From contig NW_004457442.1 in NCBI RefSeq assembly GCF_000313135.1, positions 350,736 through 414,735 on the forward strand: DNA of 64,000 nucleotides. Direction: 5' to 3'. The notes beneath the pieces are model-generated. The model did no database searches and had not been told where the DNA came from. It saw only the letters and a program-made list of their open reading frames with translations. The position numbers and the translations under genes were made by a program. Source of the DNA: Acanthamoeba castellanii str. Neff. Its lineage: Eukaryota; Discosea; Longamoebia; Acanthamoebidae. This document shows, piece by piece, positions 1 to 64,000 of the stretch; the first letter of the stretch is position 1, and each line of letters begins with the position of its first letter.

Positions 1-539
1 ACCGAATCCGCCGCCTACGGCCGGAGTCGAACCGACGCACGCCCGTCAGCTCAATGAGTGAAGGGGGGGGGAAGCAGCGGCGGCGTACCGGCAAAGAGCT
101 TGCACACGCGGTACTGCTTGGCGTAGTCGCTGTCGACCTTCACGAGCCCGCCCACGGCCCGCACGCGTCGCGACTCTTCCTCCAGGTAGGGCTTGTGGTC
201 GAGCGACACCCGCTGGACCTGGTTGCCGTAGCAAAAGACCGCGCGCGAGTCTCCCGCGCCGGCGACGTAAACCGTGTTGCCCACGATCAGCGACACTGTC
301 CACCACCAACCACCACCAATCAGCCAAGTTTATGATACCAACACACGACACACACGACACGGACGAGGAGAGAATAGAGTGGGGGTGGGGGTGGTGGGGG
401 TACCGATGGCAGTGCAGCCGCACTCCTCGCGCAGATTGCTCTTCTGGAAATAGGTGAGCATGCGCTGGTGCACCTCAGCGAACGACCGGCGAAGCGCGCC
501 CTCGGGGTCGCTGGGACTCAACGCCAATTGCTCTGCACA

Positions 540-578
<39 letters not shown>

Positions 579-1748
579 ACACACACACAACACAAGCCGA
601 GCCAGCCGGGCAACAACAGCAACGGGTCAGCCCGTACCTCCGCCACAAGGGGGATGGGACAGTGTGGAGCCAGCGGTACCGCTCAGAATGATGTGGAGGT
701 TGTCCGCCGCGAACCGCGACGCGTGCTTGCCGCCGTGACCATCGAATACGGCGAAGTAGTCTTCGTCGTCCCTGCCGGTGAGAGAGCTCCTGACCATCAG
801 CGTATCCTCGTTCTTTCGTCCCAGGCCTACATTGTGCGCGGGCGCGACGAGGCCGACATACAGAAGCGAGCGATTGTCAGCACATCGCTCACAAAACGCA
901 GTGCGTGCGTGAACGTACCGATCATCTTGGCGCAACCGAAAGCGAAGCGCTTGCTCGGGGTTCCCTCTTCGTTGGGGGTGATGTAGAGCGGCCAGTCCTT
1001 GGGCAGGCGCGGTCGCTTGGGCACCTTCTTGCTGCCCTGGTCGCCGCCCTTGCCCTTGCCCTCTCCCGAGCCGTCGCCCTTGCCGCCGCCGCCGCTGCCG
1101 TTGTTGCCCTTCTTCTCCCCGTCGCCGCCCTTGAACCGCTGCAGGAAGCGGCCGCCCTTGCTCCGCTTTTCGTCCTTGTTCTTTTGCTTCTTGGCCTTCT
1201 TTTCCTCCTTCTCCTTCTCCTTCCGCCTTTGTCGGTCGCTCTTCTTGCTGTCCTCTCCGCCGCTCTCGGCCGCTGTCGACGCCGGCGCGGCCGCGCCGCT
1301 CTCCGCCGACGCTTTCGGCTCGCCTTCGTTCTTCGACGACGCTTCGTTTTCGCTCTTGTCGGCTTCGGCCTTGTCCTTGTTCTTCTTCCCTCGTCTTGCC
1401 GACTCGGGCGTCTCGTTCGACGAAGCCGCAGCGTCGCTCCCCGAGGCAGCGGGAGCGGGGGTCGCTTCATCATCAGCCGCCGCAGGCGTGGCTGTGGCCT
1501 TCTCTCCTCCTTCCGGCTGGGCGGCCTCGCCATTTCCATTCTCCTTGTTGGGCTTCTCGCCACTCGCCTCGCCACCGGGGGCCTCGGTGCTCGAGGCCTC
1601 GGCCTTGTCCTTCTTTTGGATGTCCGACCCCGCATTGCCATCCGCTCCCTCCGTGCCCGAGGGCAACACCGTGTCTGTGCAGGTTGTGTGTTGTGTGTTG
1701 TGTGTTGTGTGTGTGTGTGTTGTGTGTGTGTGTATGTGTGTTGTGTGT

Positions 1749-1786
<38 letters not shown>

Positions 1787-4700
1787 CGACAACCGCACCA
1801 AGCAGCGAGCGGTAAGCATAGGACGCAGGCGGGCGGGTCAAGCGCGGGAGGAGGAAGAATGGGTGTCTCACCTGGCGAGACGTCGATCTCGATGAGTCGG
1901 GGGATGAGCTTGCGCAGGGAGGTCGGCACGTTGGCCAGCTGGGTGCCCCGGAGGTACAGCCGCTCCAGCGAGGCCAGCTCGCCTGTTGAGGTTTAGGATA
2001 TGGGCAGAAGGGGAGGCGTGTGAGCAAACAGGCGCCGATTGCGCAGTCACACCAGTGCACACACGACACACACGACACGACACACAGATCTGCAACTTAC
2101 CGAGCGACTCAGGCAGCTTGAGCGGAATGCGATTGTTGCCGAGCGACAGAAGCATCAAGCGCGACAGATTCTTGATTTCTGTCAAATAGGGAATGTGTGG
2201 TTTGCCCCAGCCGATCAGCATTGCGCAACAACACGCGCGAAACGAACAAAGTAAAGTGTGAGGGTGAGTGGGTGCGTGAGTGGGAGCGAGAGAGTAGCAA
2301 CTCACCATCGGGAATTTCGGGAACGGCATTGCCCGAGAAGTGGAGCTCGTGCAGACACCGCAGCTTGAGCAGCTGCGGCGGGAAGGTCTCGAAGCGGTTG
2401 TAGCTGAGGATGAGCTGTCGGGAGGAGCTGCCGATCTCGGGCCGCGGCTCGCAGAAGGAGGGCAGGTCCTCGAACGAGTCGGGCAGCACGGAGACGAAGT
2501 TTTGGTAGAGGTTGATGTAGGTCAGGAACTCGAGCTTGGCCAGCGACTGCGGGATCTGCTTCAGCTGGTTGGCGCCCAGGTGGATCTCCTGAAGGCTCAG
2601 CAGGCCACTGTAGTGATGCATGATATTTGGATGGTGGTCAGTAGCCACGTCACACGTGCTTCTTCGTGGCACAACTACACAACCATGTGCGCACACACAA
2701 CACGCATGTGTTCTTCGTACCCACACATTCGCTCCAACATCTCAGTGTATCTGAGGCGATTGTTGGTCACGTAGAGGATCTGCCAGAGGAGTTGCATTTG
2801 TTAGTTTTTATGGGGAGGAGGTGGGTCACCACGACACACCGCTGGCGAAACCGAAAACCGAACCTTGAGCGGCAGCTGCGCGAGTTCGATGGGGAGGTCC
2901 TCCAGCTGGTTGTAGGACAGGTCGATCGTCTCCAGGTGCTTGAGCAGACCCAGCTCCCGCGGGATATGCCGGATTGAGTTGTGTTGCAAGCACAGAACCT
3001 GTGATCGATCAGGCCGAGAAGCCGTCAGCTGAGGTTTTTCCAACATTTCCTCCATCAACGTAAATATATATTAAAATTGGAAAATAAAATAATAATAAAA
3101 TAATAAAGAAAGGCGCACCTTGAGTCCCTTCATGGCCTTGGCGATGGACATGGGGACCTCGGTGAGAAGGTTGTTGGTGATGTGGAGCCTCTGCACCCGC
3201 TTCCACTTGACCGGGTCGTCCTGCTCCTCCTCCTGCTGGCTCTCCTGCTGCTTGGCCCGCTCCCGCTCCCGATCGAGCTCGCGCTCGAGGTCGATCTGTC
3301 GCCGACGGCTGAACTCGTCGCTTTCCCCTTCCTCCTCCCCTTCCTCTCCGCCCGCCTTTTCCTTCTCCTTTGCCTTTTCCTTCCCCTTTTCCTTTTCGCT
3401 CTCCTTCGGCGCAGCGCCATCGGCCGCGGGTTTCTGCTCGCCGGCGCCACCATCAGGCGACGTCACCGTGGTGGCCTCGCCCTTCGTTCGTCGGCCCTTC
3501 GCAGGCGACGCTGCCACGTCGTCGGTCGGCTGCTTCTTCTTTTTCTTCCTGCTGCTACCGCCGCCGCCGCTGCTGCCGGTCTCGCTGGGCGCGCCGCCGT
3601 TTTCGCTCTTTTGGTCCTTCTTTCTGCTCTTCTTCTTCCACCCGTTCTCCTCGGCGGCGCCGGTGTTGATGTCGGTGGCGGGCAGCGCAGCGGAGGAGTC
3701 GAACACGGGCGGGTAGAAGAGGCGGTCGAGTCGGTTGTTGCTCATGTCGACGTTGGCCAGCGAGGGCAGCTTGGCCACCTCAACGGGGATGGTGTCGATT
3801 TTGTTGTCGAAGATGAGCAGGCGCAGCAGGTCCTTGAGCTCGCCAAACTCGGGCGGCAGGTAGGTGAGCTGATTCTCGATCAGGTTGATGTCCGTCAGCT
3901 GCCGCAGTTTACTGTGTGGCAGACCACGCGCCAAGCGCCCAATGACCGGGACAGGGAGAAATCAGCCAAGCCCTGGGCACGCATGGCCATTGCGCACGGC
4001 GACGTGTGTGGTGCCGGCAGGCGCGCGACGAGGTGGAGAGACGAACCCGATTTCTGGCGGCAGCAGCTGGAGCTTGTTGTTACGAAGATTGAGCGAGGTG
4101 AGGATGCTGAGCTGCCCGATCTCCTGCGGCAGCGCCGTCAGGAAGTTGCCTGCACAGAGAAGAAGAAGAAGGAGAAGAAGAAGTCCGGGTGAGTCACACG
4201 GCACGTCGCCCAAGGCGAGTATAAACATTACGTAAAGCCAAGAAACAAAAAACAAACAGAGACAAAATGCAACAAGAAAGAGAATAAAAACAAATAAGGC
4301 AAAAGAGTAGAGAAGTAAAGAGAGGGCACCTTGCAAGTTGAGCTTCTTGAGGGAAGCGATCTTGGGGAGGAGAGACGCGGGCAGGTACTGGATTTTGTTC
4401 CATCCCACATCGAGCTCCTTCAATCGCCTGAACTCACCAAGCTAGGAAGAGAGGAGAGGAAGAGGAAGAGAGCAGGATGAGCATGCGCGCTCAAATCAGT
4501 GTCTTACGCGGAGGGAGAAGGTACTGTACCGAGTCAGGAAGAGCGCTGAGCATGTTGTAGCTGAGATCGAGAATTTCGAGATTGGTCAATTGGCCAAAAT
4601 CAGGCGGCAAGGTGGTGAGCCAGTTGGACTGAAGCTCGATCCGCGTAAGCGTGACCATCGACGCGGCCAGCCCGTCGGGAATGCGCGAGATGCTGTTGTA

Positions 4701-4880
4701 ATTGCATGACAACGACGTAATTTTGCCCTTGAGCTGCAGTATCTCGTGGGGGAAGGTCGCGATGCCCTGGTGGTTGAGATCGAGAGTGCCCGTGATCTTG
4801 GCCCTCTTAATGCGATCCTCCAATTCGTTCAAGGACAGCGATACCACGGCCCTCCCGCCGACGCTCTCGGTGTTGCCCAT
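1..4880 (-). CDS. LRR-PP2C protein phosphatase (3' end outside window)
   Basis: Multi-exon gene read on the minus strand from the ATG at 4880 and continuing past base 1. It begins MGNTESV, a good N-myristoylation signal, so membrane attachment is likely. Leucine-rich repeats (LxxLxLSxNxLxxLP type) fill about 4880-1900. Two long Lys/Glu-rich low-complexity inserts interrupt or follow them, at about 3640-3200 and 1680-1000. A PP2C metal-dependent Ser/Thr phosphatase domain follows: RKNEDTLMV and VFDGHGG near 850-700, then AGAGDSRAVF near 270. The metal-binding aspartates of these motifs are present. LRR plus PP2C is known in amoebae, plants and animal PHLPP, where the LRR selects the substrate. 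The substrate here is unknown. The last PP2C motifs would lie beyond the edge. Exon borders inside the inserts are uncertain. Confidence 0.88.
541..588. repeat. (CA)n microsatellite in intron
   Basis: Nearly pure CA run within an intron of the LRR-PP2C gene. Confidence 0.9.
1684..1784. repeat. (TG)n / TGTTG microsatellite in intron
   Basis: About 100 bases of TG with interspersed TTG units, in an intron just upstream (in gene sense) of the Lys-rich insert of the LRR-PP2C gene. Confidence 0.9.
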
Positions 4881-5246
4881 TTCCTCTTTCTATCACTCTT
4901 CCGGCCGTCCCTTCTTCAACAACAACCACCTCGTCGCTTCTCCCCTCCTCCTTGCTTGGCCGGCCTTCAATCACAACGCGTTGTTGCGCCCCCCCAGGTG
5001 TCCAAGTGCCCGCACAGTGTTGAACTGCTGTTCGTTGCAGTGGCACCTCAACTCCCTGACCGTCATTCCGTTTTTTGCAGACATCAAATACTCCGCATGC
5101 CTTGGGATGAAAACAATTTATTGTGAATCATCTTACATTTCTAGGAAATGAAAATTGTTTCTTCGAAAACGTGCAAAAGGGACAAAATAAAAGGATCCAC
5201 AAACACAGCAACCAACACTCATCCCCTACAAAGAACAATCCAAGCC
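4881..5246. promoter_or_regulatory. divergent intergenic region
   Basis: 366 bases between the LRR-PP2C start (minus) and the small plus-strand gene at 5247, so it must hold both promoters. The distal part (5090-5200) is AT-richer than the surrounding DNA. I see no clear TATA box or repeat. Confidence 0.5.
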
Positions 5247-5543
5247 ATGTCGTCTCGCAAGACCAGCCCCGCCACCTCGAGCACTCGCGGCCAGAGGGCT
5301 CACCCCTACGCCCGGCCTTCCGCTTCTTCGACCACCACGACGGCCAAGCCCACAGTGCAGAGGCAATGCAGCTTCGGCGTGGGCAACACGCTGCGCCGGG
5401 TCGCCGATCTCAAGGAGAATCACGACCGAGTGGCCGCCACGGGAGGCCACGGCCGATTGACCCGCACGCAGGCCCTCAAGCTCGAACAGTGGAACACCGT
5501 CCAGACCCGAAGCCGCTCGCGACAGCTCGCCACCAACCACTGA
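5247..5543 (+). CDS. small basic hypothetical protein, 98 aa
   Basis: Single open exon of 98 codons from ATG 5247 to TGA 5541-5543. I do not recognise it. The first half is Ser/Thr/Arg-rich (starting MSSRKTSPATSS). The second half looks more ordered, with RRVADLKENHDRVAAT and LTRTQALKLEQWN, which could form two short helices. It is strongly basic. An in-frame ATG lies at 5148, but the extra residues look like untranslated leader and 5247 has the better local context. It is divergent from the LRR-PP2C gene. Codon use is GC3-rich like neighbouring genes, which supports real coding. Function unknown. Confidence 0.6.
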   Translation: MSSRKTSPATSSTRGQRAHPYARPSASSTTTTAKPTVQRQCSFGVGNTLRRVADLKENHDRVAATGGHGRLTRTQALKLEQWNTVQTRSRSRQLATNH

Positions 5544-5824
5544 TTGTCACAACATGATATCTGAAATACAACACACCTTTTGTACATAATGCGTGGCCAG
5601 CTTCATCGTGATGAACCGACTTCTATGAGGTGAAGTGCAGGCCACGGCTTCTTGCAGCAGAAGAAACTCCTGGAGTGATGAGGTTATGTGAAATTGAAGG
5701 GACAAGGAGGATTTTTCCGGCCACGAAGTAAAGTAGCCGAGGACACGTGAGCGCAAGAGAGGTTCTTTTTTAATAACCACTACTTTCTGCTTCGCGTAGC
5801 CGGCAACATCAAACAGAAGCAGAA

Positions 5825-10936
<5,112 letters not shown>

Positions 10937-11365
10937 ACCCCCACTGGGACTCCATCCTCACCCCTCCTTCATGAAGGCGAAGTAACCACGCGAAGGGCAC
11001 ACATAACATAAACACATAAACAGACCACGGTACTGGAATCCGTGTACTCGCTGCCGTGTCAGTTGAGAGTGTGCGTGGCCACGACAACGGCAGCATTTCA
11101 CGTCCAGGGATTCTCGTTGGCTTTGATGGGCAGGAACGAAAGCACCCAAGAGTGAGAGATGGCAAGATTGTCTTTGGCTTGGATTACTCAAGGAATGGGC
11201 ACGAGTTACATTTGCCTAACATTTATTGTTTGCGTTCGGTGTCTATGTAGAAGCTCTCATTGATGGCGGGTTGTGGAGCATCGTTCTCCAGAGGTTTTCT
11301 ACCCGAGGCTCAAGAGCAGAGGAGGGAATAGAGAAGCAGAGGTAGAAAAGAGTAGAGGGGATGGC
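10937..11365. other. convergent 3' intergenic region
   Basis: Lies between the copine stop and the SKP1 stop on the opposite strand. It should hold both 3' untranslated regions. Nothing else is evident. Confidence 0.6.
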
Positions 11366-11961
11366 TTACAAGTCCATGCACCACTCGTTCTCCTTGCGGA
11401 TCTGCTCCTCCTCCTCGGGGGTGAAGTCGTTCTTGATGTTGAAGGTCTTCCTGATGTCCTCGGGCGACTTGCCCTTGATCATGTTGGCCACGGTCTTGCA
11501 GGTAAGATCGAGGAGGGGCTTGATGTCGAGGTAGTTAGCGGCGAGGATGAGCTCGAAGAGGGTGGGCTGGTCGACCTCGCAGAACTCCTTGTCCCACGGG
11601 ATGATGTCGTCGGTCCTCTTCTCGTCCTTCTTCTCATCCGAAGGCGCGTCAGGGTTGGCGTGGTGGTACTTGGCCCACTCGATAACCTGCCGAGTGGATC
11701 AACAACGATTAGCCCCACTCCTCCGTTTGAAGTAGAAAAGAGCTGACAATTCTAGAATGAACAGAATCGTTCAGTGCTCCAAGACACGGACACAGGTGGT
11801 ACCTTGGCGAGGATCTTGCCAGTGACGTTGGGGAGGGGAATGGGGGCGTCGCTGTCAGCATCAACGTCATCAAGCATGTGCTTGACGGTGACGCTCATCT
11901 CGGCGATCTCCCTGGGGACCTCGAACACCTGTTCATCAGAGCTCTCAAGCTTGACCGACAT
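11366..11961 (-). CDS. SKP1: SKP1, core subunit of SCF ubiquitin ligases
   Basis: Two exons, 11803-11961 and 11366-11686, joined at clean GT-AG sites, give 159 aa, the usual SKP1 length. It starts [15 protein letters not shown] and has the POZ-fold core ([14 protein letters not shown], then [20 protein letters not shown]). The F-box-binding C-terminus is complete: [20 protein letters not shown], then [13 protein letters not shown]1 links cullin-1 to F-box proteins in SCF complexes in cytosol and nucleus. An F-box gene is present in this window at 54938-57053. The long acidic loop after the first exon border is short, as in Dictyostelium. Confidence 0.97.
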
Positions 11962-12356
11962 TGTTGTAGATTGATGGAGAGATGTGTGAAAGGGAGAGGT
12001 TGATGCGCGTTTGGCTTCGATGAGAAGAATAGAAAAATTGATCGGGACCGGCGCCAGCAAAAGCTGCCAATTGCCTTCGCAGAAGCCTTCTTAAGAGGGC
12101 TGTGCACCGAAAATCAGTATTTCCTCGATTCTGGAGGTTTACAGCTAAATTAATTGCCCTCCAAGCTCCGCCCCTCTTGCGTGTGGACGGAGTTGTTGCT
12201 AAACCCCTTTTCCCCTCCCCCTGCAAAATGTCAATGTGTTTCGGTTTTGTTGTAAGGTTGATCACCTTTCATTTCAGTTCACCACACTTGTGGTTCAGGG
12301 CTGGTTACGGGACCCACGTGGCCAAATAGGACTGACCAACTTGGGGGGATGGGGCG
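11962..12356. promoter_or_regulatory. SKP1 upstream region
   Basis: 395 bases upstream of SKP1 and downstream of the next minus-strand gene. No motif recognised. Confidence 0.4.
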
Positions 12357-13401
12357 TTAGCCCGCCACAGTGTTGTACATGAGCGGATCGACAATGATCA
12401 GGTAAAGCGCCACCGCCTTGAGATCGTGGAACGTGAAGCCTGTGCATCGTAAATGGACCGGGCGAGTGAGCACGCGGTGAGGCAGAACAAACCTACCTTG
12501 GGGGAAGAGTAAAGTTTGACGACTGTCGGCGCACCTTCGAACTGGCCGATGAAGGAGCAATCGTGTCCCTTGCACTCGCCCGTGTTCTCCATCTCGCACA
12601 CCGTGTTGCCGACCTGGTCTCGTACCTGTCAAACCCAAGGAAGACGACAGTCGACAGGGTATGCGCTGAGGAAGTGAGTAACGGCGCGCAGGGCGATATA
12701 GAACAGTTGAATCATGTACCCAGGCACGGCCGAAGTCGACCTCGCCGATCTGCTTGTCGTCCTTGTCGAGGATCTGCTCCTCGAGAAGACTGCCCCAGAA
12801 GGACTCGTCCGGGCCGCCCACCGTCCACTCGTTGAAGTTGATGTAACCTACCACGTGGGAGGCACCTGTGAGTACCACAGAGCTGCGGCCGGCGCAGGTG
12901 GTGGCCCGAGTAGAGCAGCATAGGTGTTTGGGGGGGGGGTACTGACCAATGACGCGACCGTACTTGTCCGTGCAGGTGCCGTCGTCGGTGATGAAGGAAC
13001 GAAGGTCGCGGCAGCGGTCCAGGATCTTCAGGCGCACGCCCGACGTCGGGACCTCGACCAGCTTCGGCTCTGCGCGGCACCAAAATAACAAATAAACAAA
13101 ATATTATTATTTATTATTTATTTTTTAATTACTTGTTTATTTCTTTGGTGGCGCGATGCTGGGTGTGGTGGGGGGGGGGTGTACCAGGCTTGGGGGCGGG
13201 AGCGGCCCTGGGGACGGCGGCAGGGCGGGGGGCGGCCTTGGGCACTGCGGTGGAGGCGACAGGCACGAAGGAGCGGACGGTGGGGTCGGCAACGGCAGCC
13301 GTCCAGCAGCCTCGAAACTTGGGCCTCTCCTTGGCCAGCTTGTAGCGATCGTAGATGGGCGGTGCGCCATTGCGGCTGTAGTCGGCTGGCAGAGCTGCCA
13401 T
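12357..13401 (-). CDS. unknown protein with glycine-spaced beta-type repeats
   Basis: I do not recognise this gene. The likely start is the ATG at 13401 (MAALPADYSRNGAPPIYDRY); an upstream ATG at 13485 is less likely. Exon 1 ends in a Pro/Ala-rich linker (13330-13190). The next exons carry short segments such as DLRSFITDDGTCTDKYGRVIG, VVGYINFNEWTV, DKDDKQIGEVDFGRAWVRD and GECKGHDCSFIGQFEG. These are spaced like beta-hairpins with a G-x-hydrophobic turn, as in small beta-propeller or beta-flower folds (inference). The C-terminal exon is GFTFHDLKAVALYLIIVDP and the stop is at 12357-12359. At least four introns; the one near 13090-13180 is very AT-rich. It shares a 202-base divergent promoter with alpha-SNAP. 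Confidence 0.6.
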
Positions 13402-13603
13402 CTTGTCTTGTCTTGGGTGGTGTATTAAACGGGTGGAGAATTTCGTCCGGGCTTGGCACCATTTGGGAGAGCGCTTCCGAAACATTTGGAACAGTTTGTT
13501 TGGATTCTTTGAATCAAAGAAGTGGCCACGTCCGCAGCATTAACAAGAGGGATCTTGATCTTTGCAAACGTTTCTAATCGAACACGTACCACATCAACAC
13601 GAA
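13402..13603. promoter_or_regulatory. bidirectional promoter region
   Basis: 202 bases between the unknown gene (minus) and the alpha-SNAP start (plus). It contains GAATTTCGTCC near 13437, a variant of an AATTTCG string seen in two other promoters of this window. Confidence 0.45.
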
Positions 13604-15104
13604 ATGGAAGGAAATGGAAGCAATGATCCGAGAATTCAGGCCCTTCTGCGCGAGGGCGAGCAGAAGATGAAGCCAGGCCTCATGACCAAGCTCATCTGGG
13701 GTACCTCCTACGATGACGCGGCTGATTGCTTCTCCAAGGCTGGCAATCTCCTGAAGAATGCCAAAAACTGTACGAAATCAACACACCATCAGTGTTAGTG
13801 ATTTCATTCTTGCTTTCCCGCATGCGTCCCTAACGCCTCCTGGACTTCTTTAACCGTGTGCGTTGCGTGCAGGGGACGAGGCCGCACGAGCCTACGTGAA
13901 GGCAGCGGACGCGCAGATCACCGGCAAGTCACACACGGAAGCCGTTTCCTCGCTGGGCAACGCCGCCACCTGCTTCAGGAAGGTCGCTCCTCAAGGTGTT
14001 CCTCTCATGTACACTCCCAATTGATGGCCGCGGCAGTAATGCTGAGGCAACGCCACGGCCGGCGACAACAGAGGCCGTGGGGTGTCTGGAGCGTGCCATC
14101 GGGATGCTGACCGACGAGGGTCGCTTCAGCATGGCCGCCAAGTACCACAAGGACATCGCCGAGATCTGCGAGAACGACCTCTCCGACAACAAGCAGGCCG
14201 CCGCTCACTACGAACGCGCGGCCGAGCTCTACGAAGGCGAACCCAATTCTTCATCGTACGACACGCTCGCTTGGCGTTTGCGTTCATTCCACCTCACCCT
14301 GCAGTGGTCAGGTTGTGGGAGCGTGTGCCACCATTTCTTTTCCGCAACTCACAATCACTGCGTGCCGTATTGACAGGAGCGTCAAGCCATGCCTCGTCAA
14401 GGTGGCACACTTCGCGGCGGAGGACGGCAACTACGCCCGCGGCAAGGAGCTGTTTGAGAAGCTCGCCGCGATTTGTCTCGAGAGCAGGCTCGGTTCCTAT
14501 GGTACTCCTTCAGTCATCATCGTTATGGTCACGGCGTGCAGCTCTCTGTGATTGCTCATTATCGCACCTCTTCTCCTCTTCTGTACAGGTGCCAAGGAGT
14601 ACCTCTTGAAGGCCGGCCTGTGCACTCTTGCCGAGGGGGTACGCACCTCGACTCCTAAACGCCGGCGGCCCTGAGCCAGCGTACGCCCCACCCAACCCTA
14701 ACCCCCAATTGCGCGCTCGTTCAGGATGTGATTGCGGCCAAGAAGGCTCTGGAGAAGTACATGGACATGCACCCCGCCTTCGAGCGCGAGCGAGAGTTCA
14801 CCCTCTTCTCCGTACCTTCTCCCTTTTCATCACTACCAGCGCCGTTTCGTGCTCCACCTCATTAATTCATTGCCGATGTGTTGTTCCGCAGGATGTGACG
14901 ACAGCGGTTGATAACTATGACCTCGAGCTGCTCATGAAGACGGTCACCGACTATGACTCGCTTACCAAGATCGAGCCTTTCGTCACGACGCTGTTGCTCA
15001 AGATCAAGAAGATGATCGTGCCCGAGGGCGACCAAGACATCACCGCCGGCGAGGGCGCCGAGAACGAGGAGGAAGGCGAAGAGGGCGAGAGCATGCTGAT
15101 CTAG
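13604..15104 (+). CDS. alpha-SNAP, soluble NSF attachment protein
   Basis: Adaptor that binds SNARE bundles and recruits the NSF ATPase to disassemble them after membrane fusion. ATG 13604 gives MEGNGSNDPRIQALLREGEQ. Exon 1 ends at AAAAACT and splices to GGGACGAG, giving the conserved KNWDEAARAY. TPR-like helical pairs follow: AVGCLERAIGMLTDEGRF, AAKYHKDIAEICENDL, AAHYERAAELYEGEP and AKEYLLKAGLCTLAEG. The C-terminus has the family motif DYDSLTKIEPFVTTLLLKIKKMI and an acidic end with a near-terminal Leu (MLI). Stop is TAG 15102-15104. The pattern matches alpha/beta-SNAP better than gamma-SNAP. At least six introns. Confidence 0.95.
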
Positions 15105-15782
15105 GCCCCGGGAATCGGCTCTATCACACACGGAGACGAAGAACACAGACCGCCGCGACCTTGATGAACCACCTTCGACGGGTCCTCTCCTCCTGGCGCC
15201 CGCGCTGTACATACCACCGTGCCTTTGTTGCAACCACATTCACACCCAATTGGGTGGTTTTTGGTTCATTAAGGTTGCAGAAGAGAGATGGTTGGCGACT
15301 TCTCGTTGGGGAGTGGGCTGCCACGTCGGCGGTGTCAACTTGGGCCGGCCCAAGAGCCGCGGACCGCCCGGTCAACGACGACCTGTGACGCGTCGCGCTG
15401 GGCCTGGGCGAACCCCAGGCATCGGACCACTCCCTGGCCCGCATCGCCAATCGCGGGTGTCACCGCCAGCCGTGCCCGGATTTAACCGGGCGTGGTGCCG
15501 GACATTTTCGCATTGGGCGTGCGCGTCTGCGTCGGTTTGCTCACCCGGACTTTCGGCGCTCCAGCGTTGAAGTAGTCGATCTTTGGGCGTTTTCCGATTC
15601 CTCTTCCTCTCTGCAGATTGGCGTCGGCGTCTCGCACACAAGAAGACCTACCATCACACAAGCGCCAGATCGCATTCACTGCCTTCTCGCGCCGTTCGTT
15701 GATCATCGCCTGCCACTCCACTCGAGCGCGTAATCGCTTGATTTTACAGCCGTACACACCACTACACAAATTGACACACAAC
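15105..15782. promoter_or_regulatory. intergenic region upstream of ATP-citrate lyase
   Basis: 678 bases between alpha-SNAP and ACLY. It holds a perfect 14-base palindrome, CACCCAATTGGGTG, at 15243-15256, then a GC-rich stretch (15300-15500) with no credible open frame. The ACLY promoter must be here. I see no gene. Confidence 0.5.
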
Positions 15783-18700
15783 ATGTCTGCCAAGGCCATC
15801 AGAGAGTACCATGGTAAGAACATCCTGGCGCGCCACCTCAAGGAGCGATCCAAGGGCCAGTTCCTTCTGGACAACAAGCGCGTCCATGTGTCGCCGCAAT
15901 CGCCGGCCGCTTCGCCCATCAAGGCCGTCCTCGAGCAGCACCCGTGGCTGGTGACCGACAAGCTCGTCGTCAAGCCGGATCAGCTGATCAAGAGGCGCGG
16001 AAAGTCGGGGCTCATCAAGCTCAACGCCACGTGGGAGGAGTGCGAGCAGTGGCTCCAGGAGAGGCGCAGCAAGGAGGTGCGTCCCGCAGTGTAGATTCAT
16101 TCAATGTCGATATCGATTTCCCATTTCTTTTTATATTACGGGCGCATTAACTGACCCTCTTTTTCTCCCTGCACTACCAGGTCGATGTGGAAGGTGTCAA
16201 GGGAGTGCTCGAGTACTTTGTGGTGGAGCCGTTCGTGCCCCACGAGGCTTCGGATGAGTACTACCTGGCCATCCGTTCGGGTCGCGATGGCGACGAGATT
16301 CTCTTCCATCACGAAGGTGGCGTTGACGTCGGTGATGTCGATTCCAAGGCCCTCGTACGCTGCCCCGACACTTGCTTTTGCTCTTGCAGAGCGACGTTGC
16401 TAATCTCTTTTTTCAATCGCTACTTTTTACATTTCTTAGAAAGTGATGGTTGAGGTCGACGAGAGCGTGAGCGTTGACACTGTGCGCAGCAAGCTGCTCA
16501 CGAGCGAGACCATTCCCGCCGAGCGCAGGGAGCTGTTGGCCGAGTTCATCGCCCTTCTGCACGCCATCTACGTTGATCTCCACTTCACTTACCTCGAGAT
16601 CAACCCGCTCGTCGTGGTACGTCACCACACCTCAACCGCTGGCGGCCGGTGTGATGTGCCATGGTCAGCTCAGCTGACACCTCTCTGGTTTCGCGTGTCC
16701 AGGTCGGCAACAACGTTCACGTGCTTGACTTGGCCGCCAGGCTCGACCAGACTGCCTACTTCGAGTGCCACAAGGGCTGGGGCGAGATCGAGTTCCCGCC
16801 GCCCTTCGGCAGGCCTCTGCTCGAGGAGGAGCGCTACATCCAGGAGCTCGACTCCAAGACCGGCGCGTCCCTCAAGCTGACCGTGCTCAACCCCAACGGT
16901 CGCATCTGGACCATGGTCGCCGGCGGTGGCGCCTCCGTCGTCTACGCCGACACCCTGTCCGATCTGGGCATGGCCAATGAGGTGTGCAACTACGGTGAGT
17001 ACTCGGGCGACCCCACTGAGTCGCTCACCTTCGAGTACGCCAAGACGATCCTCTCCCTCATGACCAAGGGCGAGCCCATCCAGGGCGGCAAGGTAACGGC
17101 CTCGTTCGTTAATTCAGTACAGCCACCCGCGTTGTACTAACCCGGGCTGTTTTCCGCTTTGGGGCTAGGTGCTCATCATTGGCGGTGGTATTGCCAACTT
17201 CACCGACGTGGCGGAGACATTCAAGGGTATCGTCAAGGCCATCAGGCACTTCCAGGAGCGCCTCAGGATGCACAAGGTCAAGATCTACGTGCGCAGGGGT
17301 GGTCCCAACTACCAGGAGGGCCTCCGCTCCATGCGGGAGAGCGTCGAGGGCATGGTGCGTTCCTTCCTCCCTCTCCATCACGTTAGCGCCAACCGCCATG
17401 CGCAGCAGCAGCAGCACGCAAAGCAGCTCTTCGTCTTAGACTATCAATGAGACGAAGAGAAGAGAAATCGCGTGCAAGATCGAAGGGTGTTCAAAATGCT
17501 TGCTCCTCTTCGGGGGATTCGGTTTAACTGAGACTTGAATCGCCTGTGGGGAGTGAGTGCCATCAAACTCCCACATTCCATTTCTTATTTTTCCTTTCTC
17601 TTCTTTCTTTCCTTCCTCCCACTGTGAGACTGACATGCCTTCTCCGTACAGCAAATTCCCATCGTCGTGTCCGGCCCCGAGACCCACATGACCGCCATTT
17701 GCCAGCTGGCCATCGATGACCTGAAGAGCGCCATTGAGGGCGGCGAGGCCTCCAGGTACTAATCACCACATGCTCGCGCGTATGCAGCGCAGCCCGATCT
17801 AACTCGTGGGTGGGCGTACCAATTTCTTGCACGCAGCATGACCCGCAACAAGAGCTGGGGCAACCTCGAGGCGGCTGAAAGCCCCGAGCTGCAGTTCAGC
17901 CCCCAGGCTCCTCCCGCCGACGGCCCCAAGCAGCCCGTCACGGTCTCGATCGCCGACGGTCTCCCCACCGACGAGAGCCGCACTCTTGCCCAGTCGCAGG
18001 GTGCCTACGCCCAGCACAAGCCCGTCCACACCCTCTTCAGCAGCGAGACCCGTGCTGTCGTGTACGGCATGCACCCCGTCGCCGTGCAGTCCATGCTCGA
18101 CTTCGACCACCTGTGCGGCCGCAAGCAGCCCTCGGTGTCGGCCATCGTCTACCCGTTCGCCGGTGCGCACTACCGCAAGTTCTTCTGGGGCTCCCAGGAG
18201 ATCATGATCTCCGTCATGCCCTCGCTCGCCGAGATCTTCGCCAAGAACCCCTCCAGCAAGCTCGACACGCTGGTGAACTTTGCCTCGTGCCGCTCGGTCT
18301 ATGAGTCAACCAAGGAGGCCCTGGCTATCCCCAACATCAAGACCATCGCCATCATTGCCGAGGGCGTGCCGGAGAGGCGCACGCTCCAGCTCATCAAGCT
18401 CGCCGAGACCAGGCCCGAGGCGGCCGGCGGCCGCGTGACCATCATTGGTCCGGCCACCGTCGGCGGAATCAAGCCCGGCTGCTTCCGTATCGGTAACACT
18501 GGTGGTCGTCTGGACAACGTGCTGGCCAGCAAGCTCTACCGACCCGGCAGCGTCGCCTACGTGTCCCGATCCGGTGGTCTGTCGAACGAGCTCAACAACA
18601 TCGTCTCGCGAAACACCAACGGCGTCTACGAGGGTATTGCCATCGGCGGCGATCGCTACCCTGGCACCACCTTCATGGACCACCTCCTCCGATTCCAGGT

Positions 18701-20764
18701 AAGTCGCGCGCGTCCGAATTGCGTCGTAGATGCAGAGTGCATTGTGCTCATCATTTTCACTACAGGCTGATCCGGGCGTGAAGATGATGGTCCTGCTGGG
18801 TGAGGTCGGCGGCACTGAGGAGTACAAGGTGTGCGAGGCCCTCAAGAACGGCACCATCACCAAGCCCATCGTGGCCTGGTGCCTGGGCACGTGCGCCAAG
18901 ATGTTCCCCACCGAGGTCCAGTTCGGTCACGCCGGCGCCTGCGCCCACTCCGACCTGGAGACCGCCGACGCCAAGATCCGCGCGCTCACCGAGGCCGGCG
19001 CCCACGTCCCCTCGTCCTTCAATGAGATCGCCACCCTCATCAACAAGGTCTACACCGATCTCGTCCAGAAGGGCGTCATCGTCGTCGGCAAGGAGCCCCC
19101 TCCGCCCAAGGTACCATCCCGTTCATCTCTCCCTCACCTTCAGCATCAACCACCGCACAACTGAGAACTCGATGCATCCTGGCCATGATGCATCGAGGGG
19201 TTTTATAGTGCAACAGCGAAATATCTACACTTACCTGAATCAGATCGTGTGAAAAAATACGCCAGTGGCCGCTCCAGGCCTTGGAGTACACAAAGCACAC
19301 AGACATTTCTTTTTCCACTCTTACACTTGACTACCACACACACCTCGCGTTGGTTCGCATTCGCTAATCGTCCTGCGTTGGCCTTGTGCGCAGATCCCCG
19401 TGGACTTCGCGTGGGCGAGGAAGCTGGGTCTTATCCGAAAGCCCGCTTCGTTCATCTCCACCATCTCCGACGAGAGAGGCGAGGAGCTCATGTACGCCGG
19501 CATGCCCATTTCCCAGGTCTTCGAGGACGAGATCGGCATCGGCGGCGTCATCTCGCTGCTGTGGTTCAGGAAGAGGCTGCCCCAGTACGCCTGCAAGTTC
19601 ATCGAGATGGTGCTCATGATGACCGCCGACCACGGTCCCGCCGTCGCCGGTACGCGCCCACCACCTCCACCCTCTTTCTTTTTTTTCTCTCTCTGGAAAC
19701 ACGACCACCGCTATATGATGACCACATTATGCACTATATCGAACACCAAACGGTGTTATGAAGGATTTTCTCAGATGAACGTCTGAAACGACGATCGTGT
19801 TCTCTTCTTCCTTTCTTTTTCTCTTCGTTCTTTGCCTTGCATTGATGATGACTTATCACCGGCTTGGCCATCGTGCAGGTGCTCACAACACCATCGTGAC
19901 TGCTCGTGCCGGGCGCGATCTGGTGTCTTCGCTCTGCTCGGGTCTCCTCACCGTCGGTCCCCGTTTCGGTGGTGCCGTGGACGGTGCGGCCAAGACCTTC
20001 TCGTGGGGTTACGACACTGGCCTCAGGTACACACCGACCTCTCCCCCCCATAAATATGGTCTAAATCCTACTCGTCACCCGCCACTCACGTTCTTCTTCA
20101 TCTTCGTCAACACAGCCCCTTCGAGTTCGTCGAGGAGATGCGCAAGAGGAAGGAGCTGATCGCTGGTATCGGCCACAAGGTCAAGTCCATCCACAACCCT
20201 GGTACGTGCCACCCACCACTACCCACCACTCAACGCTGTCGCCTCAGCAATGCCCACTTTTTCTCATCGCATCGTGTGTGTTTGTGTGCGTCACGCGCAG
20301 ACAAGAGAGTGACGATCCTCAAGGAGTTCGCCCTCAAGCACTTCCCCGCCCACCCGGTGCTGGACTACGCCCTCGAGGTTGAGGTGCTCACCACCAAGAA
20401 GAAGCCCAACCTCATCTTCAACGTCGACGGCTGCATCGGCTGCTGCTTCGTCGATCTGCTCAGGCACTGCGGCGCCTTCGCTCCCGAAGAGGTACGTTTC
20501 ATCCGTGTGTCGTGTCGTTGGTCGTGTCGTGTCGTGTCGTGTCGGGGCGCCAAACGATGTCGACAGCTAATGTTATGATTGCAGGCTGAGGACTACCTGA
20601 AGAACGGATTCTTGAACGGTCTGTTCGTGCTGGGTAGGAGCATCGGTTTCATTGGCCACTTCCTCGACCAGACCAGGCTCCAGGAGGGACTCTACAGGCA
20701 CCCGACGGACGACATCTTCTACATGACCACGTCGGGTCCCGACCAGTCGGTTGTTCCCCTCTAA
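15783..20764 (+). CDS. ACLY: ATP-citrate lyase, full-length fused form
   Basis: Cytosolic enzyme making acetyl-CoA and oxaloacetate from citrate, CoA and ATP. ATG 15783 ([19 protein letters not shown]), stop TAA 20762-20764, at least ten introns. Domain order is that of the single-chain animal enzyme: ATP-grasp citrate-binding part (LEINPLVVV near 16600, [14 protein letters not shown] near 16915), CoA-binding and ligase part ([13 protein letters not shown] near 18575), the catalytic phosphohistidine loop [12 protein letters not shown] near 18920, and the citrate-synthase-like C-terminus ([41 protein letters not shown]). Plants and many fungi split the enzyme into two genes; here it is one. 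The His of GHAGA and the GIGH motif are intact. The intron at about 19111-19393 carries a perfect hairpin. Confidence 0.97.
19168..19197. repeat. 11-bp inverted repeat in ACLY intron
   Basis: CTCGATGCATC at 19168-19178 and its exact complement GATGCATCGAG at 19187-19197 are separated by 8 bases. It lies inside the intron after the exon ending GKEPPPPK. Confidence 0.9.
20513..20544. repeat. (GTCGT)n intronic repeat
   Basis: About six GTCGT units in an intron near the 3' end of ACLY. Confidence 0.85.
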
Positions 20765-21174
20765 ACAGGCAACCGCGCGCACTCTACACCAACGTCATGA
20801 TGATGATCATCACCCCCTTTTTTTATGATCATTATTTACATACCGCCACGAACACATCCGAGGAGAGAGACAGAGAGGCCAATTTTGAGGAGATGCCGCC
20901 CAGGCACACAACACACTTGCACAGCGCTTGCCACAATAAAGAACGATACCCACAGCGCTGCACTACACGCACACGCAGCTTCCAGGCCCTCCATGAAGGC
21001 CATCATTCGCGATCTCTTCACCAGCGATGTTGGTTGCAGATGGCAGGAGTGAGTGCAGACAGAGTAATGGATGATGGAAATGCCAGCACGCACGCACTCG
21101 CACTCACACGACAGCTCACGCTCAAGGCTGTCGGATACGGGAAGGGGCGGGCAGGGCTAGCCCCCATGGTTGTT
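20765..21174. other. intergenic region upstream of 5S rRNA
   Basis: Holds the ACLY 3' untranslated region and the 5S upstream region. An eight-base copy of the 5S 5' end, GGATACGG, occurs at 21133-21140, 42 bases before the gene. No protein gene is evident. Confidence 0.6.
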
Positions 21175-21294
21175 GGATACGGCCATACTGCGTTCAGAAA
21201 GCACCGCTTCCCATCCGAACAGCGAAGTTAAGCTACGCCAGGCGGTGCTAGTACTGGGGTGGGCGACCACCCGGGAATCCACCGTGCCGTATCC
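21175..21294 (+). rRNA. 5S ribosomal RNA
   Basis: 120-nt 5S rRNA. The terminal helix is perfect: GGATACGGC (21175-21183) pairs with GCCGTATCC (21286-21294). The universal core CCATCCGAACAGCGAAGTTAAGC is present at about 21211-21233. The pol III internal control region includes GTACTGGGGTGGGCGACC. A TTTT run at 21300-21303 is the likely pol III terminator. It sits alone between two pol II genes, so this copy is dispersed rather than part of an rDNA array. The sequence closely resembles the Acanthamoeba 5S as I remember it. Confidence 0.96.
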
Positions 21295-21303
21295 TCTTAT
21301 TTT
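21295..21303 (+). terminator. pol III T-run terminator of 5S
   Basis: TTTT at 21300-21303, six bases after the 3' end of the 5S terminal helix. Confidence 0.6.
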
Positions 21304-21410
21304 GCAGGCTTAACCCCCCCCCACTCGTCCTCTTTCTGCAACACTCCATTAAAAACTTTTAAATTCTTCTTGGAAAGCATCTTTTCTTCAGGGCTAAAAC
21401 GATCGGCAAC

Positions 21411-23514
21411 ATGAAGTGAGTACCTCCTCAAATTTGGTCAACGAAGACGCCCTCCATCTTGCGTGTCTAAGAGGACACCACGTAAACGAGGCAGGTTGCT
21501 GATCTTCATCAAAATGCAGGTTTTATTTGGAAGATTTGTTGGTGTACTTTCCGTACACTTACATCTACCCGGAGCAGTACTCCTACATGCTCGCCCTCAA
21601 ACGCTCCCTTGATGCCAACGTATGTTCTTCATCAACATTGCAGTTCTCAACTCCATTTATGATTGGTTTAAACCAGTCATCTTTTTTAATCACTTGTAGG
21701 GTCCGTGCGTGCTGGAGATGCCGTCCGGCACGGGCAAGACTGTGTCGCTGCTGTCGCTCATCACGTCCTACCAGCTCGCCCACCCCGAGGTCGGCAAGCT
21801 CGTCTACTGCTCGCGCACCGTGCCCGAGATCGAAAAGGTTCCTACCAACGACCTCCGCCCGTGCCTGCGTGTGCGGTAGTGCGTGTGCGTGTGCTAGAGC
21901 TTACGGTTGGGCGCAGGCGGTTGAGGAACTGCGACGAGTGGTCGCCTATCGCGATCAGGAGCTGGGGGACGATGCGCCCAAGTTCTTGGGACTCGCCCTC
22001 AGCGCCCGGCGCAACCTGTGCATTCACCCGCAGGTGAGCCAGCACACGCAAGGCGTCGTCGTCGATTCCAAATGTCGCGGCCTCACTTCGTCATGGGTCA
22101 GAGCAGAGGTACCGCTCATGTGCGTGTGCGTGTGTCGTGCGTGTCGTGCGATGTGCATTGATGCGCGTGGCTTGTTCGCTTGACTCTCCAGGCGGACAAG
22201 TACAGAGGGCTGCACGAAGAGACGACCGACGGCCAAGGCCGGCGCAGCGTCGGTCCCGTGGAGCTGTGCGACTTCTTCGAAGAATACGAGAAGAACGGAC
22301 GGTGCGTAGTGCACTACCCCTTTTTCTTTTCTTTTCTTCCCCCGGTGCTCTGGGCTTGGTGGCTGGTGGTGGTGGTCAGCTGACTGTGCGGGCCACTGCG
22401 CAGGGACGTGCTCTTGAACGGCGTGTACTCGCTGGGCGACCTGAAGCAGATCGGGAGGGAGCGCGGGTGGTGTCCCTACTTCCTCGCACGGCACCTCATC
22501 AACTTTTCGCACGTCGTCATCTACAGGTGCGGCTGCGACTGCCGCTCTCAACCGTTGGTTGCCTTGCGTTGAGAGAGAGAGAGAGAGAGAGAAGGCCAAG
22601 ACTGACTCACATCTTGTGGTGTTCGCGTGTTGGGTGGGTGGTGGCCCAGCTACCAGTACATCATCGACCCCAAGATCTCGGACCTGGTCTCGAAAGAGTT
22701 CAAGAAGAACTCCATCGTCGTGTTCGACGAGGCGCACAACATCGGTAGCTCTCTGTCCACACCACTGCTAACAATAATAATATTCTTCTTCTTTTTCTTT
22801 TTCTTTTATTGTTGTTTTGTTGTTATTATTCTATTATTCGTGTTATTATTAACGCGTTGAGGTCTGACGTCGTCAACTGGCCGCCAGACAATGTGTGCAT
22901 CGATGCGCTTAGCGTCAACATTGACAAGCGAATCCTCGGCGCATCGGCCAGAAGCGTGAAGAACCTTTCCACGAACATCACCAGGTGAGGCTCATTCCTC
23001 GGCATCAAGCGCGGTGTGTAGTGCGTGCCCCGCGCGATGTAGGCTCTTCTCACGTGCGGCGGCGACGCATTCAGAATCAAAGCCACGGACGCGGACAAGC
23101 TCAAGAAGGAGTACAACCGGTTGGTGGAGGGCCTGTCCGGAATCGCGCGCATCGCAGACGAAGCCAAGGCCGATCCAGGTACCAACCTACACGACACGAC
23201 ACACACTTTTCGATCGCTGCTCACTCGTTCCCTTTGTAGTGTTGCCTGACGATGTCATCCAGGAGGTGATTCCGGCCAACATCCGCAAGGCGGAGGACTT
23301 CATCGACCTGCTCAAGCGGTTCCTTCAGTACCTCCAGGCGCGGCTCAACACCAAGCAGGTGATCAGCGAACCGCCGCTCGCCTTTCTACAGAGCTGCCAG
23401 GAGGCCACCAAGATCGTACCCAAAACACTGCGGTACCTCACTGCGCCTTACCAGTCGCACCAGGATTGTATTCTGAGCGGTTGTGTGTGTGTGTCGTGTG
23501 TCGTGTGTCGTGTG

Positions 23515-23557
<43 letters not shown>

Positions 23558-24601
23558 GTCGTGTGTCGTGTGCAGATTCTGCGCTGGTAGGCTCTCGTCG
23601 CTGCTTAGGGCGCTGGAGATATCGGACACAGCGGAGTACCAGCCCCTCGGCGTGGTGTGCGACTTTGCCACTCTCCTCGGGACCTACCAGAAGGGCTTCT
23701 CCCTCATCATCGAACCTCGAAGTGACGAAGGTGCACCCGCCTCCCTCCCCATTCACGCCTGCCCCGTTCCGTTTGTTTGCTTCCCCTCACAACCATCACA
23801 ACCATCACACGACACACGACATGTACGACACAGAGGTGGAGAACAACACAATCCTGCAGTACACGTGCCTCGACGCATCGATCGCCATGCAGCCCATCAT
23901 CCGCCGCTTCCGGTCGGTGGTGATCACCTCGGGGTACCCATTCTCTATGCTACGCTACGCTCCGCTTCAGGGTCCGGGGCTGCTGCTCTGACAATGATCG
24001 GGTCCGACTCCCCGTAGGACCCTGTCTCCGCTGGACATGTACCCACGCATGCTCAACTTTATGCCGGTCGTCACCGAGCGGCTCGGAATGAGTTTGAACC
24101 GGTACGTGAGTCCCCCATCCACGCGCCCTGCCATGTGCAGCGCACGGGCTGCTCACTGTGCGTGGTGTGTGCGGCGCGTGCTGTTCAGTGCGTGCGTGTG
24201 TCCGTTGATTGTGACGCGAGGCAGCGATCAGGAGGTGATCAGCACCAAATTCGAAGGCCGCAGGGATCCCTCCGTGCTGCGCAACTACGGCGCGCTCCTG
24301 CTCCAGTTCACCACCGTCGTGCCCGACGGCATGGGCACGTCACCCCCCCCCCCCAAACGCATTCCACACATTTCACATTCCACATTCCAAAGTGGTGGCT
24401 GACCTCCTGGTCGGCGTAGTGTGCTTCTTCCCGTCGTACCGGTACATGGAGGAGACGGTGTCGGTCTGGGACGAGATCGGCATCCTGCGGCAGGTGGTGC
24501 AGCACAAGCTCCTCTTCGTGGAGACGCCCGACTCGGTGGAGTCCTCCCTCGCGCTCTCCAACTATCGGTACAACACGCAGCACAGCCTCGCTCGCCGTGT
24601 G

Positions 24602-24634
<33 letters not shown>

Positions 24635-25575
24635 GTGTGTGTGTGTGTGTCGTGTGTCGTGCGGCTGTTGATTGACTTCTCGCTGTGTTTGGTGCCACAG
24701 GCGCGCATGCGACACGGGCCGAGGGGCGATTCTCTTCTCGGTGGCGCGAGGCAAGATTTCAGAGGGCATCGATTTCGACCATCACTATGGAAGGCACGAC
24801 ACGCACAACACGACACGACACGCACACGACACACGACACCTGTGCACATCGCACGAGCTGACCACACCGCACACGCGCACACAGGTGTGTGATCCTGTTT
24901 GGCATTCCCTACATGAACACGCAGAGCAGGATACTGCGGGCTCGCTTGGAGTTCCTGCGCGACAACTACCAGATCCAGGAGGCCGAGTTCCTCACCTTTG
25001 ACGCCATGCGCACTGCCGCGCAGTGCGTGGGTCGAGTCATCCGCGGCAAAAAGGACTACGGCATCATGGTACACCTCGCCACGTCTGTGTGTCGTGTGTG
25101 TCGTGTGTGTCGTGTGTGTCGCGTGTTGTGTGTTGCCTTGCTCATCATCGACGGACGCGGTTGTCAAGGTGTGGGCCGACAAGCGGTACAATCGACTGGA
25201 CAAGCGGTCGAAGATGCCCCAGTGGGTGTCCGACAACCTGCAGCATTCGCACCTCAACCTCTCCACGGAGATGGTACGACGCCTCGTTCTTCGTTCTTTC
25301 ACGCGTTCTTCTCTTTCGTTCTTGGCTCCGACTGACGCCAACCCGGGCGCGCGCAGGCGGTGAGCTTGGCGCGCACTTTCCTGAAGGAGATGGCGCAGCC
25401 ATTCTCGCTCACGGCGCAGTTGGGCAAGGCGCTGTGGACGCTGGAAATGGTGGAAAAGCAACCCACCAGCAAGAAGCCCACCCACATCGCACTCACAACC
25501 GCTGCCACCTCTCCTTCCTACGAGGGCGACGACCAGCAGCATCCGCCTTCCTCTTCCTCATCCTCATCCACATGA
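21411..25575 (+). CDS. ERCC2: XPD/ERCC2 (Rad3) DNA helicase of TFIIH
   Basis: 5'-3' helicase subunit of TFIIH, acting in nucleotide excision repair and transcription initiation. The first coding exon is only ATGAA (21411-21415), spliced to GTTTTATTTG to give [14 protein letters not shown]. Motifs in order: Walker [13 protein letters not shown] (about 21720), the four Fe-S cysteines in [25 protein letters not shown] and [10 protein letters not shown], then DEAHNI (22725-22742), [13 protein letters not shown] spliced near 23931-24017, [11 protein letters not shown] near 24750 and motif [11 protein letters not shown] near 25020. All catalytic motifs and all four cluster ligands are intact. A Ser-rich tail ends at TGA 25573-25575. 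More than a dozen introns, several packed with TG or CA runs. Confidence 0.97.
23480..23572. repeat. (TG)n / GTGTC microsatellite in XPD intron
   Basis: TG and TGTCG run filling most of an XPD intron up to its 3' splice site. Confidence 0.9.
24597..24661. repeat. (TG)n microsatellite in XPD intron
   Basis: TG-rich run interrupted by TCG in an XPD intron. A CA-rich tract (24795-24885) fills the next intron. Confidence 0.9.
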
Positions 25576-25814
25576 TTTTAAATGCAGAGCTTTTTTGCCC
25601 ATTCAGTAGAGTTACCATTTGGAGGAGCCAGCCTTGGTTTGGTGGCAAAAAAATATAAACTATAAATTGAACCTATCAACAACGCCTGCACGCCGATTTT
25701 CGATCGGTAATCGATAAGCTTTGGGGTTATTTCCCGGATATCTGGTATGTAAGGAACGGAGCTTTGGAGGCACGCAAACCACAACGCAACCAACCATCAC
25801 AAAGTTTGAGAGAG

Positions 25815-26897
25815 ATGAGCGAGACGTGGAAGCAGCCCCTGTCCTACCTTGGCGTGGCCGCCCTCTCCGCCGGCGCTGCCGTGGCCGGCTACCGATACTT
25901 GACCGGCTACCGATACACCACCGTCGTCCCGCCCCCTGCCGCTGCTGCTGCCGTCGTGCCCGCCGTCGTTGATGAATCGACCAACGCTGACGAGATCGAG
26001 CTGGCCTTCAAGGCCGTGCAGAACCACATCTGCCAGTTCCTCGAAGACGAGAGCGGACAGCGCTACAAGGAGGACACGTGGAGCTACGACAAGGGCTCCG
26101 GTGGCGGCATCTCGCGGGTGTGGGAGGCCCTGAGCGACGACGAGCGCCACCTGCTCCTCGAGAAGGGCGGGGTCAACTTCTCGGGCATCCACGGCGCTGC
26201 CATGCCCGACAGCGCCGCTACGCAGTTCAAGATTCCGCCCAACACGGCCTTCAGGGCCACGGGGGTGAGCCTGGTCATACATCCGCGTACGCCCCACGTC
26301 CCCACCATCCATGCCAACATCCGCTACTTCGAGTGTGGGCCGCGGTGGTGGTTCGGGGGCGGCGTCGACGTGACCCCCTACTACGTTAATCGAGAGCGCG
26401 TGGTCGAGTTTCACAAGTTGCTACGCGCGCTGTGCGAGGAGTGGGGCTACAGCTACGAGGCCTTCAAGAAGCAGTGTGATGCCTACTTCCTCAACACGCA
26501 CAGGAAGGAGGCGCGAGGCGTGGGCGGCCTCTTCTTCGACCACCTCACCACCAGCGACGCGCTGCCCAAGAGCAAGAAGGAGATCTGCGACTTCCTGGTG
26601 GCGCTGGGCATGCTCTTCCCGCAGCTCTACGGCCCCTTCATCCACGAGGGCAAGGACAAGGAGGTGACGCCCGAGCAGCGCGAGTTCCAGCTCTACCGCC
26701 GCTCGCGCTACGTCGAGTTCAACCTCCTCCACGACCGAGGCACCAAGTTCGGCCTCCAGTCCGAGGGCCGCGTCGAGTCGATCCTCATGTCCATGCCGCC
26801 GCTGGCCCGATGGAAGTACAACTGGCACCCGGAGGAAGGCACGCCAGAGGCCGAGCTCTATGACATCATCACCCCCAAGGACTGGGCCTCCATGTAG
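25815..26897 (+). CDS. coproporphyrinogen III oxidase (oxygen-dependent)
   Basis: Heme-pathway enzyme that oxidatively decarboxylates coproporphyrinogen III to protoporphyrinogen IX. One uninterrupted exon of 360 codons, unusual in this intron-rich window. The start at 25815 (MSETWKQPLSYLG) is preferred; an in-frame ATG at 25764 would add 17 residues. The N-terminus has a hydrophobic stretch (LGVAALSAGAAVAGY) that may anchor or target it to mitochondria. Family motifs: GVNFSGIHG, HANIRYFEC, RWWFGGGVDVTPYY, RYVEFNLLHDRGTKFGL and ESILMSMPP. The usual FFDD motif reads FFDHL here (near 26535), one acidic residue replaced by His. It converges on eL15. Confidence 0.95.
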   Translation: MSETWKQPLSYLGVAALSAGAAVAGYRYLTGYRYTTVVPPPAAAAAVVPAVVDESTNADEIELAFKAVQNHICQFLEDESGQRYKEDTWSYDKGSGGGISRVWEALSDDERHLLLEKGGVNFSGIHGAAMPDSAATQFKIPPNTAFRATGVSLVIHPRTPHVPTIHANIRYFECGPRWWFGGGVDVTPYYVNRERVVEFHKLLRALCEEWGYSYEAFKKQCDAYFLNTHRKEARGVGGLFFDHLTTSDALPKSKKEICDFLVALGMLFPQLYGPFIHEGKDKEVTPEQREFQLYRRSRYVEFNLLHDRGTKFGLQSEGRVESILMSMPPLARWKYNWHPEEGTPEAELYDIITPKDWASM

Positions 26898-27175
26898 TGT
26901 GTGTATCACGAGACTATATAAGTTCAGGAGCTAAACATCATCTTAACTACAACACGCATCGCACCCCACGCAACACTCACCGCCGCACGACACGCGCGGC
27001 ACTTGGAAGAGCACACGGTGCTCACCGTGTGGAGCTGTGTTGATCTCGTGCAAACAAGGGTTGGGAGAGGGGACAAGAAGATGGATTGAAGAAAGAGACA
27101 ATCTGTGTTGATAGGGGCAACAACAACAAATCCCACCAGGGTGGTTGGAAGCAGCATAAGCTACAACGACGAGGT

Positions 27176-27981
27176 TTAACGGTAACGCCTGAGCGAGACC
27201 TTGTTGTTCCTCTTCCAGACGGCGCGCCTCGAGGGCCTGGACTTGGTGTAGTTGTGACCCTTGCCACGGAGACCCCTGTACTTCTTGCCAGCGGAGGTCA
27301 GACCCCTCATCTCGCGGTGCTTGTGGGTGGGGGCGGCGATCCAGTTCATCTTGGGGTCGCGACGGACGGCCTTGTGGAAGGGATCCACGAGGATGATCTC
27401 GAAGAACTTGAAGGTGGCATCCTATAATCATAATCGCGAAACAAAGTTGTTAATTGCGGCCGGAGATTGACGAATGAATGGAGAATGGGATGTAGCGCAT
27501 ACCTGGGCAACCCAGTAAGAGTTCAGGACGCGGAGGTTGCCGCAGCGACGGCCAGCACGCTCCTCAGCGACGGAACGGAGGGACCTCTGGAACTTGAGGG
27601 CGTTGACACCCTGGGTGGCGGGCTTACCGTGGACGCGACCCTTCCTGATCTTCCTCTTGCGGCCACCACGGCGGACGCGCACTCTGTAGATGACGAAGCC
27701 CTGCTTGGCCTTGTAGCCGAGACGGCGGGCCTTGTCGGGGCGGCTGGGCCTGCTGACGCGCAGAACCATGGGGTACTGCCTGTACTCCCAGCACCTGAGC
27801 CTGGCGAGGAAGCGCATCACGTCGGACTGCTTCTTCCTCCAGAGTTCCTGGACATACTTGTAGGCGCCTGAAGATTACGAAAACACAAATCACACAGTCA
27901 ATCTTCTAACCTTACTCAAGCTCAAAGCCTGGATTTGCTCCACGCATTTACGGAGGGGGAGAGGAGGGTGGCCATACCCAT
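27176..27981 (-). CDS. RPL15: 60S ribosomal protein eL15
   Basis: Large-subunit ribosomal protein, 204 aa, the standard length. Three exons: 27978-27981 (only ATGG), 27503-27867 and 27176-27421. The start codon exon is therefore four bases long, joining to GCGCC to give [17 protein letters not shown]. Conserved blocks: [83 protein letters not shown] and [18 protein letters not shown]. Stop is at 27176-27178. The coding part is complete. Confidence 0.98.
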
Positions 27982-28157
27982 GATGCGATGCGGATAGGGG
28001 AGAAAGAGAGAAAGGATAAGTCTGAAGTGGCCGTGCCCACAAAAAGACGGCCACCAGTTTTTGTCGACTTCGTTTTTTCAATCCCCGCTATTTCCTCTTT
28101 TTTATTTTACATTTTTATTTCTTTTTTAGCGGGAAGAGAAGGGAAGGAGGGCAGTCA

Positions 28158-30692
28158 TCAGTCGGTGTTGATGGTCTTGTAGGGCGAGGCTCGGGCGGCG
28201 AGGAAGAGGGAGAAGGCCGTGGCGAGAGCCGACGGGATGAATATGAAGTCGAACCACCGGTGGTAGAAGTTGAACTGAATATCGCCCAGCACTTGTGTGA
28301 TGGCCTCTCTGTGTGTTGCGTGTAGACGCGTGAGAATGTAACACGCACACGCAGACGCACATGCACCATCGCACACGCGCACACATAATCGCACACGCAC
28401 ACGCGCACGGAAAGGTGTAGAGCCAGCTTGTGCGTACCTGTACTGAAGAGGCAAACTCATCCGGAGGAGGAGAACGGACGACACGAAGTACATGCCCATC
28501 ACATGGGCCAGGAGCAGGACGATGCTGTTGGACGTGACGCTGCTCGAGTAGGCGTAGAACAGCTGTTGGTGCGCCCACAACCGCGTTTCCACAGTAATCA
28601 ATGAGCGCTTGCAGTGGTCATCCCAATGGGGCAACCGACAACCAGCAGCATGGCCCCTAGGCAAGGTACCTTCATCAACTGGTTGAGGAAGCCGCGAATG
28701 GAGGCGGCAATGATGATGCCGACGAACAGGAAAGATATGTGCTGCGACCAGAAGGGCACATCGATCTCCACGTGACAGAACCTGAGTTGGTTGTCGGCAT
28801 CGGTGGCGGCGGTGTGAGTCGATAGGGCCTTAAAGCAATGATGGAGGTGGCGGAGAACGTGAAACGGGACTTACTTGAGCAAGAGCGAGATGCCCTTGGT
28901 GACGGGGTCGGTCGTGGCGACTCGATCGAAGATGATGTTGATGGTCGCCTGACATCACCAAAGAAGAAGAAAATGGGAGTGAGACAAGGAAGGAAGGTGG
29001 AGCGGAAAAGCAAGGCGCACCATGAAGAGCTTGTAGATGCAGTAGCCGGCGAGGAAGTAGCCCAGCAAGTTGTACAACCGGCCCTGCATCGTACGCGAGA
29101 ACTTGATCCTCTCCTGCACGCACACGCCGGACAGAGACAGTCAGTCAGTCAGTCGCCGCAGTGAAGAGACACGCGCGCACGACGCGAGGCTTCTGACCTG
29201 CGCGAGTCGGAGGTGGTGGATCTCCAAGAACAGTTCCCGCCCAAAGTTCTCCAGAGCGCCCGTCTCCTGTTCCAGCGCCTCGAGTTCTATTCCACGCAAA
29301 CGAGACCCACACCGAACGAGTGACGCGCATCAGCCGGCAGACCACGCGAACAGCCACAGCCACGGCCGCGGCCACAAAGATTGCGCGCGTACCGGTTTGC
29401 ATGGCGTCGCCTCGGTCAGCGCCCGGAAGGAAGCCTGCGAGTCGCGACACGAAGCCCTTCTGCGCGCACCTCGCCGGTCAGGCACGGCCTGGGCGAAATG
29501 GAAAGGAAAGAGGGAGGCGGGCTGGCCAATACCGACGACGGTTCGGTCGGGCGCCTGTATTGTGTGTTCACAAAGGCCAGGCGCTTCTTCTTCTTGAGGA
29601 TCTTGTCCATGGTCTGGATGTACTGCTTTTCCAGCACCAGCACCTCCTCCTCGTTCACGTGCCTATATGCCACCACGCGGAGCACCACACACACATCAAC
29701 AGCGCCTGTTAGCGGACAAGAACATCACCATCACCGCCATTGCCGCGGCTTTCAAGGCGCCGATGAGCGGGAACACGTGCTTGAGGAAGTAGGCAGAGTA
29801 GTCGTAGGGACACTGGACCGCGCCGTAGCCCTGGGCGATGTGTGGTGACAAGACGGTGGGGTGATGATTGGTTATTCAATCGAAAGGGACGCAGAAATGA
29901 GGGCGCCCGAAGAATGTAATACGAACCGAGAGAAAGGCCATTACGGTGACGCCCACGACTCCGATAAGGCTCACGCCCATCTCGATCGACAGCATCCCTT
30001 TGGGGTGAGTGGGTGGGTTGTCGGTGCGATCAGTCTCAGTCGCGCTCCGTGATAAATAGGAGAGAGCTTCGTGGGTACCGTGGTGGGCCTTCACGATGGG
30101 GAACGGGTCGCCGAGCTTGTAGAAGCCCCACACAAACACGACCGACATGGCCAGCGCCAGCGCCAGCCGCTTGTTACGACCCGACACTGGTGCGCGCCAC
30201 ACGGTTGCGTTGCCAGTAAGTCGACAGAGATCAGTGTGGCCGGGGCAGGCCATGATGGGGTGGGATGGGTACGGTAGGGCGACAGGAGGAGGTAGAACTG
30301 GTAGAAGGGCACCACGCAGAGCAGGCCCACCAGCATGAGATACAAATCGATCTTCCAGTTGAGCCATCGCGAGCTGACCACGTGCATGGTGGCGAGCAGT
30401 GAGCATCAATGTAAAAAATACGGAACATAAAAATAAAAATCTGTAATCATCAGATGGATTGTTAGATTTGTTGAGTAGCGTACTTTGAGTCCAAAAAGCC
30501 GACAATCTCGAAGATGATGAGCTGGAACATGCTGCAGCTCAGCGTGAATGTCGAACAGAAGAGGAATTGGACGATTGGGTCCTTTGCCTCATAGTCTTTG
30601 AACAGCTTTTTTCGATAGAAGAGCAGCCCGAAGCCGAAGTAGGCCCCGTGCAGAATCACCAGCAGGAACGTTTCCTGCAACAGCCGCTCCAT
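28158..30692 (-). CDS. Golgi pH regulator (GPR89/GTG family) membrane protein
   Basis: Multi-pass protein of the GPHR family: a Golgi anion channel keeping luminal pH in animals, and GTG1/2 in plants. The start at 30692 (MERLLQETFLLVILHGAYFG) matches the family N-terminus; longer in-frame sequence upstream is low-complexity leader. Hallmarks: YRKKLFKDYEAKDPIVQFLF, SCSMFQLIIFEI, FYKLGDPFPIV, KGMLSIEMGVSLIGVVGV, the coiled coil LVLEKQYIQTMDKILKKKKR (near 29630), SVTSNSIVLLLAHVMGMYF and QFNFYHRWFD. Around ten introns. Stop is TGA at 28158-28160. It is transcribed in the same direction as GDI upstream. Confidence 0.93.
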
Positions 30693-30958
30693 CTCTTGTA
30701 GCAACGCACTGAGTGCAGCCGTTTGTTTGTTTTTTGTTTTTTTGATCAATAAAAACAAAAAAAAACAAAAAAAAACAAAAAAGGCCAAGCTTGGCACAGA
30801 GAGTACAGCAAAACAGTGCTTGTTGAAAGAGAACGTCAAGGCACTAACTCGGGATGAGAAAGAAAAGGAGCACGTCGCGTTGAGGTGGAAGGGCCAAGGC
30901 CGCCACCTGGCGGATGGTCGGTTCGCCGCGAGAGATGGGTTGTTGTTTTTGTGGTCAT
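30693..30958. other. short intergenic region with A-rich repeat
   Basis: Lies between the GPHR start and the GDI stop. Bases 30750-30783 are three A8-9C units. Confidence 0.7.
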
Positions 30959-32716
30959 TTACTCGGCGGCCTTGGGCGGCGGGCTGAGATCGGCGTCCTT
31001 GCCAGTCACGCGCTTGTAGAGGTCGAGGATATCGATACATGTGGTTTCAAAGTGGGACGTGGCATCGTACGACGTGGACACGAAGATCTTGTCCGAGGTA
31101 CCATCATCGGTGGGCACCAGCATGGGCGACACCGAGGTGAACCTGACATCAAGAAATGAGTATATGTAAGTACTAAGGTGGGTGCCAACCAACAAGTCCG
31201 TCTGCATTGGTGCACGCGCTGAGGATGGAAGGGTGCGTACTTCTCGATGATGGGACCCATGAGGTCGAAGGCGGCCTTCAGCTCAGCCTCGGGGTTGTTG
31301 GTCTCCACGGTCGTGGACGCAATGGCGACGAACTTGCCCTTGGCGCACACGTTGTGGGAGGAGGAGACAACCGAGATGTAGATGTCTGCGCACGCGAACG
31401 AACAGGTGAGCAAAAAAAGAATTGGAAAAAATATAGAGAAAACCAGAAAAGGCGATTGAAACTTCGCAGTCGTGGATGAACAACGTACCCGACTTGCGGC
31501 CAATCTGCTTCTGGGGCAGAATGATCTGGCAGCTCTCCGAGTTGTTGGTGTTGGGGATGGGGTGGTCGAGGAAGCAGATCGTGCGCACAACGTGACCCAC
31601 CTGGCGGACCTTGCCGGGGAAGTACGAGGGGTCACCGATGACGAACTTGCACCTGGCCACCTCACCCTCAGACTTGATTCCGACAACCTTGCCGCCCTCC
31701 ATGATGACCTCCTCGACGGGCTTGTTAAGCATGTAGGTACCGCCGTGAATGGCGCTGAGCCTGTGGTGCGATGATTGGGGGGGGGCGAGATTAGAGATGT
31801 GTAGAGACATTGAACGGCTTTAGAGGCAACTAGCTGACGTACCTGGCGAAGGCCTGAGGAAGCTCACCGAGACCGTAGAGCGGGTAGATGTAGGGAGACT
31901 TGGTATACCTGGCGAGCGACTCGACGTAGAGACGAATCCTCTCGACAGTGGGGAGGGCGGGCTGCGAGAGGTACTCGTCGTTGACGTGGAGCGCCAGCGA
32001 GTGACCGACGAAGTCGATGGTGTCCTCTCCGAGACCATAGGCCTCGAAGAGCTCCTTCATCGTCATGCGGCGAAGGTCATAACCTGCATTTTGAACAAAT
32101 GTTAATAAAACGTTCGCCGATCAAGCAATGATGGGGAGCTGACGGTACCCTGGTGGGTCTTGCTGTTGTTCTCATCGTATTCCTGGACGTACATGAAGAA
32201 CTTCTTGCAGCGACGCTTCTCGAACATGCCCATGAGGGGGCTCTTGAGGGCCTCCACGTCGGTGGCGGGCACCTTGTGGACCTTACCCTGCACCACGACG
32301 TACGAGCCATCGACCGACTTGAACTCGAGGTAGCGAGTGACGTCGGTGTGGATCAGCATCTTCACGAGGATACCTGTGAGGTGGGAATGCATCGACGTGA
32401 GCTGACTCACCATTGCAAACCATTTGCTCGCTAACCCCCCCCCGAGGAAGGAGCGAAGCAACGAACCGCTGGCCATGATGAACTTGGGGATGAGATCGAC
32501 GTTGTAATCGCGGGACTGACCCAGAGTGGCAGGGGGAGCAGCGTTGCCCTTGAACTTCTCGTAGAGCTGGGTGAGATTGAGCGACGCGCAGTCGCCGCCG
32601 TAGTAACCATTGCGGTCCATGTGCAAAACCTTGAGGCCACCAACCGACAGCATGCCGCTGAGCACGCACTCCTTGAGGCCAGTGCCAAGAACGATGCAAT
32701 CATACTCCTCGTCCAT
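30959..32716 (-). CDS. GDI1: Rab GDP-dissociation inhibitor
   Basis: Cytosolic chaperone that extracts prenylated Rab-GDP from membranes and returns it. ATG at 32716 starts [20 protein letters not shown], followed by [17 protein letters not shown], the GDI/REP sequence-conserved region 1. Later blocks: [68 protein letters not shown] and [20 protein letters not shown]. It ends SPPPKAAE with TAA at 30959-30961. About seven introns. It lacks the REP insert, so it is GDI rather than REP. It shares a 273-base divergent promoter with the carrier gene. Confidence 0.97.
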
Positions 32717-32989
32717 GATGATTGTTTGGGTCGATGATTCGAATAAAAAGACTGAGAGGGAGAAGAAGAAGCAAGCTGCTTGATGTGTGAATGAAACAAA
32801 AAAAAAGATGCTCGCGTCAGGGCGGCACACGTCGCCCCACACAGCAGAAGTCTCCCTTCTTCGATCGCCATTCGCCCAATCCAATTATGTCGACGCCAAT
32901 TCGACGTGCGAAATTTCGTTGACCACACGCCCGCAGACTACGGTCCAACGAAAACAAAAAAACACAAAAAAAACACTTGCCACAACAAG
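32717..32989. promoter_or_regulatory. bidirectional promoter of GDI and mitochondrial carrier
   Basis: 273 bases between two divergent start codons. It contains a perfect 10-base palindrome CGAAATTTCG at 32909-32918 and A-rich runs next to the carrier ATG. Confidence 0.5.
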
Positions 32990-34245
32990 ATGGAAACGCA
33001 ACGAGCCTACAGCCCTGTTGGAGCTTCCAACCTGCCCTTCCACAAGCAGGTGATGGCAGGCGCACTGGCCGGTATGGAAGCAACTCTGAATCAGATCCCC
33101 CAGACAATTTAATTGATTTAATTGATTTTGCGTCAGGTCTTTGTGAGGTGTTGTGCATGTATCCTCTTGACGTGGTGAAGACTCGCTTCCAGCTGCAGAC
33201 CGCGGCCGAGGCTCGCTACTCGTCTGTCCTGGGCACCTTCCGCGACATCATCAAGACTGAAGGGTACGTCCCCGAGTCCCAACTTTCCTCATCACCTTGC
33301 CATACAATTTATGGCCACCGGAGCTGAGCGGAGGCCGCCACCGGTGATGTTGATGGTGGCGACCTATACCAGAACATTTTCTTTTTATCATCTCACTGTC
33401 TCGGTCTGCTTTTGTGTGCGGGGTGGGTGACACGGGGTGCGTGGGGCACGGACAGGTTCAGCAAGCTGTACCGCGGCATCGCCTCGCCGATCATGGCCGA
33501 AGCGCCCAAGCGAGCGATGAAGTTCTCGATGAACGAGCAGTACAAGAAGCTCTTCACCAACGCCAGCGGCCAGCTCAGCGGTCCGGGCCACGTCGCCGCG
33601 GGCGGCTGCGCCGGTATGACCGAAGCCCTGGTCAACTGCCCCTTCGAGCTGGTCAAGGTCCGCATGCAGGCGCGGTCCAACGCGGGCCTGTACAAGAACA
33701 CCTGGCACGCGGCGCGGTCCGTCATCCAGACCGAGGGCGCGTTGACGCTCTACCGCGGCTTCGGCTCGATGCTGTGGCGCAACGGCGTGTGGAACGGTGC
33801 CTACTTCGGCATCATCCAGCAGGTCAAGCGCCTGCTGCCCGTGTGGTCGTCGGAGCGCGGCCAGCTGGCCACCAACTTCACCGCCGGCACCATATCCGGC
33901 CTCATCGCCACCATGCTCAACACCCCGTTCGACGTGGTCAAGTCGCGCATCCAGAACACGCTGCCGGGACAGCCGCGGCGCTACACCTACACCCTGCCCG
34001 CCCTGGCCACCGTTGCGCGCGAGGAGGGCTTTGCTGCGCTCTACAAGGGCTTCGTGCCCAAAGTCCTTAGACTCGCCCCCGGCGGTGGTATCATGTTGGT
34101 ATGTCTACCACCACACCAAAAAACAGGAGTCGCGTTTGATACCGAGAGAGAGAGAGAGAGAGAGTGAGAGCCCAAGCACTCATGCCTGTTTTCTTTTCTC
34201 CGTGATGACCAGGTTGCCTTCGACTTCTTCGCTCGCATTCTCTGA
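32990..34245 (+). CDS. mitochondrial carrier, 2-oxodicarboxylate type (SLC25A21-like)
   Basis: Inner-membrane transporter with the three tandem repeats of the SLC25 family. The signature PX[DE]XX[KR] is present in each: YPLDVVKTRFQ, CPFELVKVRMQ and TPFDVVKSRIQ. ATG 32990 begins METQRAYSPVGASNLP. The substrate call rests on family-specific strings (LYRGIASPIMAEAPKRAMKF and VLRLAPGGGIML), which match 2-oxoglutarate/2-oxoadipate carriers used in lysine and tryptophan breakdown. At least three introns. The last exon is short and ends FDFFARIL with TGA 34243-34245. Exact substrate is inferred. Confidence 0.9.
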
Positions 34246-34735
34246 GATGGTGAACAACAACAACAACTTGTGGATCACGTGTGCTGGCCAGACAGGAAAA
34301 AAATAAATCACGACTGCCGACGGTCACGCACGTCCAAAACGAGTTACAGCCAAGAACGAACTGATAACAGTAATCCAGCAGTACTCTGTTTTTTTGGCAT
34401 ATTAGGAATATGCTCCCTCTATTCCTAATCCCAACCACCTACCCTCGCGAAAAGGCATCGTCACGCGTCTGGCTCGCACCTTTTCTCATTTTTGAAATTG
34501 CCATCGGCCGCTTATTCGCCGCAATGGAGCCGCCACGTTCAACGGTCGACAAAAAGTCTGTGGGCACGAAAAGTCCGGTTTTGCGGGTACAAAGCCGGGG
34601 CCGGAAGGCGCCGTTTAGTTCTTCCGTCGCACAGTACTGCCCTCAACAGTATCACCCCTCCGCCTCGGTTTCGGATCTTGTCCATCTCCTCTCCTCAATC
34701 TCTTCTTCAGACAAATCTCCTTTCCATCAATCAAG
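34246..34735. promoter_or_regulatory. upstream region of inositol-3-phosphate synthase
   Basis: 490 bases. It holds overlapping inverted repeats: GCATATT-agg-AATATGC at 34397-34413, and ATTAGGAAT (34401-34409) matching ATTCCTAAT (34421-34429). The carrier 3' UTR and the INO1 promoter are both expected here. Confidence 0.5.
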
Positions 34736-36301
34736 ATGAGACCCTCCACCCACCACCAGAGCACGTTCAAGGTCGCCAGCGACAAGGTCAAGTACAACGA
34801 GGAGCACATTGAGGCCGAGTACGAGTACCAGACCACCGTCGTGGAGGTCAAGGATGGTGAGGCCATCGTCAAGCCCGTCGCCAAGTCCTACACCTTCCGC
34901 ACCCAGCGCGATGTGGGCCGCGTCGGTACCATGATCGTCGGCCTCGGCGGCAACAACGGTACCACCGTCGTGGCCGGAATCATCGCCAATCGCGAGGGCA
35001 TCACCTGGCGCACCAACAAGGGCGTCCAGACCCCCAACTACTGGGGCTCCGTGACCCAGGCCTCGACCCTCCGCCTCGGCTCCGATGCCGCCGGCGATGA
35101 TGTCTACATCCCCTTCCACTCGGTCCTGCCGATGGTGGACCCCAACGAGCTGGTGGTCTCGGGCTGGGACATTTCGGGCCAGAATCTGGCGGAGGCGATG
35201 GAGCGCGCGCAGGTGCTGCCATACGATCTCCAGCGCCAGCTGGTGCCGCTGATGAAGGACATGAAGCCGCTGCCGTCCATCTACGAGCCGGACTTCATCG
35301 CCGCCAACCAGGCCGACCGCGCCGACAACCTCATCGAGGGCACCAAGGCCGACCAGCTGGCCAAGATCAGGAAGGACATTCGCGAGTTCAAGGAGGCCAA
35401 CAAGCTCGACCGCGTCATCGTGCTGTGGTCGGCCAACACCGAGCGCTTCTGCGACGTCGCCACGGGCCTCAACGACACGGCCGACAACCTCATGGCCTCG
35501 ATCAACAACAACGAGAAGGAGGTGTCGCCGTCGACCATCTTCGCCGTGGCCTCGATCCTCGAGGGCGCTCCCTACATCAACGGTTCGCCCCAGAACACCT
35601 TCGTGCCCGGCGTCGTCGAGCTCGCCCAGCGCCACAACGTCTCCATCGCCGGTGACGATTTCAAGACCGGTCAGACCAAGATGAAGTCCGTCATGGTCGA
35701 CTGGCTCATCGGTGCCGGTATCAAGCCCGTGTCGATCGTCTCCTACAACCATCTCGGTAACAACGATGGCAAGAACCTGTCGGCCCCCTCGCAGTTCCGC
35801 TCCAAGGAGATCTCCAAGTCCAACGTCGTCGATGACATGGTCGCCTCCAACCAGATCCTCTACGAGGCCGACGAGCACCCCGACCACGTCGTCGTGATCA
35901 AGTACGTGCCCTACGTCGGCGACTCCAAGCGCGCCCTCGACGAGTACACCTCGCGCATCTTCCTCGGCGGCCACAACACCATCGCCATGCACAACACCTG
36001 CGAGGATTCGCTCCTGGCCGCCCCGCTCATCATCGATCTCATCATCCTCATGGAGCTCATGGAGCGTATCGCCGTCAAGGAGACCTCCAACGAGAAGGAC
36101 GAGTTCGAGAAGTTCCACCCCGTCCAGTCCATCCTCTCCTACCTCCTCAAGGCCCCCGTCGTGCCCGCCGGTACCCCCGTCGTCAACGCCCTCATGAAGC
36201 AGCGCGCCGCCATGGAGAACCTCTTCCGCGCCTGCGTCGGCCTGCCCCCCGAGAACAACATGCTGCTCGAGTGCAAGCTCCGTGAGCGTCCTACTTTCTA
36301 A
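34736..36301 (+). CDS. INO1: inositol-3-phosphate synthase
   Basis: NAD-dependent cyclase converting glucose 6-phosphate to myo-inositol 3-phosphate, first step of inositol synthesis. One exon, 521 aa, ATG 34736 to TAA 36299-36301. Motifs: [17 protein letters not shown] (NAD-binding), [85 protein letters not shown] and [17 protein letters not shown]. All match the eukaryotic type. No introns despite its length. The antisense strand shows a 528-codon open frame that is a codon-bias shadow. Confidence 0.98.
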
Positions 36302-37503
36302 GCTCCTCTTCACCTCCGTCCATCAATCTCTATCATCAATCTCCCACCTTTCTCTCCTCTCTCTTTACTTCTTCACAACCTCTTCCATCCTCCCCCATAT
36401 TCACCTCCAAACTCTATGAGTGTACACAACAACAACATGCAACGGCGACGACCCGCCAACCTGAGTTCTTTTACAACACATAAAAACCAAAGCTTTTGTG
36501 CAAACCACCCGCTTCTTCTTGCATGCGCGACCGTGTGGTCTCTGCTGCGGTGGAGACGGCGTTGTCACCTTCACCTTCTCTGGCGCGTTGTAGTTGCGCT
36601 TTGGCGCTATACCTATGCGGCAAAACCAAGCCCGCAAAGTCACCACGCAAGAAGGCGCGGCACTGGCACGCCAGGTGAGCACAGAGCTGACGCAACCCCT
36701 TCCTGGAGACCATAAGTACTTCTCCGGTGGAGGGAATGGCGTGCTTCACAAACTGGACCGGCAGGTCGGGAATACGAAGATCCGCTTCTTGTGGGTGTCT
36801 TCAGTTCGAAGTTGTACAATCAACGCGTTGTGTAGCGTGGCGCAGACTCGCCCACACTGCCGAAAGGGTGTGCAGTAAACCTCGGCTGGCACTGCCGCAA
36901 TGAACTCCCCTTGGCCTGCACCACGAGGCGCTTATTTTATGTTAGATAATAAAAACAAAAGGCCAAAAAGGAAAGAGTAATTCGAGTAAAACCCCAGAAG
37001 CAAAAGGAGACAACTTGCGATCGGTCGATTTGCTGGGAGCTGGAGAGGGGAGAGAAGAAGCCAAACCAAGCAAGATGAACAGGTGGCGAGTCACGATGAG
37101 GAGCTTTGGAACGTGGAGCAATATGATGATGAGGCAGGCGGAAGGGTGGGAAGCCAAGATGCGGCGCACGTGGTACAATGCCAGCGCAGCAGCCAACGCC
37201 TTCCTCTATGGCTCACCCACAGAGCGACCTGCCCAGATCCCTTTCATGGCACGCCCCCCCACTCGCGCACGTGCAGATTTTTAAATGCAATTTCAATTTC
37301 TCGATTATTAATCTCTAAATTGTGATCTGATTTTTCTTATCATTTACTCCCCTTGATGCTCTACGCCCCGTGCCAACTTGTGCACAACTTCCCCTCGACT
37401 CTTTCTCTGCGAATAATAAAACGATTATTATCCGCTACGGGCAGAGTGTGAAGTGTCACACGCTGCTATCTCACGACTCTTCGTCCTCTCCCTGCTCATG
37501 TGC
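36302..37503. other. gene-poor interval
   Basis: 1.2 kb with no convincing intact gene. It includes the INO1 3' region, a possible decayed small-GTPase fragment (36605-36773), and a plus-strand frame at 37075-37284 (MNRWRVTMRSFGTWSN) that I cannot support as coding. 37290-37430 is AT-rich. Confidence 0.5.
36605..36773 (+). pseudogene. possible decayed Ras/Rab-like GTPase fragment
   Basis: Four short segments in the order expected for the C-terminal half of a small GTPase lie in different frames: LYLCGKTKP (compare the NKxD region) just upstream of RKVTTQEGAALARQ (36633-36674), then PFLET (near 36697-36711, compare ETSA), then NGVLHKLDRQVGN (36735-36773). No GTP-binding P-loop is visible upstream. 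Spacing fits a frameshifted remnant better than introns. Each match is short, so this is tentative. Confidence 0.3.
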
Positions 37504-38063
37504 AGATCACCGCTGACATGAAGCAGCAGCTCGCCGACCTGGTACGTGTTTCTCCCTCCGTGCTCGTGTTTCTCCCTCCTTGGCCGACTTTCTTTCTCTC
37601 TGTGTGGTGTGTGTGCGCGTTGTGCGTGCTACAGGGCTACAAGCAAGATGAAGTGCGACACCTCACGCCCTCGCAGGCCGTAGAGATCATTACGGCGGGC
37701 CGGCCACCTACGCCACGTCCGATCTCTGCCGCCTCCTCTACACCCACCATCGCCACCACTTCATCCTTCTCCTTTCCCTCCTCCTCATCTACACCCGCCT
37801 CCGCCTCAGTTTCGTCGCCCGAGGTGGCGCTCGACGCGTCCGGCCGAACCCGAGAATCGGCCGACACGGTGCTCCTCTACAGCCTCGCCGTCGCCGCGCC
37901 GCGAGTCGCGGCCGACCGGCCGTCACCATCATCAACAACGTCATTGGCTTCGTCATCGTCTGGTGTCACTGCCCCACCACCACCCACCACATCAAAGAGC
38001 ATCCCGACACCCACCGCCATCACCGCCATTGCCCTCACCGGCCTCCCTCCGTCCTCTACGTAG
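37504..38063 (+). CDS. hypothetical low-complexity protein, 5' end unclear
   Basis: Two segments of one frame joined by an intron at about 37542-37634: ITADMKQQLADL then GYKQDEVRHLTPSQAVEIITAG. The second looks like a small helical motif (LGYxxxEVxxLTPxxAxEII). It is followed by about 130 residues rich in Ser, Thr, Pro and Ala, ending GLPPSST with TAG at 38061-38063. There is no ATG before the first segment in frame; the first exon probably lies upstream behind a 3' splice site at TGTGCAG, or translation starts at the ATG at 37518. I do not recognise a family. Confidence 0.4.
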
Positions 38064-38224
38064 AGAGAGACTCGAAGCCAATAGAAGAAGAACGCCGCAA
38101 CAACAACATTGGATTTCTCTTTCTTATTTCCTGCACCAATTTGATTTATTTATTTTTCTATTTGTTTTTGGCGGTGTTGATCGATTAGATTCTAAAACAG
38201 CAAATCAATTGAAAAAAAAGAAAA

Positions 38225-38884
38225 ATGAGACGCAGCACGTCGTTGGCGAGGTCGTTTGGTGGGGCTGCCTCCTCCCGACCCTTCCTCCTCTCTTCCACAA
38301 GGTCGACGGCGCTTTACACCCGCCGGGCGTACGCCGATGACGCCCATGTGCCCACCCCCACCGCTGCGGATGTCAAGACCGAACCGGAGAGATTGAGGAC
38401 CTTCACGCGCGCCGACGTGGCCAAGCACGCCTACGAGGACGATTGCTGGGTCATTATCAACAACAAGGTCTACAATGTTTCGCAATGGGCCGACATTCAC
38501 CCCGGCGGCAGCGCTATTATCCACGCTGTACCCCCCCCCAATCCACCTTCCCATTTGAATTAATTCTCTTGCGCTTTTTTTCATTCTTGCCATTCATTTC
38601 GCAACGTTGCTACTCGTTGATCTAATCGAGTCTAATCTATTCATGGCCTTGTGCAGCACGCTGGAGGTGACGCGACCGACCTCTGGGTGGAGGTGGGCCA
38701 CACGCCCCGTGCGCGAGCGCTGATGGAGCGGTACTGCATCGGCAAGGTGGCCGAGCCCAAGCGCTACATGGGCGCGTCGTACGGCGCCATGGACCTCGAC
38801 GAGAGCGGCTACGCGCTCCCCGAGGGCACCCCCAAGGAGGACATCCTCGAAGACGCCTCCAGCTACCGCTACAGCACTCGCTGA
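38225..38884 (+). CDS. cytochrome b5-domain protein, probably mitochondrial
   Basis: Two exons. Exon 1 from ATG 38225 begins MRRSTSLARSFGGAASSRPF, an Arg/Ser-rich amphipathic presequence typical of mitochondrial import. The heme domain follows: RTFTRADVAKHAYEDDCWVI, then VYNVSQWADIHPGGSAIIH with the axial His of HPGG. Exon 2 (from about 38657) continues HAGGDATDLWVEVGHTPRAR, whose VGH supplies the second axial His. There is no C-terminal membrane anchor; the tail ends SYRYSTR with TGA 38882-38884. A soluble electron-transfer protein is likely. Confidence 0.88.
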
Positions 38885-39045
38885 CCGAACACACACAACA
38901 CACACGCGGGACACTTCGTGCGTGTCGTTCCCCGCAACAGTACACATAAACAAACACTTTGCGTCTTCATCATCATGGCGTGCGTGTGCGGTGGCGCTGA
39001 TGTTGAGAAGTTGATGACGATGGATGGAGGTGAATGTACAATCGG

Positions 39046-40214
39046 TCAGCCTTCTACATCCATGGGTTCGGGCGGGTGGACGGTGGTTTCGACTTGGAAG
39101 GGAGTAGAGTCAGAAGAGGAGGCGGAAGAGGGAGAAGAGGCAGCGGGAGCAGCCGGGGCGGCCGGTGGCGCCTCACGCGTCGCCGCGGCGAACGCTGCGG
39201 CGTTGGTCGCCACCGTTTCGTTGTAATCGGCCGGGGCCAAGGTCGGGATGATGCCGCTCACCGCAAACATCTGCGTAGGATAGAAGATGATGATGGTGAT
39301 GATGATGAGTACTGATGGGTTGATGTTGGGACCACTGGGCCTCCCAGGGGGTGAGAGATGAAGTGAAGGGCATCGGAGCGAAGAAGAGAGAGAGAGAGCG
39401 AGAGCGAGAGCGAGAGAGTGCACGACGAGGACCAACTCAATCCCCCACAAACAGACAGATGTCGAAGTGAAGGAAATGTAGAGAGCACGGCGAGGAAGAA
39501 GGAGTACGGGAGAAGGAGGGAGGAGACGGCGCGCACCTTCTCGATGGCGTTGGTGAACTTGTTGGTCGAGGTGTAGAGCCTGGGCTCGTCCGTGAGCAGC
39601 TCGCACAGCCTCTGGAGTGTGAATGGTGGCCTACAGTGCATAGCACGCGTGAGATTGGCGGCTGCCCTGAGGGGCTCAGAGGACGAAGGCCACATACCCA
39701 ACGAATGACTCGAGGGAACGCACGATCTGCGCACAGCGCTCGTTAATCGAGGCTGCGTCCTGACCCGTGAGGCCCTCCTTTGTGATGAATTCACCAATGA
39801 CCTGTTGGCAAGGCGATTAAAAACCATTTAACTGCTTCATTTTGCTGATTTGGACGTACCTGTTTAATCACAAATCCAAGCAAGACTCGAAGATGCTCCC
39901 AAGAGTAGCTGAATGGCAAGAAGGTGAGATGGAGTGATGATTGTGGGGGGGGGGCAAGAAACTGTAGCTGCGCGTACCAGGAGAGGCCGGTAATGGACAC
40001 ATTTCGCAGCAGTGTCTTAAGGTCATCCGTCAACGCCTTCTCATTTGCCTCAACAAAAGCTGCAATGAGATGGAAAAAAATAAAAAATTAAGGCCAAATT
40101 ATCAAATACCACCAGCAGATCTTGCCAAACGTAGGCATTACCAGCCAAGCTTCGGGCAAGGGCGTCCGAGTAGGTATCCGCTGGCACCACAGCTTCCGTT
40201 TCCGGCGGATTCAT
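39046..40214 (-). CDS. PPP4R2: protein phosphatase 4 regulatory subunit 2-like
   Basis: Regulatory subunit of the nuclear PP4 complex. The likely start is 40214 (MNPPETEAVVPADTYSDALA). Exons then give ANEKALTDDLKTLLRNVSIT, YSWEHLRVLLGFVIKQ, VIGEFITKEGLTGQDAASI and the diagnostic PPFTLQRLCELLTDEP with YTSTNKFTNAIEKVMFAVS. The animal protein has FTIQRLCELLTDP and a similar continuation. The tail is short, Ala/Ser-rich and ends PEPMDVEG, with the stop at 39046-39048. It is much shorter than the human protein, which has a long acidic tail. At least five introns. Confidence 0.82.
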
Positions 40215-40499
40215 TTCGATTACGGTGACCTTGGCCAAAAAATGCGGATAATCTGATCCTTCGCCCACCTGGCCTCGTTGCGCTTTTTGCCGCCCTTTTC
40301 TTTTTCGTATTCTCTGCTGCCCAGCAACCGGCACTGCCCCCCCCCGCACACTCACACAACAAGAAACAGTCCAGCGTAGAATAGAATATATATATTTTTT
40401 ATATAACGCTGTTTGTAGCTAAGTGGTGTGAATAGGTCCTATGTTGGCCTTGCCCCATTCTCTCTCCCCCTCTCTCTCTTCTCTCTCTTGGTCGATCCT

Positions 40500-43309
40500 T
40501 TACAGCTCATCGTGCTCATCGTCCTCCTCGCCGTCCAAATCCACGTCCACACCACCATCATCCTCGTCCTCGGCCTCGGCCTCGGCCTCCGTGGCCTTCT
40601 TGGCGGGCTCGGCAGCGGCGGGCGCGGCGAGGTCCTCGATGACGGCCTCGGGGAGGTCGAGCGAGGTGGAGATCATGCGGAGGACGCGGGTGACGAACGA
40701 GGCCGGCTGGTCGATGTTGTAGCCCGACGAGATGGCGGCGGTGTCGAGGAGGAGGGTGGCGACGTCCTTGGCGGTGGGGTCGGTGGCGTCGGCGGTGACG
40801 AGGCGGTTGAGCTCGAGCACGATCGGGTGGCGCGGGTTGATCTCGAGCACCTTCTTGCCGGCCCACATGCGGGACTTGGGGTCGTCCTTGGAGGAAAGGG
40901 CCTGGGCGCGCATGACCTTCTCCATCTGGGCCGTGTGGCCCCAGGACTCGGCGACGAGGGCGCAGGGGGAGCGGGAGAGGCGGTTGGAGACCTTGACGCG
41001 GGAGATCTTGGAGGAGAAGGTCTTCTTGAGGTAGGTGATGACCTCCTTGAGGTCTTCCTCGTGGTCCTTGTCCTCGTCCTCCTCGCCGGGGAGCTTGACG
41101 CCCTCCTTGGCCAGGTTCACGAGCTTGTACTTGTCGTACTTGGGCAGGTTCTGGAAGGTGTACTCGTCGATGGGGTCGACGGCAAAGAGCACCTCGTAGC
41201 CCTTCTCGGTGAGCTTCTCGAGGAGCGGCGAGGTCTTGAGGGCCTCGACGCTGTCGCCCGAGAGGTAGTAGATGTCCTCCTGGCCCTCCTTCATCCTGGC
41301 GACGTAGTCATCGAACGAGGTGTTCTCGCCGGTGGTGGACGACAGGTAGCGGAGCAGCTTGGCGAGGCGAGCCCTGTTGCCGCTGTCCTCGATCACGCCG
41401 AGCTTGATGTTGGTGCCGTAGCTCTTCCAGAACTTGGCGTACTTGGCCTTCTCCTCGGCAGTCTCGGCATCTCCGAGCTGCTGGAACATGGCGATGGTCT
41501 TCCTCACCAGCTTGTTACGGATCACCTCCTATTCATCGACACACCCACCAAAAGCTGTGAGCGGACGGCTGTGTGTCCGGTGGTTGTGGACGGGCGGAGG
41601 AGTGCGTACAAGGGCCTTGTGCTCCTGAAGGGTCTCGCGCGAAAGGTTGAGCGGGAGATCGTCGGAATCGACCACACCGCGCAGGAAAGCGAGGTACTTG
41701 GGCAGGAGCGCGTCGAGCTCCTCGGTAATGAAGACGCGCCTGACGTAGAGCTTGACGCCCTTCTGGCGAGCGGCGCTATCGAACTGGGAGTACGGGGGAG
41801 CCTCGGGCAGGAACATGATGGCCTTGAAGGCACCGTTGTCACCCTCGGCGGTGAAGTGGATGTAGGAGAGAGGGGGCCTGTCCTCCCTGGTGACGGCCTT
41901 GAAGAAGTTTTCGTACTCCTACCAATCGCACGAGTCCGGCGCACGTGAGTGCAGTTCCTCATAATGAATAACGACGATGGCAAGGGAAAGAACAGAAGGC
42001 ATGAGTGTACCTCGTCCTCGATGTCATCCTTCCTCCTGGTCCAGATAGGCTGCTTGTCGTTGATCCTCTCCCAGTCCCAAACGAGCTCGGGGATGGTCTC
42101 CTTGACTACCTTCTTCTCCTCGTCGTCCTCGGTTTCCTCGTCGTCGTCAGTGTCGACTTCGGCCTCCTCGTCCTCGGCGTCGTCTTCGGCCTCCTCCTTC
42201 ACGGGCACGCGCTCGACGTGGCTCTCCCACAGGAAGATGGGGAACGAGATGAAGTCCGAGTAGCGGATGATGAGATCGCGGAGCTTGTCCGACTTGAGGA
42301 AGGTCTGCGTGTCGGCGTCCTTCTTGAGGTGCATGGTGATTGAGGTACCACGGCCGAGGGTGTTGCCGCGCGGGTCCTTGACGATGGAGTAGTTAGAGTC
42401 GGCGGTCGACTCCCAGATCCACTGGTCGGCATCGTCGTTGGACTTGGACACCACCACGACGCGATCGGCGACGAGGAAGGCCGAGTAGAAGCCGACGCCG
42501 AACTGACCGATGAGGTTCGACGAGGCGTCCTTGCTGCCCAACATCTCGGCGAACTGCTTGGTACCCGAGTGGGCGATGGTGCCCAGGTTCTGCACCAGCT
42601 CCGCCTTGGTCATGCCCACGCCAGTGTCGGAAATGGTGAGGGTACCATCCTCGGCGTTGGATTGCACCTACATAGAGAGCAAGTGGTCGAGAGCACAAGC
42701 CAGGACGGTGAGCGTCAAGGCCAGACAGTCGGCAGGTAAAGAAGCGAGCTGGCGTACCCTGATCTCGAGCTCCTTCTTGGCGTCGAGCTTGGTCGCGTCG
42801 GTAAGAGACTGAAGACGGATCTTGTCGAGGGCATCAGAAGCGTTGGAGATCAACTCACGAAGGAACACCTCGCGGTTGGTATAGACGTTGTTGATGATGA
42901 TGTTCATGATGCGGCTAACGTCGGACTGGAACTCGAACTTCTCCTTGGTCTGCTCAAGGAGCTTGAGTTCTTCCTCAGTGTAGGCAGGCGAAGGCGCGAT
43001 CGAGCGCTCCTCCCTCTGCGCGACGTCATCGTCCGTCTTCAGTGCAACCTTCTCGGCCTTGAGATCGGCCGTGAGGAGGGCCTCACCATCTGTAGAAACC
43101 TCAGCCGAAGCGCCAACACGCGGGGCGAGCAACACTGCAGCATAACAAACGCCATAGGCGTCAGCACGGCATTAATCGTTGAAAATTAATCGCGCTACGC
43201 GAAAGATGAATGAGCGAATTGGGGAACGGAGGCTCGTACGTGCAGAGACGAGAGCGGCAACGAGAAGGAAAGGAAGCAGGCGGGCTGCTTGCTGAAGCGA
43301 CAGCAACAT
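40500..43309 (-). CDS. ER-resident Hsp90 (GRP94/endoplasmin)
   Basis: Luminal ER chaperone. Exon 1 from ATG 43309 encodes a signal peptide, [20 protein letters not shown]. The protein ends in HDEL, the ER retrieval signal, at TAA 40500-40502. Hsp90 ATPase motifs: [52 protein letters not shown] and [13 protein letters not shown]. The catalytic-loop region has [21 protein letters not shown] very acidic linker sits at about 42200-42100. Exon joins lie near 43135/43250, 42668/42760, 41900/42010 and 41525/41605. Hsp70 lies directly upstream in the same orientation. Confidence 0.97.
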
Positions 43310-43698
43310 GGTGTCGGTCACTGCTGTCCTGTGTGCGAGTGTGCTCTGTGACGACTACTGAGCTGCGACCTCGTGCTGCCTCCACTTTGCTCTCTCCTTC
43401 TGGCCACCCGGCATCTCGCCATTGGGCCACGCCAGCCACTTCCCAGATTCTGAAATTTCCAGCGCCCGACCGCCAAATTTCGCAAAACTCCTGACCTCAT
43501 GAAGGGGAAGGCAGGGGCGCAGAAGAACAAGCCCTTGCGAGGAAGGCAAGCGTAGATCAAAACTGTCTTTGTTTTGGGGGGTTTAGCTAGGGGCGGAGGC
43601 TCTTCCGCGCCGCACTATAAACAAGAGAGGTGGGGAGGGTTGGAGGATTGGCTGGAGGAATGTCGGTTGTTGGTTGTTGTTGGGGGGTGGCTGGTTGT
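43310..43698. promoter_or_regulatory. ER Hsp90 upstream region
   Basis: 389 bases between the Hsp70 stop and the Hsp90 start. AAATTTCG occurs near 43487. An imperfect heat-shock-element-like string lies at 43448-43459 but its spacing is wrong. Confidence 0.45.
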
Positions 43699-44140
43699 CT
43701 ACTTCTTGATGTCGGCGTCGGGGGTGTCGTCCTCCTTGTTCTCGGTGCTGCTGCTGCTGCCGCTGTCGTTGGACGAGGCCTTCTGCTTGTAGGCCGACTC
43801 GAAGGCCTTGAGGGACTCGCGCTGGAGCGAATCGGCGCCGGACTTGATGGCCTGGTGGTCGTCGGCCGACTCCAAGGTCTTCCTGAGCTCGGTGATCTGC
43901 TCGCGCAGACGCTCGGCCTCGGTCTGGTCGACGTGCTCCTTGAACTCGTTGAGGTTCTTCTCGATGTCGTAGATGACGGACTCGGCGTGGTTGCGGGCCT
44001 CGGTCTGGTCCTTGCGCTTGCGGTCCTCCTCCTCGTGGGTCTCGGCGTCCTTGACCATGCGGTCGATCTCCGACTCAGAGAGACCGCCGGAGGACTGGAT
44101 GCGGATGGCCTGCTCCTTGCCGGTGGCCTTGTCGCGGGCG

Positions 44141-44181
<41 letters not shown>

Positions 44182-45949
44182 CTCGACCTGGGGCACGCCC
44201 TTGGGGGCGGGCGGGATGCCGGAGAGGATGAAGGAGCCAAGGGTCTTGTTGTCGTTGGCCATGTGGCGCTCTCCCTGGAGGACCTTGATCTCGACCTCGG
44301 TCTGGCCGTCGGCGGCGGTGGAGAAGACCTGGGACTTCTTGGTGGGGATGGTGGTGTTCCTGGTGATGAGCTTGGTGCACACGCCACCGAGAGTCTCAAT
44401 GCCGAGCGAGAGAGGCGTCACGTCGAGCAGCAGGAGCTGCTTGACGTCACCCTTGAGCACGCCAGCCTGGATGGCGGCACCGACGGCGACGGCCTCATCG
44501 GGGTTGACACCCTTGCTGGGCTGCTTGCCGTAGAACTGCTTGACGACCTCCTGGACCTTGGGCATACGGGTCATGCCGCCGACGAGCAGGACGTTGTTGA
44601 TGTCGGACTTGTCGAGGCCGGCATCCTTGAGGCAGGACTTGCAGGGATCGATGGTGCGCTGGACGAGGGGATCGACGAGCGACTCGAACTGGGCGCGGGT
44701 GAGCTTGATGTGGAGGTGCTTGGGACCCTCAGCGGTGGCAGTGATGAAGGGCAAGTTGATCTCGGTCGACACGGTGGAAGAGAGCTCGCACTTGGCCTTC
44801 TCGGCGGCCTCCTTCAGCCTCTGGAGAGCGAGCTTGTCCTTGGAGAGATCGATGCCCTCGGCCTTCTTGAACTCGCCCACGAGGTGCTGCATGAGAGTGT
44901 TATCGAAATCCTCACCGCCGAGGAAAGTATCACTGCAAGACGAACAAAAAAGAAGCGCGATTAGGGAATGAAATTGAGATGCGGTGTCACACAAACGAAT
45001 TCCGCAGATCATTAGCGAGAAAGAGGGCAATAGAGAAGAGGAAAGCGCGTACCCGTTGGTGGCCTTCACCTCGAAGACACCCTCCTTGGAGATTTCGAGA
45101 ATGGAGATATCGAAGGTACCACCACCGAGATCGTAGACGGCGACGGTCTCGCCACCCTTGTTGGTAAGACCGTAGGCGAGGGCGGCGGCAGTGGGCTCGT
45201 TGATGATACGCTCAACCTGGAGACCGGCGATCTTGCCGGCGTCCTTGGTGGCCTGACGCTGAGAATCGTTGAAGTAGGCGGGCACGGTGATGACGGCCTT
45301 CTTGACCTGGGTGCCGAGGTAGCCCTCCGCGGTCTCCTTCATCTTGGTGAGGGTGAAGGCGCTGATCTCGCTGGGCGAGTACTTCTTGCCCCAGCTGTCC
45401 TCGAGCCAGGCATCGCCGTTCGAGTGACGGACAATCTTGTAGGGCACCATCTTGAGATCCTTCTGGGTCATCGGGTCGTTGAAATCGCGGCCGATGAGAC
45501 GCTTGACGGCGAAGAAGGTGTTGGTGGGGTTGGTCACGGCCTGACGCTTGGCAGTGGCGCCGACCAGACGGTTGGTGCCGTGGTCGTCCTTGACGAAGGC
45601 CACCACCGAGGGAGTGGTGCGCTCACCCTCCGAGTTCTCGATCACGCGAGGCGTAGAGCCCTCCATGATGGCCACGCACGAGTTGGTGGTACCGAGATCG
45701 ATACCGATGATGTGATCACCGCTCTTGGCACTGTTAAAGTGGGGAGGATCACGTTAGCAATCTGCTCGAGAGAGGAGTGTAGCGCGCCGGCATCTTGATA
45801 AAGCAGCGATTCAGTGGTAAAGATGAAAAATTTGTGGATGACGATGCGTACGAGTAGAGCCTGGCAGCGGCAGGGGCGTTCCATGAGCTCCTCAGGAAGG
45901 AGGCAGCAGAGACCGGGGCACGACGAGTGGCAGCAACGCGGCGGAGCAT
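43699..45949 (-). CDS. mitochondrial Hsp70 (mortalin/DnaK type)
   Basis: Matrix chaperone and import motor. Exon 1 (start 45949) encodes [20 protein letters not shown], a classic presequence. The next exon begins [20 protein letters not shown], with the mitochondrial signature [14 protein letters not shown]. Other motifs: [54 protein letters not shown] and [15 protein letters not shown]. Substrate-binding domain and lid are complete, ending DTPDADIKK with the stop at 43699-43701. Two or three introns. DnaK-type features separate it from cytosolic (EEVD) and ER (HDEL) forms. Confidence 0.98.
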
Positions 45950-46299
45950 CGTGATGCTTGTGTTGTGTAGTGAGAGGGTTGAGATCTAAAGATTCGTGCC
46001 GGACCCGGAAGAGCGCAAATAACTGCTGGAGGCTCCGCTTTTCCAGGTATGTCAAGCTCCTCGGATATTTCCGTCCACACCCCGCCGTTCCGCGCGAGCG
46101 AAATAAAAGCGAAATCTTACGAATAAACGGTCATCCGTTCGCCATGGCGTTTGTTTTTTATTTTTTAATGCAAAATATTACTACTGATAAATGCACGCTC
46201 TTATAGTCCATCATTTCAAATAAAACGATTATCTGTGTTCCCTACACCACCAGGCTGATTATTTTTGGTTTATTTGTTTGGGCAAGAGGACGGGGGCAA
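45950..46299. promoter_or_regulatory. Hsp70 upstream / uL15m 3' region
   Basis: 350 bases, AT-rich at 46100-46260. It includes the mitochondrial Hsp70 promoter. No clear heat-shock element. Confidence 0.4.
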
Positions 46300-47507
46300 T
46301 CAGGGCCGTGTCCTGTACTCCTGCGGGGGAGGAAGAGGATTCTCGGGGTGGCGGAGAGCCATGCGCAGCTGGCGCGGGTGGTAGTAGACCTCCTGCACGC
46401 TGCCGCCGTTCTTCTCGATAGCCTCACGAGCCGCCTGGGAGACCTTCGACACCTGAAGTCGAATTCAACAGTAAGCCACCATGACACGCCATTCGCAAGG
46501 CGCACATCCACACAACGATGGCGGCCGCTGGCACTCAAGGGATGACGAAGTGAGGTACCTCGAGGTCCAGCTTGGCCGCAAAGAATTCGGATCCGCCAGC
46601 GAGCAACTTGATGCCCTTCTCGTAGGACTTGGTGAGCTTGGAGGAAAGGCCCGACTGCTGGAGGGTGGCCATCGTGATCTTGCCCTCGGGGCTCAGGCGG
46701 CCAGCATCGATCCACTGCTGCAGCTGGCCCAGGTTGATACCCACGAACTCGGAGCGGAACCTGCCGACGCGTAGAAAGCCAGCGAGGTGAGCGTCTTGGC
46801 TTCGACACGAAGACCAAGTGTGCATCGTTCGAGAGAACGAGGGACACAACAGCGCGCGCTGGGGGAGATGAACGAGGAGGTGTACATGGCGTTGGTGAAG
46901 CCGTGCTTACGAACACGCTTGTAGAGCGGCGTCTGACCACCCTCGAAGCCTGGGCTCACCTTGCCACGACCGCGGGCCTTCTGACCCTTTGTGCCCCGAC
47001 CACACTGCTTGCCCTTGCTCGAACCCGTACCTCGACCAACCTTGCGTGCCTGCACATCAATCCATTGACGTCAGTTGCGCTGCTGGCGGCAAATCTTGGG
47101 CGAAGCTGACAAAATCGTTCGACTGACAAATTGGCGAAGGGATTCAGAGGCATCCTGGGGGGGGGGGGTGACGGCACCTTCTTGTGGGCACCAGGATTGT
47201 CGGCAATTTTGTTGAGTGCGATGGAGAATGGATCAAAGGGCTCGAGCTCGCGCTGAGCCTCGAGCTCCAACTTACGGGTGAGATAGGGCAGACCGCCGCC
47301 CAGATACGACGTAGGGCTGCTGCTCCTCACGCCCTTTCGCGCCCGCGTGGCGTAGGCGCGGGCCATCGATGTCGAATTGCAGCTGGCGAGCGCGGCAGCC
47401 CATGCGGAAGAAGATGGCCGCAGAGGCGAGGCAGCAGCCAAATTGAACGTAGAGCGGAGGTTCATCACACCGCCGGAGCAGCTGAATGGGGTCGAGAATC
47501 GCCTCAT
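46300..47507 (-). CDS. mitochondrial ribosomal protein uL15m
   Basis: Nuclear-encoded mitochondrial large-subunit protein. Start 47507 is chosen for its targeting-like N-terminus [20 protein letters not shown]; an alternative ATG lies at 47465. The uL15 core reads [20 protein letters not shown], then [20 protein letters not shown] and [11 protein letters not shown]. Downstream exons carry [17 protein letters not shown] and [20 protein letters not shown], then [19 protein letters not shown]. It ends EYRTRP with TGA at 46300-46302. About four introns. Confidence 0.9.
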
Positions 47508-47878
47508 CTTCCGGCCTCCAAGACAATCTTTCGATAATTCGATAATTCGATATTTGATTTTTCGTTTTACGCTTTGTTTATTTTTATTTTCTTTGTCCGC
47601 CATGACCGGCGTCGAACCCGAGCCCAGCCGAAAGCCCCACCGCAGAGCACCGAATTTTCAAGAGTCAAGCCACACTGCACCCCGTTCCAGTGCTTCGATG
47701 ACCGTGAACTGGGCCGGCTTCCACGAACTTGCACAAGGGCCTAATATGGTGCGCATGGTATCCCCCCACTTTCCCCGTCTCTCTCTGGCGCGTGTTGCTC
47801 ACACACGCACGATTGCCTGATTCACGGGTGAGGACAGGCTCACAACTCCACACCGACACCACTACTATCGACTCCGTG
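47508..47878. promoter_or_regulatory. divergent region uL15m / armadillo protein
   Basis: 371 bases. An ATG at 47603 opens a 72-codon frame that ends before the armadillo gene; it may be leader or an upstream exon. Confidence 0.4.
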
Positions 47879-50800
47879 ATGGCCGCGCGTGCACTGGCCT
47901 CGGTCATGCTGGGCGGTGGCATGAAGCTGGGCCGGAAGGACAAGACCAAGTCGAAAGAGGCCAAGGCCAAGGCCAAGGAGACCAAGGACAAGGTGACCAA
48001 GGGCGGCAAGGCCAAGGAGGCCGAACAGCAGCAGCTGCAGCACGACGCGTCGTGTCCGCTCCATGTGCCCGTCTCCCGGCCGCAAGGCCTACGCGGCTCG
48101 CTCACCCCTCTGCTGGGCCGCCGAAGAAAGAAGAACGTCGTGATCCATCGGCCTGGGGTCGAGGAATGCACCTGCAGTCATCGCCCCGCGGGAGATCAGC
48201 TCCTGCGTCCCACCCCAGTACGACCGCAGCCTCTATCAAGCGGTCGAGCCAGCAGCGCCACCAGCTGCAGCAGCGAGACTGGAGGTACTGATGACAACGA
48301 TGACGACGAAGATGGCAGTGACGATGAGGGGCAGCGACGAGTGGGAGGCACGATGGGACAGCGGTATCCGCCCGGCTTCGACGCCCGCTTGCGGGCCGCC
48401 ACCCCGCCACCTGCTCCTTCGGGCTCTCAAATTGTTCGAAGCGATGTGGCCACTTCTTCCGACAGCTACGAGGAGAGCGAAGATAGCGAAGAAAGCGAAA
48501 GCGAAAGCGAAGAAAGCGACGAGGAAAGCGACGAACACAGACGAGGAAGGAGGCGAGGGGAGTGGGCTGAGGGCAGTACCGAAGAGGAAGACGAAGAGGA
48601 AGACCGGTACTACATCCGCACTGAGGGCAACCGGTACCTGCCCTCTCGGTTGGGCAAGGGCCTGGAGGTCGAAGAAGAGGAGAGGGAGCACGACGACGAC
48701 GACGACGACGACGACGAAGATGACGAGGAAGGAGAAGAAGAGTACTCCGACGCCCATGAGAAGCCCACGGCCGCCATTGTTCGGCATCTCCTGGGTGCGC
48801 TTTACCTCTCAACCAATCACAAGCCATTTGGGTTTTATTTGACCAATGGCCGTGCAGACCAAGTGCTGCGAGACGAAAAGCCGGTGGGGGCGTTGGTCGC
48901 CATGTTGCGTGTGTACGCCAAAGACCCCGAAGTCCAGGCCGACGTCTGCCTCGCCCTCGCCCAGCTCGTGCCTCACCGTACCGACCGCTCTCTCCAGGCC
49001 CGCTCTCTCTTTTGATTGATTGCTCACCCCTCAGCCCACCTTTCAAGGCAAGCACACGGTCAAGATGGTCGAGGAGGGCGGGATCGGGTGCGTAGCCAAC
49101 ACCATGCGCAACCACCGGCTCGACCCGCACGTACAGGAGCGCGCCAGTCTTGTCCTCCACAACCTCGCCGCCAACCGTGCGCATTCCCCCCCCCTCTCTG
49201 TGATCGAGTTCGTCCTAACCGTGAGGGAATGGACTGACCGTGAGGGCCGTGAGCAGCCGTGTACAGGGCGGCGGTTGTGGAAGAGGGCGGGATACGGGGT
49301 CTGGTGGCCGCCATGCGGACCTTCCCCGACCGGGCCAACCTCATCCTCCACGCCTGCTCTTGTCTCCTCAACCTCGCCCTGGCCAATGGTATGTGACACG
49401 AATCTCTTTTACAAGTTTCGGCCGAAGCTGTGGAGCTCTCAGACCTGATTGGGTGTTTTGCCAATCGTTGTGGCAGATGTGAACCGGGTGGCCATCATCG
49501 AGAAGGGCGGCATACCGTGTCTGCTCAAGGCCATGCGCAAGCACCCCGACGACGCCCTGCTCCTGGAGAAGGTGTGCGCCACCCTGCGCAACCTCTCGGC
49601 CCACGGTGCGCCGCACACTCCACTCTTCGTCATCACTTGTGAAGACTTCCTAACGAAGGTTGCCACAGAGGTGGGCCGGCAGCGCATTCGGGAGGAGACG
49701 GGCATCGAACACGTGCTGGACGCGATGAGGTCGCTCCTCAAGTCGGCCCCGTTCCAGATCCAGGCCACCGCCGTCCTGTGGAACCTGGCGCTCGACTGTA
49801 CGACTTCTCTCATGATTGTGAGACCTGCAAAGGTGTGGCGCTGCGCTGACGCCGGGAGGACAGACGCGAACCGGATCGTGATCGGGCGCAACGGCGGAAT
49901 TGAGACCCTGCTACGGACGCTCGAGGCCCATCCCTACAACCCCGAGCTGTGCCACATCGCCTTCGGCGCCCTCTCCAACATCGCCATCAACAGTGCGCAC
50001 CACCACCACCGACCCTTCGCTTGAATCCAACTAAACTAACCAATGTGAGCAATGGCAGACGCCAACAAGAACCGGGTGATCAAGGCGGGCGGGGTGGAGG
50101 TGGTGCTCAACGGCCTCCGCAAGCACGGCAACCGGGCCGATGTCACCGAACGCGCCTGCGCGCTCATCCAAAACATTGCGGTCTTCGGTACGCCCCTTTG
50201 CACTACTCAGCCCATTCACTCCCCCCCCCACTGTCTAATCACCGCCCCATCGTGCAGCGCGTGGACGCGTGAAGCTGGTGAAGCAGGGCGGGAGCACCTG
50301 CCTGATCGTCGCCATGCGCAGCCACCCCACCCACGTCGGTACGCCCCCGCCTCACAAACAGCATCGTTTATTTTCAATCACTGATGGCCGTCTTCACAGG
50401 AATCCTCCAGCGAGCCACTGGCGCCCTCTGGAATCTGGCCTTGGACAGTACAGCCTCCCCAGCCCCCACCCGCCAAGGCTCTGGCCTGACAGTGTCGTGT
50501 CGTGTCGTGTCGTGTCGTGTCGTGTCGTGTCGTGTGCGTTGCGTTGTGGTGGTGCAGGTGCAAACAGGAGTGTGATCGTCAAGGGCGGGGGCCGGGAGTG
50601 CGTGGAGGCGGCGGCTCAGTTGCCCGAGGTGGAGACGATCGCGCGGAAGACGCTCAAGATGCTGGACGGGGAGATGATGGCGCTCATGGTCGACGCCGCG
50701 CTCCCCAAGGGCCTCAAGAAGCTGGCCCACATCGACCCGCTGGGCCTGTCGTCCAACGGCAACAAGACCCGGCAGAAGAAGAAGAACACCGTGACCGCCG

Positions 50801-50967
50801 ACGATCACAAGGAGAAGAGGCCCGAGGCAGCGACCGTGATTGAAGGGCAGGAGGAGGGCGAAAGCGGGGAGGCCTACAGTGATGACCACTACGATCAGGG
50901 AAGCGGGGATCGTGGCGAAAGCGAGGAAGACGACGACGAAGATGACGAGGAAAGCAGTGACGAGTGA
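47879..50967 (+). CDS. armadillo-repeat protein with acidic inserts
   Basis: ATG 47879 (MAARALASVMLGGGMKLGRK) opens a Lys/Ala-rich segment, then a Glu/Asp/Ser-rich region with a run of eight or more Asp near 48690. From 48880 onward several exons encode armadillo repeats, each about 42 residues: EEGGIGCVANTMRNHRLDP, EEGGIRGLVAAMRTFPD, EKGGIPCLLKAMRKHPDD, GRNGGIETLLRTLEAHPYNP, KAGGVEVVLNGLRKHG and KQGGSTCLIVAMRSHP. LxNLA-type third helices are present. The C-terminus is Lys-rich then acidic, ending DDEESSDE with TGA 50965-50967. ARM arrays bind extended peptides; no further domain tells its role. Introns fall at nearly every repeat. The frame upstream of 47879 is unsettled. Confidence 0.82.
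50493..50535. repeat. (GTCGT)n pentanucleotide repeat in intron
   Basis: Eight or so TGTCG units in the last intron of the armadillo gene. The same unit occurs at 20513-20544, 51971-51996 and 52466-52508. Confidence 0.9.
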
Positions 50968-51132
50968 ATGGGTGGTGGTACCAAAAGAATGCGGAAAAAA
51001 ACATAAAAGAAAAGAATTGAGAAAAACAAGTACAGGCTGGTGATGATGTAGCGGTTGAAGAAGGGGGCAGAGGAAGAAGTAGAGAGAGAGGGTGCACAAC
51101 GCGTGCGGGTGTGTGCGTGCGTGCGAGGCTCT

Positions 51133-53406
51133 CTAGAGGAGGACGTAGCCGTTGCTGGGCTTGCCGTGTAGCTGTCTCTTGGAGTAGTAGCCCTCGAGCA
51201 CCTTGTCCTTGGGCAGCTTGTGGAGCTCGCCCGTGGCCGGGTCGAGCTGGTTGACGTAGAGGAACTGGGGCTTCTCGCGCAGGAAGTCGGGCAAGCTCTT
51301 GTTGGACGATATGTCCTCGGGCTTGACGAGGTAGTGCTTCACCCGCTCGTAGGGGTCGTCGTCCACGTAGGCCACCGCGAAGAGGCCCGGGTGGTTCTCG
51401 CTGAAGCGGATCACGAACGTGCCGATCTCCTCGTTCTTCAGGATCTCCGTGCAGGCGTTCTTCGTGATGAAGCCGTAGATCAACCTGCACGACACGACAC
51501 ACGACACACGCAATACACGACGATTAGTGGTCTGGCGCGTGTAGGAAGAAGAAGAGGAAGAAGAAGAGTGTGCGTGCGTACCCGACAAACCACATGTTGG
51601 CGATGTGCCGCTTGAACCGAAGCGTCTGCACGACCTGGCCGAACCACGACCAGAACCGACCCGCTTGCTGCTGTGTGACATTGAGCTGACCGCCTGTGTA
51701 GCCGCACAACCAAGCGACGGCGACGATGAAGATGATGGCGATGAGTACATGAGAAGAGGAAGAGCACGGTGGGGGCGGCGATGGCGGTGATGATTGCGCA
51801 CCAAAGAATTTGTAGTGGATGTACTGGAACTCGCCGTGGTTGAGTCGCCGCTGGGGTCGCCCCGGGTCCTGTCTGGTGGCCTTGAGGAAATGGGTGTGCG
51901 TCACGTTGGCCAGGTGCTGCCACGGAATCTCGGTCTGGTATGATAGAACACGCACCACGTTAGTTGTGCGTGTCGTGTCGTGTCGTGTCGTGTCGCTTAC
52001 CTGGCCTCCAAAGGCTTCGAAGAGGAGCAGCTTGCCGGCGGCGTCGCACCACTGGCTCTCGTTGGTGATGACGATGATCGGGCTCGAGCCGGCGCTCTCG
52101 ATCGTGTGCGTGCCGCCGTTCTGGAGCGTGACCTGCACGGCGAACTTGAGGTAGACCATCGACATGCGCGTCGAGACGTTGAGCTTGATGTTGTGGAACG
52201 TGAGGACGCGCTTCATCGAGTCCATGGCCTGCACGTCGTTCTCGATCGGCTTCTTGTTCTTCCAGTTCTTCTCCTCGGCCACCAGGATGGCCTTGACCTT
52301 GCTGATGTTCTGAATGTTCACGTTCGAGCCCGACAGCAGCGCCAGCACGTAGTTGTCCTCCAGCGTCTTGCCCTTGAACAGCACTTGTGGCGTCGGCTGG
52401 TCCGTCAACATGAGCGCCGCGATACTGGTGTGCACGCCCGCAACGATTAGTCAACCGAGCGCGTGTGTCGTGTCGTGTCGTGCGGTGCTGCGTGTGTCGT
52501 GTCGTGTGCCGTGTGCGATGAGAGTGAAAGTGAGGGTGCTGATGATGGTGGTAGTACCAGGGAGGTGAGTGGGGGTTGAGCACGAGCTGCAGCTCCTGGC
52601 GGAAGAGTTCGATCTTCTGCTGCTGGATCTTGAGCCGCTGGAGGAGCATGCGCAGCTGGTGGAGCGCGGGCGGATCGAGGATGACCGAGCGGTGCAGGCC
52701 CTGGAGCTCCTTGAGCTCGAGCTCGATCTGCTGGTTGAGCTTCCACTGCTGCTCCTGGAGCTGCCGCACGCCCTCCTTCTGCGGCTGCAGCACGAGCTGC
52801 TGCTGTATCTGTCGGATCTGCTCGATGTGCTGGTCCTGCGTGGCGAAGAGCTGCTGGACCTGGTCGATCACCATGCGGGCCTTGGCCTGGTCCTGCGAGA
52901 TGGCGGGGAGCGGGACATGGGCGGCGGCGGGGCGGGCCTGCTGTCGGGGCTCGGCGGCGGCCTGCTGGTGGTGCTGGTGCTGTTGGCCTTGTTGTTGGAA
53001 GTGGGCCGGATCGACGGTGCGGGCGACGGCGTCTTCATCTTTAACCTGGACGGCGGGGGCCATGGCGCCATGCGCTGCCTCGGGCAGCACGAAGCCTCCA
53101 GGATTGGTGGAGCCGAGCATTCCATCGTCATCATCATCCAGGTAGTACTCGCTGGTATCGAAGGCTGGTTGCCTGTTGGTTTATTAATTGTTATAATAAT
53201 CTAAATTAAGATCTTGATAGGGGCTCACAAGAGCTCAAGATTTACTCGATTAAATCGAGGGTATTGTTAAATCAACGATTAATCGTTGTGCCCTTTTGTA
53301 CGTACTCAAGTTGGCTGTAGAGCGTATCGAGCACGTCATCTGTAAGCTCCTTCCAGAACTCATTCCCAAACTCGGGGTTCATCTCATCGAGGTCCGTCTC
53401 CTCCAT
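51133..53406 (-). CDS. STAT-family transcription factor (SH2 domain)
   Basis: Signal transducer that dimerises through SH2-phosphotyrosine contacts and binds DNA. Exon 1 is 53306-53406 ([20 protein letters not shown]) and splices to 53172 ([18 protein letters not shown]). A Gln/His/Ala-rich region follows, then a coiled coil ([40 protein letters not shown]). The DNA-binding region includes [31 protein letters not shown] and [13 protein letters not shown]. The linker has [20 protein letters not shown]. The SH2 has [20 protein letters not shown] with the phosphotyrosine-binding Arg. The end is [20 protein letters not shown] and one more Leu, with tyrosines placed for activation. Layout resembles Dictyostelium STATs. 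At least six introns. Confidence 0.9.
53245..53288. repeat. two perfect palindromes in STAT intron 1
   Basis: CTCGATTAAATCGAG (53245-53259) and CAACGATTAATCGTTG (53273-53288) lie 13 bases apart inside the intron 53173-53305. Both centre on ATTAA/ATTAAT. Confidence 0.9.
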
Positions 53407-53702
53407 GTTTAATCTGGCCACAGTTGAACTATAGCCACAAACGTGCGCAGAATGCGGATCGATTGGCACAACAAAATGCGAACCCCCCAAGCTTCGCGCG
53501 TGGGAATTTTCCTGGTAATGACCAGACTGACATTCCTGACAAATACCACACATTGCCGCAAGGCACGTGAACAAGATGGTTTACACTGTGGAGATGAAGA
53601 TGGTGATGGCTACGAGTGCAGCGAAGGCATATGTACAGTGTGCATTGATGCTGCATGTAAATGGGCTGGGGCTGAGCTTGTGGTGTCAGGGTGGCCTTGG
53701 TG

Positions 53703-54855
53703 TCAGTTGTTGAGGACAAGGCACATGGGTGGTGAGGTGATCTGGCCAGCTGATATGGAGAGCAAGATGGGCAGGCCTGAGGTGCCCATGACATTGCACC
53801 ACTGGTTGTGCAAGAGTTCACACAGCTGGCCTACCATGTGAAGGACTGCCACATGAGCTCCAGCAGCAGCTTCATTGCTACCCCTGCTTTGCCTGCACAG
53901 TCACATGTGACACAACACAACACAACAGGAAGGAGGAGATATCCTTATTGAAGCTGCTGCTGGAGGCCACTGGTTTGCACTTGATCCACTGCTTTGCCCT
54001 CTGCTCTGTGTCCTCCTCATCTTCATCTTCATCATCCACCAGATTGATCACTGTCACCATCACCTCAGACCTTGCAGCTTCTACATGTACCCACTTGCTC
54101 ATAAGCACAGTTTGTGTCATGCATGTATGTCAGTGGGCAGGCAATACCTGGAGGGTCAAGGTGGCACTGAAGCATGTTGAAGAACTTGGCCATAAGGAAC
54201 TGCACCTCAAGCTTCTTGATGAACTCACCCACAATGTAGGCAGACAGGTTGAAGCATTGGCCAGTGGTGGTTGGACCCACACCCACAGAGTGCTCAATGC
54301 CAAATGAGTCCTTCTTATTGGGTATTATTATTTCTTATGCTGCACTGCTTGACCCGTTTGTGACTGGTGTGCCTTGGGCCATAGTGGATGATACTTTGCT
54401 CACAGTCCTGAGGCGCGCCCAGTACAGCTCCAATACAATGGTGCCTGCAGCTTTGTTCTTTGTGGCAGTGTCCAGGTTTACCTCACCCTCATCAGCATCA
54501 TCACCACTGTTGTTGTCATCATGGCTGCCAGGGGCAGCAGTCTTGTGGAACACAAACAGCTGTATGCACATCATTCCCTCCACATCAGTTCCAATCCTCA
54601 TGCCTGAGATGACTGTGTCTAGAGACTTTGGCAATGAAACTTTGGGAAAAGGTGAAGGGAGATGAGGCTGTATGTCCACTGTTAAAGCTCTGAGAGAGTA
54701 CATACACAAGTCTGCTTTCTGACCATCTACCATGATGGCTACACTAAGGGGGTACCTGTTGGGAGGGGCGAGCGCAGTGAACTGGACGGAGAAGGGTGTG
54801 TCTTCGTTGGGCACCTCCATGTACCACCATCTCGCTGCGATTCCAATGCTCTGGG
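53703..54855 (-). pseudogene. copy A of clustered gene family, CpG-decayed pseudogene
   Basis: Homologous to the open gene at 57249-58766 (copy B), read on the minus strand. Recognisable in order: WYMEVPNEDTPFSVQF (B: WYVEVPDEDTPFSVQF), MVDGQKAD, GMRIGTD, NKAAGTIVLEL, FGIEHSVGVGPTTTG, VGEFIKKLEV, VINLVDDEDEDEEDTEQRAK and GLPILLSISAGQITSPPM, ending VLNN. It lacks the first exon of its relatives and has an in-frame TAA at 54335-54337. Intron positions are kept, so it arose by DNA duplication and not by retroposition. From 53624 to 54354 there is not one CpG. Changes relative to B are mostly CG to TG or CA, turning Arg to Cys, His, Gln or Trp, Val to Met and Asp to Asn. Confidence 0.9.
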
Positions 54856-54937
54856 GTAGAGCGACTATTTTTCGGCCGAATATGTTTTGGCGCCATTTTT
54901 ATTTTGTCGACATCGAGCGTGACCGACTGCGCGACTC

Positions 54938-57053
54938 TTAGTAGTAGTCCGGGTCGTAGAAGGGATACTCCATTTCGGCGTGGGGCCGGACGAGGTCTTT
55001 CTGCGCGAGGTCGTGCCACAGGTGGCAGGTCAGGGCGCACTTGGCCTTCTCCTGAAGCGAGAGGAAGGAGAACACGTGCGACACCAACTCCACGGGCATC
55101 GGGTAGGGGAACACCTACGCCACCACACCACCATACCAAACCTCATCAGTCGCTCACACCGCACGCCACCAGAAGACACGCAGACACGCACACGTCACAC
55201 ACGCGCCACACGACATAGTGACACGCACCTTGACGATGGCTCGCGGGTTGTACAACAGCGCCTGTCTTCTGTCGGCCTGGGCCATGTCGTCTTTGTCCGT
55301 CAGCTGGAAGGCCGTGGCGCGCGTGGAGAAAGCCTGCTCATTGGCAACCCCGTGGTCGATTGCCTGGCTCAGATCGTCGATGGCCCGGTCCAGGTTATCC
55401 AGGTAAAAGTGGCACAGGCCGCGATTGGCGATCGCCGTGTACTGGGGCACCACTGCTGATTGGTTTGGGATGGTTGCTTGGTCGGTTGCAATTGATGAAT
55501 ACTTAAGGCCATTGTGATTAACTTGGCGTACCAGATTGGGCCAGGCCGGCGGCGGTGGTGAAGAGCACGATGGCCTGCTCGTACTGCGAGTCATGGTACA
55601 ACGCGAGTCCCTTGCAGTTGTACAGTTCCGCCAGGGTGGGCACGGTGGTCGCAGCCGCCGGCAGCACCTTCTTCTTACCTCTCGATTGGCACTTGAGATG
55701 CGACTCGTTGAACGCTGCGGTACATTTCTGATGCACGCTCGCCTTCGTGAAGCCAGATACGTTAGTTGAGAGCACCACAGACTGACGAACAACACAACAC
55801 ACCACACGGCGCGGAGCAGAAACGACCAGCGGTGATGAATGTACCTTGCAGCGGGAGCAGTGGAGGCCCTGCTTGGTGAGTCCGAGAAGAGGCAGTCGGC
55901 ACTGTGAGCACAGCGTGGGCACGTGAAAGTCGATCAAGCGCAAACAGTGCGCCTCTATGGTGAACAAGTAGGGTAGCCCACAGGGCGTCAGCCATATTGT
56001 CTAGACTGGGACCGGTCCACGTGACGTTGGACGAGTTGGGTACCGGGGCTGGTGCGGCAAAGCCTATGATAGTGCTGGCGGCAATTCGTGTGTATCGTTG
56101 ACTGGCACTCCGCACACTCGTAGCCTACAAAGACACGGCACACGGCACACGCGACACACACCACACATCACATACGTGAGATGACGGGTGATGCGGGGGA
56201 AGATCAGGGGAGGTGGACCTTGATTGCGGAAGCCGACCAGTAACTTGCTGCAGTGGTCGCAGAACGTGGGCTTCCTAAAGGTCTGCACGCCGTACTTATG
56301 CCCAACCGTCGCCGCCGGCGAATGATTGCCTCCGTGAGCGCGCTGCAAGGGTTCCTCCTCGCTCGGCTCTTCTTCCTCTTCGGCTTCATCATCCTTGCTG
56401 TTGCCTTCTACTTCGTTGTCAGTCTTCGAGGCCAGGAGGGCGTCGATAGCGTGGGCGAAGGCCTCGGCCGCCTCGGCCCAGCGGCCCAGGCGGTCGAGCG
56501 CCAGACCCAGCACGTAGAGGGCCTCCACGCTGGCCACACTCCCGCGCCCGCCACTCAGCCCCACCGACTGCTGGGCATCGCGCACCACCTCCTCCATCTC
56601 CGCCTGCTCCACCACCTTCCTGGCCTTGTTCTCCTCTTCTTCAAGAAGTGCATCCTCTTCAACTAGTTGACCACCCCCGCCCCCCAAGTAGCGAGAAGCC
56701 GCCCCCCTCCTGATCTGGCCACGTAGCGCCCCACGCATTCCACGCATTCCAACGGTGGGCCGCGAGCGGTAGCTGGGTACGGACAGGGCGGCAAAGGTGG
56801 TCTGGGCGCGCTGGAGGTAGAGGCGCGGGTTGGCGGGGTCGGCCGCGATGGCGTTGGCGAGCACGTCGGGGTGGAGGAAGTGGTCGAGCTGTTTGCCCGC
56901 CTCGTTGGAGGCCAGCCTGCCCGCGGTGTAGGCTGCGCCCGAGGCGGCGGCGACACCGCTCACAGTCTTCTCGGCCGCGTTCACCACGATGGCACCCCCG
57001 ATGAGGGGAATCGCCAGCCACAAGGGAAGCGGTCCCATGCCTCCGCCACACAT
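54938..57053 (-). CDS. C1-C1-TPR-F-box protein
   Basis: Start 57053 (MCGGGMGPLPLWLAIPLIGG) has a hydrophobic N-terminal stretch that may be a membrane segment; an in-frame ATG at 57110 would lengthen it. An acidic segment near 56400 precedes two C1-type zinc fingers. The first has all ligands: H-x12-C-x2-C-x13-C-x2-C-x4-H-x2-C-x7-C (HKYGVQTFRKPTFCDHC onward, split by an intron at 56222). The second (HCLRLIDFHVPTLCSQC onward) is complete except that the last Cys is spaced 10 instead of 7. TPR-like helices follow (YNCKGLALYHDSQYEQAIVL, AIANRGLCHFYLDNLDRAID). The C-terminal exon is an F-box: VFPYPMPVELVSHVFSFLSL, then ALTCHLWHDLA. Stop is TAA 54938-54940. Likely an SCF substrate adaptor recruited to membranes or lipids (inference). 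Confidence 0.82.
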
Positions 57054-57248
57054 GTTGCTGTTTGGTTTGTTTGACCGCCTTTCTTGTTCTGTGAAGAATG
57101 GCAGTGGCAACGACAGAGGACTTGAAAGAAAATTTATGTTTCAAATAAGACATTATTTCTTATTTGAAACATAAATTCCGAATTCATATAATTATTGGAA
57201 GAAAAAAGCAACTCAAAAAATCGTGGTTTGCCGAAGGATTAGCTAGAG
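57054..57248. promoter_or_regulatory. divergent promoter with central 19-bp inverted repeat
   Basis: 195 bases between the C1-TPR-F-box start and the copy B start. A perfect inverted repeat (57131-57149 with 57159-57177) lies at its middle. The region is AT-rich compared with its flanks. Confidence 0.65.
57131..57177. repeat. perfect 19-bp inverted repeat, 9-base loop
   Basis: AATTTATGTTTCAAATAAG at 57131-57149 is followed by nine bases and its exact complement CTTATTTGAAACATAAATT at 57159-57177. The centre is 57154; the mid-point of the two divergent start codons is 57151. Confidence 0.97.
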
Positions 57249-58766
57249 ATGGAGAGAAGAGGAGGAGCAGCGTTCTTCGTCCGCGGTGGTGCTGGGGCGC
57301 TTGCCTTGTGCACCGAACTGCAACGTAATCCGCCCACGCCTACCCGAGCCACAGACGAGATCCAAGTCGATCTCGCCGTGCTTCTCAATGGCACCACGCC
57401 TTGCGATTGCATCTACATCTCCCAGGCTGCTGTTGAGACTCACCACGTATGCCCTCCTCATACGTGCCCCTCTTGCTAGTTTTGAGATTTTGCTGATTAT
57501 CTATCTTGCTCCCCATTGAGAAGCACAGCTGCCGACAAGACCAGGATGGTACGTGGAGGTGCCCGACGAGGACACGCCCTTCTCTGTCCAGTTCACAGTA
57601 TTCCCCCCTCCCAACTCACCCCCCCTGTGCGCCAACGTAATGGTAGATGGTCAAAAAGCGGAATCTTGTACGTCCTTTTGCCGCCTCACATGCTTGCCGT
57701 TGAGGCCTCATCATCCATTCATTCACCTTTCCCCCCTCCCCCCCAAAGATGCTGCGACAAGGATGCATGAAGTGGCCACCTCGGGCATAAGGATTGGGAC
57801 CGACGCCGCGGGAAGGAAGCTCATACAGCCGTTCATGTTCTGCAAGGCCAACCGCGAATACAACGACAACCAGAGCGATGACGATGACGGTGAAGGCGAA
57901 GACGACACCGCCACGAAGAAGAACAAGGCCGCAGGCACCATCGCGTTGGAGCTGTGCCAGACGCGCCCCGTCCTCTCAGGATCGACCACAAAGCTGATGG
58001 CCGGGTACGCGTTCACGCCGCGCAGCGTCGTGCCAGATAAGAAGGAGTCGTTCGGGATTGAGCGCTCCGTGGGCCTGGGTGCGACCACCACCGGCGACCA
58101 CTTCCGCTTGGCCAACTACACCGCGGGCGAGTTCATCGAGAAGCTCGAGGTGCGGTACCGCACGGCCAAGTTCTTCCACATGCTTCAGTGCCGCATCGAC
58201 CCCCAAGGTATTGCCCCTCGGCACCACACACCCAACACCACACATGCTGCAATGTGCTTACAACTGCATTGTAGAAGTCAAGCGGGCTGAGGGTCCGGTG
58301 GCGGTGATCGATCTGGTGGATGACGATGAAGATGAGGAGGACACGGAGCGGAGGGCAAAGAAGCGGATCAAGCTGGAACTAGCGGCCCCCAGCACGCCAG
58401 CGCTCGGGAACGACGCCACCGCCGACACCTTTTTGTGCCGCCTTGCTGCGTACGTACTCCCCACCCTGGCTTTGCCTGCATAGTCGCACACGCACACGCA
58501 CACCCCAACGCCGTTGCAGGTTGCACATGACTAACACGGCACGACACGCACGACACACATGCAGGAAGGAGGCGATGGAGATGTCTTCGCTCAAGCCGCT
58601 GCTGCTGGAGCTCATCCAGCGGAACCTCACCACGGTAGGCCAGCTGCGCGAGCTCTCGCGCGCCCAGTGGCGCGACGTCATGCGCGCCTCGGGCCTGCCC
58701 GCCTCGCTCTCCATATCGGCCGGCCAGATCGCCTCGCCGCCCGTGTGCCTCGTCCTCGACGACTGA
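57249..58766 (+). CDS. copy B of clustered gene family, with SIM-like and SUMO-site motifs
   Basis: Start MERRGGAAFFVRGGAG. Exon 1 has the family motif LQRNPPTP and CDCIYISQAAVE. Exon 2 begins at about 57533 (LPTRPGWYVEVPDEDTPFSV, then VMVDGQKAES). Exon 3 (from about 57750) has GIRIGTDAAGRKLIQPFMF, an acidic stretch, KAAGTIALEL, then GEFIEKLEVRYRTAKFF. Exon 4 has VAVIDLVDDDEDEE (a SUMO-interaction-like V-I-D-L-V plus acid run, 58304 onward), the basic patch RRAKKRIK, and IKLE (58367-58378), a psi-K-x-E sumoylation-type site. The last exon is a helical domain, LKPLLLELIQRNLTTVGQLR to CLVLDD, TGA 58764-58766. The order WVEV/VDG/F-F/GTI recalls fungal DUF7918 proteins (tentative, from memory). 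Probably nuclear (inference). Confidence 0.8.
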
Positions 58767-58939
58767 CGCAGCCACGAGGCCACCCCGACACCACAAGCGC
58801 AGCTCATCGGCGGCTTGCCAACCACACACTGTACAGAAACTAAATATAAATATAAATAACAAGATACAAGGACAAAGTACGTGTACATGATTTTTTTATA
58901 TTGATCTCATAATCAGTTTGATGTTAGCGTCGATCCTGG

Positions 58940-60413
58940 TCATTCGATGGCGATGCAGGCTGCGGGATGGCGCGGTGGTGGCAGGGAGCGGTTGGCCAGC
59001 TTCATGGCCGACTTGGCGAGCGAGGCGGGCAGACCGGCCGAACGCACGACCTCGCACCACTGCGGCCGCGTCAGCCGGCGCAGGTGCGCCACCTTCGCCA
59101 TTCCATGCCTTCGCAATTCCGCCAGCAGGCGACCCAGCGACCCCGGCTCCACGTTCTCCTTCCTGCTTGGCTTCCCCAATCAGTTCACTCAACTCACTCC
59201 AGTGCACCGGTGTGTGTGTGTGTATGTGGGTGTGTGTGTGCGTGTGTGTGTGTGTGCGTGCGTGCACGCGCGTGCGTGACTGTCGCACCTGGCCAGACGG
59301 CCGACGAAGGCCTTGACGGATGAGTGGCTGTCGAGTGCTGGCTGAGGCTCTCTCTCGGGCTTGATGGCCTGCTTGTTGTCCTCCTGGCACTCTGTGGCCG
59401 AACTGGTGGCGTCGATCAGGCTCTGGAGGTTGGCGAAGAACTTGCGCTTGCGGTACCGGAGCCGCACCTGCGCCAGGATGGACCCCGCTGGGCGGTAGGG
59501 CGTGGGACCCCACCCGTTGTCCCCTACCGCCGAGCCCAGGGCCACCTCCAGGTCGGCCGCGCCCATGGCCTCCTTCTTATCGCTCGCGCCTGGGATCGTG
59601 GGCGCTTCAGCGGGCGCCACCGCGGCTGGCGGCCGGGTGCGGTGGTCGATGACGGCAGGCAGCACGTAGAAGTGGATGGATCCCACCGGTCCCATGATGT
59701 CACGCGCGCTGCTCCTGAGTCGGGGGTCATCCACCACTTCGCCCTCCGAGGCCGATTCCTCACCACCACCGCGCGGTGCCTCCATGCGACGCAGTAGGAA
59801 GGGCCGCACAATCCCTGAGCCTCCCTCCTGCAACGTGACGCAGCCCTTCACCTCCACCGGCTCTGGCGTGCGAACAATGACTGGTCGTCGCCCACGCATG
59901 TCAAGCTTTACGCTGGTGGTTGGGGGGTGAAGGGAAAGGCGAGGGTGGTCAGGGGTCGTACTGCGGCTGGACAGGTGGCCGTCGACGAACACCACGCAAC
60001 AGAGCGGAAAGTTGCGCGGGCTGGGCGGCTCGACCGACAGTCGAACCGACAGCGGCTGGTCCTCTTCGGTGTCGTCAGGGACTTCCACGTACCAGCCCGA
60101 TGGCACATGCAGCTGGGCCACAACATGGATGTTCGTAGGAGTTTATATGTTGTCCACGCCATCCCGTGCTATGTTGTATACTGATACGTTATTGGGGGGG
60201 GGGAACTACGTGATGTAGGGCCACTGCGGCTTCAGAGATGTAGATGCTGTCGCACGGCGTGTTGTTAACGAGGACGGAGAGCGTCGCCTGAAGTCTCCTG
60301 CCGGCTGGGGGCAGGGGCGGGTTCCGCTGCAGCACGTGGGACCTCTCGAGCGCATTGTCGGGGTCAGCGGGCAGGGAGTAGGTGGGTCTCGTCGGCATCT
60401 GCTGCATCTCCAT
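58940..60413 (-). CDS. copy C of clustered gene family
   Basis: Start 60413 (MEMQQMPTRPTYSLPADPDN). Exon 1 carries the family signature LQRNPPLP and CDSIYISEAAVALHH. The next exon has LHVPSGWYVEVPDDTEEDQP and VVFVDGHLSS, then RPFLLRRME, GSIHFYVLPAV and SILAQVRLRYRKRKFFANLQ. The linker contains IKPE (59354-59365), the same psi-K-x-E position as IKLE in copy B, but no SIM-like string. It then has AFVGRLAR and the C-terminal helical domain LGRLLAELRRHGMAKVAHLR to AACIAIE, with TGA at 58940-58942. Four introns; one near 59190-59290 is TG/CA-rich. Convergent with copy B, tandem with copy D. Function unknown. Confidence 0.78.
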
Positions 60414-60547
60414 GACCACAAGCGTCCAGTGTAGAGTGCTCTCTCTTTCTCGTGCGTTTTTTTTTGTTTGTTGATTGACTTTCCACCGAAACCAAAATTC
60501 TTGGACTTTTGTCGATGTGTTCGGCCGAAGATGAAGTTTGACCTTTT

Positions 60548-62010
60548 TTATTCGTCGATGATGACGAACTCGGTGGGTGGTGGCGGGCTGGCCAGCTTCA
60601 TGGCCGACCGGGCCAGGGACACGGGCATGCCCGCCGCGTGCATGATCTCCCGCCACTGGGTGCGCGTCAAGCTCTGCAGCTGGTGCGCCGTGTACACCCC
60701 GCGGCCAGCCAGCTCGCTCAACAGCGGCTGCAGCGCTGCGGCGGGTATCTCCTCTTTCCTGTTCGTCATCAGGCCACCGTCAGCACACGCACCACCGCAC
60801 ACTTACCACCGCACACGACGCGCGCAAGGGGTAGTGGTACCGGGCGAGCCGGCACACGAAGCTGGTGAATGTGCTGGGCGCGTCCAGTTGTTCGTGTTTG
60901 ATATGACCGCTGCTTTGTGGCTCCTCTTCCTCACGCGAACCGTCCCGCGCTCCTAGGAGAGGAGAAGGTCAGCGCCAGGTTCTCTATGAAGTGCGCGTGT
61001 GCGGCGTGTGCGGTACGGGTTGGAGCTCGCTACCTCGTGACCTGATGTGGCCTCGGATGATGTCGAAGAACCGGCGGGTGCGGTAGTGAAGCTTGAGCTC
61101 GACCAGGAGCCGACCGCGCAGGAGGGCGCAGACCACCCACCGGCGGTTGGTCCGATAGGGCGTGCCCACGGTCACCGCGCGATCGACAAAGGCCGACTTC
61201 TTCTCCGGGTCCACGCTGTGCTGGACGAACGTGGCCGGGTCCTGGCTGTAGGGGCTGCGGCAGCCCCTCATCTTTCGCGGAGCCGCCTCCCACGCGCGCA
61301 GTATGATGGTGCCGACGCTTCCATCGCTGTCGGTGCGGCTGCTGCTACTACTGGCGGTCGTGGTGTCGGACTCAGCCGACGACGGGTCTGCAAACTGGGC
61401 CTTCTGCAGCTTGAAGGGCTGGACGTGGGCGTTGAGCGACCCCTGCTGCTCGCACCAGAAGCCGTGGTCCGTCCTCGGCGTCGCGTCCTTCAGTTCCCCT
61501 GTGCGTTGTGTCGTGGTGTGTGTCGTGTGTCGTGTGTCGTGTGTCGTGTGTCGTGGTGTGTCGTGAGTGCGCATTCGGCTGGGTGAGTGGGGCGAGGAGG
61601 TCGTACAGCGGCAGGCCTGCTGGCCGTCGACGAAGACCTTGCTGACGGCGGGGTAGTTGGGCAAGCTGAAGGCATGGCGCACCGAGAACTCAACGTCCTC
61701 CTCGTCTGGCACTTCTACATACCATCCGGCGGGGGTGGGCAGCTGCATCAATCAGATGCAGATCTCATCAATCCTACAAATCAATCAGTTGCCATGCGTC
61801 GACGGCTGCGCGGGAGATGTAGATGCAGTCGCACATCCTGCCGTTGATTAACACCTCAAGGGTCGCTTGTGCTTCCTCTCCCAGGCCATCGACAGCAAGC
61901 GAGGGAAGTGGAGGGTTTCGGTGGGGCACCGTGGCCCTCGTTAGCTCGTTGTCCTCCCCGTCGTGCACCATAAACGCCACCCCTTTGTTGGCATGCACAA
62001 TCTCTTCCAT
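60548..62010 (-). CDS. copy D of clustered gene family
   Basis: Start 62010 (MEEIVHANKGVAFMVHDGED). Exon 1 has HRNPPLP and CDCIYISRAAVDAW. Exon 2 has LPTPAGWYVEVPDEEDVEFS and KVFVDGQQA. Exon 3 has WCEQQGSLNAHVQPFKLQKA, a Ser-rich loop, GSVGTIILRAWEAAPRK, then VELKLHYRTRRFFDIIRGHI. The linker holds IKHE (60891-60902), again a psi-K-x-E match at the position shared by copies B and C. It then has SFVCRLAR and the C-terminal domain LQPLLSELAGRGVYTAHQLQ to EFVIIDE, stop 60548-60550. Intron 2 contains a GTGTC repeat (61500-61562). Function unknown. Confidence 0.78.
61500..61562. repeat. GTGTC-type simple repeat in intron of copy D
   Basis: Repeated TGTGTCG units fill the intron between the VDG exon and the WCEQQ exon. 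Confidence 0.85.
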
Positions 62011-62107
62011 CTCCCTCTCCCGCTCTATTGATTACAGAAAAATAAATAATATTGTTGCTTTTCGTGTAGAGCCTCCTCGAGATGTTGTGTTGTTTGATTT
62101 GTTTGTG

Positions 62108-62757
62108 TTAGACCTCGAGGCCCTGTTCAACAAGCAGCTCCTCCAGCCGCTTGGGCGAGATGTTGATGTTGCCGATGTGCTGGAACAGCGCCGTCTCGTC
62201 CATGTCCTGCCCACGCCAAGACAAGAAGAGCACAACGTCAGAGATAAAGAGGGGCCAAGGTAGTTGTAGTTGTAGTTTCGTACCTGCGGCAGGTGGGTGA
62301 GGAGCTGCAGGCACTCGTCAAAGGTGCCGTTCTCGAGCTGAGGGGCAAGATAGGAGAGGACCCCAGCGATCGTGGAGTAGAGGAAGATGTCGCCGCGCAG
62401 GAAGTAGTTGTCCCACACTCGCGTCGCAATGTCCAGCGGCAGTGCCTAACGAAGAGCAACACACACGACACACGACACACGACACACAACATGGCACGCG
62501 ACACACACGACAGAGCGAGGATTAGTGACAGCTAAGAAACAGTAAGTGGTGGCGGAGGTGTTCGTCAAACAACATACTTTACAGAAGAGGGTGAGGATCC
62601 AGTCCATTATGTACAGATCGGTGGAGATGTCCAGGCTGCGGAGGTGGTTGTGAACTCGCGGAATGTGGTCGGCCATGATCGCGTCCAGCACGCGCACGTA
62701 CTTGCTGATGTGCGTCATATCCATCCGATAGAAGCACACCTGCGCGCCATGTGTGTG

Positions 62758-62831
<74 letters not shown>

Positions 62832-63878
62832 TTCGTCAGGACTCAGTGATGGCTTGAATGAGAGCAAGACGTGTACCAGTATAGGAGAGTTGAGCAGGTT
62901 GGCGAGGCAGCAGAAGGCCGGAAAGGTGTCCATGTAGAGGAGCATCACCGCGGCCAGGTAGGACATGCCCTGCACGTAGCCGATGTCGGGCCGGTAGCAC
63001 ACGTAGGCCTCCAGCACCTGGCCCAGCGGGCCGTGCGAGGGACCGCCGACTTGGAAGAAGCTGAGGCAGGGGAAGGTGCGGGGCAGGTCGAGCGGGATGA
63101 GGCTCACGGTGTTCTCCTTGCCTATCACCCAAATGCTGTCGTCTTCCTGATCGCAATCTGTAGGTGTCATCGACGTTGTGTGTGTCGTGTTGTGTGTGTG
63201 TGTGTGTGTGCGTGTGTTGTGTGCGTGTGTGTTAGACACAAGAAAGATAAATCGTCGATCGGCCGATCGGCCGATCGTACCACAACAAACGCACCTGCGT
63301 CTGTTTGTGCCCCCGGGCCTTCGAGCTCGCTACTCGGCGTCGGCTCGTCGCCAGCGCCGCTTTCACACGATTCGTCCTCCTCTCCCTCCTCGTCTTCGTT
63401 CCCCTCCTTGCCCTGGCCCTTGACCACGGTGTCGCCTTTTGGGTGGATTGAGGGAAGGGGGGGGGTAAACACAAACAACCGCCTCACATGTGAGCTGCTG
63501 CGCCCACAAGCGCGCTCTCGGGGGGGGGGGAGTCCACGGCGGTGTACCGTATTTCTGTTTGAAGGCCTTGAGGAAGGCCTCGTCCTGCTCCTTTCGCTTT
63601 CGCTTCTCCTCCTCCTTGGCTCGCTGGCTCTTGGTCTCCAAAATCTGAAACAGCTCTGTGCGAGGCGTGTGCGTGTGCGTCTCAGGTGGTCAGATGAGGC
63701 CAGGCAAGAGGAAACACTAATAATAATAACAATAACAATAATAATGCGATCGTAAAAAGGCGAGGACTTGCCTGCGGTGATCTGGAGGTTGTTGGACAGT
63801 TCAAGCATCCACACTTGGCCGCGCACGGATGGAGGAACGCCCTGCCACACCAAATCCGATATCCGCCTCGTCCCCTTT
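62108..63878 (-). CDS. TBC-domain Rab GTPase-activating protein (5' exons outside window)
   Basis: 3' part of a multi-exon gene. The earliest exon visible (from about 63878) has KGTRRISDLVWQGVPPSVRG then QVWMLELSNNLQIT, the start of a TBC domain like that of TBC1D12/14. A charged helix (KSQRAKEEEKRKRKEQDEAF) and an acidic loop follow. The catalytic fingers are both present: the arginine finger IPLDLPRTFP near 63085 and the glutamine finger YVQGMSYLA near 62970. Further on are FYRMDMTHISKYVRVLDAIM, DLYIMDWILTLFCKALPLDI and RVWDNYFLRGDIFLYSTIAG. It ends EELLVEQGLEV with TAA at 62108-62110. It should speed GTP hydrolysis on a Rab. Introns hold long TG and CA runs. Confidence 0.92.
62751..62830. 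repeat. (TG)n microsatellite in TBC intron
   Basis: About 75 bases of almost pure TG, the longest perfect dinucleotide run in the window. Confidence 0.95.
63256..63277. repeat. 22-base perfect palindrome in TBC intron
   Basis: Built from GATCGGCC units. The 22 bases at 63256-63277 equal their own reverse complement. Confidence 0.85.
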
Positions 63879-63922
63879 CTGATTGAGGTCACGCACACGA
63901 CACTTGTTAGCATTTTGCTCTT

Positions 63923-63940
63923 CACACACACACACGCACG

Positions 63941-63996
<56 letters not shown>
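63923..63996. repeat. (CA)n microsatellite at right edge
   Basis: CA run with CGCACG interruptions just upstream (in gene sense) of the first visible TBC exon. Confidence 0.9.
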
Positions 63997-63997
<1 letters not shown>

Positions 63998-64000
63998 CAC

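Follow-up and report, generated by a model that had tools for sequence, protein, structure and literature searches.

A CpG-free block in Acanthamoeba castellanii is probably a methyl-CpG deamination scar in a dead gene duplicate

Within a 64,000-base stretch of the genome of Acanthamoeba castellanii str. Neff (contig NW_004457442.1, positions 350,736 to 414,735; hereafter the window), CpG dinucleotides have almost disappeared from a single block at 53624-54768 (no strand). The depletion itself is confirmed as a real observation. The block lies in a broken copy (pseudogene A) of a nearby open gene (gene B), and we consider it likely, from sequence comparison, that it is the scar left by deamination of methylated CpGs in a silenced, dead duplicate of B. 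Three groups of results support this reading: the loss is confined to CpG, symmetric between the strands and present in A and not in B; A is structurally dead, and the same loss is seen in repeats and in a duplicated fragment of DBR1; and sister repeats have lost their CpGs independently in a genome that contains DNMT1-like exons and SRA domains.

The longest CpG-free run in the window extends over 731 bases (53624-54354), exactly as the original prediction had it, and a second run covers 351 bases (54418-54768); a further run of 430 bases consists nearly entirely of N. The only CpGs within the block are at 54355, 54414 and 54416, three up to 54768 where three or four had been claimed for 54355-54769. 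This compares with 72.9 expected from the C and G content of the block and with a minimum of 48 among 10,000 base shuffles. The observed/expected ratio (O/E) of CpG is 0.04 in the block, compared with 0.98 in gene B, 0.91 in gene C and 1.00 in gene D (approximate gene spans), and the window as a whole has a GC content of 0.58 and a CpG O/E of 0.98. When O/E was profiled in N-free windows of 300 bases, only 3 of 210 fell below 0.25 and all three were within the block. The dinucleotides expected from deamination are overrepresented, with a TG+CA O/E of 1.81 in the block versus 1.24 in gene B. The outermost 5' part of A and the bases directly outside it (54769-54833, minus strand) retain CpGs, at positions 54769, 54773, 54787, 54805 and 54833.

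Gene B (57249-58766, plus strand, with provisional exon borders) is an open paralogue and the parent of A. It has a weak match to the Pfam family DUF7918 (20.7 bits, under the Pfam cut-off of 27). Two putative divergent paralogues, gene C (58946-60414) and gene D (60550-62010), both on the minus strand and with approximate spans, were recognised by comparing translated open reading frames by eye. No Pfam match was obtained for C, for D or for the open frame of A. Pseudogene A (53671-54826, minus strand) is a 5'-truncated copy of B and lies 3 kb away from it; its homology to B (57547-58803) starts at 54826, ends at 53671 and is split by a gap into two pieces. The A/B alignment contains no counterpart of exon 1 of B, and the frame of A meets a stop at 54335, with later stops and frame changes. 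Furthermore, A carries an inner inversion (53880-53965, plus strand), in which pieces of the last intron of B and the start of its last exon lie in B's orientation; the matches (53880-53905, 53926-53940 and 53953-53965, all plus strand) are short, with E-values of 0.002 to 0.27. The missing exon and the inversion go beyond what had been described earlier. Because exon 1 is absent, the frames are broken and an inner segment is inverted, the B protein cannot be made from A, which has probably also lost its promoter.

The block coincides with the pseudogene for the most part, as had been proposed, although it starts 47 bases outside the region of homology and ends approximately 58 bases inside it. 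The proposal that it stops sharply at neighbouring promoters holds for one edge only. The left edge lies on the promoter side of an SH2-domain gene that is STAT-like by eye (51133-53406, minus strand, far end approximate), at a distance of 217 bases from its start codon (53406), whereas on the right the neighbouring gene (54940-57060, minus strand, 3' end at ~54940 and the other end approximate), in which CpG content is normal, turns its 3' end towards the block. A protein search with B returned two metagenome proteins, one 97% identical over 82% of the query and the other 65% identical over 48%. At 24 sites where B differs from the second of these, A sides with B and with the relative six times each and with neither 12 times, and the split between A and B is consequently not datable against this protein.

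The direction of the changes that removed CpGs from A was read against B alone. Over 722 aligned bases, excluding the right edge, 77 CpGs of B have a counterpart in A, of which 34 are now TG, 29 are CA, 12 are other dinucleotides and 2 are still CG. Within these aligned blocks A has no CpG that is absent from B (the CpG at 54355 falls outside them). The near-equal representation of TG and CA confirms that both strands are affected, and the five substitutions originally read from the linker exon (ATCGAT to ATCAAT, ACGGAG to ACAGAG, GCGGAG to GCAGAG, GCGGAT to GTGGAT and GCGGCC to GTGGCC) are all present in the alignment. Of the 156 CpG bases of B, 68 have undergone a transition in A, compared with 36 of 305 C/G bases outside CpG (p = 9e-14, Fisher test), the excess of CpG transitions over other changes that had been anticipated. 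Transversions affect the two classes alike (11/156 CpG bases versus 45/566 other bases, p = 0.87). The pattern is clearest in the last exon, where none of 28 CpGs of B is kept, 26 have become TG or CA and only 9 of 143 other bases have changed. The crude ratio of CpG to other rates, A against B, is 15 over the aligned blocks and 43 in this exon. Taken together, these counts support a loss in A that is CpG-specific and strand-symmetric. One stretch straddling the end of the block (B 57547-57660) counts in part against the deamination reading: 7 CpGs of B are aligned there, of which 1 is kept and 6 are TG or CA, but A also carries 3 CpGs that B lacks. Outside CpG, A has diverged from B by 18% over the aligned blocks (103/566 bases), so the date at which A would have been silenced is only loosely constrained.

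CpG stripping is not restricted to a single duplicate: the same loss is found on transposon-like and other repeats elsewhere in the assembly (38.4 Mb, 250 contigs). One exon of this assembly matches actophorin (PDB 1ahq), an A. castellanii protein, at 76 of 76 residues. We took a small sample of 17 stretches, spaced by hand (non-randomly) and some containing N, which amount to 134,654 readable bases. Islands were defined by an O/E below 0.25 in 300-base windows, a threshold set after the block was known. Six islands (L015, L019, L020, L023, L024 and L027) were detected, covering 17,820 bp of the readable bases, a share that is a rough estimate. Two are transposon-like, one is another repeat, one is a partial duplicate of DBR1, one has a second copy and one is of no identified type. 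Outside the islands, most 500-base steps in the five loci profiled are near an O/E of 1. The two transposon-like islands (L019 1001-10000, O/E 0.08; L015 1-4360, O/E 0.04) are repeats that carry DUF7869, a domain that marks transposons. Of the 44 matches to this domain in the genome, 15 have an in-frame TGA, as would be expected from change of CGA to TGA. L027 has 28 genome matches, itself included, and for L023 one further copy was found, at 84%.

A further case resembling A, of the sort that the original suggestion to look for other CpG-free duplicates had in view, is L020 (L020 861-1540, equivalent to C124:300861-301540, 680 bp). It duplicates part of the gene beside it, which encodes the lariat-debranching enzyme DBR1 (Pfam 4e-26) and to which it is 70% identical in a local alignment of 166 columns (E = 5e-16). 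In a longer but poorer alignment, none of 35 CpGs of the gene is kept and 19 are TG or CA; other changes are also common, with 29 of 148 non-CpG C/G sites changed to T/A, 25 reverse changes and 57 transversions in 379 columns. Counting A with the six sampled islands, six of seven have a related copy. Comparable loss in unrelated single-copy DNA would have spoken against the original prediction; the one candidate is the seventh island, L024, for which a genome search found no second copy. Nor did it find one for L008, a further island that entered the analysis through a methyltransferase match and lies outside the sample of six. As the search missed the true neighbouring copy of L020 in DBR1, the absence of second copies for L024 and L008 is weak evidence.

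If CpGs decay after two copies of a repeat have parted, TG in one copy is expected to be opposed by CA in the other. We counted 67 such sites over nine alignments (3,317 columns; some sites overlap within runs of TG/CA). The control pair GT/AC gave 17, and no other control exceeded 4. Their distribution is uneven: three of the nine alignments have 24, 20 and 10, and low-opposition pairs have 4 in 560 columns, 4 in 270, 2 in 301, 1 in 484 and 0 in 175. This indicates that related repeat copies lost their CpGs independently of each other. One repeat family has 59 genome matches, and all five copies that we compared are CpG-poor. Between copies C47 and C154, which have 0 and 3 CpGs left respectively, there are 15 opposed sites and 3 sites with CG against TG or CA, and the remainder of the alignment (740 of 776 columns) contains just 6 other transitions and 12 transversions (~2.4%). 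A two-lineage fit to eight of the ten pairs aligned gave a CpG rate of 71 to 246 times the rate of other transitions per C/G site, with 95% lower bounds of 27 to 64; these pairs share sequences and are non-independent, and two of them, involving the short copy C124b, run up against the limit of the fit, while the remaining six gave 71 to 141. Were the ratio 15, survival of 21-72% of CpGs would be expected in the fitted pairs. Two pairs were omitted from the fit: C154 versus C124b has 13 opposed sites, 5 other transitions and 10 transversions, and C124 versus C124b, a contrary case, has 3 opposed sites, 6 other transitions and 3 transversions. The ratio of CpG to other mutation rates in mammals is roughly 10-15. 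The repeat ratio is above this, and passive deamination alone would therefore require either inefficient repair or a slow background mutation rate.

Published methylation data for Acanthamoeba are broadly consistent with the deamination reading. According to the available passages of one study, methylation in A. castellanii Neff is mainly at CpG (1.3% of CpGs overall) and is enriched in repeats, intergenic DNA and 381 mostly silent genes; it prefers younger LINE/LTR copies, except in a divergent LTR group, and hypermethylated windows make up 3.4% of the genome (PMC12344493). Hypermethylated viral regions are described in excerpts of another (PMC12210455). Two statements in the accessible text of this literature count against the reading, namely that DNA transposons show no overall enrichment of methylation (PMC12344493) and that 5mC in Acanthamoeba is confined to transposons (PMC12695648). 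The original prediction that a duplicate was methylated and then deaminated stands insofar as the loss is CpG-specific and strand-symmetric and CpG methylation of silent DNA is reported in the portions seen of PMC12344493; the idea that this is unique to a duplicate does not. On the deamination reading, A would have been truncated, then silenced, and would then have decayed. Packed into methylated, silent chromatin, its methyl-CpGs would have deaminated passively to TpG/CpA on both strands until the process was near completion, while gene B and the neighbouring genes presumably stayed unmethylated. Methylation may have been targeted to A because it was a duplicate, but its truncation and silence serve equally well as an explanation: the related copies of six of the seven islands would favour duplication as the trigger, and the missing exon 1 and probable loss of the promoter would favour silence.

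An alternative is that an active mutator resembling repeat-induced point mutation (RIP), coupled to a methyltransferase or deaminase, detects repeated sequence and strips it of CpGs in a few generations. The near-total loss of CpGs from copies C47 and C154, which differ by only ~2.4% elsewhere, speaks for this, as do the related copies of six of the seven islands and the high rate ratio (71-246 over eight non-independent pairs, with bounds of 27-64 and two pairs at the edge of the fit). However, a low replication error rate raises the ratio without any enzyme, and the repeat ratio fits either an active CpG mutator or low replication error with passive deamination. The crude estimate for the A/B pair is only 15 over the aligned blocks, even if it reaches 43 in the last exon. 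RIP as described in the available text of PMC2621366 mutates both copies of a duplication; the five CpG-poor repeat copies are compatible with this, but in the A/B pair one copy has an O/E of 0.04 and the other of 0.98. CpG is also not the usual site of RIP in the parts consulted of PMC2621366 and PMC4352252. Classical RIP, with its preference for CpA, is rejected, as B is untouched and CpA is not preferred (A retains 36 of 53 CA dinucleotides of B and 2 of 77 CG). Overall we regard a RIP-like mutator as unlikely.

Relaxed selection is a very improbable explanation. It would hold that codon choice keeps B rich in GC and CpG and that A, once a pseudogene, drifted to mutational equilibrium without methylation, in keeping with a GC content of 0.50 in the block compared with 0.61 in gene B. 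Three of the four introns of B, taken singly, have O/E values of 0.27-0.45, each resting on 1-2 CpGs, but B introns and the spacers near A have a pooled O/E of 0.97 (57 CpGs in 1,101 bases, including 9 separator letters). Moreover, the transition bias outside CpG is mild (C to T at 36/305 sites versus T to C at 22/261), and general AT drift is rejected on these counts. That the block is CpG-poor foreign DNA, viral or transposon-derived, which brought along or picked up part of B is hardly credible and is rejected, despite the transposon-like or repeated nature of other CpG-poor islands, because the greater part of the block is collinear with B across exon and intron parts, and its genome matches (in a search that can miss relatives) are itself and three pieces of B.

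CpG loss of this kind is already known from mammalian duplicates and fungal transposons. In mammals, the accessible sections of PMC11683416 describe daughter duplicates that tend to be methylated and to lose CpG, the latter as in A, while the parent keeps its state, as a modest promoter-level trend in trios (daughter O/E lower in 33/52 human and 97/148 mouse cases); A, unlike these, shows near-total loss over a gene fragment in an otherwise undepleted window. In Microbotryum-type fungi, C to T changes at CpG in repeats are likewise ascribed to methylation followed by deamination, in transposons according to the passages available (PMC4352252), whereas the present case is an amoeba and extends to gene-fragment duplicates in gene-rich DNA. 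Neurospora-type RIP likewise changes C to T in duplicates but, in the excerpted text of PMC2621366, usually acts at CpA and on both copies, compared with CpG and one copy in the A/B pair. The repressive 5mC of A. castellanii, in the portions seen of PMC12344493 and PMC12210455, similarly involves CpG methylation of repeats and of silent and viral-derived genes; these studies concern present methylation, and CpG decay and gene-fragment duplicates are added here. In the available text of the literature on methylation, CpG, deamination and pseudogenes in Acanthamoeba, we found no account of CpGs decaying in this genus, and a search for literature joining duplicated genes, methylation, CpG depletion, pseudogenes and deamination returned none. 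Within the literature searched, the new elements are the rate ratio, the occurrence of CpG-free islands in an amoebozoan and their presence at duplicated gene fragments in gene-rich surroundings.

If the deamination reading is correct, the sequence of an amoebozoan genome by itself records past silencing. With surroundings at an O/E near 1, CpG-free islands would flag dead duplicates and old repeats, and would reveal silenced DNA that is invisible to methylation maps because no CpG is left in it. Old CpG-free repeats would also fit the preference of methylation for younger LINE/LTR copies in the accessible parts of PMC12344493. The high ratio in repeat copies would make passive and active mutation of methyl-CpG testable in this lineage. 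A broader and doubtful extension is that Acanthamoeba has a duplication-sensing, CpG-confined mutational defence, in which repeats and partial duplicates would be methylated edge to edge and would lose CpGs ~100 times faster than other C:G pairs, owing to deficient repair or to an active mutator. CpG-free islands would then form a fossil map of everything ever silenced.

A scan of the genome for DNA methyltransferase genes, as originally suggested, revealed DNMT1-like exons on contig C155 and a DNMT2-like exon on C248. SRA matches above cut-off were found on C154 and C148. From the DNMT1-like exons and SRA matches, the genome is predicted to encode CpG methylation machinery. DNMT3 was not identified in our searches of this genome; conserved key residues are reported for A. 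castellanii DNMT1 and DNMT3 in the available text of PMC12344493. A frame for a HaeIII-type cytosine methyltransferase was also detected on C215 (L005, C215:62755-66195); it is bacterial-like and lies on a 68 kb contig. Finally, a DNMT1-like remnant (L008 501-1780, equivalent to C94:879810-881089) is located within a CpG-poor island with an O/E of 0.11, and this methyltransferase gene copy has apparently undergone silencing and CpG stripping of its own.
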